Shown: one piece after another, positions 1-62,747 of the stretch
Layout: each line of letters starts with the position of its first letter
Position numbering within the stretch: position 1 is the first letter of the stretch
Source of the DNA: Streptomyces cyaneofuscatus
GTDB lineage: Bacteria; Actinomycetota; Actinomycetes; Streptomycetales; Streptomycetaceae
Reading direction: 5' to 3'
DNA: 62,747 bases
Assembly: GCF_000718135.1 (NCBI RefSeq)
Contig: NZ_JOEM01000031.1
Coordinates: 1-62,747, forward strand
Notes under the pieces: model-generated
Seen by the model: the letters and a program-made list of their open reading frames with translations, nothing else
Told to the model about the DNA's origin: nothing
The model's database searches: none
Translations under genes and position numbers: made by a program

Positions 1-375
1 CTACCCCCCGAACCCGCCCGCCAGCTCCGCCCCCAGGAACACCGCCCCCAGCCCCACCAGCAGCGACGCCACCACGTTGGCCGCGGCGAGGAAGGCCCGG
101 CCCGTCTCGGTGAGGCGCAGGGTCTCGTAGGAGAACGTCGAGTACGTCGTCAGCGCCCCGCACAGCCCCGTCGCCAGCAGGGCGTGCACCGGTGAGGAGA
201 CCGCGGCCCCGGTCAGCACCCCGAGGATCAGGCTGCCCGCCGCGTTGGCCGTGAACGTGCCCCACGGGAAGACGTACGCGACACCCCGCCCCTGGTGCGC
301 CTGGACCGCCCGGTCCGTCAGATAGCGCAGGGGCGCGCCCACCGCCCCGCCGACCACCACCAGCAGCCAGTTCAC
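1..375 (-). CDS. crcB: CrcB/Fluc fluoride channel (copy 1)
   Basis: Small membrane channel that exports fluoride ions and protects cytoplasmic enzymes. The 124 residues match the usual CrcB length and hold about four hydrophobic helices. The family signature is present as TTYSTF at residues 76-81, with a conserved helix-2 Asn in FTANAAGS near residue 44. The stop codon is the first three bases of the window, so the gene is complete. It overlaps the next crcB by 4 bp. Paired crcB genes are common in Gram-positives and may form heterodimers; that pairing is an inference here. Confidence 0.93.
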   Translation of the reverse strand: MNWLLVVVGGAVGAPLRYLTDRAVQAHQGRGVAYVFPWGTFTANAAGSLILGVLTGAAVSSPVHALLATGLCGALTTYSTFSYETLRLTETGRAFLAAANVVASLLVGLGAVFLGAELAGGFGG

Positions 376-845
376 GCGACCCGCCCCCGCTCCACGGACC
401 GCTCACCCCGGTCGATCAGACGCCGCGTCACCACCGCCCCGGCCCACACCGCCGCCAGCGCCGCCACGACCGTCGCCGCCATGTACGCCACCGCCGTGAG
501 GAGTTCCTGACGCACCAGCAGGCCCGAGACATCGGCCGCGTACGTCGAGAAGGTCGTGAACCCGCCGAGTACGCCGACCCCGAGGAAGGGCCGGACCAGC
601 GGGTGCGTCACCCGGCCCCGCTCCACGGTCAGCACCATCAGGACGCCGATCAGGGCGCAGCCGCTCACGTTGACGGCGAACACCGTCCACGGGAAGCCGC
701 CCCCGGCCACCGGCCACAGCACCAGCGCCCCGTACCGCGCGACGGCACCCAGCGCACCGCCCGCCGCGACCGCGCCCAGCACCCGCCCCTGCGAAGCGGC
801 GGGCGGTCCGGGCTCCGGCAGCTCGGCCGGCGCCTGCTCGCTCAC
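372..845 (-). CDS. crcB: CrcB/Fluc fluoride channel (copy 2)
   Basis: Second fluoride channel subunit, 157 aa. A GTG start at 845 is chosen because it overlaps the stop of the upstream metallopeptidase gene by 4 bp (GTGA) and leaves a short hydrophilic tail before helix 1. The signature TTFSTY lies at residues 97-102 and the conserved VNVSG segment near residue 59. The N-terminus is about 20 residues longer than copy 1 and rich in Pro and Ala. The metallopeptidase and both crcB genes overlap end to end, so all three are probably translated from one mRNA. Confidence 0.92.
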   Translation of the reverse strand: MSEQAPAELPEPGPPAASQGRVLGAVAAGGALGAVARYGALVLWPVAGGGFPWTVFAVNVSGCALIGVLMVLTVERGRVTHPLVRPFLGVGVLGGFTTFSTYAADVSGLLVRQELLTAVAYMAATVVAALAAVWAGAVVTRRLIDRGERSVERGRVA

Positions 846-1192
846 CCGTATCCCAGGGCGTGCAGCCGTTCGTCGTCGATGCCGAAGTGGTGGGCGATCT
901 CGTGGACGACGGTGATCTCGGTCTCGGCCACGACGTCCTCGTGGGTCTCGCACATCCGCAGCGTCGGGCCGCGGTAGATGGTGATCCGGTCCGGCAGCAC
1001 CCCGGCGTACCACTCCCCGCGATCGGTGAGCGGGGTGCCCTCGTAGAGCCCGAGCAGGTCGGGGTCGCCGGGCTCGGGTTCGTCCTCGACGAAGACCGCC
1101 ACGTTGTCCATCAGCCGCATCAGCTCCGGCGGAATCCGGTCGAGTGCCTGGCTCACCAGCTCTTCGAACTGCTCCCGCGTCATCTCCAGCAC
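842..1192 (-). CDS. Small zincin-like metallopeptidase (PF06262 type)
   Basis: 116-aa protein ending in HEIAHHFGIDDERLHALGYG, the HExxHHxGxxDE zinc signature of the zincin-like PF06262 family (formerly DUF1025). His, Glu, His and a downstream Asp/Glu are all present, so it is probably a competent metalloprotease. No signal peptide or membrane segment is seen, so it should be cytoplasmic. It is the first gene of a three-gene overlapping operon with two fluoride channels. Substrate unknown. Confidence 0.85.
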   Translation of the reverse strand: MLEMTREQFEELVSQALDRIPPELMRLMDNVAVFVEDEPEPGDPDLLGLYEGTPLTDRGEWYAGVLPDRITIYRGPTLRMCETHEDVVAETEITVVHEIAHHFGIDDERLHALGYG

Positions 1193-1341
1193 ACCGCCAT
1201 TGTCACGTACCGGGACCCGCCACGGGCAGGTGGCGGCGGCCGCTGATCCACTTCAGGGGCGAGGGGCCTGACCACGTCGCGGCCGGGGACCGGGCCCACT
1301 CCGCGCCCGCCGCCTGATCCACTCCACTGCCGGCACCCCGC

Positions 1342-2976
1342 ATGGGCGGAGCCGTACCGGGGCATACGCGCCCAATGGTCCGCGCCCCGTTCCGTGCCGC
1401 TGCCGACCGCGTCCGGCACCGCCTCACCCGGTTCACCCGCCCGAAGTCCCCGAAGCCCCCGGCACGTAAGCCCGTCCCCGGCGACCTGATGGGCACCGCC
1501 GCCCCGAAGCCGTACGTACGCGCCCTCTCCATGCTGGCCGTCGTCGTGCTCGGGGCCTGGCTCGGGCTGCTCGCCGTCGGGTCCATCCGTACGCCGGTCG
1601 GCCCCATGGACACCAACATGACCCTGCGGCCGTCCCTCACCGGCGGCAGCAAGATCAACGTGTCTCCGCTCGGCGCCCTGGAGCTGGACTCGCACATCGC
1701 CCCGCTCCGCCTCGACGTGGACGTGGACCGCCTCGACCCCGTGCGCTCGCAGGCCCTGGTGGACCAGCCGGAACGGTTCTCCGGCCTTCAGGACGAGGTC
1801 ACCCGGGACGTCGCCGCCGGCACCCGGGAGCTGGCCGTGCGCTCCTGCGTCGCCGTGATCTCCGGGGCGACCGCGCTCGGCCTCGTCGTCTACCGCCGCC
1901 CGCGCCGCGCCCTGGCCGCCGGCGGGCTCGCCCTCACCCTGCTGGCCGCGTCGGGCGTCAGCGCGTACGCCACCTGGAACCCGAAGTCCGTCCTGGAGCC
2001 CAAGTTCTCCGGGCTGCTCTCCAGCGCCCCGTCCCTGGTCGGCGACGCCCGGTCGATCGTCACCGAGTTCGACATCTACCAGCAGGAGCTGGCCCGCCTG
2101 GTCACCAACGTCACCCGGCTGTACGACGCCACCTCCACGCTCCCCGTCTACCAGCCGGACCCCGGGACCATCCGCGCCCTGCACGTCTCCGACATCCACC
2201 TGAACCCGGCGGCCTGGCACATCATCGCCTCGCTCGTGAAGCAGTACGAGATCGACGTGATCATCGACTCCGGCGACACGATGGACCACGGCTCGGCCGC
2301 CGAGAACGGCTTCCTCGACCCGATCCGCGACCTCGGGGCGCCGTACGTCTGGGTGCGCGGCAACCACGACTCGAAGGTCACGCAGGCGTATCTGGAGAAG
2401 TTCCGGAACGTACGCGTCCTCGACAACGGCCGGACCGTGAACGTGGCCGGACTCCGGATCGCCGGCACCGGCGACGCCTCGTTCACCCCGGACCGCACCA
2501 AGCCGGTCGGCGGCAAGGCGGCCGCGGAGCTGGAGGGCATGCGCCTGGCGTCCGCCCTCCGCGACCAGGAGCAGGCCGGCACCCCGGTGGACATCGCGGT
2601 CGCCCACGACCCGAACACCGCCCGGCAGACCGACGGCACCGTCCCGCTGATCCTCGCGGGCCACCTCCACAACCGGATCAACAAGCAGCTCAAGCTCGGG
2701 ACGCGGCTCAAGGTCGAGGGCTCCACGGGCGGCGGCGGGCTGCGCGCGGTGCAGAACGACAAGCCCGAGAAAGTACGCGCCTCGGTGCTCTACCTGGACC
2801 GCGAGAGCCGCCGCCTCCAGGCCTGGGACGAGATCACGCTCGGCGGTCTCGGGCTGACGACCGCCGAGGTCAGCCGCCATCTTCCGGAGGAGAACCTGAA
2901 GAAGGACGCCCCCGTCTCGCCCTCCCCCACGCCCTCCCCGGCGGGCTCTCCGACGCGGCCGACGCCCTCGCCGTAA
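1342..2976 (+). CDS. Membrane-anchored metallophosphoesterase
   Basis: 544-aa protein with a basic N-terminal tail, a hydrophobic helix near residues 61-80 and two more between about 165 and 210, then a calcineurin-like phosphoesterase domain. All metal-binding blocks are present in order: SDIHLN (near residue 285), SGDTMDHG, RGNHDS, a late His in VAHDPN, and AGHLHNR. The C-terminus is a Ser/Pro/Thr-rich tail. This suggests a dinuclear-metal phosphodiesterase tethered to the membrane; the substrate cannot be named. The start is uncertain: ATG 1342 is used, ATG 1375 is an alternative, and neither has a clear ribosome site. It reads toward the tRNA operon. Confidence 0.82.
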   Translation: MGGAVPGHTRPMVRAPFRAAADRVRHRLTRFTRPKSPKPPARKPVPGDLMGTAAPKPYVRALSMLAVVVLGAWLGLLAVGSIRTPVGPMDTNMTLRPSLTGGSKINVSPLGALELDSHIAPLRLDVDVDRLDPVRSQALVDQPERFSGLQDEVTRDVAAGTRELAVRSCVAVISGATALGLVVYRRPRRALAAGGLALTLLAASGVSAYATWNPKSVLEPKFSGLLSSAPSLVGDARSIVTEFDIYQQELARLVTNVTRLYDATSTLPVYQPDPGTIRALHVSDIHLNPAAWHIIASLVKQYEIDVIIDSGDTMDHGSAAENGFLDPIRDLGAPYVWVRGNHDSKVTQAYLEKFRNVRVLDNGRTVNVAGLRIAGTGDASFTPDRTKPVGGKAAAELEGMRLASALRDQEQAGTPVDIAVAHDPNTARQTDGTVPLILAGHLHNRINKQLKLGTRLKVEGSTGGGGLRAVQNDKPEKVRASVLYLDRESRRLQAWDEITLGGLGLTTAEVSRHLPEENLKKDAPVSPSPTPSPAGSPTRPTPSP

Positions 2977-2982
2977 ACCGTT

Positions 2983-3012
2983 TTGGCGATAGCTCCACCC
3001 ATCCCATATGCT
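2983..3012 (+). promoter_or_regulatory. Promoter of the tRNA-Glu/Asp/Phe operon
   Basis: A -35 TTGGCG (2983-2988) and -10 TATGCT (3007-3012) are separated by 18 bp, close to the Streptomyces HrdB consensus. They lie 44 bp upstream of tRNA-Glu and just after the phosphoesterase stop codon. Prediction from sequence alone. Confidence 0.6.
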
Positions 3013-3056
3013 TCTCACGTCCCCGACGCGCTGCAAAGCGAACAGGCGGGCCAATA

Positions 3057-3129
3057 GCCCTCATCGTCTAGTGGCCCAGGACGCCGCCCTTTCAAGGCGG
3101 TAGCACGGGTTCGAATCCCGTTGGGGGCA
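3057..3129 (+). tRNA. tRNA-Glu (anticodon UUC)
   Basis: A 73-nt cloverleaf. Acceptor arm GCCCTCA pairs with TGGGGGC (one G-U), the anticodon loop CTTTCAA lies between CCGCC and GGCGG, and the T arm contains GTTCGAATC. Anticodon TTC gives Glu. No CCA is encoded. First gene of a three-tRNA operon. Confidence 0.95.
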
Positions 3130-3167
3130 CGTTTCACCGTGTGCGAGACTTGTTTCGCACATTGCTT

Positions 3168-3242
3168 GGTCCTGTGGAGCAGTTTGGAGTGCTCGCCACC
3201 CTGTCAAGGTGGAGGCCGCGGGTTCAAATCCCGTCAGGACCG
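3168..3242 (+). tRNA. tRNA-Asp (anticodon GUC), copy 1
   Basis: A 75-nt cloverleaf. Acceptor GGTCCTG pairs with CAGGACC, and the anticodon loop CTGTCAA (GTC) lies between CCACC and GGTGG. The whole gene is identical to the copy at 36238-36312 on the far side of the NRPS cluster. Confidence 0.95.
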
Positions 3243-3264
3243 CTTGCAGCCCCAGCGGCTGCGT

Positions 3265-3342
3265 GGCTGGGTAGCTCAGTTGGTACGAGCGATCGCCTGA
3301 AAAGCGATAGGTCGCCGGTTCGATCCCGGCCCCAGCCACCAT
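3265..3342 (+). tRNA. tRNA-Phe (anticodon GAA)
   Basis: Acceptor GGCTGGG pairs with CCCAGCC, and the anticodon loop CTGAAAA (GAA) lies between ATCGC and GCGAT. The 3' CCA is encoded at 3340-3342. It is the last tRNA before the accessory region, the usual position for an island insertion site, but I found no second copy of its 3' end at the other border. Confidence 0.95.
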
Positions 3343-3346
3343 CTCG

Positions 3347-3386
3347 GGAGAGCCCGGACGGATATCCGTCCGGGCTCTCCCTTTTG
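3347..3386 (+). terminator. Intrinsic terminator of the tRNA operon
   Basis: A near-continuous perfect palindrome beginning GGGAGAGCCCGGACGG and ending CTCTCCC, followed by TTTT. Very stable hairpin directly after tRNA-Phe. Confidence 0.9.
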
Positions 3387-3444
3387 TGCGTTCCGGCAGA
3401 GACCCGCACCGATCCTCCCGAGCCCCGCCAGCGCCTGGAACGCA

Positions 3445-3495
3445 AAGAGTTCTTTGCGAAGACCTCTTTGCGAAGGACTCTTCGTGGTCTACCGT
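3445..3495 (+). promoter_or_regulatory. Probable operator/promoter of the ArsR-MFS pair
   Basis: The unit TCTTTGCGAAG occurs twice in direct orientation (3451-3461 and 3465-3475). It sits inside an outer inverted repeat AAGAGT (3445-3450) / ACTCTT (3477-3482). A possible -35 TTGCGA (3468-3473) and -10 TACCGT (3490-3495), 16 bp apart, would start transcription almost at the ATG at 3503, which has no visible ribosome site. A leaderless, autorepressed mRNA is a reasonable reading. The repeats are seen; binding is inferred. Confidence 0.5.
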
Positions 3496-3502
3496 ATGTC
3501 GC

Positions 3503-4120
3503 ATGGCTGACGCAGAGGTGGGGCCGGACCGCCCCGATGGGGAAGAGGAAGCGATCGTCCTGGATGCCAAGGGGCTGCGCGCCCTGGCGCATCCGGTACG
3601 CGTACAGATGGTCACACTGCTGCGGAAACACGGTCCTTCGACGGCCACCCGTCTCGCGGAACGACTGGACGTGAACTCCGGTACGGCGAGCTACCACCTC
3701 CGGCAGCTCGCCGCGGCCGGCTTCGTGGCCGAGGACGCGGAGAGGGGGAACGCGCGGGAACGGTGGTGGCGTTCGGTGCACCAGCTGACGCGCTTCGACC
3801 ACGAGGATCTCGCCGAGCGGGAGCCGGAGGCGGCACTGGCGTATCTGCAGTCGGTGCACAGCGCGTACACCATGCGAACCCAGCAGGGGCTCCACGGCCT
3901 GCAGACGCTGCCGCGGCCGTGGCGCGAGGCGTTCGACATGAGCGATGCCGCGCTTCGGCTCACTCCCGCGGAGGCCCGGGAGATGCGCGACGAGATCTGG
4001 TCCGTGATCGAGCGGTACAAGCGGGCTTCGGACGACCAGAAGTCCCAGGACACCGAACGGGTCTGGGTGAACCTCCATGTACTGCCGGAGGTCAACTTGG
4101 CCGCGCAGGAGGAGAACTGA
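3503..4120 (+). CDS. ArsR-type helix-turn-helix repressor
   Basis: 205-aa cytoplasmic transcription factor. A winged helix-turn-helix spans about residues 20-85: ALAHPVRVQMV, then TATRLAERL, then GTASYHLRQLAAAGF, typical of ArsR proteins. A longer C-terminal helical part may sense a ligand or dimerise. No metal-binding Cys pair is seen, so a small-molecule effector is likelier than a metal. The stop overlaps the ATG of the MFS gene (TGATG), so the two are translationally coupled. By position it probably controls the exporter. Confidence 0.85.
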   Translation: MADAEVGPDRPDGEEEAIVLDAKGLRALAHPVRVQMVTLLRKHGPSTATRLAERLDVNSGTASYHLRQLAAAGFVAEDAERGNARERWWRSVHQLTRFDHEDLAEREPEAALAYLQSVHSAYTMRTQQGLHGLQTLPRPWREAFDMSDAALRLTPAEAREMRDEIWSVIERYKRASDDQKSQDTERVWVNLHVLPEVNLAAQEEN

Positions 4121-5454
4121 TGGCGTACGACAAGACGGAAACCGTCGGCCGGGCGCGGTTACGGCCCCTCGCGGGAGTCCTGGCGGCACTGCTGGTCGCG
4201 CACAGCGGCATCAGGATATCGGCCATCGCCATTCCGTGGTTCGTTCTCGTGACGACCGGCAGCGCCACCCAGACCGGTCTGGTCGCGTTCTGCGAGATGG
4301 GGCCCTATGTGGTGGTCAAGGCCTTCGCCGGGCCGCTGGTCGACCGGGTGGGGCCCCGCCGGATCTCCTGGATCGCGGATGTCGTCAGCGCGGCCGCCGC
4401 TCTGCTGATCCCTCTGCTGCACGCCCAGGGCATGTTGTCCTTCGGGGTCCTGCTGGCCCTGGTCGCGGTCATCGGCACGGTCCGCAGCCCCGGGGACCTC
4501 GCGAAGGACGTCATGATCCCGGAGGCGGCCGAGCTCAGCCGGGTGCCGCTGGAGCGGGCGACCGGGCTGCAGGGCATCTGCGAGCGCCTGGCCGGGACCG
4601 TGGGTCCCGCTGTCGGAGGCACCCTGGTCGGGCTGGTCGGCCCGATGGTCGGGCTGGGGGTCAACGCCGCCTGTTTCCTGCTGGGTTCGCTCATCATCGC
4701 CACGGCCCTGCCCCGGGGCATGGGACAACCGGAGAAGATCCCCGTCGAGCAGGGAACGGCCGCACCCGGGGCGCGGACCGGATACTGGCACAGCCTGCGG
4801 CAGGGCTTCGCCTTCCTGCGCAAGCAGCCGATACTGCTGGCGCTCTACGCGATGCTCGGCATCACGAATCTGCTGGACGCCGCCTACGTGGCCGTGCTCA
4901 TTCCCGTCTGGGCCCAGGGGTCCGGTTACGGGCCCGCCACGATCGGGCTGGTGCTGGCGTCGTTCAGCATCACGGCAACGGTCGGCAGTCTCGTCGCCGC
5001 GGCGGTGGCCCACCGGCTGCGGCGCCGGCCGGTGTTCTTCCTCGGCTGGCTCGTCACGGGGGCGCCACGGTTCCTCATCCTCGCCACGGACGCACCGCTG
5101 TGGTGCGTGGCGGTGGTGATCGGCATCGGCGGTCTGGGGGGCGGCTTCATCAACCCGATCATCGGTGCCGTCACCTACGAACGGATCCCCCAGGAGATGA
5201 TGGGCCGGGTCCAAGGCATCGGCGACGCCATCACCTGGGCCGGAATTCCCCTCGGCGGTCTGGTCGCGGGCGCCGCCGTGGCGGGCATCGGCCTCGCGCC
5301 CGCGCTGCTGACCGCGGGCGCCGTGTACTTCCTGACGACCAACCTCACGGGCCTGCGCCCGGAGTGGCGTGAGATGGACCTCCACCGCGGCAAGGGACGA
5401 GCCGGGCGAAGCCCCGACACCGCTCCGGCCGACCGTGTCCCATCGGCCCCGTAG
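4120..5454 (+). CDS. MFS exporter with a TTA codon
   Basis: 444-aa major facilitator transporter with about 12 hydrophobic segments. Residues between helices 2 and 3 (GPLVDRVGPRR) match the MFS signature loop. It is coupled to the repressor gene before it and precedes the first NRPS gene, so export of, or self-resistance to, the cluster product is the natural role. Residue 14 (Leu) is encoded by TTA at 4159-4161, the rare Streptomyces codon read only by bldA tRNA, so production should be delayed until development. Substrate not determinable from sequence. Confidence 0.87.
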   Translation: MAYDKTETVGRARLRPLAGVLAALLVAHSGIRISAIAIPWFVLVTTGSATQTGLVAFCEMGPYVVVKAFAGPLVDRVGPRRISWIADVVSAAAALLIPLLHAQGMLSFGVLLALVAVIGTVRSPGDLAKDVMIPEAAELSRVPLERATGLQGICERLAGTVGPAVGGTLVGLVGPMVGLGVNAACFLLGSLIIATALPRGMGQPEKIPVEQGTAAPGARTGYWHSLRQGFAFLRKQPILLALYAMLGITNLLDAAYVAVLIPVWAQGSGYGPATIGLVLASFSITATVGSLVAAAVAHRLRRRPVFFLGWLVTGAPRFLILATDAPLWCVAVVIGIGGLGGGFINPIIGAVTYERIPQEMMGRVQGIGDAITWAGIPLGGLVAGAAVAGIGLAPALLTAGAVYFLTTNLTGLRPEWREMDLHRGKGRAGRSPDTAPADRVPSAP

Positions 5455-5907
5455 CGGCCGGGACCGCCCCCTGTCACGGGGACCGGGGGCGAAACCGTCC
5501 CCTGTCCCCCGCCGGGCGGAAACAACTTGGGACTTCCTCCTCCCGGAGGAGACAAGGGGGCCGTGAGCAGCGGTTACCTCTCGCCCCCGAGGAGCCGCGG
5601 AGCTCCGTCGGCTCCACTCGCGCCTGCCACGCCGGGGCGTCGGAACCTATATTCCTCGCGTCAGCCAGGACGACCTCCCGACCCCCGTGGAGCGCCGTGG
5701 GAGTTGTCGGATTCGGCCGGATCGACTGATCACACACAACCAGTTGGGCGCCTCTCGCGCCTGGTGCCGACGGCGGATTCGGCGTCCGGGGCCGCAAGGA
5801 CCGGCGTGCGCGCCGAGGAAGGGATCGCGGCCTGCCGCATTCCACGGTCCGGGCTGCGCGATTGGCGGTCGAATCAGATGTCAGCCGACCAGAACCTTGG
5901 AGAAACG
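5455..5907 (+). other. Intergenic region before the first NRPS gene
   Basis: This 453-bp stretch has a likely terminator for the MFS gene: CGCCCCC (5465-5471) pairs with GGGGGCG (5485-5491). A -10-like TATATT lies at 5648-5653 with no convincing -35. The upstream bases read open in the NRPS frame, but the composition is not protein-like, and a clear ribosome site (GGAG, 5899-5902) sits 5 bp before ATG 5908. I see no other gene. Confidence 0.5.
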
Positions 5908-8900
5908 ATGACGGAGTCCAGCGAGCCGACCCCTCCGGATCCATCGGCTGGGCCCGGCACAGCAGTCGTCACCCGGGCAGCGGAGCATGGTTTCCACGGA
6001 GCCGCGGCAGCACACACGATCCCCGAAGGCTGGGCTCCGCGTCGGGCCATCCGGGCGAAGACGATCCACGGCGGGTTCGAGGCCCAGGCGTCCCGCACTC
6101 CGCACAGCATCGCTCTGCGCGCCCGCGGTGTGGCGCTGACCTACGAGGAGCTCAACGCCCAAGCGAACGTCCTGGCCCGCCGGTTGCGCGCCCACGGCGT
6201 CGGGACCGAGTCCCTGGTCGTCGTATGTCTGCCGCGCTCCGTGGAGTTGCTCGTCAGCTTCCTCGCCGTGATGAAGGCCGGTGGCGCGTACGTCCCGCTG
6301 TCGCCGGGCGACCCGGACCAGCGGCGTCGGCACATCGTGGAGGACGCGCGGCCCACCCTCGTCATCACCGACGCCGATCACCAGGGCGACGAGGAATTCG
6401 CCGGCTCGGCGGCCTTGTGCGTCGACGGTCTGCCGGCGTGGGTCGAGGCCGCGGGCCCTGCCGAGCGGAGCGACCTGGACCACGAGGTCCGGCCTGAGCA
6501 GCTGGCCTACGTCATCTACACCTCCGGGTCGAGTGGCCGGCCCAAGGGGGTGATGTGCCCGCACCACGGGGTGGCGAACTACCTCGACTGGGCCGTCGAG
6601 ACCTACACCACGCTCGGCACCGACGGTGCGCCGCTCTTCTCCTCGGTCGGCTTCGACATGGTCGTGCCCAACATCTACGCGCCCCTGTGGTGCGGCCAGC
6701 CCGTGCGGCTCGTGCCCGACGACCAGGACCTGCCGGCGCAGATCTCCGAGGTGGTCTCCTCGGGCCCGTACGGCTTCATCAAACTGACGCCCGGGCAGCT
6801 CGACCTGATCAGCTCGACGACCGGTACCGACGGGGCCCGGAGCCTCGCGGGGCTGCTCGCTGTCGGAGCCGACCTCTTCCCGGCGCAGTCGCTGCAGCGG
6901 TGGCGCGCACTCGACACCTCGACGCCCGTCCTCAACGAGTACGGGCCGACCGAGGCCTCGGTGGCCAACGCCTTCTTCATGATCCCGGACGACTTCTCGG
7001 GGAAGACCATCCCGATCGGCAGGCCCATCGAGAACACCTCCATGTACATCCTGGACGAGGAGTTCCAGCCGGTGACGGCCGGTGCGGAGGGTGAGATCTT
7101 CATCGGCGGGGTGTGCTGCGCTCGTGGCTACCTGGGCCGGCCGGACCTGAGCAGCGCGAAATTCGTACCCGACCCCTACTCCCCGGACCCCGGAGCGCGG
7201 ATGTACCGCACCGGCGACCGGGCGACCTGGGACGACCAGGGCAACGCCGTCTTCCTGGGCAGGTCGGACCGCCAGCTGAAGATCCGCGGCTACCGTGTGG
7301 AGCCGGGCGAGACCGAGGCGGCGCTCCGGCGGCACCCCGGCATCCACGACGCGGCCGTCGTGGGTCACCGCGGCGACCCCGACGCTCCGCTCGTGCTGAA
7401 GGCCTACCTCGTCGTCGACGAGGGTGTGCCCGAAGGGCTGGTCGCGTGGCTGAAGGAGCGCGTCCCGGACTACGCCGTCCCGCGGCAGTACGCCACGGTG
7501 GACGCGATCCCGCTCGACGCGAACGGCAAGGCGGACCGCTCCGCGCTGGACCGGCAGAATCCCGGGCCTGAGCGGGCCGCGGACGGCCCGGCCGCGGGAA
7601 GCAGTGTGGAGGACGTGCTGCGCGAGGCGTGGAAGTCCGTCCTGGGGATCACCACGGTGGACCCCGACGCGAACTTCTTCGAGCTCGGCGGCGATTCGAT
7701 CTCGACCGTCCGTGTCGCGTCGAAGCTGCGCGAGCAAGGCTACGAGCTGAGCCTCACCGACGTGTTCCGCTCTCCGACCCTGCACGCCCTGGCGTCCTTG
7801 GTCGTACGGTCGGACGCGGTTGCCGAGACCGCACCGGAGATCGGCGGGCCGCTGGTCCTGACACCGATCCAGCAGTGGTTCATCGACCGCGAGCTGGTGG
7901 ACCGGGACCACAACAACCAGTCCATCCTCCTGGAGTGGAAGGACGAGCCCGAGGTCCTCGCACTGGAAACCGCGCTGGAGGCGCTGGTCAACGCCCACGA
8001 CGCGCTCCGGCTCTCCTTCTCGCGGAGTGACGGCGAGTGGCGGCAGGAGGCCGGCGAGGCGCCGCCCGGGTTCGAGCTGCTGTCCGAGGTCCATCTCGAC
8101 GACGCCGATGTCGACCAGCAGCTCCAGGAAGCGGCCACGGCGGTGCAGCGCTCGCTCGACATCGAGGGCGGTCAGGTGCTGCGCGCCGCGCTGATCACCA
8201 GTGCCGAACGCCCGAGCCTTCTCCTGATCGCCGTCCACCACCTCGCGGTCGACACCTTCTCCTGGCCGACGATCGTGCGCGATCTCGACGTCGCCTACAC
8301 GAATCTCGTCGCCGGACGGGAAGCCGGCCTGTCCGAGGACGCCTTCGTCTTCTCGAAGTGGGCGAGCGCGCTCGCCGCCGTACGTCCTCGGCAGGCCGCA
8401 CCGTCCGAGGACCGGGCGGGCACAGCACCTGAGCCGGTCTCCCTCCCCCGGGACATCCCGGACGGGGCCAACACCGTGGGTGGCGCGGCGTGCGTCGAGG
8501 TGCGCCTCCCGGCGGACACCACCGGACATCTGCTGCGGAGGACGCCGAGCGACTACAGCAGCCCGGTCGAGACCGTGCTGCTGACCGCACTCGCCGAGTC
8601 GCTGAGCGCGGCCCACGGCCGGCCGTCGGTGACGTTCGACGTGGAACGGCACGGCCGGGACAGCCGCCTTCCCGGCCCTGACCGCTCAGCCGCGGTGGGC
8701 TGGTTCGCGGGCGTGCACCGGGTGACGCTCGACTCCTTCACTCTGGAGGCGGAGAGCGACGCGGGGCTGCGCGACGCGGTGCACCACATGAAACAGGCGA
8801 TGGCCGCCGGGCCCGCGGACCGGTTGGAGTGCGACATCGAGGCAGCCCCGGCCAACCCGGGCACGATCATGTTCAACTACTCGGGCCATCTGGAGACCCA

Positions 8901-10443
8901 GTTCCAGGCGGAGCACTTCCGAGCGGCCCTGGGTGCTGCCGGTGAGGAGCGCTCGGCCCGCCAGGAGCGCAGCCACGACATCGAGCTCGAAGTCGAAGTC
9001 GCCGACGGCCGGCTCACCTTCCGCTGGCTCTACGCCCCCGCGCTGCACAGGCGGCAGACCATCGAGTCGGTCGCCCGACGGTGCATGAGCACCATCGAGC
9101 TCCTGGTCCGACGCGGTCCGGAGGTGCGGGCCACGCGGGTGCCGTCGGACTTCCCCTTGGCGTCGGTGACGCGGGAGCAGCTGGACCGGTTGCTCAAGGA
9201 GACCGGCCGGGCGGACGATCTGTACGACCTCACGCCGCTGCAGAGCGGGATGCTGCTGCACAGCCTCATGGGCGGCGGCTACGGCGGATGCCACGTCATC
9301 GAGTGTGCTCCCGGCCTCGACGAGTCCGACGTGCTCGACGTGTGGCGCGAGCTGGTCGAACGGCACCCGGTGCTCCGCAGCAGCGTGCACTGGCAGGGCC
9401 TGGAGCGGCCGGTCCAGGTGGTGCATCCCGTGGAGTCGGTGGAGATCGGGATCGCCGACTGGTCGGAATCCCTCATCGACACGGCGAGCGACCAGGACCG
9501 GGCCTGGCGCCCCCGGGTGACGGTGGCGCGCATGGGTGGTGACCGGCTGAAGGTGGTGCTCAACTGCCATCACCTGTGGATCGACGGCTGGAGTGTCGGT
9601 GTGCTCACCGATGAGGCGAGCCGGTTGCACGAGGCACTGACGGGTGGCGGAGGGCAGTTGCCCGCGCCGGTCCCGTACCGCCGCTACGTGGAGTGGCTGC
9701 GCGACCCGGAGCGGCAGCGGGCGGCGCATACGTATTGGACGGACCGGCTCGCGGGCAGCCGGGCGTGCTACCTCGGCCCGCCCGGCGGGGGTGGCGGTGG
9801 CGGAGAGCGCCTGCTGACCGTCGACCTTTCGGCGGCCACCAGGTCCGACTTCCAGCGTCTGGTGAGCCGGAACGGGGTGACGCCCGCCGTCGCCGCTCTC
9901 GCGGCCTGGGCGGTCGCGGTGTCGGCCGCCGTCGGCCGGGACGACGTCATGGTGGGCTGCGTGGTCGACGGGCGGGCCTGGGATCTCGCGAAGATCGACC
10001 GCATCGTCGGGCTGGTGATGAACACGGTGCCGGTCGTGTGGGATCCGGCCGGCCCGGCGACGGTGGCCACGGCGCTGACCGGTCTCAGGGACCAGCTGAG
10101 CGACACCGTGCGCCACGGCTACCACTCCCTGGCCGACCTCCAGCGGAGGGTGCCTGGTTCCCAGGGCGAGCCCTTCGACACCCTCTTCGTCGTCGAGGAC
10201 GTGTCGGACGCGAGTTCCGACCGGCCGTACCAACGGGAGCTGGGGTACGAAGAGGTGCACTATCCGCTCTCGCTCACCCTCCTGGTGGAGAACGGCCAGC
10301 CGGTCGCCCTCCGGTTCGCCTTCCACGAGGGGGGACTCGACTCGGAGCGGGTGCGGGCCCTGGCCGCCCATGTGGTCACGGCACTCGGGCTCATGGCGTC
10401 GGACGCCTCCGGGCCGGCGGCCGCACTCCGGACGATGCTCTGA
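5908..10443 (+). CDS. NRPS, A-PCP-E-C
   Basis: 1511-aa nonribosomal peptide synthetase. The adenylation domain spans about 50-550 with YTSGSSGRPKG (204-214), YRTGD and NGK. The carrier has FELGGDSIS (591-599). The epimerisation domain (about 645-1075) shows PIQQWF, HHLAVDTFSW (777-786), VERHGR (912-917) and FNYSG, so the loaded residue should become D. A C-terminal condensation domain (about 1105-1510) has HHLWIDGWS from 1221. No A-PCP follows that C domain, so its acceptor must sit on another protein. My reading of the specificity code is DMPKLVEVAK: Asp235 is kept, and Lys278/Glu322 resemble Asn-type codes, but FDMVVPN departs from the common FDxSxxE. Substrate uncertain. It probably acts mid-line, since it lacks an N-terminal C domain but ends in one. 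Confidence 0.93.
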   Translation: MTESSEPTPPDPSAGPGTAVVTRAAEHGFHGAAAAHTIPEGWAPRRAIRAKTIHGGFEAQASRTPHSIALRARGVALTYEELNAQANVLARRLRAHGVGTESLVVVCLPRSVELLVSFLAVMKAGGAYVPLSPGDPDQRRRHIVEDARPTLVITDADHQGDEEFAGSAALCVDGLPAWVEAAGPAERSDLDHEVRPEQLAYVIYTSGSSGRPKGVMCPHHGVANYLDWAVETYTTLGTDGAPLFSSVGFDMVVPNIYAPLWCGQPVRLVPDDQDLPAQISEVVSSGPYGFIKLTPGQLDLISSTTGTDGARSLAGLLAVGADLFPAQSLQRWRALDTSTPVLNEYGPTEASVANAFFMIPDDFSGKTIPIGRPIENTSMYILDEEFQPVTAGAEGEIFIGGVCCARGYLGRPDLSSAKFVPDPYSPDPGARMYRTGDRATWDDQGNAVFLGRSDRQLKIRGYRVEPGETEAALRRHPGIHDAAVVGHRGDPDAPLVLKAYLVVDEGVPEGLVAWLKERVPDYAVPRQYATVDAIPLDANGKADRSALDRQNPGPERAADGPAAGSSVEDVLREAWKSVLGITTVDPDANFFELGGDSISTVRVASKLREQGYELSLTDVFRSPTLHALASLVVRSDAVAETAPEIGGPLVLTPIQQWFIDRELVDRDHNNQSILLEWKDEPEVLALETALEALVNAHDALRLSFSRSDGEWRQEAGEAPPGFELLSEVHLDDADVDQQLQEAATAVQRSLDIEGGQVLRAALITSAERPSLLLIAVHHLAVDTFSWPTIVRDLDVAYTNLVAGREAGLSEDAFVFSKWASALAAVRPRQAAPSEDRAGTAPEPVSLPRDIPDGANTVGGAACVEVRLPADTTGHLLRRTPSDYSSPVETVLLTALAESLSAAHGRPSVTFDVERHGRDSRLPGPDRSAAVGWFAGVHRVTLDSFTLEAESDAGLRDAVHHMKQAMAAGPADRLECDIEAAPANPGTIMFNYSGHLETQFQAEHFRAALGAAGEERSARQERSHDIELEVEVADGRLTFRWLYAPALHRRQTIESVARRCMSTIELLVRRGPEVRATRVPSDFPLASVTREQLDRLLKETGRADDLYDLTPLQSGMLLHSLMGGGYGGCHVIECAPGLDESDVLDVWRELVERHPVLRSSVHWQGLERPVQVVHPVESVEIGIADWSESLIDTASDQDRAWRPRVTVARMGGDRLKVVLNCHHLWIDGWSVGVLTDEASRLHEALTGGGGQLPAPVPYRRYVEWLRDPERQRAAHTYWTDRLAGSRACYLGPPGGGGGGGERLLTVDLSAATRSDFQRLVSRNGVTPAVAALAAWAVAVSAAVGRDDVMVGCVVDGRAWDLAKIDRIVGLVMNTVPVVWDPAGPATVATALTGLRDQLSDTVRHGYHSLADLQRRVPGSQGEPFDTLFVVEDVSDASSDRPYQRELGYEEVHYPLSLTLLVENGQPVALRFAFHEGGLDSERVRALAAHVVTALGLMASDASGPAAALRTML

Positions 10444-10461
10444 GTGAGCCGGACGCTCCAC

Positions 10462-10503
10462 GGCGACCGGTTGTCCGGCCATCCGGCGGGACAACCGGTC
10501 GCC
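10462..10503 (+). terminator. Hairpin after NRPS A-PCP-E-C gene
   Basis: Perfect 15-bp inverted repeat GGCGACCGGTTGTCC (10462-10476) / GGACAACCGGTCGCC (10489-10503) just after the stop codon at 10443. First of two tandem hairpins in this convergent gap. Confidence 0.75.
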
Positions 10504-10527
10504 GGTCTGCCGCTCCCCTTTGTACGG

Positions 10528-10579
10528 GGACGTGCCGATGCCGGCCGGAGGGCATCCTCCGGCCGGCATCGGCACGTCC
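10528..10579. terminator. Very long bidirectional hairpin between convergent genes
   Basis: Perfect 24-bp inverted repeat, arms 10528-10551 and 10556-10579, loop GCAT. It ends 4 bp before the stop of the acyltransferase gene on the other strand, so it can terminate both convergent transcripts. It has no U-tract, as is common in Streptomyces. Confidence 0.85.
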
Positions 10580-10582
10580 TGG

Positions 10583-11584
10583 CTATGTCGCCGGAAGCAG
10601 GTCGGCGAAGTAGGTGTCCTCGCCCGTGCACCCCCGGCGGAGTTTCGGTGAGTCATGTCCGATGCCGAGCTCCAGACGGCATGCCCCGCGGTCGATGGCC
10701 GCCCGCAACGGGCCCAGCAGGCAGCCGAAGTGGTAGACGGTTCCGCGGTCGAGCCCGGCCGTGTCGACGATTCCGAGGGTGTGTGCGTCCATGGTGTCGT
10801 CGAACATGCGGCACAGCATGTGCGCGATCACGTTTCCCCGCCACCAGGTCCGGACGAAGAAGTGCTTGCCCGGGCGTCGGCGGTAGTTCTTGATCCGCCA
10901 CCCGACGAGGTCGGCGGACTCGTTCATGCCGTTGCGCTGGGAGACGCTGGCGATACCCGCCGCGGCCTCCGCGACGACCTCGTCCGAGAAGGGCACGACG
11001 TCGTGCTTCAGCCCGAGTTCCCCGGCTTCGGAGATGTCCCGGTTCCAGTGCCGTCGGCGCTTCGCGGGGAGGCTCTGGAGGAAGTCCTCGATGCCGGCGA
11101 CCTCGCCGATCTCCAACGTGCACCAGACACCGTGTTCACGGACGCTGGCCGACGGCGCGGCGTCGAGGTAGGCGGGCAGGTCGGTGACGGTCAGGAAGGG
11201 TGACAGGACCGCGTCCGCCGTCTGCGCGGCGCGGGATACGGCCTCCGTGACCAGTGTGGCCAGCAGTTCGCGGCGCTCCTCGTCGTGGCCGATGCCTGTG
11301 AGGGAGCTGCCGGACCGCAGACGGGCCGGCCCGCCACCGATGAAGGCCGCGGACCCCTGGTGGGAGGTCAGCCCGAGGTACCGGCGATAGTCGTCGTTGA
11401 GGGACTCGACCTGCTTGACCATCACGACGGGCAGCCGCCCGCGCCCGCGCCCGGCACGCGTCTGGACCTCGAAGTAGTCGAGCCGGGGGTCCAGCGAGCA
11501 GAGCGCCCTGTCGTCCGTCATGGCGAGTGCGTTGCGGGCCATGACGCTCTCGGTGACGGCGCCGGGGAACGCCGTACTCACCAT
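10583..11584 (-). CDS. FemAB/GNAT-like acyltransferase paired with the ligase
   Basis: About 333-aa protein of the acetyltransferase fold. The C-terminal half has RTWWRGNVIAHMLCRMF, a YHFGCLLGPLRAAIDRG helix and RLELGIGHDSPKLRRG. This resembles FemAB-like and BioF2-type (peptidoglycan bridge or PF04339-like) proteins. ATG 11584 (or GTG 11581) overlaps the ligase stop codon by a few bases, so both are made from one mRNA. A start at 11629 is also open but would overlap the ligase more deeply. FemX and PacB relatives move aminoacyl groups from tRNA; here the donor could be the aminoacyl carrier protein made by the partner ligase. That role is inference. It could equally be a tailoring acyltransferase for the peptide. 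Confidence 0.7.
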   Translation of the reverse strand: MVSTAFPGAVTESVMARNALAMTDDRALCSLDPRLDYFEVQTRAGRGRGRLPVVMVKQVESLNDDYRRYLGLTSHQGSAAFIGGGPARLRSGSSLTGIGHDEERRELLATLVTEAVSRAAQTADAVLSPFLTVTDLPAYLDAAPSASVREHGVWCTLEIGEVAGIEDFLQSLPAKRRRHWNRDISEAGELGLKHDVVPFSDEVVAEAAAGIASVSQRNGMNESADLVGWRIKNYRRRPGKHFFVRTWWRGNVIAHMLCRMFDDTMDAHTLGIVDTAGLDRGTVYHFGCLLGPLRAAIDRGACRLELGIGHDSPKLRRGCTGEDTYFADLLPAT

Positions 11585-12516
11585 TTCGTACGTCCGCTCC
11601 ACAGCAACTCGCGTACGTCGTCGGGCCATTCAGCGAGTCGTGGGCCGTGGGCGGCGACGAGCGCGAGCGCGATTCTCTCCAGGCCGAAGCCGACACAGGC
11701 GCTGTGGGCCGGCTCCCCGTCCGCCGACCGGATGTCGAAGATCCGGCCGAAGTGGTCATGGTGGTAGTTGATCGACGCGACCGCGACGGGATGGCCGCCG
11801 ATGGGGGCGACGACCTCCGCCTTCATCCCCTCCTCCCGCTGGTTGTCGGCCATGATCTGCCCGGTCGTCCCGAAGAACGGGTCCGACGCCGCCTCGACCT
11901 TGGCCTCAAGTCCGAGGCGGCGGACGAAGGCGGACGCGCGCGCGTGCCAGTCGTCGAACCAGGTGGAGGCTTCGGCAGGGCTGCCGACCCTCACGAACTC
12001 GCGCAGCCGGAAAGACACCAGGCGTCCCGGTTCGGTCGACGGCTCGTGGCGGAAGCAGAATCCGCTCGCGTCCACCGTCCGGCTCCCGTCCAGCACGCTC
12101 CCACCGAACAGCGGGTACACGGAGTAGCACACAGCGGGAGCCAGTACGAAGTCGGTCAGTTGCGTGTGCCCGCCCCAGTCCTCCCCCTTGGCGACGGCCT
12201 TTTCCAGGTCCTCGTGTGCGAACTCATCGCCCTGGAATGCGTGTACCGCACCGAAGAGCTGCGGAAACGACGCCACATACTCGCTCTTCTCGAAGACGGC
12301 ACGCGGCAGGATCGGCGGGAAATGGAGCTCGGTGGGCTCTTTGTGCGCGACCTCTGCGGACAGCGCATTCGCCAGGCCGGAATAGACCGTTTCGAGTTCG
12401 GCACCCCATCCGTACAATCCGGTGGCCGTGTTCACCAGGAGACCGTGGTAGCGCAGAGCGTTCGGAAGGCTGGCCGGAATCCTCTCCCCCAGCCCCTTCG
12501 CCATCTCGTCTGTCAT
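11578..12516 (-). CDS. Amino acid:carrier-protein ligase (class II synthetase-like)
   Basis: 312-aa homologue of the catalytic core of methanogen-type seryl-tRNA synthetase, without a tRNA-binding domain. Motif 2 reads FCFRHE (153-158) with FRLREFVRVG (169-178); motif 3 reads GFGLER (276-281). The three zinc ligands of this family are recognisable as Cys130, Glu173 and Cys274. Characterised relatives (Mocibob et al. 2010, alpha-proteobacteria) activate small amino acids such as Gly or Ala and transfer them to phosphopantetheine of a carrier protein instead of tRNA. The likely partner is the free carrier protein at 13058-13402, whose gene lies just past the divergent promoter region. Its place inside an NRPS cluster suggests it replaces a missing A domain. 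Family call firm; role in the peptide inferred. Confidence 0.88.
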   Translation of the reverse strand: MTDEMAKGLGERIPASLPNALRYHGLLVNTATGLYGWGAELETVYSGLANALSAEVAHKEPTELHFPPILPRAVFEKSEYVASFPQLFGAVHAFQGDEFAHEDLEKAVAKGEDWGGHTQLTDFVLAPAVCYSVYPLFGGSVLDGSRTVDASGFCFRHEPSTEPGRLVSFRLREFVRVGSPAEASTWFDDWHARASAFVRRLGLEAKVEAASDPFFGTTGQIMADNQREEGMKAEVVAPIGGHPVAVASINYHHDHFGRIFDIRSADGEPAHSACVGFGLERIALALVAAHGPRLAEWPDDVRELLWSGRTKW

Positions 12517-12857
12517 TTTTGCCCCATCCTGGAGGAGAGTTCGATCACCAGCTTGCGCGAGTTCGTTTCACGCCTCGCCTGGCGCCTGGACTATAGGCTC
12601 CGCCGGCCCGCCGCCGGGAGTGGGAGCGTCCTCCCGTAAGCGCCCCGACCTCCGCTCCGCCCTCCACCCCGATGTGACGTGACCGCAGTTCACCGCGGGT
12701 GCTCCTCCCCCGCGAGGATGAAGTTCCAGATCGGTTCAACCCGGTGGTGGATGGCAATCCGGATTGCTCGGAAGCTACGTTCTAGGCGAATCGTTCGACC
12801 AGCCGAAAAACGCGGGTCTCTTTCCAGTGTCTCGCTCAGAGAATTCATGGAGTGGCC
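12517..12857. promoter_or_regulatory. Divergent promoter region, ligase versus mbtH
   Basis: A 341-bp gap between the ligase start (12516, minus) and mbtH (12858, plus), so it must carry promoters in both directions. It is richer in A+T near 12710-12850 than its neighbours. GGAG at 12849-12852 is the mbtH ribosome site. I see no strong palindrome and could not place -35/-10 boxes with confidence. No coding sequence is apparent. Confidence 0.5.
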
Positions 12858-13061
12858 ATGTCCGTTGCGCACGAGTTCACCGTGGTGGTGAACCACGAAG
12901 AGCAGTACTCGATCTGGTGGTCCCATCGACCGCTGCCGTCCGGATGGGACGGCGCCGGCTTCAGCGGAAGCCGGGAAGAATGCCTCTCCCACATCTCCGA
13001 GGTGTGGACCGACATGCGTCCGCTCAGCCTGCGGAAGCGCATGGAAGGAGCTACGGCGTGA
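12858..13061 (+). CDS. mbtH: MbtH-like NRPS chaperone
   Basis: 67-aa MbtH-like protein that binds A domains and supports their solubility and activity. It has the family pattern NHEEQYS, GW, then EECLSHI and [10 protein letters not shown]. One family feature is altered: the usual SxWP is SIWW, and GWR is GWD. ATG 12858 fits the GGAG at 12849-12852; GTG 12852 would overlap that site. The stop overlaps the GTG start of the next gene (GTGA), so it is coupled to the free carrier protein. It is the only MbtH in the cluster and may serve all four A domains. Confidence 0.93.
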
Positions 13062-13402
13062 CGACCGAGGCAGGCATGTCGTCCACGGAGGAACAGAAAA
13101 AGTTGGCCCTTCCCGCCACCGACGTCGAAGAAGTTGTCGGCGAGATCTTCCGGGATGTGCTCGCCACGGACGATCCGGTAGATGTCACCTGCAGTTTCTT
13201 CCGCATCGGCGGAACTTCCATCATGGGCGCCAAGGTGATCGCCCGAATTTCGGCCCGCTATCGGGTCCAGCTTTCCTTGAGAACCATCTTCGAGTTTCCA
13301 ACTGTCCGAGATCTGGCACAGGTTGTCGAAACCAAGGTTCGCAGCGACGTGTCCGGCCTCTCGGACGCCGAAGTCGTCGCACTGGCGACGCGTAAGGAGT
13401 GA
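13058..13402 (+). CDS. Free-standing peptidyl carrier protein
   Basis: 114-aa single carrier domain. The phosphopantetheine attachment motif is [14 protein letters not shown] with Ser54, and [14 protein letters not shown] closes the domain. The GTG start overlaps the mbtH stop by 4 bp, and the next NRPS gene begins 8 bp after its stop, so it is coupled into the main NRPS operon. No A domain is attached. The divergently encoded synthetase-like ligase is the obvious loader. It would then act as a detached module: acceptor for the orphan C domain of the A-PCP-E-C protein and donor for the first C domain of the next NRPS. Carrier identity is clear; its place in the line is inferred. Confidence 0.9.
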
Positions 13403-13409
13403 GGAAAGA

Positions 13410-20783
<7,374 letters not shown>

Positions 20784-20814
20784 TGTCCTCCCGAATCGCA
20801 TATCGGAGCTGGAA

Positions 20815-21795
20815 ATGATGGAAATCAGCCCCCTCGTCACCAACCTCGAAAAGGATTCGATCCACCTCGACCTCGACGTCCGGCGGGAGCTCAAGCGCCT
20901 CGCGGAGCTCCTGACGGAGACGGCACCGGGCCTGCTGGACGAGCCCCGTTGGCTGGCTGCGGCACGTGACCTCTCCTGCGCGCTCCCGACCGCCCTGCGG
21001 ACAGCCCTGCGGAACTTCTCCGCCGACTCCGGCCAGGCGGGCGTGCTGCGGATCCACGGCCTGCCGGTCGGGCCCCTGCCTCCCACCCCCACCCAGCGGG
21101 ATTCCGTCGAACGGACGGCCACCGTGCCGGCGTCGGCGATCGTGCTCTGCACCATGGTGCTGGGTGAAGTGGTCGGCTTCGAAGGCGAGAAGCACGGCGC
21201 CCTGGTGCAGAACGTGGTGCCGGTACCGGGTGAGGAGCGGAAGCAGAGCAACGCCGGGTCCGTCGACCTGGAAATGCACACCGAGAACGCGTTCCACCCC
21301 CACCGGCCCGACTTCGTCGCCCTGTCCTGCCTGCGCCAGGACCTCGACGGGGAAGCCGGGCTGCGCGTCGCGTCGCTGCGGCGGGCGGTCCGGCTCCTCT
21401 CGGCCGAGCAGCGGGAGGTCCTCGCCGAGCCCCGCTTCAGGACCGACCCGCCGCCGTCGTTCAACGGAGCGGGCGACGCGGTGGCGCACGGGGTCCTCTC
21501 CGGTGCGCCCGAGGATCCGGACGCCCAGGTGGACTTCCACGCCACGACGCCCCTGGACGCGGGCGCCACCGGGGCCATGGCCGCCCTCCGCGAGGCTCTC
21601 GAAGCAGTCGTCGACACCGTCTACTTCGCCCCGGGCGACCTGGCGATCGTCGACAACCGCGTGGCCCTGCACGGCCGCACGCCGTTCACGCCCCGGTACG
21701 ACGGCAACGACCGCTGGCTGCACCGCGTGTTCATCCACACCGACAGCCGCCGGTCCCGGGCCCGGCGCAGCGGGGGCGGACATGTCGTCAGCTGA
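20815..21795 (+). CDS. VioC/AsnO-type amino acid beta-hydroxylase
   Basis: 326-aa Fe(II)/2-oxoglutarate oxygenase of the clavaminate-synthase-like group. Iron ligands are seen as His155 and Glu157 (in MHTENAF) and His286 (in DNRVALHGRTPF); Arg300 (in DGNDRWLHR) should bind 2-oxoglutarate. The HxE rather than HxD pattern and the flanking text match VioC (Arg 3-hydroxylase) and AsnO (Asn 3-hydroxylase), which act on free amino acids. It probably supplies a beta-hydroxylated building block for one A domain. Which residue it hydroxylates cannot be read from sequence. The gene starts 31 bp after the NRPS stop with GGAG about 8 bp before ATG, so it is in the same operon. Confidence 0.87.
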   Translation: MMEISPLVTNLEKDSIHLDLDVRRELKRLAELLTETAPGLLDEPRWLAAARDLSCALPTALRTALRNFSADSGQAGVLRIHGLPVGPLPPTPTQRDSVERTATVPASAIVLCTMVLGEVVGFEGEKHGALVQNVVPVPGEERKQSNAGSVDLEMHTENAFHPHRPDFVALSCLRQDLDGEAGLRVASLRRAVRLLSAEQREVLAEPRFRTDPPPSFNGAGDAVAHGVLSGAPEDPDAQVDFHATTPLDAGATGAMAALREALEAVVDTVYFAPGDLAIVDNRVALHGRTPFTPRYDGNDRWLHRVFIHTDSRRSRARRSGGGHVVS

Positions 21796-21899
21796 GCACG
21801 CGGCCTCCCCGTACGACCGGCCCCAGCACGTCCCGACCCCTCCCCTCTCCCGGGCGGGCACCCGCCCCCGGAGTCCGATCGCCGCGACGGATGGTAACG

Positions 21900-23174
21900 A
21901 TGCCTGATTCTCCGGCTGTTGAAGCCAAGTCCCCCTCCAGCACGTCCCTCCGGATCGACGGCACCCGGCTGCTCGACCGTCTCGACCGCCTGGCCGAGAT
22001 CGGCGGCGAGGACGGCGGCGTCACCCGGATGGGCTTCAGCGACGCCGATGTGGAAGGGCGGGCCCATGTGGCCCGGCAGGCGGTGGAGGCCGGGCTGACC
22101 GCATCGGTCGATGCCGGCGGGAACCTGCTCATACGGCGCCCCGGCGACCACCGGCACTCCACCCGGCCCCCCGTCCTCATCGGTTCGCACCTCGACACGG
22201 TCGCCAACGGCGGCCGGCTGGACGGCGCCTACGGGGTCATCGCCGCGCTGGAAGTGCTGCAGACCCTGCACGAAGCGGGCGTCGAATCGGACCACGAGAC
22301 CATCGCCGTCGGCTTCGCGAACGAGGAGGGCGCTCTCTTCCCGCAGCCGTTCTGGGGCTCCATGGTGCTCGCGGGACGGCTGGACGCGCTGCCCAGTGAG
22401 CCGGAGGACTACGCCGGCAGGCCCCTGCGGGACGCCCTGGCCAGGGCCGGCGGCGATCTGTCCCAGCTGAAGACCGCCACCTGGGCGCCCGGCTCCCTCA
22501 CCGCCTACCTGGAACTCCACGTGGAGCAGGGCCCCGTCCTCGAACGGCTGGGCAGGACCATCGGTGTGGTCGAATCCATCACCGGGCGCATCCACATGTC
22601 CGTACAGCTGCACGGCAGAGCGGGCCACGCGGGCACCACTCCCATGGATGGGCGCCAGGACCCGCTCGTCGTGGCGGCGGGCCTGATCCAGGCCGTCCAG
22701 ACCATGGCGACGCGGGAGAACCTGTGCCGGGTCGCCACCGTCGGGCGGGTGGAGGTCCTGCCGAACTCCCCCAACACCATCCCGGATTCGGTACGGCTCG
22801 ACATCGACCTCCGGGACAGCGACCCCACCCGGCTCGACGTGGCCGAGCACACCGTGCGCCAGACCCTCGCCGACCTGGCCCGCGCCGGGAACGTACGGGC
22901 CACGATCGAGTCCACCGTACGCAGCGCTCCCGTGCACACGGATCCGAAGGTCCGGGACACCATCGCGGCGTCGGCGGCCGAGCTCGGATTCGCCCAGGAG
23001 ACGCTGCCGAGCGGCGCGGGACACGACGCCCAGGTGGTGGCCGATATCGCTCCGGTCGGAATGATCTTCGTGCCGAGCATCGACGGCGTCAGCCATGTGC
23101 CCGTTGAACGCACCGCCCCCGACGACCTGGTCGCCGGTGCCGAAGTGCTGCTGCGCACGGTGCTGAAGCTCTGA
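21900..23174 (+). CDS. M20-family amidohydrolase (carbamoylase/allantoate type)
   Basis: 424-aa dizinc hydrolase related to N-carbamoyl-L-amino acid hydrolases and allantoate amidohydrolases. Metal ligands are visible: His97 (GSHLDT), Asp108 (RLDGAYG), Glu142/143 (NEEG), His207 (ELHVEQG) and a late His near 399 (VSHVPVE). It could make a precursor amino acid by removing a carbamoyl or similar group, or trim a protected product. Neither is shown. ATG 21891 is an alternative start in the same frame. It follows the hydroxylase by about 100 bp on the same strand and probably belongs to the same operon. Confidence 0.85.
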   Translation: MPDSPAVEAKSPSSTSLRIDGTRLLDRLDRLAEIGGEDGGVTRMGFSDADVEGRAHVARQAVEAGLTASVDAGGNLLIRRPGDHRHSTRPPVLIGSHLDTVANGGRLDGAYGVIAALEVLQTLHEAGVESDHETIAVGFANEEGALFPQPFWGSMVLAGRLDALPSEPEDYAGRPLRDALARAGGDLSQLKTATWAPGSLTAYLELHVEQGPVLERLGRTIGVVESITGRIHMSVQLHGRAGHAGTTPMDGRQDPLVVAAGLIQAVQTMATRENLCRVATVGRVEVLPNSPNTIPDSVRLDIDLRDSDPTRLDVAEHTVRQTLADLARAGNVRATIESTVRSAPVHTDPKVRDTIAASAAELGFAQETLPSGAGHDAQVVADIAPVGMIFVPSIDGVSHVPVERTAPDDLVAGAEVLLRTVLKL

Positions 23175-23251
23175 CCGACGCCCCCGTCGCTGATGTGTGT
23201 GGTCCCGCGCGCACGACGTTTACCTCCCGCACGCTCTGATCGGAGATTCCT

Positions 23252-23911
23252 ATGCAGACCATGCGTCAACACACCCCAGTCATCGCCACGTTCTGCGGCG
23301 CGCGTCCCGGCAGAGATCCCGCGTACGCCGCCCTCGCCGAGGACTTCGGTGCGGCTCTGGGCCGCCGCGGCTGCGGGCTGGTCTACGGCGCCGGCGGCGT
23401 CGGCGTGATGGGGGCGGTGGCCGGAGCGGCGCTGGCCCACGGCGCTGCCGTCACGGGGGTGGTCCCGCACGACCTCCACGAACGGGAGCGGTCCCAGAAG
23501 GCGCCGGGGCAGATCTTCGTCGTGCAGAGCATGCACGAGCGCAAGGCGCTGATGTACCGGCTCTCCAGCGCCTTCGCGGTCCTGCCCGGTGGATTCGGGA
23601 CCCTGGACGAGTTCATGGAGGTGGCGACCTGGAACCAGCTCGGCATGCACCGCAAGCGGTTGGTCCTCCTCAACACGAAGGGCTACTTCGACTCGCTCCT
23701 GGACTTTCTCGACACCGTGATGCGGGAGGGCTTCATGACCGTCGAGGACCGCAACCTCGTCTGTGCCACCGATGACGTGGAGGAGGCACTCGACCTGCTG
23801 ATGTCGGAGCCGTTGCAGGCGGTCACGGCGGTCACCCTGCCGTCCCCACAGGCGCGCGTCCCCCACGAGGTGATCCGGCCGGTCCCGGAGCTGCGGGTGC
23901 CGGCCTCGTGA
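23252..23911 (+). CDS. LOG-family nucleotide phosphoribohydrolase
   Basis: 219-aa protein of the LOG (Lonely Guy, formerly lysine-decarboxylase-like) family. It shows the nucleotide-fold start FCGARPG, YGAGGVGVMG, and the signature PGGFGTLDE (112-120). Characterised members release a free base from a nucleoside 5'-monophosphate. Such an enzyme is unexpected in a peptide cluster: it could be a cytokinin-type housekeeping gene, or it could supply a base or ribosyl-derived group. GGAG before ATG 23252 supports the start. It is the last gene of the plus-strand run and ends at a strong bidirectional hairpin. Confidence 0.87.
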   Translation: MQTMRQHTPVIATFCGARPGRDPAYAALAEDFGAALGRRGCGLVYGAGGVGVMGAVAGAALAHGAAVTGVVPHDLHERERSQKAPGQIFVVQSMHERKALMYRLSSAFAVLPGGFGTLDEFMEVATWNQLGMHRKRLVLLNTKGYFDSLLDFLDTVMREGFMTVEDRNLVCATDDVEEALDLLMSEPLQAVTAVTLPSPQARVPHEVIRPVPELRVPAS

Positions 23912-23951
23912 GTACGGGCCCCGCCCGTCGTCGCCTCTCCGGTTGAACGCG

Positions 23952-24002
23952 GGCGCCGCCCCGATACGCCGGACCGTGGTCCTGGCGTATCGGGGCGGCG
24001 CC
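23952..24002. terminator. Bidirectional terminator between LOG and LuxR genes
   Basis: Perfect 19-bp inverted repeat (arms 23952-23970 and 23984-24002), and the 13-nt loop itself contains GGACC/GGTCC. It separates convergent genes and closes both transcripts. Confidence 0.85.
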
Positions 24003-24007
24003 TCGGC

Positions 24008-24700
24008 TCAGGCGGCGGTTCTTCCGCGGACGCGCTGCCTGAGCACCGCGGACGGTGCCGGCCGGCGGCCCTGACGGTGGGCGAGCATCACCACCTCGAC
24101 CCGGCTGGTCAGACCGAGCTTCTTGAGAATTCCCTGCACATGCGTCTTCACCGTCGAGTTGGCCAGCGTGAGCGAGGCGGCGATCTCCATGTTGGACTTG
24201 CCGCGGGCCAGAAGGTGGAAGACTTCCCGCTCCCGCGGCGTCAGGAGGCGCACGTGCGGCGCCTCACCCGCCCTTTCCTCCAGCGCCCGGTTAGCGAGTT
24301 GCTGCGCGAGACCGCGCTCCACGGGGAGATAGCCGATGGCCAGCATTCTGACCGAGGAGACCAGATCGGCGGAGCTCATGCGTGAGCGCTTGAGGACGCA
24401 GGCCCCCAGCCTGAGCAGTTCCATGTCGGGCTGGACGCCGTCGTCGGCGAGCAGCACGAGGGGCCTGTCCGCCATGTCGACGAGCGATCGAATCCACCGC
24501 GTCCGGACTTCGCCGCCGGGCCCGAGTCCGGAGGCGTCGATGATGAACAGGTCCGGGTCCACCCGTCGTCGCACCTGCGATATGTCGGCGAAATGCGCCG
24601 ACTCACCCACCACACTGACCGTGCGGTCGATCGACAGCATGGACTTGATCCCGTCCCGGACGAGCGCTTCGGCGGCGATGACGGCTGCCTTGGTGTGCAT
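24008..24700 (-). CDS. Orphan LuxR-type response regulator, atypical receiver
   Basis: 230-aa regulator with an N-terminal receiver-like domain (1-120) and a C-terminal LuxR/GerE helix-turn-helix (about 150-210, LTPREREVFHLLARGKSNMEIAASL). The phosphoacceptor Asp may be the one in LFIIDAS, and the Lys in VLKRS is kept. The acidic pocket at the start of the receiver is replaced by IAAEALVRDG, so normal phosphorylation is doubtful. No histidine kinase lies nearby. The start is 22 bp past the stop of the A-PCP-C NRPS gene, so it is the last gene of that minus-strand operon and probably a cluster-situated regulator. Confidence 0.85.
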   Translation of the reverse strand: MHTKAAVIAAEALVRDGIKSMLSIDRTVSVVGESAHFADISQVRRRVDPDLFIIDASGLGPGGEVRTRWIRSLVDMADRPLVLLADDGVQPDMELLRLGACVLKRSRMSSADLVSSVRMLAIGYLPVERGLAQQLANRALEERAGEAPHVRLLTPREREVFHLLARGKSNMEIAASLTLANSTVKTHVQGILKKLGLTSRVEVVMLAHRQGRRPAPSAVLRQRVRGRTAA

Positions 24701-24722
24701 CAGTCGACGTCCTTTCTTGTCG

Positions 24723-27700
24723 TCACAGGTCGACCGGCGGGGAGGGCTGCCATTCGGCGAGGGCCGCGTCGGGTCCGCCGCCGCTCACCAGGTGCCGGAG
24801 GAGGGACTGGAAATCGCGGGAGAACCGCTCGGCGGAAGCTGCCTCGAAGAGGTCGGTGGCGTAGATGACCGAGCAGCGGAGCTGCCCCTCCGACTCGACG
24901 CAGGTCAGGTCCAGGTCGAACTTGGACGAGGACATCGGCCAGTCCCGGTGCGTCACCTCGGCGCGTGGCAGCTCCCAGCGCGGCAGGTCGCTCTCCGTCT
25001 CGTAGGAGAAGAACACCTGGAAGACAGGGTTCCGGTCCAGCCTCCGTTCGGGCCGCAGCGTGTCGACGACGTGGCCGTAGGAGACCGAGTTGTGCTTCAT
25101 CGCACCGAGAGTGGCCGCCCGCACGTCTCCCAGTACGTCGCGGAAGGTCCGCTCCGCGGAAACCGCGGAGCGCAGCACCACGGTGTCGGTCAGAAATCCG
25201 ACCAGCTGCTCCAGCTCGGGAAGGGAGCGTCCGTTCGTCGCCGCCCCCACCGCGATGTCGTCCTGCCCGCTCCAGCGGGCCAGCACGACCTTGAAGGCGG
25301 CCAGCAGGACCATGAACGAGCTCGCGTTCTCCTGTCCTCCGAGGCTCCGCAGACCGAGAGCCACACTCGTCGGCAGCGCGAACTCGACCGACGCGCCGTG
25401 GCCGGACCAGTAGGGGGGCCTCGGCCGGTCGGCCGGCAGCTCCAGGGCGGGCAGGTCCTTCAACCGCTCGCGCCAGTAGGCCAGATGGAGATCCGCCTCC
25501 TCGACCGACTGCCGCTCGGCCCACACGGCGAAGTCGAGGAACTGGAGAGGGACGTCCGCGAGTCCGCCCTGCGGCTCACCGGCCGCCTGCCGGTACAGGG
25601 CTTCCAGATCGCGGAGCACGGTGGGGAGCGAGCTGCCGTCGACGGCGATGTGGTGGAAGACCAACAGGAGCAGCGCCTCGCCGGCACGCCGGGGGTCTTC
25701 GAAGAGACCGGCCCGTACGAGCGGTGCCGTACCGAGGTCGAACGGTTCCTCGGCGAAGGCACGGACCTGTTCGGGGATACCGTCCGCGCTGAACTCGACG
25801 GATTCCCGGGTCAGCCGGAACCCGTTCGCCTCCGCCGGCGCGACGACCTGGCGGGGGCCGTCCTCGCCGGCGACGAACCACGTACGCAGGATCTCGTGCC
25901 GCCGGACCAGAGCGTTGAACGCCGCTGCGAGCGCCGCGGCGTCCACCTCACCCGAAAGGTGCCAGAGGGACGGCACGTTGTACTGGTAGCCCTCGGGGTC
26001 GAGGCTCTGGACGATCCACAGCCGCTCCTGCCCGGCCGAGAGCGGCCCCTCGGTCCGCCCCTCGCACCGTGTCGGCGCCGAAGCGCCGGCCACGGCCTCC
26101 TGGAGTGAGCCGATCACGGCCGCCATGCCGGCGACCGTCGGGTGTTCGAAGACCAGCCTGAGCGGTATGTCCTTCGCGGTGGCGGCGCTCACCCGGGAAG
26201 CGAGCTGGAACGCCAGCAGGGAGTGTCCGCCGAGATCGAAGAAGCTGTCGTGCGTGCCCACGCTGTCGACCCGCAGGACTTCGGCCCAGATCCCCGCCAG
26301 CAGGGCTTCGGCCCGGTTCGCCGGCTCGGTGGCGGATGCCGGGGAGCCGTTCACCGCGACCGGCTCGGGCAGGGCGCTCCGGTCGACCTTGCCGTTCGGC
26401 GTCATGGGGAAGGCGTCCAGCTCGACGACGGCCGCGGGCACCAGGTGAGCCGGCAGCACAGCCTGGAGCGCCTTGCGCGGTTCGGTGGTCCCGTCGGCCT
26501 CCGCGGTCCTCGTCACATACCCGGTCAACCGTAGCTCGCCCGTGGCATCGGGGCGGGCCACGACCACCGCACCGGCAACCCCCCGCAGCGAAGCCAGCGC
26601 GGACTCGACTTCACCCAGCGTGATCCGGAACCCGCGGATCTTCACCTGGTCGTCGAAGCGCCCGACGAATTCCAGTGAGCCGCCGGGCAGCCTCCGGGCG
26701 AGGTCTCCGGTCCGGTAGAGCCGTCCGCCGGGTGGCCCGAAGCGATCCGGCACGAACTGCTTCTCGGTCAGCGCCGGCCGGTTGAGATAGCCGCGGGCGA
26801 CCCGGTCCCCGCCGATGAGGATCTCCCCCACCTCGCCAGGTCCGACCTCCGCCCCGTCCTCGCCCACCAGATGAACCCGGGTACGGGACACCGGCCGGCC
26901 GATGGGAACGGGATCGCCCTCGGCGACCTCACTCAGCTCCTGGACCATGGCGGTGATGGTCGTCTCGGTCGGACCGTAGACGTTGAGCACGCGCTTTCCC
27001 GCGAGGCTGGTGCGGGCTGCCCGCACGATGCCGGACCTGATCACGTCGCCGCCCGAGACGACCAGCCGGACGGTCTCCAGGCCGGTGCCCTCCCGTACGA
27101 CCGCGTCCAGATAGACCGGCGTCATGTTGAGGACGGTGACGGAGTGCTCGTGCACGTACCGGATCACGTCCTTGGGCGCCACCACGTCATCGGGCTGGAT
27201 GACGGCGGTGGCCCCGCGGACGAGCGGTGCGAGCATCTGCTCGATGGACACGTCGAACGCGGCGCTCACCGAGACGAGGGTCCGGTCGTCCTCGCGGTAG
27301 CCGAACGCCTCCGTGATCGCGGCGAGGTGGCCGGCCAGGCTGGTGTGGTCGACCATCACCCCCTTCGGCCTCCCGGTCGAACCCGACGTGTAGATGACGT
27401 ACGCGAGATCCTGCGGCCTCGGGGTCGGCGGGCTGTCCGTACGGGCCGCGTCCGGGCCGGGCTCGTCGAGGAGGACGGTCCGGGCCCGGCCGTCCGCCGG
27501 CCCGGAGGCCAGCTCCCGCGTGGTCAGCACCACCGGTGCTCCCGTGTCCTCCAGGACGAACTTGTTCCGCTCCGAGGGGTACTTCGGGTCGAGGGGCACA
27601 TAGACGCCCCCGGCCTTCAGCACCCCGAGCAGCGCCACCGCCATGTTCGGCGAGCGGTCGACGCGGACCACGACGGGAACGTCCTGGCCGACGCCGGCGT

Positions 27701-27857
27701 CCTTCAGCAGCCAGGCCACCGCGTCGGCCCGGGCCTCCAACTCGGCATACGTCAGCATCTGCGTACCGGAGACCACCGCAGGGGCATCCGGCCGGGCCCG
27801 GGTCCTGGCGGCGAACAGCTCCAGGACGGAGCCGTGATCGGTCGGTGAGGTGTTCAA
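24723..27857 (-). CDS. NRPS, A-PCP-C (TTG start)
   Basis: 1044-aa synthetase. The A domain (about 10-510) has YTSGSTGRPKG (156-166), YRTGD and NGK. The carrier has FFDLGGHSLL with Ser546. The C domain (about 615-1040) has HHIAVDG from 735. My code reading is DVENVSVITK; Glu239 is seen in several A domains for basic amino acids (Orn, Lys), a weak hint. With no N-terminal C domain it is the best candidate for chain initiation, and its terminal C domain needs an acceptor on another protein, such as the A-PCP-E-C enzyme. The only start in frame with a good ribosome site (GGAG, 9 bp away) is TTG at 27857; the nearby ATG is in another frame. It faces away from the other NRPS genes. Confidence 0.92.
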   Translation of the reverse strand: MNTSPTDHGSVLELFAARTRARPDAPAVVSGTQMLTYAELEARADAVAWLLKDAGVGQDVPVVVRVDRSPNMAVALLGVLKAGGVYVPLDPKYPSERNKFVLEDTGAPVVLTTRELASGPADGRARTVLLDEPGPDAARTDSPPTPRPQDLAYVIYTSGSTGRPKGVMVDHTSLAGHLAAITEAFGYREDDRTLVSVSAAFDVSIEQMLAPLVRGATAVIQPDDVVAPKDVIRYVHEHSVTVLNMTPVYLDAVVREGTGLETVRLVVSGGDVIRSGIVRAARTSLAGKRVLNVYGPTETTITAMVQELSEVAEGDPVPIGRPVSRTRVHLVGEDGAEVGPGEVGEILIGGDRVARGYLNRPALTEKQFVPDRFGPPGGRLYRTGDLARRLPGGSLEFVGRFDDQVKIRGFRITLGEVESALASLRGVAGAVVVARPDATGELRLTGYVTRTAEADGTTEPRKALQAVLPAHLVPAAVVELDAFPMTPNGKVDRSALPEPVAVNGSPASATEPANRAEALLAGIWAEVLRVDSVGTHDSFFDLGGHSLLAFQLASRVSAATAKDIPLRLVFEHPTVAGMAAVIGSLQEAVAGASAPTRCEGRTEGPLSAGQERLWIVQSLDPEGYQYNVPSLWHLSGEVDAAALAAAFNALVRRHEILRTWFVAGEDGPRQVVAPAEANGFRLTRESVEFSADGIPEQVRAFAEEPFDLGTAPLVRAGLFEDPRRAGEALLLLVFHHIAVDGSSLPTVLRDLEALYRQAAGEPQGGLADVPLQFLDFAVWAERQSVEEADLHLAYWRERLKDLPALELPADRPRPPYWSGHGASVEFALPTSVALGLRSLGGQENASSFMVLLAAFKVVLARWSGQDDIAVGAATNGRSLPELEQLVGFLTDTVVLRSAVSAERTFRDVLGDVRAATLGAMKHNSVSYGHVVDTLRPERRLDRNPVFQVFFSYETESDLPRWELPRAEVTHRDWPMSSSKFDLDLTCVESEGQLRCSVIYATDLFEAASAERFSRDFQSLLRHLVSGGGPDAALAEWQPSPPVDL

Positions 27858-28046
27858 GGCTCATAGCTCCAGACGTCATGGGGATACTCGCGAGGGGGCC
27901 CTGGCTCCGGGTCGCACAGGGACGCTCACCCCGCGGCGGCAGCGCCGGTGGGGCAAGGTGCGGGAGGAGATGGCCGAGCAGCGGCCCACCGGGCCGAGAA
28001 CGGCGAAGGGGCCGAAAGGGTGGTGCCGAACAGGGGGAGGCCGGGC

Positions 28047-28310
28047 TCAGCTGTCGCGTAATCGCCAGTGCGTGAACCTGGGCGTGCGCTCGATGGCCCG
28101 CTGACATGCCGCACGGGCGCTGAGCAGGGCCTCGGCCTCGATATCCGTGAGAAGGAAGAACGCCAGGTCGACACTGCCCGTGGCGGAGTGGGCCCATAAG
28201 TGTTCGATGCGATCGTCGGGTACGAAATGAACCCGGATCAATGCGGCGACATCAGCCGGGGCGACGTACTCTCCCGGGGGGACGTCCAGTCGTAACGCGA
28301 TCATGTGCAT
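28047..28310 (-). CDS. 87-aa protein with three TTA codons
   Basis: Small protein I do not recognise, with no signal peptide and no clear motif. It has a strong ribosome site (GGAGG, 5 bp before ATG 28310). Three of its leucines (residues 6, 38 and 84) are TTA codons, at 28293-28295, 28197-28199 and 28059-28061. TTA is very rare in this genome type and requires bldA tRNA, so expression should be tightly developmental. It lies between the 52-aa secreted peptide gene (45-bp gap) and the A-PCP-C NRPS gene (189-bp gap) on the same strand. A regulatory or signalling role is possible but unproven. Confidence 0.72.
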   Translation of the reverse strand: MHMIALRLDVPPGEYVAPADVAALIRVHFVPDDRIEHLWAHSATGSVDLAFFLLTDIEAEALLSARAACQRAIERTPRFTHWRLRDS

Positions 28311-28355
28311 GGCGGCCTCCGTTATGACTTCCAGCTGCCATGCCCGGACGAGGGA

Positions 28356-28514
28356 TCAGGCCGGGCTGCCGTCCGCGGGCGCGTTCCAGCCGAACCCGTC
28401 GGCGACGACGTGCTGGGGAACCGGCACATCCCGGTCCGCGGGAGGAGTGATGCCCGCGCCGGCGGCGACGAGCAGGACAGCGGGCGCAAGCAGCAGTACG
28501 GCGATCCGAGGCAT
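28356..28514 (-). CDS. 52-aa secreted peptide (small gene)
   Basis: Short reading frame with a classic ribosome site (GGAG, 6 bp before ATG 28514). It encodes MPRIAVLLLAPAVLLVAAGA as a textbook signal peptide, then a polar tail of about 30 residues containing VPVPQHVVADGFGWN. There is no Cys for a lipobox or disulfide. It is divergent from the TrmB/LuxR-type regulator at 28874 and upstream of the 87-aa gene. Small exported peptides next to such regulators could act as signals or cell-wall factors. Function unknown; the coding call rests on start site, signal peptide and placement. Confidence 0.65.
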   Translation of the reverse strand: MPRIAVLLLAPAVLLVAAGAGITPPADRDVPVPQHVVADGFGWNAPADGSPA

Positions 28515-28873
28515 GGCAGACTCCAACCGTTTGCAGAATTAGGGGCTTTACGCTTTTCTTCGCATTCACGCCTTTTGGGGTGGTGCGTTCGATGGGTAAA
28601 GCTTGCCCACGCGGTGCGGCGATGTCACGAGTGCGGTGGAGACAGCAAGGTGACTGGCAGCTTCGGGACAGGTGAGAGCGCGGCTGCTCCGACTGCCTTT
28701 CCCGAGAGGAAGATCGACTGTCTTTCCACCATGCGCGGCGACGCCCCGGGGGCGTAAATTCAGCCGATCGACATCGAAACCCAGCCATGATCAAAACTTC
28801 ATCCTGAAAAGATAGCTGAACTGAACAACAATTGACGTCCGCGCGGTCAGGGATGGTCACCAGGAGGTCACTC
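28515..28873. promoter_or_regulatory. Divergent control region, peptide operon versus TrmB/LuxR regulator
   Basis: A 359-bp noncoding gap with two A+T-rich stretches (about 28535-28605 and 28770-28840) in otherwise GC-rich DNA, as expected for promoters in each direction. AGGAGG (28862-28867) is the ribosome site of the regulator. No clear -35/-10 pair or long palindrome was found. Confidence 0.5.
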
Positions 28874-29854
28874 ATGCTGCAGGTTTTGGGGTTGTCTCAG
28901 CGGTCGGAGAGTGTGTATCGGGCCATGCTGCGCTGGCCTCGCCACGGCATCGCCGCCCTGGCCTCGGACACCGGCCTGTCCCAAGGCGCGGTGTGTGAGG
29001 CCCTTGATGAGCTGGCGTCCCTGGAACTGCTCAAACCGTCCGCCCAGGAGGCGGGTCTCCTGCGGCCGGTCAGCCCCACGGTCGGACTGACCGCTCTTCT
29101 GGCCAACGCCGAGGCCCAGGTGAGCACTCAGCAGGCCCGGGTCGAGTCCACCCGTGCCGCGATCGCCACGATCGCGGCAGAGCACGACCATCCCCACGGC
29201 CACGACCACGACAGCGCCCTGAGGCTGGAGGGCCTGGACGCGGTGCGGGCCCGGCTGGAAGTGCTCCAGCGGGACACCGAGCTCGAATGCCTGTCCCTCA
29301 ACCCGGGCGGCGCCCACCGTCCCGATGCCCGGCAGGCCGCCACCCCTCTGAACGAGGAGGCGCTCAGACGCGGCGTCACGATCCGGGCGGTGTGCCGTGA
29401 GAGTGTCCGCAACGACGCCGACACCCTTGGGTACGCACGGTGGCTGACGGAGCACGGCGGCCACATGCGCACCGTTCCCACGGTCCCGATCCAGATGGTC
29501 CTCGTCGACCGCAAAGCCGCCATCGTGCCGCTCGACCCGGCCGACCCCCGAGCCGGCGCACTGGAGATCCGCACGCTCGGCGCGGTGAACGCCTTGTACG
29601 CACTGTTCGAACAGGTCTGGCAGCAGGGAACCCCCTTCGGCGAACAGCCGCCGACGGACCTCAACGGCTGCACCCCTACCGAGCGTGCCCTCCTCCAGAT
29701 CAGCGCGGCGGGAGAGACGGACGAGACCGCGGCCCGCAAGCTCGGCGTCTCCCTGCGCACGGTCCGCCGCATGATGTCCAGCCTGATGGAACGGCTGGAT
29801 GCAGCCAGCCGCTTCCAGGCGGGCCTGCACGCCGCGAAGCGCGGCTGGCTGTAG
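28874..29854 (+). CDS. TrmB/LuxR-type transcriptional regulator
   Basis: 326-aa DNA-binding protein. The N-terminus resembles a TrmB winged helix (SESVYRAMLRWPRHGIAALASDTGLSQGAV split across residues 10-45), and the C-terminus is a LuxR-like helix-turn-helix (TPTERALLQISA to RTVRRMMSSL, about 270-310). The middle part looks like a sensor or phosphatidyltransferase-like domain seen in such Streptomyces regulators. ATG 28874 is chosen for its AGGAGG site; ATG 28832 is weaker. Divergent from the secreted-peptide operon, it probably controls that operon and with it the A-PCP-C NRPS. Confidence 0.82.
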   Translation: MLQVLGLSQRSESVYRAMLRWPRHGIAALASDTGLSQGAVCEALDELASLELLKPSAQEAGLLRPVSPTVGLTALLANAEAQVSTQQARVESTRAAIATIAAEHDHPHGHDHDSALRLEGLDAVRARLEVLQRDTELECLSLNPGGAHRPDARQAATPLNEEALRRGVTIRAVCRESVRNDADTLGYARWLTEHGGHMRTVPTVPIQMVLVDRKAAIVPLDPADPRAGALEIRTLGAVNALYALFEQVWQQGTPFGEQPPTDLNGCTPTERALLQISAAGETDETAARKLGVSLRTVRRMMSSLMERLDAASRFQAGLHAAKRGWL

Positions 29855-29889
29855 CCGAGAGGCCGGCCGAGCCGCCTCAGGCCGCCTCT

Positions 29890-29920
29890 CGAAGGCCCCC
29901 GCCCCTGGACGGGGCCTTCG
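29890..29920. terminator. Bidirectional terminator, regulator versus ccdA-like gene
   Basis: CGAAGGCCCC (29890-29899) pairs with GGGGCCTTCG (29911-29920). It lies between convergent genes at the right border of the accessory region. Confidence 0.8.
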
Positions 29921-29926
29921 CCGTTC

Positions 29927-30787
29927 TCACCCCTCCCCGGCCTCCCCGGCCTCCTTCGCCGCCGGCTCGCGCCGCCGCCAGGCCCGTACGCCGAGAACCA
30001 GCAGCACCACCAGCACCACGGCCCCCAGCAGCACCGCGTCCGACACCCGCTCGCCGAGCTTCTGCGCCCACTGCTCCACCGCGAACGAGGCGTCGACCCC
30101 GAGCAGGCCCGGCAGCGCGGTCGTCCCGTCGTAGACGAGGAAGAGCGCGCCCAGGCCGATGAAGAACAGGCCCGAGAGCAGCGAGGTCGTGTGCAGCCGG
30201 AACCGGCCGCCGAGCTGAACGGTCCGGCCGCGCAGCCAGGTGCGGCGGCCCAGGTCGAACCGCTCCCAGAGCAGGGCGAGTACGAAGAGGGGGACCGCCA
30301 TCCCGAGCGCGTAGACCGCCAGCAGCAGCCCGCCGTAGACCGGGCTGCCGCTGACCGCCGCCACGGTCAGGACGCTGCCGAGGATCGGGCCCGCGCAGAA
30401 GCCCGCGAGGCCGTAGACCGCGCCCAGGGCGTAGACGGAGAAGGCGGTGGTCGGGCGGATGCGGCCGCTGAGCGCGGCCATGCGGCGCGAGGAGAAGCCG
30501 AGGCCGACGATCTGCGCGGCGCCGAGCACGATGATCAGCCAGCCCGCGCCCGCCACCAGGGCGTCGCGGTGCCCGTAGAAGAGCCGTCCCGCGTACGAAC
30601 CGGCGGCGCCGAGCGGGACGAGGGTGGTGGCGAGCCCGGCGTAGAAGATGCCGGTACGGGCGAGCAGGCGCGAGGCGGAGTCGATGGAGTACGCGAAGAA
30701 GGCCGGGAGCAGCAGCGCGCTGCACGGGCTGACCAGGGCGAGCAACCCGCCGAGGAAGGCCGCGAAGTAGCCGATGTCCGGGCTCAC
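29927..30787 (-). CDS. ccdA: CcdA-like thiol-disulfide transporter
   Basis: 286-aa membrane protein with six to seven hydrophobic helices. The two characteristic cysteines are present in LVSPCSALLLP and GFCAGPILGS, as in CcdA/DsbD transmembrane domains that carry reducing equivalents across the membrane. The C-terminus is a charged Glu/Ala tail. The ATG overlaps the stop of the DsbA-like gene (ATGA), so the two form one unit: a reductant transporter and an exported thioredoxin-fold protein. Confidence 0.85.
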   Translation of the reverse strand: MSPDIGYFAAFLGGLLALVSPCSALLLPAFFAYSIDSASRLLARTGIFYAGLATTLVPLGAAGSYAGRLFYGHRDALVAGAGWLIIVLGAAQIVGLGFSSRRMAALSGRIRPTTAFSVYALGAVYGLAGFCAGPILGSVLTVAAVSGSPVYGGLLLAVYALGMAVPLFVLALLWERFDLGRRTWLRGRTVQLGGRFRLHTTSLLSGLFFIGLGALFLVYDGTTALPGLLGVDASFAVEQWAQKLGERVSDAVLLGAVVLVVLLVLGVRAWRRREPAAKEAGEAGEG

Positions 30788-31575
30788 TTGGCGGAGCCCT
30801 CGGCCGTGCCCTCAATGGCGCCTGCCCCTGCGGCGGTCTTCGCCTGCTCCGCCGCCGTCTCGATGGCCCGGGTGAACGTCTCCTTCGGCTGCGCCCCCGC
30901 GATCGGGCGGCCGTTGATCAGGAACGACGGGGTGGACGTGGCGCCGATCCCGTACGCCTGCTCCTGGTCCTCCGCGACGGCGGCGCGGGCGGCCTCGCCG
31001 TCCAGGTCCTTCATGAACCGGGCCAGGTCCTTGACCCCGGCCTCCTGTGCGAGGGCCTTGACCCGGTCCTTGCCGAACCCCTTCTCCTTCGCCCCTTCGG
31101 CGTAGGCGGCCGCGTGGAACTCCCAGAAGCGGTCCTGCTGCCCGGCGGCCCAGGCGCCACGAGCGGCGTTCTCGGACTCCTCGCCGAAGATCGGGAAGTT
31201 GCGCCACTCGATGCGCAGGGTCCCGTCCTCCACGTACTCCTTGATCAGCTCGGGCTCGGTGTCCCGGGCGAACTTGCCGCAGTAGCCGCACTTGAAGTCG
31301 GCGTACTCGATCAGGACGACGGGCGCGTCCGCGCGGCCGACCGCCAGCTTGTCGCCGGTGTCGCGGCGGGCCAGCTTCGCCAGCTCGGGGTAGATGCCCG
31401 CCTGCGGGTCGGCGGAGACCTCGGCGGCGGGGGCGGTGGAGGTGTCCGTCGAGGAGCTGTCGGGGGCGGTGGCCTTGTAGGAGGCGAAGCCGAGGAGACC
31501 GGCGGCGACGACGATCACGGCGCCGTAGACGAGGGGCTTCTTCGACCCGGACGTGGACTTCTTGGGCGTGGGCAT
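30784..31575 (-). CDS. Membrane-anchored DsbA-like thiol oxidoreductase
   Basis: 263-aa thioredoxin-fold protein. A basic N-terminus and one hydrophobic helix (about 16-31) anchor it outside the membrane, followed by an Ala/Ser/Thr linker. The active site is CGYC (Cys96-Cys99) after IEYADFK, typical of DsbA/BdbD, and a cis-Pro region TPSFLINGRPI is near the end. It probably oxidises or isomerises disulfides of secreted proteins. Translationally coupled to the CcdA-like gene. Confidence 0.9.
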   Translation of the reverse strand: MPTPKKSTSGSKKPLVYGAVIVVAAGLLGFASYKATAPDSSSTDTSTAPAAEVSADPQAGIYPELAKLARRDTGDKLAVGRADAPVVLIEYADFKCGYCGKFARDTEPELIKEYVEDGTLRIEWRNFPIFGEESENAARGAWAAGQQDRFWEFHAAAYAEGAKEKGFGKDRVKALAQEAGVKDLARFMKDLDGEAARAAVAEDQEQAYGIGATSTPSFLINGRPIAGAQPKETFTRAIETAAEQAKTAAGAGAIEGTAEGSAK

Positions 31576-31639
31576 GCGGCACTCCGTGCTGGTGGTGCGG
31601 AAGGAAGGGAAAAGGTGCGGGTCGGGCGGGTGGCCCGGC

Positions 31640-32062
31640 CTACACCCGCAGCACGGAGAGCTCGACGGGGGTCGGTGTGGCCGGCACCGGGGCCCGGACC
31701 CGTATCCCCGACGGCGGCTCGGCCGGCAGGGCGCCCGTCGCGGCGGGCAGCCCCCAGGGCGCGAGGCCGGGGGCCTGGTCGTACGCGGCGCGGGCCCGGG
31801 TGGGGACGGCGGGCTCGCTGTCGTGGTCGCCGGGCCGCCCGCAGCCGGGGACCGGGGTGCCCGCGTCGAAGGCCTCCACGACGGGGGCCGCCGGAGCGGC
31901 TACCGCCGCGGTCACCGTCACGGCGGCTTCCCCCACAGTGACCGCGACGCCCTCAGAGGGTGACGCGTCAGCATAAGAAGGAGCCGCGCCCACCGGTCCG
32001 CCCAGCAGTCCCATCACGATCACGAGCAGCGCCGTCAGGCAGCACCACTGCGTACGGGACAC
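31640..32062 (-). CDS. Secreted Pro/Ala-rich protein of unknown function
   Basis: 140-aa protein starting with GTG 32062. The first 30 residues form a signal peptide (SRTQWCCLTALLVIVMGLLG, then AAPS). The mature part is rich in Pro, Ala and Val with no recognised domain. It is just upstream of, and in line with, the DsbA/CcdA pair, and divergent from hrpA. It may be a short conserved exported protein; I cannot assign a role. Confidence 0.6.
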   Translation of the reverse strand: MSRTQWCCLTALLVIVMGLLGGPVGAAPSYADASPSEGVAVTVGEAAVTVTAAVAAPAAPVVEAFDAGTPVPGCGRPGDHDSEPAVPTRARAAYDQAPGLAPWGLPAATGALPAEPPSGIRVRAPVPATPTPVELSVLRV

Positions 32063-32188
32063 GGGACCGGCACCTTCCGTACGGGGGGACTGAGCGTTCG
32101 ACTGCCCGAAATGGTACGTGGCACGTGACGCAGTCCGCGCGAAATGAGGTCGCCACTCCCGAGGCCCGGGTGAGATCCTGGGATCCGT

Positions 32189-35100
32189 ATGTCTACTTCC
32201 TTTGCCGATCTCCAGTCCCAGCTCGGACAGCTCTCGCTCCGTGACGCGAACCGGCTCGGCCGGCGCCTCGAAGGAGCGCGCCGCATCCGCAAGCCCGAGG
32301 CCCGCCAGTCCGTGCTGGACGAGATCGCGGCCGAGGCGGGCAAGGCGGCCGAACGGCTCGCGGCGCGCGCGGCCCGGCTGCCGGCCCTGTCGTACCCGGA
32401 AGAGCTGCCGGTCAGCCAGAAGAAGGACGAGATCCTGGAGGCGATACGCGACCACCAGGTCGTGATCGTCGCCGGTGAGACGGGGTCCGGGAAGACCACG
32501 CAGATCCCCAAGATCTGTATGGAGCTGGGGCGCGGCGTCCGGGGCATGATCGGGCACACCCAGCCCCGCCGGATCGCCGCCCGCACGGTCGCGGAGCGGG
32601 TCGCGGACGAGCTGAAGACGCCGCTGGGCGAGACCGTCGGCTGGAAGGTCCGCTTCACCGATCAGGTGAACCCGGAGTCGACGTATCTGAAGCTGATGAC
32701 GGACGGCATCCTGCTCGCCGAGATCCAGACGGACCGCGAGCTGCTGGCGTACGACACGATCATCATCGACGAGGCCCACGAGCGGTCGCTGAACATCGAC
32801 TTCCTGCTCGGCTATCTGGCCCGGCTGCTGCCGAAGCGTCCGGATCTGAAGGTCGTCATCACCTCGGCGACCATCGACCCGGAGCGGTTCGCGCGCCATT
32901 TCGGCGAGGCGCCGATCGTGGAGGTCAGCGGGCGGACGTACCCGGTGGAGGTGCGGTATCGCCCCCTCCTCGAAGACGACAGCGAGGACTCCGACCGCGA
33001 CCAGATCACCGCGATCTGCGACGCCGTCGACGAGCTGAGCCACGAGGCCCCCGGTGACGTCCTGGTCTTCCTCTCAGGCGAGCGCGAGATCCGGGACACG
33101 GCGGACGCGCTGAACAAGCGGAACCTCAGGCACACCGAGGTGCTCCCCCTCTACGCGCGCCTCTCGCACGCCGAGCAGCACCGCGTCTTCCAGCGCCACA
33201 CGGGACGCCGCATCGTCCTCGCGACCAACGTCGCCGAGACCTCGCTGACCGTCCCCGGCATCAAATACGTGATCGACCCGGGCAACGCCCGTATCTCCCG
33301 CTACAGCCACCGCACCAAGGTCCAGCGGCTGCCCATCGAGCGGATCTCCCAGGCCAGCGCCAACCAGCGCAAGGGCCGTTGCGGCCGTACGTCGGACGGC
33401 ATCTGCATCCGGCTGTACTCGGAGGACGACTTCGTCACCCGGCCGGAGTTCACCGATCCGGAGATCCTGCGGACCAACCTGGCCTCCGTCATCCTCCAGA
33501 TGACCGCGGCCGGGCTCGGCGACATCGAGAAGTTCCCGTTCATCGACCCGCCGGACCACCGCAACATCCGCGACGGTGTTCAGCTCCTCCAGGAGCTGGG
33601 TGCCCTCGACCCGGGTGAGAAGGATCCGAAGAAGCGGCTGACCCCGCTCGGCCGCAAGCTCTCCCAGCTGCCCGTCGACCCGCGCCTGGCCCGCATGGTC
33701 ATCGAGGCCGACAAGAACGGCTGCGCCCGCGAGGTCATGGTCATCGCCGCCGCGCTCTCCATCCAGGACCCGCGCGAGCGGCCCCAGGAGAAGCAGACGC
33801 AGGCCGACCAGAACCACGCCCGGTTCAAGGACGAGACGTCCGACTTCCTGGCGTACCTGAATCTGTGGGCCTACGTCCGCGAGCAGCAGAAGGAGCGTGG
33901 CTCGTCCTCGTTCCGCCGGATGTGCAAGCAGGAGTATCTGAACTTCCTGCGCATCCGCGAATGGCAGGACATCTACGCGCAGCTGCGTACGGTCGCGAAG
34001 CAGATGGGCATCGTCGTCGAGGAGCCCAAGGGCGACGCGTCGATCCCCGAGCAGGCGGTGCACACCTCGCTGCTGGCCGGGCTGCTGTCGCACATCGGGC
34101 TGAAGGACACCGAGAAGAACGAGTACCTGGGCGCGCGCAGCGCCAAGTTCGCGATCTTCCCCGGGTCCGCGCTGTTCAAGAAGCAGCCGCGGTTCGTGAT
34201 GTCGGCGGAGCTGGTGGAGACCTCCCGCCTCTGGGCGCGGGTCAACGCCAAGGTGGAGCCCGAGTGGATCGAGCCGCTGGCGCAGCACCTGCTGAAGCGC
34301 ACCTACAGCGAGCCGCACTGGGAGAAGGACCAGGCCGCGGTGATGGCGTACGAGCGGGTCACGCTCTACGGGGTGCCGATCATCGCCCAGCACAAGATCA
34401 ATTTCGGCCGAATCGACCAGGAGGCCTCGCGGGACCTGTTCATCCGCAACGCCCTGGTCGAGGGCGACTGGCGCACCCACCACCAGTTCTTCCACGACAA
34501 CCGCAAACTCCTCGGCGAGGTCGAGGAGTTGGAGCACCGCGCCCGGCGCCGCGACATCCTCGTGGACGACGAGACGCTCTTCGACTTCTACGATCAGCGC
34601 ATTCCGGAGCACATCGTCTCCGGGGCGCACTTCGACTCCTGGTGGAAGAACAAGAAGCGCGAGGAGCCGGACGCCCTCGACTTCGAGCGCTCCATGCTGA
34701 TCAACGAGAAGGCCGGGGCCGTCACCAAGGACGACTACCCGGACTCCTGGCGGCAGGGGAAGCTCAAGTTCAAGGTGACGTACCAGTTCGAGCCCGGCGC
34801 CGACGCGGACGGCGTGACCGTCCACATCCCGCTCCAGGTGCTCAACCAGGTCACCTCCGAGGGCTTCGACTGGCAGATCCCGGGACTGCGCGAGGAGGTC
34901 GTCACCGAGCTGATCCGCTCGCTGCCGAAGCCGATCCGCCGGCACTACGTCCCCGCGCCGAACTACGCCGACAAGTTCCTGGACCGGGCGGTCCCGCTCC
35001 AGGAGCCGCTGCCGTTCACCCTGGCGCGGGAGCTCCAGCGGATGGTCGGCGTCCCGGTCACGGCCGACGACTTCGACCTCTCCCGGGTCCCGGACCACCT

Positions 35101-36121
35101 GCAGATCACGTTCCGGATCGTCGACGAGCGGCGCCGCAAGGTGGCCGAGGACAAGGACCTGGAGGCGCTGAAGCTCCAGCTGCGCCCGAAGGCCCGCCAG
35201 GCGCTCTCCAAGGCCGCCGCGGCGACCGCCGGGCCCTCCGGAGAGTCCATCGAGCGCTCGGGCCTCACGGACTGGACGATCGGCACGCTGAACAAGGTCT
35301 TCGAGACGCGGCGGGCCGGGCAGCCGGTGAAGGCGTACCCCGCTCTCGTGGACCAGGGCGACACCGTCGCCGTACGCCTCTTCGACACCGTGGCCGAGCA
35401 GCAGCAGGCGATGTGGCGCGGCACCCGGCGGCTGATCATGCTGAACATCCCGGTCAACCCGGCGAAGTTCGCGTCGGACCGGCTGAGCAATCAGCAGAAG
35501 CTGGCGCTGTCCCGTAATCCGCACGGCTCGGTCCAGGCCCTCTTCGAGGACTGCGCCACCGCCGCCGCCGACCGGCTGATCGCCGCGTACGGCGGGCCGG
35601 CGTGGGACGAGAAGGCGTTCCGGACGCTGTACGACAAGGTGCGCGCCGATCTGGTGGACCTGACCGTCCGCACGATCGACCAGGTGCAGCAGATCCTGGC
35701 CGCCTGGCAGGCCTGTGAGCGCCGGCTGAAGTCGACGAACAGCCTGACGCTGGTCGCCAACGTCACCGACGTACGGGAGCAGCTGGCCCGTCTCGTACCG
35801 CCCGGTTTCGTTACGGCCACCGGACTGCGCCGGCTGCCCGACCTGATGCGGTACCTCGTGGCGGCCGACCGGCGGCTCCAGCAGATGCCGACGGCCGTCC
35901 AGCGGGACACCACGCGGATGGCGAAGGTCCACGAGATGCAGGACGAGTACGCGTGGCTGCTCGAACAGCTCCCGCAGGGGCGGCCGGTGGGGCAGGAGGT
36001 GCTGGACGTCCGCTGGATGATCGAGGAGCTGCGGGTCAGCTACTTCGCGCACGCGCTGGGCACGGCGTTCCCCGTCTCGGACAAGCGGATCGTGAAGGCG
36101 ATCGACGCCCTGGCGCCCTGA
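32189..36121 (+). CDS. hrpA: HrpA-type DEAH ATP-dependent RNA helicase
   Basis: 1310-aa helicase of usual HrpA length. Walker A is GETGSGKTTQ (96-105), Walker B is DEAH (from residue 194), motif III is SAT in VITSATID, and the C-terminal RecA fold carries QRKGRCGR. The HA2, OB and long DUF3418 regions follow. HrpA is a cytoplasmic RNA helicase linked to mRNA processing and ribosome rescue in E. coli. ATG 32189 is the first start; no strong ribosome site is seen. It is followed within about 120 bp by a tRNA-Asp gene. Confidence 0.95.
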   Translation: MSTSFADLQSQLGQLSLRDANRLGRRLEGARRIRKPEARQSVLDEIAAEAGKAAERLAARAARLPALSYPEELPVSQKKDEILEAIRDHQVVIVAGETGSGKTTQIPKICMELGRGVRGMIGHTQPRRIAARTVAERVADELKTPLGETVGWKVRFTDQVNPESTYLKLMTDGILLAEIQTDRELLAYDTIIIDEAHERSLNIDFLLGYLARLLPKRPDLKVVITSATIDPERFARHFGEAPIVEVSGRTYPVEVRYRPLLEDDSEDSDRDQITAICDAVDELSHEAPGDVLVFLSGEREIRDTADALNKRNLRHTEVLPLYARLSHAEQHRVFQRHTGRRIVLATNVAETSLTVPGIKYVIDPGNARISRYSHRTKVQRLPIERISQASANQRKGRCGRTSDGICIRLYSEDDFVTRPEFTDPEILRTNLASVILQMTAAGLGDIEKFPFIDPPDHRNIRDGVQLLQELGALDPGEKDPKKRLTPLGRKLSQLPVDPRLARMVIEADKNGCAREVMVIAAALSIQDPRERPQEKQTQADQNHARFKDETSDFLAYLNLWAYVREQQKERGSSSFRRMCKQEYLNFLRIREWQDIYAQLRTVAKQMGIVVEEPKGDASIPEQAVHTSLLAGLLSHIGLKDTEKNEYLGARSAKFAIFPGSALFKKQPRFVMSAELVETSRLWARVNAKVEPEWIEPLAQHLLKRTYSEPHWEKDQAAVMAYERVTLYGVPIIAQHKINFGRIDQEASRDLFIRNALVEGDWRTHHQFFHDNRKLLGEVEELEHRARRRDILVDDETLFDFYDQRIPEHIVSGAHFDSWWKNKKREEPDALDFERSMLINEKAGAVTKDDYPDSWRQGKLKFKVTYQFEPGADADGVTVHIPLQVLNQVTSEGFDWQIPGLREEVVTELIRSLPKPIRRHYVPAPNYADKFLDRAVPLQEPLPFTLARELQRMVGVPVTADDFDLSRVPDHLQITFRIVDERRRKVAEDKDLEALKLQLRPKARQALSKAAAATAGPSGESIERSGLTDWTIGTLNKVFETRRAGQPVKAYPALVDQGDTVAVRLFDTVAEQQQAMWRGTRRLIMLNIPVNPAKFASDRLSNQQKLALSRNPHGSVQALFEDCATAAADRLIAAYGGPAWDEKAFRTLYDKVRADLVDLTVRTIDQVQQILAAWQACERRLKSTNSLTLVANVTDVREQLARLVPPGFVTATGLRRLPDLMRYLVAADRRLQQMPTAVQRDTTRMAKVHEMQDEYAWLLEQLPQGRPVGQEVLDVRWMIEELRVSYFAHALGTAFPVSDKRIVKAIDALAP

Positions 36122-36167
36122 GACAGGGGGTGGTGAGGCGGTGACGGTGTCACCACCAGGAGTGAAG

Positions 36168-36197
36168 TCGACCTGGGCCTCCCACCTCCTGTACAGT
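36168..36197 (+). promoter_or_regulatory. Promoter of tRNA-Asp copy 2
   Basis: -35 TCGACC (36168-36173) and -10 TACAGT (36192-36197), 18 bp apart, begin 70 bp upstream of the tRNA. Predicted. Confidence 0.5.
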
Positions 36198-36237
36198 CTG
36201 GTTTCGCAGCAAGCCGCAAGGCAAGCGGCGAAAACCT

Positions 36238-36312
36238 GGTCCTGTGGAGCAGTTTGGAGTGCTCGCCACCCTGTCAAGGTGGAGGCCGCGGGTTCAAATC
36301 CCGTCAGGACCG
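36238..36312 (+). tRNA. tRNA-Asp (anticodon GUC), copy 2
   Basis: A 75-nt cloverleaf identical over its full length to 3168-3242, with different flanks. Anticodon loop CTGTCAA gives GUC. It lies directly downstream of hrpA. Confidence 0.95.
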
Positions 36313-36319
36313 CAGTGAC

Positions 36320-36350
36320 GAAAGCCCGGATCGTTTCGATCCGGGCTTTC
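36320..36350 (+). terminator. Terminator of tRNA-Asp copy 2
   Basis: GAAAGCCCGGATCG (36320-36333) pairs with CGATCCGGGCTTTC (36337-36350) around a 3-nt loop, 8 bp after the tRNA. Confidence 0.85.
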
Positions 36351-36452
36351 GTGCGTCTTGACGGCGCCTTCCGCCGCGGGTACCCCGTAGGGACGAGGCT
36401 GTCCCTGTTTCCCTCGGCGAGGGGCGGCCGGGCCCACCGGGAGGTGGCTCAC

Positions 36453-36746
36453 ATGTCCGCGTCCACAGCACGACACGAGACCCGCGCACTGCTCCGCGCG
36501 CATCTGGCCGCTGCTTACGGCTACGGCCACCTCACCCGCCACTGCCCGGTCTGCCACCGGCTCCTGCGCCTCGCCATGGAGCCCGGGGACGGGGAGGGCG
36601 ACCGGCAGACCCGTGGCTCCGGGGCGGCCGCGGAGCCTCCGTACGGGCCGCAGGAGCCCCGGGAGGGCGCCGCGAGCCCGTCGGCGGCCGAGGACGCCCC
36701 CGCCGAGCCGGCCGGGGACGAGGACGAAAGACCCTCCACTCCATGA
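36453..36746 (+). CDS. DUF6274 family protein
   Basis: 97-aa protein. The first 45 residues (ARHETRALLRAHLAAAYGYG, then HCPVCHRLLRLAM) carry a CxxC pair with neighbouring His that could bind zinc. The rest is a disordered Glu/Pro/Ala tail. I recognise it as the small DUF6274-type protein found next to bldC in Streptomyces. ATG 36453 follows GGGAGG (36439-36444). Function unknown. Confidence 0.75.
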   Translation: MSASTARHETRALLRAHLAAAYGYGHLTRHCPVCHRLLRLAMEPGDGEGDRQTRGSGAAAEPPYGPQEPREGAASPSAAEDAPAEPAGDEDERPSTP

Positions 36747-37357
36747 CCATCGGCCGGATGATTCCGCGTCCGGACAGTGGCAGGCTCGTAGTTGGCAAGC
36801 ATCAGGCAGTGTGACGGGTGTCACCGAAAGAGTTTTCAGACCGGGGTACTTTACGCCTGTCCTACAACTGGCGAATTTAATATGTGCAATTGCACCACCC
36901 CGACCGTTCGGCCGGACCGTTCCGTCCGGGGCTGTCCCACCGAGTCCGGGACGCTCACCCACACTCCCGCACAGACCCGCTCACAGACCCACGAAGGGCG
37001 CCGGGACGGACGGCGGGCCCTGCGCAGCACGGGCCGTGGAGGGCCCGGAAGCCGACCGACCACCCGGTTATCGTTCAGCCGTCCTCAGGCCCCTCACAGG
37101 GTGTGCGAGGGGCGTACGCGGGCACGAGAGGCCTCGGTGGTGCGATGCCGGCCCGGAGGCTCCAGGGCATAAAAAGATCGCGCTGGACCCGGCGGAGTCC
37201 AGCGCGATCAAAAACGACGTACCCGTACACAGGCATGACGCCCGTTGGGGCAGGCGTCCGTCGAGTGGAGCTATGTATGGGCGGCCTGGGGTTGGGGGAC
37301 CTGGCGGCTGCCCGGTTGTGATGCCGTACTGCTGTTGAGCTGCGTGGCAGGGGTGTG
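36747..37357. other. Long noncoding stretch downstream of bldC
   Basis: 611 bp between the DUF6274 gene and the end of bldC. It contains an A+T-rich patch (36826-36900) with a perfect 12-bp palindrome GTGCAATTGCAC (36884-36895) and, nearer bldC, a bidirectional terminator (37171-37214). Open frames here lack ribosome sites and recognisable protein features. Confidence 0.5.
37171..37214. terminator. Bidirectional terminator after bldC
   Basis: GATCGCGCTGGAC (37176-37188) pairs with GTCCAGCGCGATC (37197-37209), flanked by AAAAA on both sides, so it gives a U-run in either direction. About 150 bp past the bldC stop. Confidence 0.85.
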
Positions 37358-37564
37358 TCAGGCCTCGCTGCGCTGCTGCGGAATACCCGCAAGCAGTGCG
37401 CGGACCTCTGCCTCGCGGTACCGGCGGTGTCCACCGAGCGTGCGGATGGACGTGAGCTTGCCAGCCTTGGCCCAACGGGTGACCGTCTTCGGGTCCACGC
37501 GGAACATCGTGGCAACCTCAGCCGGGGTCAGCAGCGGCTCGGCATCAGGGGTGCGAGCGGTCAT
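37358..37564 (-). CDS. bldC: BldC developmental regulator
   Basis: 68-aa MerR-type winged-helix protein identical in layout to Streptomyces BldC: LLTPAEVATMFRVDPKTVTR, then AKAGKLTSIRTLGGHRRYRE. BldC binds head-to-tail on direct repeats, holds back the switch from growth to sporulation and affects antibiotic genes. Ribosome site GAGGAGG precedes ATG 37564. It stands alone between two noncoding gaps of about 600 bp. Confidence 0.97.
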   Translation of the reverse strand: MTARTPDAEPLLTPAEVATMFRVDPKTVTRWAKAGKLTSIRTLGGHRRYREAEVRALLAGIPQQRSEA

Positions 37565-38187
37565 GAGCGGCCTCCTCGGGAGAACCGAACCTTCTCGGTT
37601 CTTTCCTCTAAATTCTGCACCTTGACCCGCGTTGCCCGAAATGGCGGACGCGGGCCGAGTCGGTTATAGGACGAACGGCTTGTCCTCGGCACTACAACTA
37701 CACCATCCGTCCAGCCGCGTCGGCCAAACCGATGGAATTGCCCTCCAGGTGTTCATCAGCGACGGAAGCCGATGGACCATGCCATAGCGGACAGTCACAC
37801 CACCGTGACGATCAGTCACAGAGCGATCAGGAGTCGTCAGACCCCCCATAGAGTGCAATGCTGAGTATTCCGCCCTTACTTGGACGGAAGGAGCCCTCCC
37901 CGGACTCCTTGTCCTATTTTGGCACGAGGAGTAGGGATGGGCGCAAGGGCCCCGTTAGTGCTATCCATCACGCTTGAGGCAAAGGCCCGGTTCGGGACGT
38001 AGGTCCTGGAGCGAGAGGCGTACTCTTCCGCCCCACCCACCACACGTGTCCCACGGGACGCGGGTTCACGGCCCGTCAGCTCTCTCCTCCTTCCCGCACT
38101 TCGCCCGGTCCGCCCGGCCTTCCGGTCCGTCCTGGATGAAGGATGCCCCGGTTCCGTCACGTTGATGCCGCTGTGGGTCTTTTCACG
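37565..38187. promoter_or_regulatory. bldC upstream region
   Basis: 623-bp noncoding region holding the bldC promoter. An inverted repeat AGAACCGA/TCGGTTCT lies at about 37580-37602, followed by an A+T-rich run CTCTAAATTCTG, and the stretch 37660-37860 is lower in GC than its surroundings. I could not fix a single promoter. No convincing gene. Confidence 0.5.
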
Positions 38188-39060
38188 TCAATTGGTGAAC
38201 TGGCGGTCCCGCACCGCCCGCCACCGCTCCGCGAGGCGCGCGTACGCCTCCCCGGCGCCCTCGCTGTCACCGTTCCCCAGCGCCGCGAGCCCCTCCGCCA
38301 CATCCGCGGCCGACCGGTCCCCGGCGAGCTGCCCGGCGGGGAGCGCGTGCACCAGGCCCCCGTAGTCCAGCTCCACGAGCGAGCGCGGATGGAACTCCTC
38401 CAGCCAGCGCCCCACGTCCACCAGCCCCTCGGTGAGGGGGCCGTCGGCCACGTTCTCCCGCAAAGTCCGCAGCCCCCGGGCCAGCCGGCGCCGGGCCTCC
38501 ACCATCGGCGTCCGGTAGCGCAGCACCGGCTCCCCGCCCTCGCCGTCGGCCGCCGCGTACTCCCGCTCCTCGTCCCGGAAGAGGACGAACCACCGCACCG
38601 GGACCTGCCACACCGTCGTACGGATCCACGGCCGCGCGTCCGGGTTCCGGCGCTGCCAGCGCTCGTGATCCGCCCGCGCCTGGCCCCGCACCACCCCGGG
38701 CAGCAGGGCGTCCAGCACGTTGGCCGGAAACATTCCCCCCTGCCCGCCCGTCCCCTCCAGCTCCTCCAGCGCGAGCCACCCCCGCAGCCGGGTCCGCCAC
38801 GGGCAGACGCACACCACCCCGTCCAGCTCCGCCACGAACGCGTCGCCGCTCTCGTGCACGGGCACCCCGACCGGCGGGGTCGGCACCAAGTCGGCCAGCG
38901 AACGGCGCAGTTCGTCCTGGGCGGTGGGCAGCACCGGGCGCTGCGCGTAACGGGCCCAGTGACTGCGCTCGGGCTCCGCGAAGGCGGCGAGCGGCTCGTA
39001 CACCCGGAGGTAGGACGTGTAAGGGACGAGCACTGAAGACACCACCGACATGCAGCGCAT
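38188..39060 (-). CDS. Conserved hypothetical protein
   Basis: About 290-aa protein, Arg-rich, with no signal peptide or membrane helix and no motif I can name. It lies between bldC and the vdh gene. ATG 39060 or 39051 (MSVVSSVLVPYTSYLRVYEP) is the probable start; an upstream start at 39144 would add a low-complexity tail. Codon bias along the frame is normal for a Streptomyces gene. Function unknown. Confidence 0.7.
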   Translation of the reverse strand: MRCMSVVSSVLVPYTSYLRVYEPLAAFAEPERSHWARYAQRPVLPTAQDELRRSLADLVPTPPVGVPVHESGDAFVAELDGVVCVCPWRTRLRGWLALEELEGTGGQGGMFPANVLDALLPGVVRGQARADHERWQRRNPDARPWIRTTVWQVPVRWFVLFRDEEREYAAADGEGGEPVLRYRTPMVEARRRLARGLRTLRENVADGPLTEGLVDVGRWLEEFHPRSLVELDYGGLVHALPAGQLAGDRSAADVAEGLAALGNGDSEGAGEAYARLAERWRAVRDRQFTN

Positions 39061-39227
39061 CGTGCCACGCCGGTACACCCCCTTGGGGTGATCCTCGGCA
39101 CGGGGGCAGATCCGCGCCGCCGGAGGACTTACGCTCTTGCCCATCGGACCGGCCGTGCCGGTCGGTCCGGGGCTCTCCCCACCCCTAGGAGAGCCTCTCC
39201 GCCGCTTCGTACTTGGGAGTCACCACA

Positions 39228-40310
39228 GTGACCGATGTGACTAACGGCGTCCTGCACACCCTGTTCCACTCGGATCAGGGGGGACACGAGCAAGTCGTGA
39301 TCTGCCAGGACCGTGCCACCGGCCTCAAGGCCGTCATCGCCCTCCACAACACCGCCCTCGGGCCCGGCCTCGGCGGCACCCGCTTCTACCCGTACGCGAC
39401 CGAGGCCGAGGCCGTCGCCGACGCGCTGAACCTGTCGCGCGGGATGTCGTACAAGAACGCCCTGGCCGGGCTCGACCACGGTGGCGGCAAAGCCGTCATC
39501 ATCGGCGACCCGGAGAAGATCAAGACCGAGGAACTCCTCCTGGCCTACGGCCGGTTCGTCGCCTCGCTCGGCGGCCGGTACGTCACCGCCTGCGACGTCG
39601 GCACCTACGTCGCCGACATGGACGTCGTCGCCCGGGAGTGCCGCTGGACCACCGGCCGCTCCCCCGAGAACGGCGGCGCCGGCGACTCCTCCGTCCTCAC
39701 CGCCTTCGGTGTCTTCCAGGGCATGCGGGCCTCGGCCCAGCACCTGTGGGGCGACCCGACGCTGCGCGGCCGCAAGGTCGGCGTCGCCGGGGTCGGCAAG
39801 GTGGGCCACCACCTCGTCGAGCACCTGCTCTCCGACGGCGCCGAGGTCCTGATCACCGATGTCCGCGAGGAGTCGGTGCGCCGCATCACCGATCTGCACC
39901 CCGAGGTCACCGTGGTGGCCGACACCGAGACCCTGATCCGCACCGAGGGCCTCGACATCTACGCGCCCTGCGCGCTCGGCGGCGCCCTGAACGACGAGAC
40001 CGTGCCGGTGCTCACGGCGAAGGTGGTCTGCGGCGCGGCCAACAACCAGCTGGCCCACCCGGGCGTCGAGAAGGACCTGGCCGACCGGTCGGTTCTCTAC
40101 GCCCCTGACTACGTGGTCAACGCCGGTGGCGTGATCCAGGTCGCCGACGAGCTGCACGGGTTCGACTTCGACCGGTGCAAGGCGAAGGCCACGAAGATCT
40201 TCGACACCACGCTGGAAATATTCGCACGTGCGAAGGCGGACGGCATTCCGCCCGCCGCCGCGGCCGACCGCATCGCCGAGCAGCGGATGGCCGAGGCGCG
40301 CGGCCGCTGA
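39228..40310 (+). CDS. vdh: Valine (Glu/Leu/Phe/Val) dehydrogenase
   Basis: 360-aa NAD-dependent amino acid dehydrogenase that oxidatively deaminates branched-chain amino acids to 2-oxoacids, feeding precursors for fatty acids and polyketides. The catalytic Lys region is [20 protein letters not shown], and the Rossmann motif is GVAGVGKVG. Nearly the whole sequence matches Streptomyces Vdh as I recall it. GTG 39228 is preceded by GGGAG (39215-39219). A hairpin follows the stop. Confidence 0.95.
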
Positions 40311-40316
40311 CGCGTA

Positions 40317-40353
40317 CGCGGGTCGCACAGGTACGACACGCGTGCGACCCGCG
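40317..40353 (+). terminator. Terminator of vdh
   Basis: CGCGGGTCGCAC (40317-40328) pairs with GTGCGACCCGCG (40342-40353), just after the stop. The remaining 283 bp to the next gene hold its promoter, which I cannot place precisely, and no other gene. Confidence 0.8.
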
Positions 40354-40636
40354 TGCGGATACGCGTACGACCCGCAGGCCGGCGGGAGACAAGACTCACG
40401 CCGGTCGGCGGGTCGTGCGTGCAGAAGAGGTTAAAATCGCAGTTGACCAGCGGGGACGGGGCTCCTCACTGGCCCTGCACCGGGGCGCAAGACGCGGGCG
40501 GCGTACCGTATGGCCACGGAAGCAGGTACCGTTAAAGCCCTACGGGCGCGGTCTCTCTGTCGAGAGTCCGTCCTGAAACATGAACGCGTGTCAAGACTCT
40601 GGGGCCGTCGAGCCCCGTCACCGAGGGGGTCGAGCC

Positions 40637-40894
40637 ATGGGGCGCGGCCGGGCAAAGGCCAAGCAGACCAAGGTCGCCCGCCAGCTGAAGTACAGCAGCG
40701 GCGGGACGGACCTGTCGCGTCTGGCCAATGAGCTGGGCGCATCGCCTTCGAGTCAGCCACCGAACGCCGAGCCGTTCGAGGACGACGACGAGGAAGATGA
40801 CCCGTACGCACAGTACGCGGATCGCTACAACCAGGACGATGACGAGGATCAGGACGACCAGTCCGGTCCGTCGTCACAGCGCCGCGGCGCTTGA
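40637..40894 (+). CDS. DUF3073 domain protein
   Basis: 85-aa actinobacterial protein of unknown function. The basic N-terminus MGRGRAKAKQTKVARQLKYS is typical of DUF3073, followed by a strongly acidic Asp/Glu tail. The charge split suggests nucleic-acid or ribosome contact, but this is not known. ATG 40637 sits at the conserved family start. It converges with purM. Confidence 0.88.
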   Translation: MGRGRAKAKQTKVARQLKYSSGGTDLSRLANELGASPSSQPPNAEPFEDDDEEDDPYAQYADRYNQDDDEDQDDQSGPSSQRRGA

Positions 40895-40911
40895 CCTCGC
40901 GCTGACACATC

Positions 40912-40942
40912 AACCCGGTCCGGGCCTGCCCCGGGCCGGGTT
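40912..40942 (+). terminator. Terminator of the DUF3073 gene
   Basis: Hairpin with arms AACCCGGtCCGGG and CCCGGgCCGGGTT about 18 bp after the stop codon. Confidence 0.7.
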
Positions 40943-41013
40943 CTGTGTGTCCTGACCCGGTTCCGGCGCGTTCCGGCGTGTCCTGATCCGGTCCCGGTGC
41001 AGTTCGCGCCGTG

Positions 41014-41038
41014 GTGCGCCGGGCGGGGCCCGGCGCAC
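41014..41038 (-). terminator. Terminator of purM
   Basis: GTGCGCCGGG (41014-41023) pairs with CCCGGCGCAC (41029-41038), 14 bp past the purM stop on the minus strand. Confidence 0.75.
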
Positions 41039-41051
41039 GGCGGCGTGCGGT

Positions 41052-42125
41052 TCAGCGTGCGTAGCTGCCGGTCAGCTCGGCGCCCGTGGTGCGGTCACCG
41101 CGGTCGGTGATCTCACCGGCGACCCAGGAGTCGACCCCGCGGTCGGCCAGGGTCGTCAGCGCGGCGTCCACCGAGTCGGCCGGGACGATCGCGATCATGC
41201 CGACGCCCATGTTCAGCGTCTTCTCCAGCTCCAGCTGCTCGACCTGGCCGGCCTTGCCGACGAGGTCGAAGACCGCGCCCGGCGTCCAGGTGGAGCGGTC
41301 CACGGTGGCGTGCAGCCCGGCCGGGATGACCCGGGCCAGGTTGTTCGCCAGGCCGCCGCCGGTGACGTGGCTGAAGCCGTGCACCTCGGTCGTGCGGGTG
41401 AGCGCCAGGCAGTCCAGCGAGTAGATCCTGGTCGGCTCCAGGAGCTCCTCGCCGAGCGTCCGGCCGAACTCCTCGACCTCGCGGTCCAGCGTCCAGCCGG
41501 CCCGGTCGAAGACCACGTGGCGGACGAGCGAGTACCCGTTCGAGTGAAGACCGGAGGACGCCATCGCGATGACGGCGTCACCCTCGCGGATACGGTCCGG
41601 GCCGAGCAGCCGGTCGGCCTCGACCACCCCCGTACCGGCGCCGGCGACGTCGAAGTCGTCCGGGCCGAGCAGACCAGGGTGTTCGGCCGTCTCGCCGCCG
41701 ACCAGGGCGCAGCCCGCGAGGACGCAGCCCTCGGCGATGCCCTTGACGATCGCCGCGACACGCTCGGGGTGCACCTTGCCGACGCAGATGTAGTCGGTCA
41801 TGAAGAGCGGCTCGGCACCGCAGACGACGAGGTCGTCCACGACCATGCCGACGAGGTCGTGGCCGATGGTGTCGTACACGCCCATCTGACGCGCCAGGTC
41901 CACCTTGGTCCCGACACCGTCGGTGGCGGAGGCGAGCAGCGGACGCTCGTAGCGCTTGAGCGCCGATGCGTCGAAGAGGCCGGCGAAGCCGCCGAGCCCG
42001 CCGAGGCCTGCGACCTCGGGACGCTGCGTCTTCTTCACCCACTCCTTCATCAGCTCGACGGCACGGTCACCGGCTTCGATGTCGACGCCGGCCGCCGCGT
42101 AGGAGGCACCTGTTGTCTCAGACAT
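41052..42125 (-). CDS. purM: Phosphoribosylformylglycinamidine cyclo-ligase
   Basis: 357-aa AIR synthetase, step five of purine synthesis (FGAM + ATP to AIR). Typical blocks are present: TDGVGTKVDLA, the HDLVGMVVDDL metal region, the Gly-rich GGETAEHPGLL loop, and HVTGGGLANNL. It lies 60 bp downstream of purF on the same strand, so the two are probably cotranscribed. ATG 42125. Confidence 0.96.
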   Translation of the reverse strand: MSETTGASYAAAGVDIEAGDRAVELMKEWVKKTQRPEVAGLGGLGGFAGLFDASALKRYERPLLASATDGVGTKVDLARQMGVYDTIGHDLVGMVVDDLVVCGAEPLFMTDYICVGKVHPERVAAIVKGIAEGCVLAGCALVGGETAEHPGLLGPDDFDVAGAGTGVVEADRLLGPDRIREGDAVIAMASSGLHSNGYSLVRHVVFDRAGWTLDREVEEFGRTLGEELLEPTRIYSLDCLALTRTTEVHGFSHVTGGGLANNLARVIPAGLHATVDRSTWTPGAVFDLVGKAGQVEQLELEKTLNMGVGMIAIVPADSVDAALTTLADRGVDSWVAGEITDRGDRTTGAELTGSYAR

Positions 42126-42185
42126 GGCCTGGGATCTTTCGTGTGGAGATACGGGGCTGGTGGGAGGGGCGGCGGCGCGTCCGGG

Positions 42186-43712
42186 TCACGGACGGCGCAG
42201 CGCGTCGGCCGCGGCGGTGGCCGCGGGTCCTGCCGCCAGCTCGGTCTCCAGCAGCTGCTTGCCGAGCAGCTCCGGGTCCGGGAGGTCCATGGGGTACTCA
42301 CCGTCGAAGCAGGCGCGGCACAGGTTGGGCTTGTCGATGGTCGTCGCCTCGATCATGGAGTCGATCGAGATGTACGAGAGGGAGTCGGCCCCCATCGAGG
42401 TGCAGATCTCGTCGACGGTCATGCCGTTGGCGATCAGCTCGGCGCGGGTGGCGAAGTCGATCCCGAAGAAGCAGGGCCACTTCACCGGCGGCGAGGAGAT
42501 CCGGATGTGGATCTCGGCGGCTCCGGCCTCGCGGAGCATCCGGACCAGGGCGCGCTGGGTGTTGCCGCGGACGATCGAGTCGTCGACGACCACCAGGCGC
42601 TTGCCCTTGATGACTTCCTTCAGCGGGTTCAGCTTGAGCCGGATACCGAGCTGGCGGATGGTCTGCGAGGGCTGGATGAAGGTCCGGCCGACGTAGGCGT
42701 TCTTGACCAGTCCGGCGCCGAACGGAATCCCGCTGGCCTCCGCGTACCCGATCGCGGCGGGGGTGCCGGATTCCGGGGTCGCTATGACCAGATCCGCCTC
42801 GACGGGGGCTTCGGCCGCCAGGCGGCGGCCCATCTCCACCCGGGAGAGGTAGACGTTCCGGCCGGCGATGTCGGTGTCGGGACGGGCCAGGTAGACGTAC
42901 TCGAAGACACAGCCCTTGGGCTTCGCTTCTGCGAAGCGGGAGGTGCGCAGACCGTTCTCGTCGATGGCGATGAGCTCGCCCGGCTCGATCTCGCGTACGT
43001 AGCTGGCGCCGCAGATGTCGAGTGCGGCGGACTCGGAGGCGACCACCCAGCCGCGCTCCAGGCGGCCGAGCACCAGCGGGCGGATGCCCTGCGGGTCACG
43101 GGCGGCGTAGAGGGTGTGTTCGTCCATGAAGACGAGCGAGAACGCGCCCTTGACGTCGGGGAGCACCTTGGCGGCGGCTTCCTCGATGGTCAGCGGCTTG
43201 TCGTTCTCGTCGCGCTGCCCGGCGAGCAGCGCGGTCACCAGGTCGGTGTCGTTGGTCGCGGCGACCTGGGTGGCGCGGCCGTCCTTGCGGGGGAGGTCGG
43301 CGACCATCTCCGCGAGCTGGGCGGTGTTGACCAGGTTCCCGTTGTGGCCGAGGGCGATCGAGCCGTGCGCGGTGGCACGGAACGTCGGCTGCGCGTTCTC
43401 CCACACCGAGGCACCGGTGGTGGAGTAGCGGGCATGACCGACCGCGATATGGCCCTGGAGGGAACCCAGAGACGTTTCGTCGAAGACCTGCGAGACCAGT
43501 CCCATGTCCTTGAAGACGAGGATCTGGGACCCGTTGCTCACTGCGATGCCCGCGGATTCCTGTCCGCGGTGCTGCAGGGCATACAGTCCGAAATAGGTGA
43601 GCTTGGCGACCTCTTCACCCGGAGCCCAGACACCGAAGACGCCACAAGCGTCCTGGGGGCCTTTCTCTCCGGGGAGCAGGTCGTGGTTGAGTCGTCCATC
43701 ACCACGGGGCAC
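42186..43712 (-). CDS. purF: Amidophosphoribosyltransferase
   Basis: 508-aa first enzyme of purine synthesis: PRPP + Gln to phosphoribosylamine. GTG 43712 gives the known N-terminal propeptide (22 residues) before Cys23 in DACGVFG, which becomes the N-terminal nucleophile after cleavage. The glutaminase domain is followed by a PRTase domain with the PRPP loop VVVDDSIVRGNT. C-terminal Cys residues (FFGIDF and NLCRACF) fit an iron-sulfur form as in Bacillus. The frame stays open upstream, but that extension is not family-like. Confidence 0.96.
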   Translation of the reverse strand: MPRGDGRLNHDLLPGEKGPQDACGVFGVWAPGEEVAKLTYFGLYALQHRGQESAGIAVSNGSQILVFKDMGLVSQVFDETSLGSLQGHIAVGHARYSTTGASVWENAQPTFRATAHGSIALGHNGNLVNTAQLAEMVADLPRKDGRATQVAATNDTDLVTALLAGQRDENDKPLTIEEAAAKVLPDVKGAFSLVFMDEHTLYAARDPQGIRPLVLGRLERGWVVASESAALDICGASYVREIEPGELIAIDENGLRTSRFAEAKPKGCVFEYVYLARPDTDIAGRNVYLSRVEMGRRLAAEAPVEADLVIATPESGTPAAIGYAEASGIPFGAGLVKNAYVGRTFIQPSQTIRQLGIRLKLNPLKEVIKGKRLVVVDDSIVRGNTQRALVRMLREAGAAEIHIRISSPPVKWPCFFGIDFATRAELIANGMTVDEICTSMGADSLSYISIDSMIEATTIDKPNLCRACFDGEYPMDLPDPELLGKQLLETELAAGPAATAAADALRRP

Positions 43713-43832
43713 GACACCGAGTGTAGGCGAGATCGACCACTGGTCCGAATTGGGTACCGGTCGGCAAAGCCGGTACGGAACACGGGGAACGGCTCGGCGC
43801 GACGCGTAGGGCGGGTGATTCGCGGGACTTCG

Positions 43833-43855
43833 GGCGGTCACGGTGCGTGACCGCC
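43833..43855. terminator. Hairpin upstream of purF
   Basis: GGCGGTCACG (43833-43842) pairs with CGTGACCGCC (43846-43855), 3-nt loop. It could end transcripts from the lipoprotein gene or be an operator near purF. Confidence 0.55.
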
Positions 43856-43950
43856 GGATGGGCGCCTCGGACCCCGCCGAGCGGGTGCGGCGCTCACTGC
43901 CGGGCTCGGAGGCCGGTTACCGGCGGGTAGGGGTGGTGGGCGGGGACCCG

Positions 43951-43972
43951 GCCACGGCCGTCCGGCCGTGGC
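43951..43972 (-). terminator. Terminator of the META-domain lipoprotein gene
   Basis: GCCACGGCC (43951-43959) pairs with GGCCGTGGC (43964-43972), about 80 bp past the minus-strand stop. Confidence 0.65.
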
Positions 43973-44054
43973 GCTCGGTGAACCCGCCCCGAACCCGCCC
44001 CGGCCGTCGGCCGAACGCTCGTTTCGTGGTGAGCCTCACACCGAGGGGCCGGAT

Positions 44055-44909
44055 TCAGCCGTGCTCCTGGGTGCCCTCGGCCGTCGTCGGGGTGGCCGTG
44101 GCGCCGATGCCCTTGCCGTCCTTCGACGTGACGGTGAGCGTGGAGCCCTTGATCGTGTACGTCGCCGGGCCGTCCAGGGCCGCGAGGACCGCGCGCTCCG
44201 TCTCCATCTCGGCCTCCGGGCACATCTTGCGGGTGCCGGCCGGCGGGCCGAAGGTGATCGTGGAGCCCTTGACCTCGGCCTTGCCGTGGAAGGAGTTGCA
44301 GCCGGAGTTGCCGTGCACGGTGCCGTCCTCGCCGAAGGTCAGGTGGGGCACCCGGTCCTTCGGGAGGCCGGCGGGCACGGAGGTCGCCGTCTCACCGCTG
44401 AGCAGGGTGGTCACCGCCCACCGGGTGCCGGCCAGGGCGGCCGGCTTCTCCTCGCTGAGCGCGAAGGTGTCGCCGCCCTCGGTGGTGAGGGTCAGCTTCT
44501 CGCCGGAGAGCTTCGCGGTGACCTCACCGTCCATCGCGGCGAGGGCGGCCTTCTCTGCCTTCTCGGTGGCCTCGTCGCACGCCATCTGCGTGGAGACGGG
44601 CTTGCCGAAGGTGATCCGGTCGCCCTTGACCTGGGCGTCCGCGCTGATGTGGTTGCACCCGAAGCCGGCCTTGGCCCGGCCCTTCGGGTCGAACTCCAGC
44701 CGGGAGCTCTTCGGGGCTTCGGTCTTCTTCCCGTCGACGGTGAGGGAGTCGACGCTCCACGCCACCCCCGTCACGGGCACATCGCTCTGCACGGTGTCGC
44801 TGCCGTCCCCGCCGTCGCCGCCGGAGCCGGAACCCGACTCCGTACCGCAGGCGGCGAGGGTGAGGAGGGCCAGGACGCTGACGCTGACTGCCATACGTTG
44901 TGTGTGCAT
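44055..44909 (-). CDS. Lipoprotein with two META domains
   Basis: 284-aa exported lipoprotein. The signal peptide ends in the lipobox LAAC (Cys21), then comes a Ser/Gly spacer and two META/HslJ-like repeats, each with WxVxxL, a mid CN motif (FGCNHISADAQV; SGCNSFHGKAEV) and a late Met-Cys (QMACDEATEKAE; RKMCPEAEME). The Cys pairs probably form disulfides. META domains occur in HslJ-type heat-shock and protease-inhibitor-like proteins; its own role is unknown. Confidence 0.88.
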   Translation of the reverse strand: MHTQRMAVSVSVLALLTLAACGTESGSGSGGDGGDGSDTVQSDVPVTGVAWSVDSLTVDGKKTEAPKSSRLEFDPKGRAKAGFGCNHISADAQVKGDRITFGKPVSTQMACDEATEKAEKAALAAMDGEVTAKLSGEKLTLTTEGGDTFALSEEKPAALAGTRWAVTTLLSGETATSVPAGLPKDRVPHLTFGEDGTVHGNSGCNSFHGKAEVKGSTITFGPPAGTRKMCPEAEMETERAVLAALDGPATYTIKGSTLTVTSKDGKGIGATATPTTAEGTQEHG

Positions 44910-44981
44910 GGCGATGTGACGGGACGGGCCCCCGATCCGGTTCCGTCGCCTGCGGTTCCGTCGCCTGCGCTACGAGGCGGC

Positions 44982-45785
44982 TCAGCCCATCAGCGGCAGC
45001 AGCTCCGCCAGATCGGCGCGCTCGCCACTCGCGCTGACCTCGGCGTCCGCCAGGGCCCGCGCCCACTCCGTACGCCCGGTGGCGAGCCGGATCCAGGTCA
45101 GGGCGCCGGTCTCCACCACGTTGGGCGGGGTGCCCCGGGTGTGCTTGGGGCCGCCGATGCACTGGACCACCGCAAACGGCGGGACCCTCACCTCGACCGA
45201 ACCGCCGGGCGCCCGGTCGGCGAGGGCGTCCGCCAACAGCCGGACGCAGGCCGCCAGCGCCTGCCGGTCGTACGGGATCTCCAGGCCGAGCGCCTCGTTC
45301 AGGTCATCCGTGTGGACGGTCAGCTCGACGGTCCGGGTGACCAGGAAGTCGGCCAGCCGCATGGACCCGACCCGGGTGGTCAGCAGCCGGTCCCCCGTGC
45401 CGGAGGCCGGGACGTCCGCGAGGAAACCCGCCTCCACCTCCGCGTACAGCGCCGCGAGGTCGGGGCGGCCGGTCGCCAGGTCCTCGACGTCCTCGGCGAT
45501 CCGGGCGGCGTACGCGGAGGTGGCGGGCGGCCACTGGAGGAGGGTGAGCCCGGGCTTCGGTCCGGGCGGCTCCGGCAGGGCCAGGGCCCGGCTCACCCCG
45601 CCCAGGACCATCGCCACGTGCGCGGCGAGCTCGCGCACCGTCCAGTCGCCTAGCCGGGTCGGCCGGGCGAGCTGCTCGGGCGTCAACGCGGCGACGGCGT
45701 CGCGGACATGGGCGAACTGAGCGAGGACCGCGGTCCGGGTCCTGAGGTGGTCGTAGGCGCGCGGGCGCTTCTTGGCCGGGGGCAT
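44982..45785 (-). CDS. Mycothiol-dependent maleylpyruvate isomerase-like, sterol-carrier family
   Basis: 267-aa protein of the DinB/maleylpyruvate-isomerase-like superfamily. The N-terminal helical bundle has LGDWTVRELAAHVAMVLGG with a His that can bind metal, and RTVELTVHTDDL gives a second His. The C-terminal third resembles the SCP2-like domain often fused in actinobacteria. Such proteins use mycothiol or serve unknown thiol transfers. ATG 45785 (MPPAKKRPRAYD) is chosen; an upstream ATG 45914 would add a low-complexity tail. Confidence 0.78.
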   Translation of the reverse strand: MPPAKKRPRAYDHLRTRTAVLAQFAHVRDAVAALTPEQLARPTRLGDWTVRELAAHVAMVLGGVSRALALPEPPGPKPGLTLLQWPPATSAYAARIAEDVEDLATGRPDLAALYAEVEAGFLADVPASGTGDRLLTTRVGSMRLADFLVTRTVELTVHTDDLNEALGLEIPYDRQALAACVRLLADALADRAPGGSVEVRVPPFAVVQCIGGPKHTRGTPPNVVETGALTWIRLATGRTEWARALADAEVSASGERADLAELLPLMG

Positions 45786-45822
45786 GGGGGCGAGACTAAC
45801 CGGCCGCACCGACATCGCCCGG

Positions 45823-46683
45823 TCAGGCCGGTGCGGCCTGCTCGTCGACCGCCTCGACGGTGAACGTCTCCCCGTTCGCGGGTACTCCGACGCCCCGCCA
45901 GGTGAACGGGACACCCCGGGCGTCGTCGGGGTCGGGGCCGTCCATCAGGTGGAAGTGGAGGTGGGGCTCGGTGGTGTTGCCGGAGTTGCCCACGCGCCCG
46001 ATCTCCTGCCCGGCGCGGACCCGGTCCCCGGCCGCCACCTTCAGCGAGCCGCGCCGGACGTGGGCGTAGGCCGCGTACGTACCGTCGCCGAGGTCCAGGA
46101 TCACGTGGTTGCCGAGGACGCGGTGCACGCCGAGGACCGAGCGGACGCTGCCCTCGATGACCATCAGATAGGCGAGTGCGGGCAGCGAGGTGCGGCTGAA
46201 GTGGTCGCGCTGTCCGTCGCTCGCCCGGACGACCGTCGCGTCGGCCACCGCGAGCAGCGGGGCGCCGAAGGCCGGGAAGGCGCGGTTGCGGCGGAAGAGC
46301 GGCCACACCCAGCGGAACGGCGGCCGGGCGGGGGGCTTCCCGTCCGCCACCTCCGGTTCGGCCACGATGTCGATCGCGTACGTCTGCCCGTACAGGTGGA
46401 CCCCATGGCTCGGGACCTTGTCGGCCGGGCTGTTGAGGGCCGTCCAGCGGCCGGTCACCGGCGGGGCGACCTCGACCGGGTCACGCGGCTCGCCCCGCGG
46501 TGCTCCGGCCCCGGCCTGCAGCGCGAGCACCGCCATCAGGAGGAAGAAGGCCAGCACCGCCGGCAGCAGCGTGGTCACCCAGCCCGGGCCGGGCAGGTCC
46601 ACGAAGAACTCGGCGACCACCAGCGCGATCAGCACCATCCAGGCGATCCGGTGGGCCTTCTCCACAACAGTGCGGACGGACAT
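45823..46683 (-). CDS. Membrane-anchored M23 peptidase
   Basis: 286-aa protein with two hydrophobic helices near the N-terminus (about 12-30 and 36-52) and a C-terminal LytM/M23 domain. HLHFHLMDGP carries the HxH zinc motif, and GNHVILDLGDGTYAAYAHV is the usual preceding strand. M23 enzymes cut peptidoglycan cross-links; with the domain outside the membrane it should act on the wall. ATG 46683 follows GGGGGAG. It sits 33 bp after the ArsR-like gene and is probably cotranscribed with it. Confidence 0.87.
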   Translation of the reverse strand: MSVRTVVEKAHRIAWMVLIALVVAEFFVDLPGPGWVTTLLPAVLAFFLLMAVLALQAGAGAPRGEPRDPVEVAPPVTGRWTALNSPADKVPSHGVHLYGQTYAIDIVAEPEVADGKPPARPPFRWVWPLFRRNRAFPAFGAPLLAVADATVVRASDGQRDHFSRTSLPALAYLMVIEGSVRSVLGVHRVLGNHVILDLGDGTYAAYAHVRRGSLKVAAGDRVRAGQEIGRVGNSGNTTEPHLHFHLMDGPDPDDARGVPFTWRGVGVPANGETFTVEAVDEQAAPA

Positions 46684-46716
46684 GTCTCCCCCATGGCGTC
46701 GTGTCGGTCTCTGCGG

Positions 46717-47229
46717 TCAGGGCCGCGCCGCCGTCAGCACCACCAGCAGCGGCACGACCCGGGCGGGCGGCACCTCGTACCGGCCTCGCCCCGCCGCGTG
46801 CAGCCAGCCCGCGCCGGTCAGTTGGCGCAGGTGGTGGTAGATCTGGCCGGTGGTGCCGGCGCCGTCGAGCGCGGCCAGTTCGGCGGCCGTCCTCAGGCCG
46901 CCGAGGATCTCGCGGAGCAGGCGCAGCCGGACCGGGTGGCCCAGCGCGGCGAACGACTCGGCGGCGTCCGCCCAGTCGCCGTCGAACAGGGCCTCGGTGA
47001 AGGCACCGTACTGCCACCCGTACTGCTCACCGGTGGGCAGCCGGACCGAGCCCGTGTAGAGCACTCCCCCGTCGGCTCCGGCCTCCCCGGCGTCGGCGAG
47101 CTGCTGTTTCAGCCCTTCCAGCGCCCAGAAGTCGCCGTCTCCCAGGCGGGGAGACGCGGACTCCGGGTCCTGCCGCTCCAGTGCCGTGAGCCGCCTCTCC
47201 AGCTCGGCGACCCGCTGCTCCAGCTCCAT
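46717..47229 (-). CDS. ArsR-like winged-helix regulator
   Basis: 170-aa protein with a short N-terminal coiled coil (ELEQRVAELERRLTALE, 2-18) and a C-terminal winged helix (SFAALGHPVRLRLLREILGG, then TTGQIYHHLRQLTGAGWL). A palindrome lies 10 bp upstream of its start, which suggests autoregulation together with the M23 gene. No metal-binding motif. Ligand unknown. Confidence 0.82.
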   Translation of the reverse strand: MELEQRVAELERRLTALERQDPESASPRLGDGDFWALEGLKQQLADAGEAGADGGVLYTGSVRLPTGEQYGWQYGAFTEALFDGDWADAAESFAALGHPVRLRLLREILGGLRTAAELAALDGAGTTGQIYHHLRQLTGAGWLHAAGRGRYEVPPARVVPLLVVLTAARP

Positions 47230-47239
47230 GACACCAACC

Positions 47240-47255
47240 TTACGTAATTACGTAA
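47240..47255. promoter_or_regulatory. Operator TTACGTAATTACGTAA
   Basis: Perfect 16-bp palindrome made of two TTACGTAA units, 10 bp before the ArsR-like start codon. Its A+T richness in this GC-rich genome makes a chance origin unlikely. Probable binding site of that regulator. Confidence 0.7.
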
Positions 47256-47300
47256 TCTCTGACAAGCGATGTTCATCAGAGGAAGGGGAGGGGGAAGGCC

Positions 47301-47335
47301 GAAGCCCCCGCCCGGACGACCCGGGCGGGGGCTTC
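47301..47335 (-). terminator. Terminator of purL
   Basis: GAAGCCCCCGCCCGG (47301-47315) pairs with CCGGGCGGGGGCTTC (47321-47335), 25 bp past the purL stop. Confidence 0.85.
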
Positions 47336-47359
47336 GTGAGGTGCCGGTCGGCGCGCGGC

Positions 47360-49605
<2,246 letters not shown>

Positions 49606-49609
<4 letters not shown>

Positions 49610-50286
49610 GCGTTGACCAGCTTCTTGATGATCGAGGTGAAGAAACCGAGGCCGTCGGTGCGGCCGGTGCCGATGAGCGGCTCAACGGCGTGCTCCGGGT
49701 GCGGCATCAGGCCGACGATGTTGCCCGCGGCGTTGGTGATGCCCGCGATGTCGCGGAGCGAGCCGTTGGGGTTGCCGTCCAGGTAGCGGAAGGCGACGCG
49801 GCCCTCGGCCTCCAGCTCGTCGAGCGTGTGCTCGTCGGCGGTGTACCGGCCGTCCATGTTCTTGAGCGGGACCTTGATCTCCTGGCCGGCGCTGTAGTCC
49901 GAGGTCCAGGCGGTCTCCGCGTTCTCCACCCGCAGGCTCTGATCGCGGCAGATGAAGTGGAGGTGGTTGTTGCGCAGCATCGCGCCGGGCAGCAGGTGCG
50001 CCTCGGTCAGGATCTGGAAGCCGTTGCAGATGCCGAGGACCGGCATACCGGCCTTGGCCTGCTCGATGAGCGGCTCCATCACCGGCGAGAAGCGCGAGAT
50101 CGCGCCGGCCCGCAGGTAGTCCCCGTAGGAGAAGCCGCCGGCCAGGACGACCGCGTCGACCTGGTGCAGGTCCTTGTCGCGGTGCCACAGCGATACGGGC
50201 TCCGCGCCCGCGATCCGGACGGCCCGCAGGGCGTCCTGATCGTCGAGGGTGCCGGGAAAAGTGACGACGCCGATACGGGTGGTCAC
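49606..50286 (-). CDS. purQ: FGAM synthase, glutaminase subunit
   Basis: 226-aa class I glutamine amidotransferase that supplies ammonia to PurL. The nucleophile is Cys87 in GICNGFQ, and the His-Glu pair is in PHPEHAVE near the C-terminus. GTG 50286 overlaps the purS stop (GTGA). Middle gene of the purSQL operon. Confidence 0.97.
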
Positions 50287-50534
50287 TTCTCCTCCTCCAC
50301 CTTCACGACGAAGTCCTCGATGACGGTGTTGGCGAGGAAGGTCTCGGCCATCTCGTTAATACGGGCGAGGGCGGCGTCGTCCACCGGCCCCTCGACCTCC
50401 AGCTCGAAACGCTTTCCCTGACGAACGTCCGCGATTCCCTCAAAGCCGAGACGGGGCAGCGCACGCTGCACCGCCTGTCCCTGCGGGTCGAGGATCTCCG
50501 GCTTGAGCATGACGTCGACTACGACGCGTGCCAC
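50283..50534 (-). CDS. purS: FGAM synthase, PurS subunit
   Basis: 83-aa structural subunit bridging PurL and PurQ. Typical text: [20 protein letters not shown], then [15 protein letters not shown] 50534 follows GGGAG. First gene of the operon. Confidence 0.95.
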
Positions 50535-50955
50535 TGGCACTCCCGGTGTGGTGGTGTGGTGCGGCTGTCTCTCCGGGGGGTTCCCCAGACCCCCGCGGGT
50601 CCACTCAGCGTACCTGGCCGAAAATTCTACGCGGGTAGATATCGGACGGAACGGACGCGGTGGCAAGAGGGCGGGGGCTCGGCGCAGATCACGCCGGGAT
50701 ATCGGCCGCGACAACATGCGGGAAAAGTCCTGGGAAAAAATCATGCGCCGGATTGCGCACGGACACGCGGATGTAATTGGCTGGGCTTCACAATGCGGTA
50801 CCTACCGCTGTACAAATGATTACCGGGGAAAGCAGCATTGCCCCGGGAACACCGGAACAGTCGACTCCAGTCGATCCGTATCCGCCTAACAGCCGGAAGG
50901 CCGGCCCATCGGCGCACGCCCGACGCGCCGACGCCGTAGGAAAGGACCGATATCC
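50535..50955. other. purS-lsr2 divergent intergenic region
   Basis: 421 bp. A minus-strand -10-like TAGAAT (50624-50629) lies about 90 bp before purS. The stretch 50700-50850 is A+T-rich and contains GCGGTAccTACCGC, a near palindrome (about 50794-50807), probably part of the lsr2-like promoter. No gene seen. Confidence 0.45.
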
Positions 50956-51291
50956 GTGGCCCAGCGCGTAGTGGTTACGCTCTCCGACGACATCGACGGG
51001 GGAACAGCGGCGGAAACGGTCACCTTCGCCCTGGACGGGAAGACGTACGAGATCGACCTCAATCCCGCCAACGCGAAGAAACTGCGGAAGGCCCTGGCCC
51101 CTTACGTGGCGGCCGGACGAAAGCAGACAAATGCCGGTAAGCGCGGCAGGACCCCCGCGTCGTACCACCACACCTCCCTCGCCCCGGACCCCGCGGCCGT
51201 CCGCGCCTGGGCCCGCTCGCACCGGATGGAGGTGCCGGCCCGCGGCCGGATCCCGAAGAAGGTCTACGAGGCGTTCAACGCGGCGGACTGA
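50956..51291 (+). CDS. lsrL: Lsr2-like nucleoid silencer (LsrL)
   Basis: 111-aa Lsr2-family protein. The N-terminal dimerisation domain (QRVVVTLSDDIDGG) and the C-terminal AT-hook-like RGR (96-98, in PARGRIPKK) are both present. Lsr2 silences A+T-rich, horizontally acquired and secondary-metabolite genes. Placement next to purS matches the second Streptomyces paralogue, LsrL, as I recall it from S. coelicolor. GTG 50956. Choice of LsrL over Lsr2 rests on gene order. Confidence 0.9.
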   Translation: MAQRVVVTLSDDIDGGTAAETVTFALDGKTYEIDLNPANAKKLRKALAPYVAAGRKQTNAGKRGRTPASYHHTSLAPDPAAVRAWARSHRMEVPARGRIPKKVYEAFNAAD

Positions 51292-51461
51292 GCCGGGGCG
51301 CACCCGGGGGCGTGACCGGGTGCATGCCCTGGAGCGTGGGCGTCCGCCCGGCGTGCGGCGGACGCTCCGTCAGGCGGGGTGCGGGCAGGGTGCGCAGGAG
51401 CGGGACGGGGGTGCGGACGGCCGCCTTCCGCCCCCTCCGGCGAGACCCGCCGGGAGCCGAC

Positions 51462-51492
51462 TTGCGCGACACCCCCGCAGGTCGGCTAGAGT
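51462..51492 (+). promoter_or_regulatory. Promoter of tRNA-Gly(UCC)
   Basis: -35-like TTGCGC (51462-51467) and -10 TAGAGT (51487-51492), spacer 19 bp, start 81 bp upstream of the tRNA. Predicted; spacing is slightly long. Confidence 0.4.
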
Positions 51493-51542
51493 CTGGAGCA
51501 CGCCGAGGGGCAAGGCCGAAAGGCCGGAACCCCGAGCCGCGT

Positions 51543-51614
51543 GCGGGTGTAGTTCAGTAGTAGAACATCCCCCTTCCAGGGGGAAGGCGCAGTGTGCAAT
51601 TCCTGTCACCCGCT
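51543..51614 (+). tRNA. tRNA-Gly (anticodon UCC)
   Basis: A 72-nt cloverleaf. Acceptor GCGGGTG pairs with CACCCGC; anticodon loop CTTCCAG (TCC) lies between TCCCC and GGGGA. Confidence 0.93.
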
Positions 51615-51625
51615 CTGCACGACTC

Positions 51626-51655
51626 TTCAGACCACTCCGTTGGATCAGGTAGAGT
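51626..51655 (+). promoter_or_regulatory. Promoter of tRNA-Gly(GCC) copy 1
   Basis: -35 TTCAGA (51626-51631) and -10 TAGAGT (51650-51655), 18 bp apart, between the two tRNA-Gly genes. Predicted. Confidence 0.5.
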
Positions 51656-51693
51656 AGTGCTCGCTCCACCGGTGAAAGCCGAGTGGCTGCACT

Positions 51694-51766
51694 GCGGACG
51701 TAGCTCAGTTGGTAGAGCGCAACCTTGCCAAGGTTGAGGTCGCCAGTTCGAACCTGGTCGTCCGCT
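51694..51766 (+). tRNA. tRNA-Gly (anticodon GCC), copy 1
   Basis: A 73-nt cloverleaf. Acceptor GCGGACG pairs with CGTCCGC; anticodon loop TTGCCAA (GCC) lies between CAACC and GGTTG. Identical to 55795-55867. Confidence 0.95.
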
Positions 51767-51770
51767 CCGA

Positions 51771-51812
51771 ACGACAAAGGCCCTGATCGATTTCGATCAG
51801 GGCCTTTGTCGT
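51771..51812 (+). terminator. Terminator of the tRNA-Gly pair
   Basis: Perfect 20-bp inverted repeat (51771-51790 and 51793-51812) with a 2-nt spacer, directly after the tRNA. Confidence 0.88.
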
Positions 51813-51827
51813 TCGTCCGGCTTCCGC

Positions 51828-51865
51828 TCACCACTGCTCATGACGTTTGTCATGAGCAGTGGTGA
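51828..51865. promoter_or_regulatory. 17-bp inverted repeat before the ABC/two-component operon
   Basis: TCACCACTGCTCATGAC (51828-51844) is perfectly inverted at 51849-51865 with a 4-nt spacer, and ends 45 bp before ATG 51911. It is separate from the tRNA terminator 16 bp upstream. Most likely the operator for the operon's own LuxR-type response regulator; a second terminator is the alternative. Confidence 0.6.
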
Positions 51866-51910
51866 CAGCGCGCACTGCTCGCGGGCCCGCTCCGGCGGAA
51901 AACTCGAAGC

Positions 51911-52933
51911 ATGACCAGCGACGACTTTCTCAGCGACCGAACGACCGGTGGCACGGCAGACGCGGAGACGGTGATCGCGGCGGACGGGGTCCGCCGCAGC
52001 TACAAGGACGGCTTCGAGGCCGTTTCCGGGGTCTCCTTCTCCGTGGCCCGCGGCGAGCTGTTCGCCCTGCTCGGGACGAACGGCGCGGGCAAGACCTCCA
52101 CCGTGGAGCTCCTCGAAGGGCTGGCGCTCCCGACCGCCGGGACCATCGAGGTCCTCGGCCACGACCCGTACCGCGAACGCGCCGCCGTCCGGCCCCGGAC
52201 CGGGGTGATGCTCCAGGAGGGCGGCTTCCCCTCCGACCTCACGGTGATGGAGACCGCGCGGATGTGGTCGGCGTGCACCACCGGCGCCCGCCCCGCCGCC
52301 GAGGCCCTGGAGATGGTCGGCCTCACGAGCCGGACGGGGGTACGGGTGAAGCAGCTGTCCGGCGGGGAGAAGCGGCGCCTGGACCTGGCGCTGGCCCTGA
52401 CCTCGCGGCCCGAGGTGCTCTTCCTGGACGAGCCGACGACGGGGCTGGACGCGGAGGGGCGGCGCGACACCTGGGACCTGATCCGGGCGCTCCGGGACGG
52501 CGGCACGACCGTACTGCTGACCACGCACTACCTGGAGGAGGCCGAGGCGCTCGCGGACCGGCTGGCGATCATGCACCAGGGGCAGATCGTGACGTCCGGG
52601 ACGACCGCCGAGGTCACCGCGTCGCAGCCCGCCAGGATCCGGTTCACGCTGCCCGACGGCGTACCGGCAGGGCATCTTCCGCTCTCGCTGCGGGCGGCGG
52701 CGGAGGGGCAGCGGATCGAGATCCGTACCTCCGGACTCCAGGAGTCGCTGCACGAACTCCTCGGCTGGGCAAGGGAGTCGGGCGTGCAGCTGCTCGGTCT
52801 TGACGCCCGTTCCGCCTCCCTGGAGGAGGCGTTCCTCCAGATCGCGAACACCCAGCTCCGCTCCCGCGCCGACGACCCGCGCCGGGCGGGGACCAAGCCC
52901 ACGGACGACACGAAGAAGAAGGTGGCGGCATGA
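51911..52933 (+). CDS. ABC transporter ATP-binding protein (drug-efflux type)
   Basis: 340-aa ATPase of the CcmA/DrrA group. Walker A is GTNGAGKTS, the signature is QLSGGEKRRLDLALAL, Walker B is VLFLDEPTTGLD, and the switch His is in TTHYLEEA. The C-terminal 100 residues form the extra domain common in DrrA-like proteins. It pairs with the permease (4-bp overlap) and a two-component system, a set usually induced by cell-envelope antibiotics or lipids. ATG 51911. Confidence 0.92.
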   Translation: MTSDDFLSDRTTGGTADAETVIAADGVRRSYKDGFEAVSGVSFSVARGELFALLGTNGAGKTSTVELLEGLALPTAGTIEVLGHDPYRERAAVRPRTGVMLQEGGFPSDLTVMETARMWSACTTGARPAAEALEMVGLTSRTGVRVKQLSGGEKRRLDLALALTSRPEVLFLDEPTTGLDAEGRRDTWDLIRALRDGGTTVLLTTHYLEEAEALADRLAIMHQGQIVTSGTTAEVTASQPARIRFTLPDGVPAGHLPLSLRAAAEGQRIEIRTSGLQESLHELLGWARESGVQLLGLDARSASLEEAFLQIANTQLRSRADDPRRAGTKPTDDTKKKVAA

Positions 52934-53742
52934 CGACCACGACCGTCCTCACCGGCCCCCGCAAGTCCCCCTCGAAGGCATCCGCGTCCGCACGGCGGCT
53001 CACCGCGCTCGCCCGCGCCGAGCTGATCCTGCTGGTCCGCAACCGGTCCGCGATCTTCATCGCCCTGGTGCTGCCGATCGTGATGATCTTCTCGATCCGG
53101 GCCTCGCTCCAGCAGATCGACCTCGCCGGCACCGGCCTCTCCATCGCGGGCGCCGCCCTCACCGGCGGCATCGGCATCGTGCTGGTCCAGGTCGTCTACA
53201 TGACCCTCGTCACCGGGTACGTCACCCGGCGCGAGGAGCTCGTCCTCAAGCGGCTGCGCACCGGCGAGGTCACCGACCGCGAGATCCTGGCCGCCAACGC
53301 GCTGCCCGCCGTCGCGCTGGCGCTCCTCCAGGTCGTGCTGCTGGTCGCAGCCGGCGCGGTCGCCTTCGACCTGAGCGCTCCGCAGCGGCCCGAGATCTTC
53401 CTGGCGGGGCTGCTGGTGGGTCTCGTGATGATGTCCGGCCTGGCGGCCGCGACCTCCGCGGTGACCCGGACGGTCCAGACCTCGCAGCTCACCACGTTGC
53501 CGCTGTTCTTCGTCTCGCTCTTCGCCTCCGGGATCTTCGTCCCGCTGGACATCTTCCCGGACGGCCTGGCCTCGGTCTTCGAGCTGCTGCCGCTGACCGG
53601 CGTGATGACCCTCATCCGGCACGGCTGGCTCGGCGGTGTCGAAGGCGGCGACCTGCTCACGGCCACCGTGGCGGCGCTGGCCTGGACCGGGTTCGCGGTG
53701 TTTGCTGTGCAGCGGTGGTTCCGCTGGGACCCGCGGGGCTGA
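52930..53742 (+). CDS. ABC-2 type permease
   Basis: 270-aa membrane subunit with about six helices (for example around 31-50, 62-82, 112-135, 147-170, 176-195 and 235-255). ABC-2 fold with ARAELILLVRNRSAIF near the N-terminus. Its ATG overlaps the ATPase stop (ATGA). Functions with the preceding ATPase. Confidence 0.9.
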   Translation: MTTTTVLTGPRKSPSKASASARRLTALARAELILLVRNRSAIFIALVLPIVMIFSIRASLQQIDLAGTGLSIAGAALTGGIGIVLVQVVYMTLVTGYVTRREELVLKRLRTGEVTDREILAANALPAVALALLQVVLLVAAGAVAFDLSAPQRPEIFLAGLLVGLVMMSGLAAATSAVTRTVQTSQLTTLPLFFVSLFASGIFVPLDIFPDGLASVFELLPLTGVMTLIRHGWLGGVEGGDLLTATVAALAWTGFAVFAVQRWFRWDPRG

Positions 53743-53768
53743 CCACAGCGGTGCGCCACGGGAACGAC

Positions 53769-55115
53769 ATGAAGGAGCTGGACGCGGTGATCGGGCGAGT
53801 ACGGGGCTGGCGGCGCGGCTGGACGGAGCGGACCAAGCTCCAGCGCATCGACCTCTACACCCGCCTCACGCTCTGCGCGCTCCCCTGGGTCTTCCTCGTG
53901 ACCTGGGGCCTGCTCCCGCTCGGCAAGGCCTTCGGCCAGGGCCCGGTGCCGGTGTCCCTGGCCGTGGCGTTCCTCGTGGTGAACGCCGCCCAGTGCCTGC
54001 TGAGCAACCGCAACGTGGACCCCGCCTTCGCCCACTACCGGGGCGTGGCGCCCTTCCCGCTGCGGCGGCTGAGGCTCCCTGCGGTGCTGCTGGCGGTGCT
54101 GACCGGCCTGCTGGTGGCCCTCGCGGCGGTGGGCGGGGTCGAGGACGCGGGGCTGAGCCTGCTGGTGCTGGACCTGCCCCTGGCGTTCGCGACGCCGTAC
54201 GTGCTCCTCGTCCCGGCCCGGACGTACCTGCTCCGCTGCGCGATCTGCGCGGTGGCGGTGGTGGCGCTGCTGGGGGCCGTCGGGGTGCCCGGCCGCACGC
54301 TGTTCGGGTCGGCCGTCTCGCTGCTCGTCGGCACCGTGCTGGTGCTCATCTCGACCCGGCCGAGCGCCTGGAGCCTGTCCGTGATGTGGCAGGCGGAGGA
54401 GGCCCGGGACATGCAGGCCCGGCTGGCGGTGGCGGAGGAGCGGCTGCGGTTCGGCCGGGACATGCACGACGTGCTGGGCCGGAACCTGGCGGTGATCGCG
54501 CTGAAGAGCGAGCTGGCCGTGGAGCTGGCCCAGCGCGGGAACGCGGCGGCCGTGGACCAGATGGTCGAGGTGCAGCGGATCGCCCGCGCCTCCCAGCAGG
54601 AGGTACGTGATGTCGTACGGGGCTACCGCGAGGCCGACCTGCCCACCGAACTGCTCGGCGCCAAGGGCGTGCTGGAGGCCGCCGGGATCACCTGCACCGT
54701 CGAGGGCGCCGACGGCCCGGCGGGGATCGGGGCACCCCCGGCCGTCCAGGCGGCCCTCGGCTGGGTGGTCCGTGAGGCGGCGACCAACGTCCTGCGCCAC
54801 GGTGATCCGCGGGTGTGCGTGATCCGGCTCCGGACGGTGGCGGGTTCGGTGGTCCTGGAGGTCGAGAACGACGGGGTGGTCGAGGACGACCGGGCGGGGG
54901 CGAACGGCGGGGCGGGGGCGGCCCCCGCCGGTGAGGGCGGCTCGGGTCTGGCCGGGCTGCGGGAGCGGCTCGCGGCCCTCGGCGGGTCGCTGGAGGCCGG
55001 GGCGGCCGGGGACGGCCTGTTCCGGGTCACGGCGACGGTCCCGCTGACGGCTCCCCGTAACCGCTCCGACGCGCTCCACAACCGCTCCGGCTCCGCTTCT
55101 CCGGACGAACGATGA
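53769..55115 (+). CDS. Sensor histidine kinase (HisKA_3)
   Basis: 448-aa kinase. Five or so N-terminal helices (about 30-200) form a membrane sensor with little outside the membrane. The dimerisation helix carries the phosphoacceptor in RFGRDMHDVLG; the ATP domain shows the N-box REAATNVLRHG and the G-box GSGLAGLRERL. ATG 53769 follows GGGA; GTG 53751 is an alternative. It overlaps the response regulator gene by 4 bp. Probably senses the substrate or envelope stress handled by the ABC pair. Confidence 0.9.
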   Translation: MKELDAVIGRVRGWRRGWTERTKLQRIDLYTRLTLCALPWVFLVTWGLLPLGKAFGQGPVPVSLAVAFLVVNAAQCLLSNRNVDPAFAHYRGVAPFPLRRLRLPAVLLAVLTGLLVALAAVGGVEDAGLSLLVLDLPLAFATPYVLLVPARTYLLRCAICAVAVVALLGAVGVPGRTLFGSAVSLLVGTVLVLISTRPSAWSLSVMWQAEEARDMQARLAVAEERLRFGRDMHDVLGRNLAVIALKSELAVELAQRGNAAAVDQMVEVQRIARASQQEVRDVVRGYREADLPTELLGAKGVLEAAGITCTVEGADGPAGIGAPPAVQAALGWVVREAATNVLRHGDPRVCVIRLRTVAGSVVLEVENDGVVEDDRAGANGGAGAAPAGEGGSGLAGLRERLAALGGSLEAGAAGDGLFRVTATVPLTAPRNRSDALHNRSGSASPDER

Positions 55116-55771
55116 CCACCGAGGGGAACATGACCACCGAAGGCTCCGAAGGCCTTGAAGGCCGGCCCCTGCGGGTCCTGCTCGCCGACGACGAGCACCT
55201 GATCCGGGGCGCCCTGGCCGCGCTGCTCGCCCTGGAGGACGACCTCGTGGTGGTCGCGGAGGCGGCGAGCGGCCCCGAGGCGCTCGCGATGGCCCTCGCA
55301 CACCGGCCCGATGTCGCCGTCCTCGACCTCCAGATGCCGGGCGCGGACGGTGTGAAGGTCGCCACATCGCTCCGCAGCGAACTGCCCGGCTGCCGCACCA
55401 TGATCGTGACCAGCCACGGCCGCCCCGGGCACCTCAAGCGGGCGCTGGCCGCCGGCGTACGCGGGTTCGTGCCGAAGACCGTCAGCGCGCGGCGGCTCGC
55501 CGAGATCATCCGTACCGTCCACGCCGGAAACCGCTATGTCGACCCGGAGTTGGCGGCCGACGCGATCTCCGCCGGGGACTCCCCGCTGACCGTCCGGGAG
55601 GCCGAGGTGCTCGAACTGGCGGCGGACGGGGCGCCGGTCGCGGAGATCGCGGAGCGGGCCTCGCTCTCGCAGGGGACGGTCCGCAACTACCTCTCCTCGG
55701 CCGCCTCCAAGATCGGTGCGGAGAACCGGCACACGGCGGTGCGTCTCGCCCGCGAGCGGGGTTGGGTATAG
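55112..55771 (+). CDS. LuxR-type response regulator
   Basis: 219-aa regulator. The receiver has DDE near residue 26-28, phosphoacceptor Asp72 in VLDLQMPG and Lys in FVPKTVS, so it is complete. The LuxR helix-turn-helix is at about 155-215 (LTVREAEVLELAADG, then LSQGTVRNYLSSA). Last gene of the ABC/two-component operon, and likely binds the upstream inverted repeat. ATG 55130 is an alternative start. Confidence 0.92.
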   Translation: MTTEGNMTTEGSEGLEGRPLRVLLADDEHLIRGALAALLALEDDLVVVAEAASGPEALAMALAHRPDVAVLDLQMPGADGVKVATSLRSELPGCRTMIVTSHGRPGHLKRALAAGVRGFVPKTVSARRLAEIIRTVHAGNRYVDPELAADAISAGDSPLTVREAEVLELAADGAPVAEIAERASLSQGTVRNYLSSAASKIGAENRHTAVRLARERGWV

Positions 55772-55794
55772 TGAGCATCGCGCTTCGGCGCAAC

Positions 55795-55867
55795 GCGGAC
55801 GTAGCTCAGTTGGTAGAGCGCAACCTTGCCAAGGTTGAGGTCGCCAGTTCGAACCTGGTCGTCCGCT
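55795..55867 (+). tRNA. tRNA-Gly (anticodon GCC), copy 2
   Basis: A 73-nt gene identical to 51694-51766. It begins 23 bp after the response regulator stop, so it may be read with that operon or from a promoter inside it. Confidence 0.95.
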
Positions 55868-55877
55868 CCGGATAGAC

Positions 55878-55911
55878 AGAAGGCCCTGGTCCAGGTGGAC
55901 CGGGGCCTTCT
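55878..55911. terminator. Bidirectional terminator, tRNA-Gly copy 2 and purC
   Basis: AGAAGGCCCTGGTCC (55878-55892) pairs with 55897-55911 with one G-U, loop AGGT. Serves the tRNA on one strand and purC on the other. Confidence 0.82.
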
Positions 55912-55934
55912 GCGTACCTCCTACTGCGGGTCTC

Positions 55935-56849
55935 CTACGACCAGTTGGAGCCGGTCAGGACCTCGTACGCCTCGATGTACTTGGCGCGGGTCGCGTCCAC
56001 GATCTCCTGCGGCAGCGCCGGCGGCGGCTGCTCGCTCGCGCGGTCCCAGCCGGAGGCCGGCGAGGTCAGCCAGTCGCGGACGAACTGCTTGTCGTAGGAC
56101 GGCTGCGCGCTCCCCGGCTTCCAGGTGGCGGCGGGCCAGAAGCGCGAGGAGTCGGGCGTCAGCACCTCGTCGGCGATGATCAGCCGCTCGCCGCCGTCCT
56201 CGGTGGTCTCGAAGCCGAACTCGAACTTGGTGTCGGCCAGGATGATCCCGCGCTGGTGCGCGATGTCCCGGGCCCGCCGGTAGACGTCGAGCGTCGTCCG
56301 CCGCAGCTCGGCGGCGGTCTCCACGCCGACCTCGCGGGCGATCTCCTCGTAGCTGACATTCTCGTCGTGGTCGCCGACGGCCGCCTTCGTGGCCGGGGTG
56401 AAGATCGGGCCGGGCAGCTCGGAACCGTCGACCAGCCCCTCGGGGAGGCCGATGCCGCACACCGTACGGGAGGCGTTGTACTCGGTGAGCCCGGAGCCGG
56501 TCAGATAGCCGCGGGCCACGCACTCGACCTGGACCATCCGCAGGGGCTTGCAGATGAGGGTGCGGCCTTCCCAGTCCGCCGGTGCGCCGGGCGGCAGCTC
56601 GGTGGAGAGGACGTGGTTGGGCACCAGGTCGGCGAGCTGGTCGAACCACCAGAGCGAGAGCTTGGTGAGGACGCGGCCCTTGTCGGGGATCTCGGTCGGC
56701 AGGACCCAGTCGTACGCGGAGATACGGTCGCTGGCGACCATGACGAGGTCGCCCGCCTCGTTGCGGTACAGGTCACGCACCTTGCCGGTGTGCAGGTGGG
56801 TGAGGCCCGGAACCTGTACGGGCTCGGGCTTTTCTACAAAACCGGACAC
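55935..56849 (-). CDS. purC: SAICAR synthase
   Basis: 304-aa phosphoribosylaminoimidazole-succinocarboxamide synthase, joining CAIR and Asp with ATP. Family text is clear: HTGKVRDLYRN, ASDRISAYDWVLPTEIPDKG, VECVARGYLTGSG, and the late LADTKFEFGF. GTG 56849 follows GGAGGAACC. Stands alone on the minus strand. Confidence 0.96.
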   Translation of the reverse strand: MSGFVEKPEPVQVPGLTHLHTGKVRDLYRNEAGDLVMVASDRISAYDWVLPTEIPDKGRVLTKLSLWWFDQLADLVPNHVLSTELPPGAPADWEGRTLICKPLRMVQVECVARGYLTGSGLTEYNASRTVCGIGLPEGLVDGSELPGPIFTPATKAAVGDHDENVSYEEIAREVGVETAAELRRTTLDVYRRARDIAHQRGIILADTKFEFGFETTEDGGERLIIADEVLTPDSSRFWPAATWKPGSAQPSYDKQFVRDWLTSPASGWDRASEQPPPALPQEIVDATRAKYIEAYEVLTGSNWS

Positions 56850-56957
56850 GGTTCCTCCGCGTAGATTGATCCAGGAGCGGTTCCGATTGTCCCGTATCCG
56901 CGGCCCGGTCTTCGCCCGGGGCTCGGCCTGGTGTTCCTCGCGCTGTACGAGCCCCGG

Positions 56958-58412
56958 TCAGTCGCGCTTGCAGATCCGGTCGAGGAGGTTGGCCGTGGCC
57001 CGCTGGATCCGGGGGTCCGTGTGCCCGGGGCGGTCCAGGGCCGGGGACCAGGCGAAGGTGCCGGAGGCGAAGACGAGCGCGCCGGAGGGGGCCTGGTAGA
57101 GCGAGGTCTCCTGGTGGCGGACGGCGCCCTCGGAGTCCTGGTACGGGGAGTGGGCGAGCAGGATCCGGTTGTCGTGCTCGGGCAGGCTCGTACGGGGGAA
57201 GTAGCGGTCGGCCTCACCGGCGACCAGGCCCGGGATCTCGTCGCCGTCGGCCGCGCCCGTGGCGTCCCAGAGCCAGTGCTCGGCGTTGCGCACGACCAGC
57301 GGGCGGGGCTCGGGCACCCGGCCCGCGTACTGGATGCCCAGGAGCTGCTGCTCGGGCCGGTCCACCTCGCGCCAGAGCGCGGACTTGCCCGGCCCCCGGC
57401 GCTTGCGGCAGGTCAGCAGCCGGTCGGGGATGCCGGAGGCGGAGGGAGCGAGGCCCACCTGCCAGTACATGGTGTTGGCGGAGAGGAAGACCAGCGAGGT
57501 GCCGCAGTCGCGGGCGCGCTCGGCGGCCCGGCGCATGGGCAGCGACCAGTACTCGTCGTGACCGGGGAAGACCAGGCCCCGGTAGCGGCTGGGGTCGATG
57601 CGGCCCGCGTGCAGGTCGCGGGCGTCCGCGTAGGCGAGGTCGTAGCCGTATCTCTCGGCCCAGCGGATGAAGTCGTACGCGTGCCCCACGTGCAGCGGCA
57701 GCCCCGCCCCGGCGTACGGGCGGTCGAAGGAGATCGTGACGGCGGCGTCCTCCTCGCCGAGCAGCCGCCCCCGCTCGTCCCACGCGTGGTAGAGGCTGGC
57801 GCCGGTGCGGCCGTCCTCCGGATAGAGGTTGTACGCCTGCCAGGTGATGTCCGGGAGCAGGAGCAGCAGGTCGGCGGGGTGGTCGTGGCGGACGGTGAAC
57901 GGGATGTGCGAGCGGTACCCGTCGGCGGTCGTCAGGACGGCCACGTACGCGCCGACCGACCAGTAGGTGGGGATCTGGAGCCGCCAGGACATCCACCAGT
58001 GGTGGCAGGAGACGGTCCGGTCGGCGGCCAGCGGCGGCGGCTGGACGATGCCGGAGAGGCGCGGGCTCGTGGTGATCTTGGCCGCGCCGTCACCGCCGTA
58101 ATGACCGATCCGGTAGACGTCCACGGAGAACTGCTGGGGCGGGTCCACGGTGATGTGGAAGTCGATGGCCTCGCCGGGGGCGGCCGCTCCGGGCGAGACG
58201 AAGCCCTTGATCTGCCGGTGCACGTCGTCGGCGGTGCGGGTGCCGCCGCCGGTCGAGCGGCCGAGGTCGGCGTACCAGGGGACGACCTGGCCGGTGTCGT
58301 CGAAGTAGTTCTCACTGCCGCGCAGCCAGGGCAGGGGGCCCTGGCCGAAGGGGTCGCTCACCGCGTGCGCGAGGGCGCCCGACTCCCACCGGCGAATCTG
58401 CTCCGCCCCCAT
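56958..58412 (-). CDS. N,N-dimethylformamidase large-subunit-like protein
   Basis: 484-aa protein related to the C-terminal domain of the N,N-dimethylformamidase beta subunit. Recognisable parts: ENYFDDTG, DVYRIGHYGG, SWRLQIPTYWSVGAYVA, WQAYNLYPEDG, and FPGHDEYWS. The real formamidase is larger and has a small partner subunit, absent here, so the activity is unlikely to be the same. No signal peptide. Start ATG 58412 has GGGAGGGG upstream. Confidence 0.8.
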   Translation of the reverse strand: MGAEQIRRWESGALAHAVSDPFGQGPLPWLRGSENYFDDTGQVVPWYADLGRSTGGGTRTADDVHRQIKGFVSPGAAAPGEAIDFHITVDPPQQFSVDVYRIGHYGGDGAAKITTSPRLSGIVQPPPLAADRTVSCHHWWMSWRLQIPTYWSVGAYVAVLTTADGYRSHIPFTVRHDHPADLLLLLPDITWQAYNLYPEDGRTGASLYHAWDERGRLLGEEDAAVTISFDRPYAGAGLPLHVGHAYDFIRWAERYGYDLAYADARDLHAGRIDPSRYRGLVFPGHDEYWSLPMRRAAERARDCGTSLVFLSANTMYWQVGLAPSASGIPDRLLTCRKRRGPGKSALWREVDRPEQQLLGIQYAGRVPEPRPLVVRNAEHWLWDATGAADGDEIPGLVAGEADRYFPRTSLPEHDNRILLAHSPYQDSEGAVRHQETSLYQAPSGALVFASGTFAWSPALDRPGHTDPRIQRATANLLDRICKRD

Positions 58413-58572
58413 GCCGCGCCCCTCCCTCAGATCCCCCGGACAACTCCGGCGCGCACGATGTCAGCGCCGATCCCCAGCACATCACATAACGCACGCACTC
58501 CGTCACCCTTCGTCGCTAATTGACGTGAACGGAACCATCTCTTCCGGCTCGTGCACGTCCTGCCCCCAGGGG

Positions 58573-60228
58573 TCACACCAGCCGTACGGGCTTGTCGGAG
58601 CGGACGCCCACCTCGGCCAGCCAGGACCGCAGCGGGTCCGGGTCGCCGTCCTCGACCAGGCTGAGGACCGGCACCGCGAGGTCCGCCCGGCGCTCACCGT
58701 CGACGAGCAGCGCGGGACCGTCCAGCCAGTCGAGGCCGGGGGCCGCTCCCGCCGTGTCCACGGCCGCGCAGCAGACCATGGCGGCGACGTGGTCGGCGAG
58801 CAGCTCCGTGCCCGTACGCGGCGGCTGGAGCGGGAAGAGGGGGAGCGGGTCGGGGCCCCAGAGGTCGAGGGGGTCGGCGCCGGCGGCGGATGCCGTCTGC
58901 TGGGCCGGTCCTGGCGCCGGGGCCTGGGCGTCGTCGCGGGCGACCGCCGCCCCGATGCCCGCCGCGAGCTCCTCCCCGGGTCCGCCGGGACCGGCCAGGT
59001 GCTCCATGACGCGGGCCAGGGTGGGCACCGCCGGGTCGGCCAGGGAGGCCGGGGGGACGCCCATGGCGTCGAGCACCCGGTGCAGCCGGGCCGCCTCCGT
59101 ACGCCACTTCCGGTCGACGACCTCGTCCGGATACTGCTGCCAGTCCACCGGCGCCCAGTCCGGACCGCTCTCCGCCGGGCCGCCGTGGAAGAGGCGGGCG
59201 GCGAGCAGGGAGGTGGCCTCGTCGGCGATGCCGGGCTCCTCCAGCAGGTCGCAGGCGGGGCGTTCGCCGAGGCGCGAGGTGAAGCCGTCGGCCAGCCGGT
59301 CCCGGCGGGAGAGCTCGGTGAGGGCGGAGACCACTCCGGCGTCCAGCCGGGAGGGCCAGCGGCCCATCCGCCAGGCGGGCAGCGCGACCCGGGTCAGCAG
59401 CCGGTCCCAGCCCGCGTAGGCGAGGCCGACCTGCTCCTGGGCGGCGATGCGGAGTGCGTAGTCGACGCCCTGGGCGCGCATGGAGGCCGTGGCCGCCACG
59501 CACCGCTCCATCTCGGCGGCGTGCTCCCGGCAGGCGCGCAGCAGCAGCCGGGCGACCCAGCCGGTGAAGGCGGCGGGGACGGCGCGGAGGGCGCCCCGGC
59601 CAGGGGCGGCGCCGTCGGCCACGGCGGCGTCCAGACCGCGGACGAAGCGCCGGGCGGCGGCTATGTCGGGGTGCGCGGACGAGTCGGTGCCCGCCACGAC
59701 GGGGGCGAGGACGGCGCGGAGCTCGGCGACCCGCATCCACCAGAGGAAGGGGGAGCCGATGACGAGGACGGGGGCGGTGTTCCTGGCTTCTGCTGTCGTT
59801 CTGCTCTTACCGCTCCGGTGCGTGCGGTCCTCCAGCCAGCTGTCGCAGTCCGGGGTGAGCGCTATGGCCGCGGGCGCGGGGACGCCGAGCCGGTCGGCCA
59901 GGTCCCGGACCAGCCGGTAGAGATCGGGGGCCCCTTCCTCCGCCACGGGGACGGTGGGGCTCACGGCGGGCCGGGCCCGCGCGATGGCCACCGCGACGGC
60001 GGCGGCCACCAGCAGCACCACGACGGCGCCCCCGAGCACCGCCCAGCGGACGCCGTCCCAGACGGGCCCGCCGAGGTGCCCTTGGGCGCCCGCGGCGAAC
60101 AGCACGACCGCCACGGCCGCGGGCGTGATCACCACGGCCAGTGCCCTGCTGCGGATCCGCAGCAGGGCGAGCGCTCGGGCCTGTGCGGCCCGTGCACCCA
60201 GCTCCTCACCCACGTCGATACCGGACAC
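58573..60228 (-). CDS. Membrane protein resembling an M48 peptidase without its active site
   Basis: 551-aa protein with two N-terminal helices (about 29-48 and 62-84). Residues 97-180 are laid out like M48 (HtpX-type) peptidases: LYRLVRDLADRLGVPAP, then VLVIGSPFL, then ELRAVLAPVVAG (169-180), where a true M48 enzyme has ELxAVLAHELGH. The zinc HExxH is gone, so it is probably a non-catalytic relative. The rest (200-551) is Ala-rich with no named domain. GTG 60228. Role unknown. Confidence 0.72.
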   Translation of the reverse strand: MSGIDVGEELGARAAQARALALLRIRSRALAVVITPAAVAVVLFAAGAQGHLGGPVWDGVRWAVLGGAVVVLLVAAAVAVAIARARPAVSPTVPVAEEGAPDLYRLVRDLADRLGVPAPAAIALTPDCDSWLEDRTHRSGKSRTTAEARNTAPVLVIGSPFLWWMRVAELRAVLAPVVAGTDSSAHPDIAAARRFVRGLDAAVADGAAPGRGALRAVPAAFTGWVARLLLRACREHAAEMERCVAATASMRAQGVDYALRIAAQEQVGLAYAGWDRLLTRVALPAWRMGRWPSRLDAGVVSALTELSRRDRLADGFTSRLGERPACDLLEEPGIADEATSLLAARLFHGGPAESGPDWAPVDWQQYPDEVVDRKWRTEAARLHRVLDAMGVPPASLADPAVPTLARVMEHLAGPGGPGEELAAGIGAAVARDDAQAPAPGPAQQTASAAGADPLDLWGPDPLPLFPLQPPRTGTELLADHVAAMVCCAAVDTAGAAPGLDWLDGPALLVDGERRADLAVPVLSLVEDGDPDPLRSWLAEVGVRSDKPVRLV

Positions 60229-60630
60229 GGCCGGATGTCACCCCCTCTGCCCTCTTGGCTCTCGCGGCGGTGTTGCTCACTCCCCCACTGTGGCACCCGT
60301 CACCGACATCGCAATGCCGGTGGGCCAAGTGCCGGAACGCTTGCGCCGCACCCTAGTTGGGGGTTCGGCGGGCGTCATCCGTCTGGCCCAGTCGTCACCC
60401 GATGGAATGGCTTTGGGCAAAGCTGCTGACGTGTCCGCGTCCGTAGGGCAGGGCTGGGCCTCTGTGCACTTCGCTCTTCCTCTGTGCACTTCGCTCTTCC
60501 TCTGTGCACTCCATGGGGCAGCCCCTCGCGCCGCCCGCGTGCGCCGGTGGCGTACGGGGAGGCGGGAGGGGCTGCCTGGGTGCTGGGGGCGGGGGCCGGC
60601 GGATCAGCCTCCGGCCGGGTGGCCGAAGGA
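60229..60630. other. Intergenic region with short repeats before purD
   Basis: 402 bp. Includes the tandem repeat at 60461-60510, a widely spaced inverted pair GGCAGCCCCT / AGGGGCTGCC (about 60515-60575) that may end purD transcripts, and the first of two copies of GGATCAGCCTCCGGC (60601-60615). No gene seen. Confidence 0.5.
60461..60510. repeat. 20-bp tandem repeat, 2.5 copies
   Basis: Unit TCTGTGCACTTCGCTCTTCC at 60461-60480 and 60481-60500, then the first 10 bp again at 60501-60510. Exact copies in noncoding DNA upstream of the M48-like gene. Confidence 0.9.
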
Positions 60631-61899
<1,269 letters not shown>

Positions 61900-61977
61900 G
61901 GGGTGCAGCCTAGCCGCCGGGGGCGGTGGGCCCGGACGGCCGCCGGTCCGTGGACGGCCGGGCCGCCCGCTCAAGGG

Positions 61978-62747
61978 CTACTGCTCGTTGGTGAACTCCT
62001 CGACCACGGTGGCGCCCAGCTCGCGGACGATCAGCTCGTGGCCGGAGAGGGCGGAGTCGACGAGATCCGGATCGTCGGCCTCCGCGGTGTCGTCCTCGGG
62101 GGCGACGGCGTACCCGCGGTGGGAGGGCTCGGGGGCGGAGGGAGCCGTGCCCCGGCCCTGCTGGGCCTGGTGGGACTGCGGCGACTGCTGCTGCCCGGCG
62201 GAGGACGGGGCGGCGGTCTGCTGGGACTGCTGCTGGTTGTACTGCTGGCTCGGCTGCTGGTCGTACTGCTGCGGGGCGTGCGCCGGGGTGCCTTCGTACG
62301 CCGTCGGGGTCGGGGTGATGGGTGAGGGCGTCGGGGCGGGCGTGTACTGCGGGGCCGGGCGTCCGCCGGCGGGGGCCGGGGGGGCCGCACCGCCGCCGGA
62401 GGTGTCGACGACCGCTTCGACCCGCCACTGGGCGTTGAACCGCTCGGCGAGTGCCTGCTTGAGGACTTCCTCGCTGCCGCTGCTGGCGAAGTTGTCGCGG
62501 GCGCCCGCGTTGATGAAGCCGATCTGGAGGGTGGTCCCGTCGAACCCGGTGACCTGGGCGTTCTGGCTGAGCAGGATCCAGGTGAAGCGGCGCTTGTTCT
62601 TCACCGCCTCCAGGATGTCGGGCCACATGTTCCGGACCTGGCCGGCGCCTTGGGCCATGCCCTGTCCGCCCGCTGCCGGGGCGGCGGGCACGGAGGGGGC
62701 CGCCGGGGCGGGGGTGGCCGGTGCGGGTGCGGCGGGGGGCGGGGTGG
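61978..62747 (-). CDS. dnaX: DNA polymerase III gamma/tau subunit, C-terminal part
   Basis: Partial: the gene enters from the right edge (5' part missing), and about 256 codons are visible. A Pro/Ala-rich linker is followed by a tau-type C-terminal domain ([24 protein letters not shown] split near 215-240 residues before the end; [14 protein letters not shown]), then a Gln/Ser/Pro-rich and acidic tail. Actinobacterial DnaX (DnaZX) is the clamp-loader subunit. Placement before purD agrees. Confidence 0.85.

Follow-up and report, generated by a model that had tools for sequence, protein, structure and literature searches.

Can a class II synthetase homologue load an NRPS line at a position that has no A domain of its own? 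The question is raised by a contig of Streptomyces cyaneofuscatus (62,747 nt, analysed at full length and called the window below), in which an assembly line seemingly without its usual loading domain lies beside an amino acid:carrier-protein ligase gene and a loose carrier protein (PCP), so that the pair may supply one building block (Table 1). The best explanation we can offer, which we hold to be evenly poised between right and wrong, is that the ligase charges the free PCP and that this PCP is a detached module of the NRPS line.

Table 1. Features of the NRPS cluster, in window coordinates.
Feature	Position	Strand	Basis and remarks
NRPS1, A-T-E-C	5878..10443	+	A code DMPKAGEVA (Asn-like); start chosen at MSADQ
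Epimerisation (E) domain of NRPS1	7837..9126	+	PvdL 98-523, E 4.8e-56; 2xhg, 5isw; motifs
C-terminal condensation (C) domain of NRPS1	9190..10440	+	HHLWIDG intact
FemAB_like/GNAT-fold partner (predicted), 333 aa	10583..11584	-	ATG overlaps ligase stop by 7 nt; profile comparison
Amino acid:carrier-protein ligase relative, 312 aa	11578..12516	-	Matches to Bll0957 and NF005479; Zn ligands C130/E173/C274
Divergent intergenic region, ligase / mbtH	12517..12857	.	Gap between divergent genes
mbtH-like gene, 67 aa	12858..13061	+	PF03621, 67.2 bits
Free-standing PCP, 114 aa	13058..13402	+	PF00550, 49.7 bits; phosphopantetheine Ser54 in GGTS; conserved tail LSDAEVVAL
NRPS2, C-A-T-C-A-T-TE	13410..20783	+	A codes DLPKIAEVG (Asn-like), DVWHVAHII (Ser-like)
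Fe/2OG hydroxylase	20815..21795	+	Nearest solved relative asparagine oxygenase 2og5, E 4e-79
NRPS3, A-T-C	24723..27857	-	A code DVENVGVIT (Orn/basic-like)

The ligase frame is open from its ATG, and its product matches the solved ligase Bll0957 (E 1.6e-64) and positions 22–317 of the 318 of NF005479 (amino acid--[ACP] ligase); the latter score, 343.6 bits, misses the curated cut-off of 357 by about 13 bits, and we therefore file the protein as a divergent relative rather than an equivalog. C130, E173 and C274 align with Cys, Glu and Cys of the Bll0957 chain (counted by eye in the alignment) and, together with R156, E158 and R281, are identical in 24/24 rows of the ligase alignment; an earlier note on this DNA had read the gene, its zinc ligands and its class II motif residues correctly, with exact coordinates. 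Against the type-2 SerRS 3w3s the ligase aligns only with residues 311–507 of 527, as a catalytic core without the tRNA-binding domain, and we rejected a SerRS proper because the tRNA-binding part is absent. The same core, zinc ligands and nearby separate carrier gene characterize the Bradyrhizobium (Bll0957, PDB 4h2w/3mey) and Agrobacterium ligases, but here an NRPS operon encodes the carrier, a PCP of NRPS type, the neighbours include no acyl-CoA dehydrogenase gene, the score lies below the NCBIfam cut-off and the ligase forms its own clade in the tree (support 100/99). Besides its own copy, no near copy was found in two partly overlapping draws of 392 and 394 genomes, and the ligases in plasmid records (93 records) all fall below 60% identity. 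Ligases of this kind were reportedly first described in 2010, and their natural role has, as far as we know, been debated since; the debate is visible in PMC2922099.

The free PCP, a carrier-protein gene close to the ligase, starts at a GTG that overlaps the mbtH stop by 4 nt and ends 7 nt upstream of the NRPS2 ATG (13410), which bears out the earlier description of a lone carrier coupled to mbtH and the large NRPS; the promoter placed by the same note in the divergent gap did not appear as a sigma-70 consensus in a simple scan of 12480–12900. Twenty relatives of this PCP, at 64–96% identity, were found among 79 candidates, with Ser54 invariant and the tail conserved, and its best other match within its own genome reaches 38%. 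In a draw of 391 genomes the PCP occurred in its own genome only, and its tail motif was not found at the ORF ends of other ligase loci.

A place for such a carrier is suggested by the domain count of the window as a whole, namely four A, four integral T, one free T, four C, one E and one TE domain. The four A domains that had been claimed before are exactly those that a six-frame search of the whole window returns; their codes were read at nine positions, the tenth (K) being supplied rather than read from the sequence. We had considered that NRPS1 might end in two C domains, and rejected this as the first of them is an E domain, judged from the matched chain parts of PvdL, 2xhg and 5isw, which we take to be E domains. 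These totals require one extra carrier between a C-terminal C domain and the N-terminal C domain of NRPS2, that is, a carrier position without an A domain between C domains, given the order of NRPS proteins that we infer. Without NRPS3 the count falls by a T and a C domain, yet the extra carrier is still required. The first C domain of NRPS2 reads HHIAFDA rather than HHxxxDG, and the second reads FHPILEG; should the first be inactive, the domains would add up with no free PCP among them.

Linkage among relatives was followed through the size of the longest contig, with the ligase relatives being the best 120 of 4685. Clusters of PCP and ligase have a longest contig of equal size in six of the 20 PCP clusters (19652, 32582, 244262, 303303, 176219 and 7277411; ligases among the best 120 of 4685). 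Partner and ligase clusters do so in five cases, again for ligases among the best 120 of 4685, as do partner and PCP clusters in five, of which two (951417, strain BK022, and 283360, S. venezuelae) carry PCP and partner with no ligase from those best 120 of 4685, so that the PCP may be used without such a ligase.

Three sets of ligase loci, in stretches of at most 20 kb each, describe the wider setting: a genome-contig set (n = 80, kept from the 551 loci of the scan), and a same-genus and a same-family set (n = 20 each, picked from longer match lists; the family is taken to be Streptomycetaceae). A or C domains (E < 1e-10) are present in 10/20 same-genus and 6/20 same-family loci, as against 2/80 genome-contig loci. 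The view that these ligases normally act outside NRPS systems is therefore only in part right, with such domains in 16/40 loci of the genus and family sets together. A search of genomes for ligase, free PCP and NRPS had been recommended: C, carrier-protein and ligase genes are consecutive in two loci of the same family, L187 and L188, and the draws of 392 and 394 genomes described above gave no near copy of the ligase besides its own. Free carrier proteins lie within 3 kb of the ligase in 65/80 genome-contig loci. An acyl-CoA dehydrogenase gene is near it in 78/80, which hints that side chemistry is a frequent use of charged carriers and counts against a detached module; a 3-hydroxyacyl-CoA dehydrogenase accompanies the ligase in 6/20 same-genus loci. 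Among ligase relatives whose locus could be read, the closest is L034 from Actinoplanes rectilineatus (50%), the single close actinobacterial relative among the 80 of 551 loci kept. Its ligase adjoins a glycosidase and a polysaccharide-type gene, a setting that counts against a detached module; an acyl-CoA dehydrogenase and carrier proteins are close by, though at a greater distance the locus also has a C and an A domain.

The gene overlapping that of the ligase, with which it presumably shares a transcript, also has an open longer start at 11629. The profile of its family is related to that of PF04339 proteins (hhalign E 1.2e-18 over 297 columns), so that its product may be assigned, from sequence comparison, to the FemAB_like/GNAT fold and the superfamily of tRNA-dependent aminoacyl transferases. 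The Pfam gathering score is missed: among the 21 family members, 9 give weak matches to PF04339 (best E 0.031) and the protein encoded in the window gives none, a PDB search with the family profile gave nothing meaningful (a single match, E 0.58), and the NCBIfam matches are at chance level. In partly overlapping draws of 392 and 296 genomes the gene turned up nowhere but in its own genome; the draw of 392 added four distant FemAB_like matches, which are PF04339 proteins above cut-off. Plasmid records contained no copy of the gene. Its product probably uses or modifies the same aminoacyl-PCP that the ligase would load. Such a protein would be another sink for charged PCP, which also counts against a detached module.

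It is possible, if rather doubtful, that the ligase charges the PCP only as a donor for this FemAB_like protein, which would hand the aminoacyl group on to an amine, in the peptide or in a precursor, in the way that Fem, MprF and VlmA use aminoacyl-tRNA. We know of no carrier-dependent Fem enzyme, and this speaks against such a donor, as do the place of the PCP gene in the NRPS2 operon, apart from the ligase, the C–C junction upstream of NRPS2, which would stay without a carrier, and the failure of two seed proteins and the partner profile to reveal a FemAB_like frame near the ligase at any of 120 other loci. On the other side stand the overlap of the two genes, the profile relation and the equal-sized contigs that pair the partner with PCP and with ligase. 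The valanimycin VlmL/VlmA and Fem/MprF systems show the same pairing of a class II synthetase paralogue with a GNAT-fold transferase, and PMC2922099 groups VlmA and MprF with Fem by their GNAT fold and proposes, for Agrobacterium-type aminoacyl-ACP, amide ligation by another protein, Atu2574. VlmL is described in that paper as a tRNA-charging SerRS paralogue, whereas the ligase here lacks the tRNA-binding part.

The dehydrogenases found with other ligases would fit a PCP that holds an amino acid while it is tailored, by hydroxylation or desaturation for instance, the modified residue then reaching the line by another route; neither dehydrogenase gene adjoins the ligase here, the hydroxylase of this cluster is nearest to an asparagine oxygenase, an enzyme that acts on free Asn, and two A codes are already Asn-like, and we regard tailoring as improbable. 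Slightly more improbable is that one of the A domains loads the free PCP in trans, with the ligase serving another carrier or lying idle. A domains are well known to load carriers in trans, and the two contigs with PCP and partner but no near ligase among the best 120 of 4685 would suit it; against it, PCP and ligase share equal-sized contigs in 6/20 PCP clusters, all four A domains are paired with a T domain of their own, and no stand-alone A domain was found in the window.

We thus favour the free PCP as a detached module charged by the ligase, on the strength of the ligase's identity with its zinc and motif residues, its missing tRNA part, the domain count, the PCP relatives, the equal-sized contigs and the precedent of L187 and L188. 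The ligase would adenylate an amino acid and, taking over the task of an A domain, load it on the free PCP. By the grammar of the domains, the PCP would then be the carrier in a module that has no A domain: the upstream chain would be condensed onto it by the C domain at the C-terminus of NRPS1 (or NRPS3) and accepted from it by the N-terminal C domain of NRPS2. Released by the TE, the peptide would be four residues long, or five with NRPS3 included, and would contain Asn-like, Ser-like and possibly Orn-like building blocks. Trans-loaded A-less modules are found in other NRPS lines, where an outside enzyme likewise serves a carrier that lacks an A domain; in the present case that enzyme would belong to the class II synthetase homologues and not to the ANL family of A domains. 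L187 and L188 combine the same synthetase-type ligase, free carrier and condensation domain in one cluster, but with a stand-alone C domain (HHxxADN), an ACP-like carrier and a ligase of another clade, and no FemAB_like partner was found there. The earlier proposal of A-domain replacement in trans is supported in so far as the ligase and PCP can fill an A-less carrier position (from the domain count and the 6/20 contigs), and falls short in having missed the FemAB_like protein, which opens a second route. A charged private PCP that serves both the C domains and a FemAB-fold transferase switched from aminoacyl-tRNA to an aminoacyl-PCP donor, making a carrier-protein-dependent Fem ligase in an NRPS cluster, is an unlikely combination in our judgement.

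No described NRPS line in which a synthetase-type ligase replaces an A domain was found in the open-access literature, to which the search was confined. One small cluster here brings together the carrier, the gap it would fill and the NRPS that would draw on it, which makes it directly testable whether such ligases feed nonribosomal peptide synthesis. If they do so here, the ligase–PCP pair would be a small loading unit outside the A-domain family.

The window is one complete contig, C31, 62.7 kb long; the whole genome comprises 7.9 Mb and 126 contigs. Named proteins closest to those of the window come mostly from Streptomyces, and on that ground the genus is taken as Streptomyces and the family as Streptomycetaceae. 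Its ligase covers positions 22–317 of the 318 in model NF005479, amino acid--[acyl-carrier-protein] ligase, at 343.6 bits, 13 bits below the curated cut-off, and matches the solved ligase Bll0957 (E 1.6e-64); its likeness to type-2 seryl-tRNA synthetase is limited to the catalytic part of the synthetase. The zinc ligands named in the earlier note, C130, E173 and C274, pair with Cys, Glu and Cys, in that order, in Bll0957 (counted by hand) and are invariant in all 24 rows of ligase alignment A2, as are R156, E158 and R281, which bears out the class II motifs claimed as well. The layout proposed there, a lone carrier protein (the free PCP) with mbtH and a large NRPS gene, also holds. GC3 is 0.72 in the PCP gene versus 0.81–0.91 in mbtH, ligase and NRPS2.

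Features of the window discussed in the text (nucleotide positions)
Feature	Position	Strand	Remarks
NRPS1	5878–10443	+	A-T-E-C
Partner gene	10583–11584	−	shares 7 nt with ligase stop
Ligase	11578–12516	−	open frame, 312 residues
mbtH	12858–13061		
Free PCP	13058–13402	+	PF00550, 49.7 bits
NRPS2	13410–20783	+	C-A-T-C-A-T-TE
Hydroxylase	20815–21795		nearest asparagine oxygenase, E 4e-79
Amidohydrolase	21891–23174		hydantoinase/carbamoylase family (TIGR01879 above cut-off); downstream of hydroxylase
LOG-type gene	23252–23911		'lysine decarboxylase' family (PF03641); downstream of hydroxylase
NRPS3	24723–27857	−	A-T-C

Searching the window in all six frames recovered the four A domains previously counted, together with four integral T domains, one free T, five C-type domains (one of them E) and one TE. 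The NRPS1 domain after T has the E-type motifs HHLAVDTFSW, VGWFAG and FNYSG and matches PvdL 98–523 (E 4.8e-56), 2xhg and 5isw, which we take to be E domains; the last NRPS1 domain matches C domains. Because NRPS2 opens with a C domain and NRPS1 and NRPS3 close with one, a carrier without its own A domain must sit between two C domains, a need that stays when NRPS3 is omitted. The free PCP, encoded directly upstream of NRPS2, suits this position, and the domain count leaves the ligase as the spare activating enzyme. A weak point lies in the condensation motifs of the two NRPS2 C domains, HHIAFDA in the first and, in place of HHxxxDG, FHPILEG in the second (residue 1257, window 17178–17198). 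Read at nine positions and set against published codes, the A domains are presumably Asn-like in NRPS1 and NRPS2 A1, Ser-like in NRPS2 A2 and Orn- or basic-like in NRPS3, and the asparagine-oxygenase-like hydroxylase agrees with the Asn-like codes.

That such ligases normally act outside NRPS systems, as the earlier note held, agrees with a broad genome set (80 of 551 loci kept, mostly other phyla), where A or C domains occur in 2 of 80 loci (E < 1e-10), carrier proteins in 75 and acyl-CoA dehydrogenases in 78. It holds less well closer to the window: A or C domains occur in 10 of 20 same-genus loci (the 18 best besides the window's ligase plus two own-genome paralogues, from a search that hit 94 of 392 genomes) and in 6 of 20 same-family loci, picked from 37 matches (36 of 394 genomes, own included). 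Detection relied on a few seed sequences, so that all these counts are lower bounds. In two same-family loci a stand-alone C domain, a carrier protein (visible by Pfam only) and a synthetase-type ligase are encoded consecutively (L188:7832–10412, L187:7229–10423). Both loci also contain an AsnO/VioC-like hydroxylase frame, and in L188 the row adjoins PALP, ornithine cyclodeaminase-like and carbamoyltransferase-like genes, presumably of diaminopropionate type. Two further loci (L169, L174) have a stand-alone C domain upstream of the ligase.

A tree built from 80 ligases supports the window clade (12 rows) at 100/99 and joins it to canonical ligases with moderate support (86/82, midpoint root), apart from the remaining same-family loci, so that NRPS association probably arose more than once; deep placements are unsure because some branches are long. 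A separate ligase clade (L125, L127, L128, L129, L130, L133) has a carrier protein and 3-hydroxyacyl-CoA dehydrogenase beside NRPS domains and resembles aminomalonyl-carrier pathways, here with a synthetase-type ligase instead of an A domain. Three loci (L120, L172, L178) combine ligase, carrier protein, acyl-CoA dehydrogenase and a thioester-reductase-like frame, a set that might release an amino aldehyde. Within the window's own genome, a second ligase-like gene adjoins an AurF-type N-oxygenase (L138:9589–11384, contig C6; PF11583, 124.6 bits), AurF-like frames being present also in L132, L134 and L136, and a third is followed by an 83-aa weakly carrier-like gene (L137:9457–10751, contig C30; PP-binding_2, E 0.045).

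Linkage was followed by a fingerprint, the size of the longest contig reported per protein cluster, equality of which strongly suggests the same contig, not the same operon. The PCP search, which detects only relatives with short exact words in common, gave 20 relatives among 79 candidates (64–96% identity; mean column identity 76%, phosphopantetheine serine invariant, tail conserved); the second-best match in its own genome is 38% identical. Window-clade ligases form 14 clusters (62–98%). Longest contigs are equal in size for PCP and ligase in 6 of the 20 PCP clusters and for PCP and partner in 5 (against 22 partner clusters), three matching both; five partner clusters so match ligase clusters, and in strain NPDC006288 the locus tags are 09825 (ligase) and 09820 (partner). 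Against a simple reading, two contig sizes (BK022 and S. venezuelae) recur for PCP and partner but for none of the best 120 of 4685 ligases.

The partner, absent from the earlier note, belongs to a family of 22 clusters (its own included) among 7993 scored candidates. A Pfam search with the window's protein gave no match; among 21 family members, nine show a weak hit to FemAB_like PF04339 (E 0.031 at best). The family profile found, in 392 same-genus genomes, its own copy and four distant matches, all above the PF04339 cut-off, two of which as single sequences retrieve the window's partner (E 2.7e-10, 1.4e-5). Another set of 13 proteins came from 41 genomes searched with PF04339 (14 matches, one dropped as already among the four), its frames selected by likeness to two of those four; hhalign aligned the family with it at probability 99.1 (E 1.2e-18, 297 columns) by default and 99.5 (E 5.3e-22) with the option set of the controls, where five column-shuffled alignments and the ligase and PCP families gave at most 0.2. 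By these profile and control results the partner is a predicted GNAT-fold protein of the FemAB_like group; Iyer and colleagues group VlmA and MprF with Fem ligases in that fold (PMC2922099).

Family knowledge and linkage make it quite likely that the ligase would charge the free PCP. The charged PCP would then serve as a module lacking an A domain, placed after NRPS1 (or NRPS3) and before NRPS2, a full reading to which domain grammar and the L187/L188 precedent give about an even chance. That it supplies the FemAB_like partner instead, whose gene overlaps that of the ligase, seems rather unlikely, although the two readings are compatible and both could be true. Iyer and colleagues suggest from gene neighbourhoods that the amino acid is ligated to a sugar and no peptide made, and place the discovery of a SerRS-like enzyme charging a carrier protein in 2010 (PMC2922099); consistent with the earlier note, searches of open-access literature listed no description of an NRPS line with such a ligase as loading enzyme. 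The present cluster, short of proof, favours a peptide role for such ligases in one lineage.
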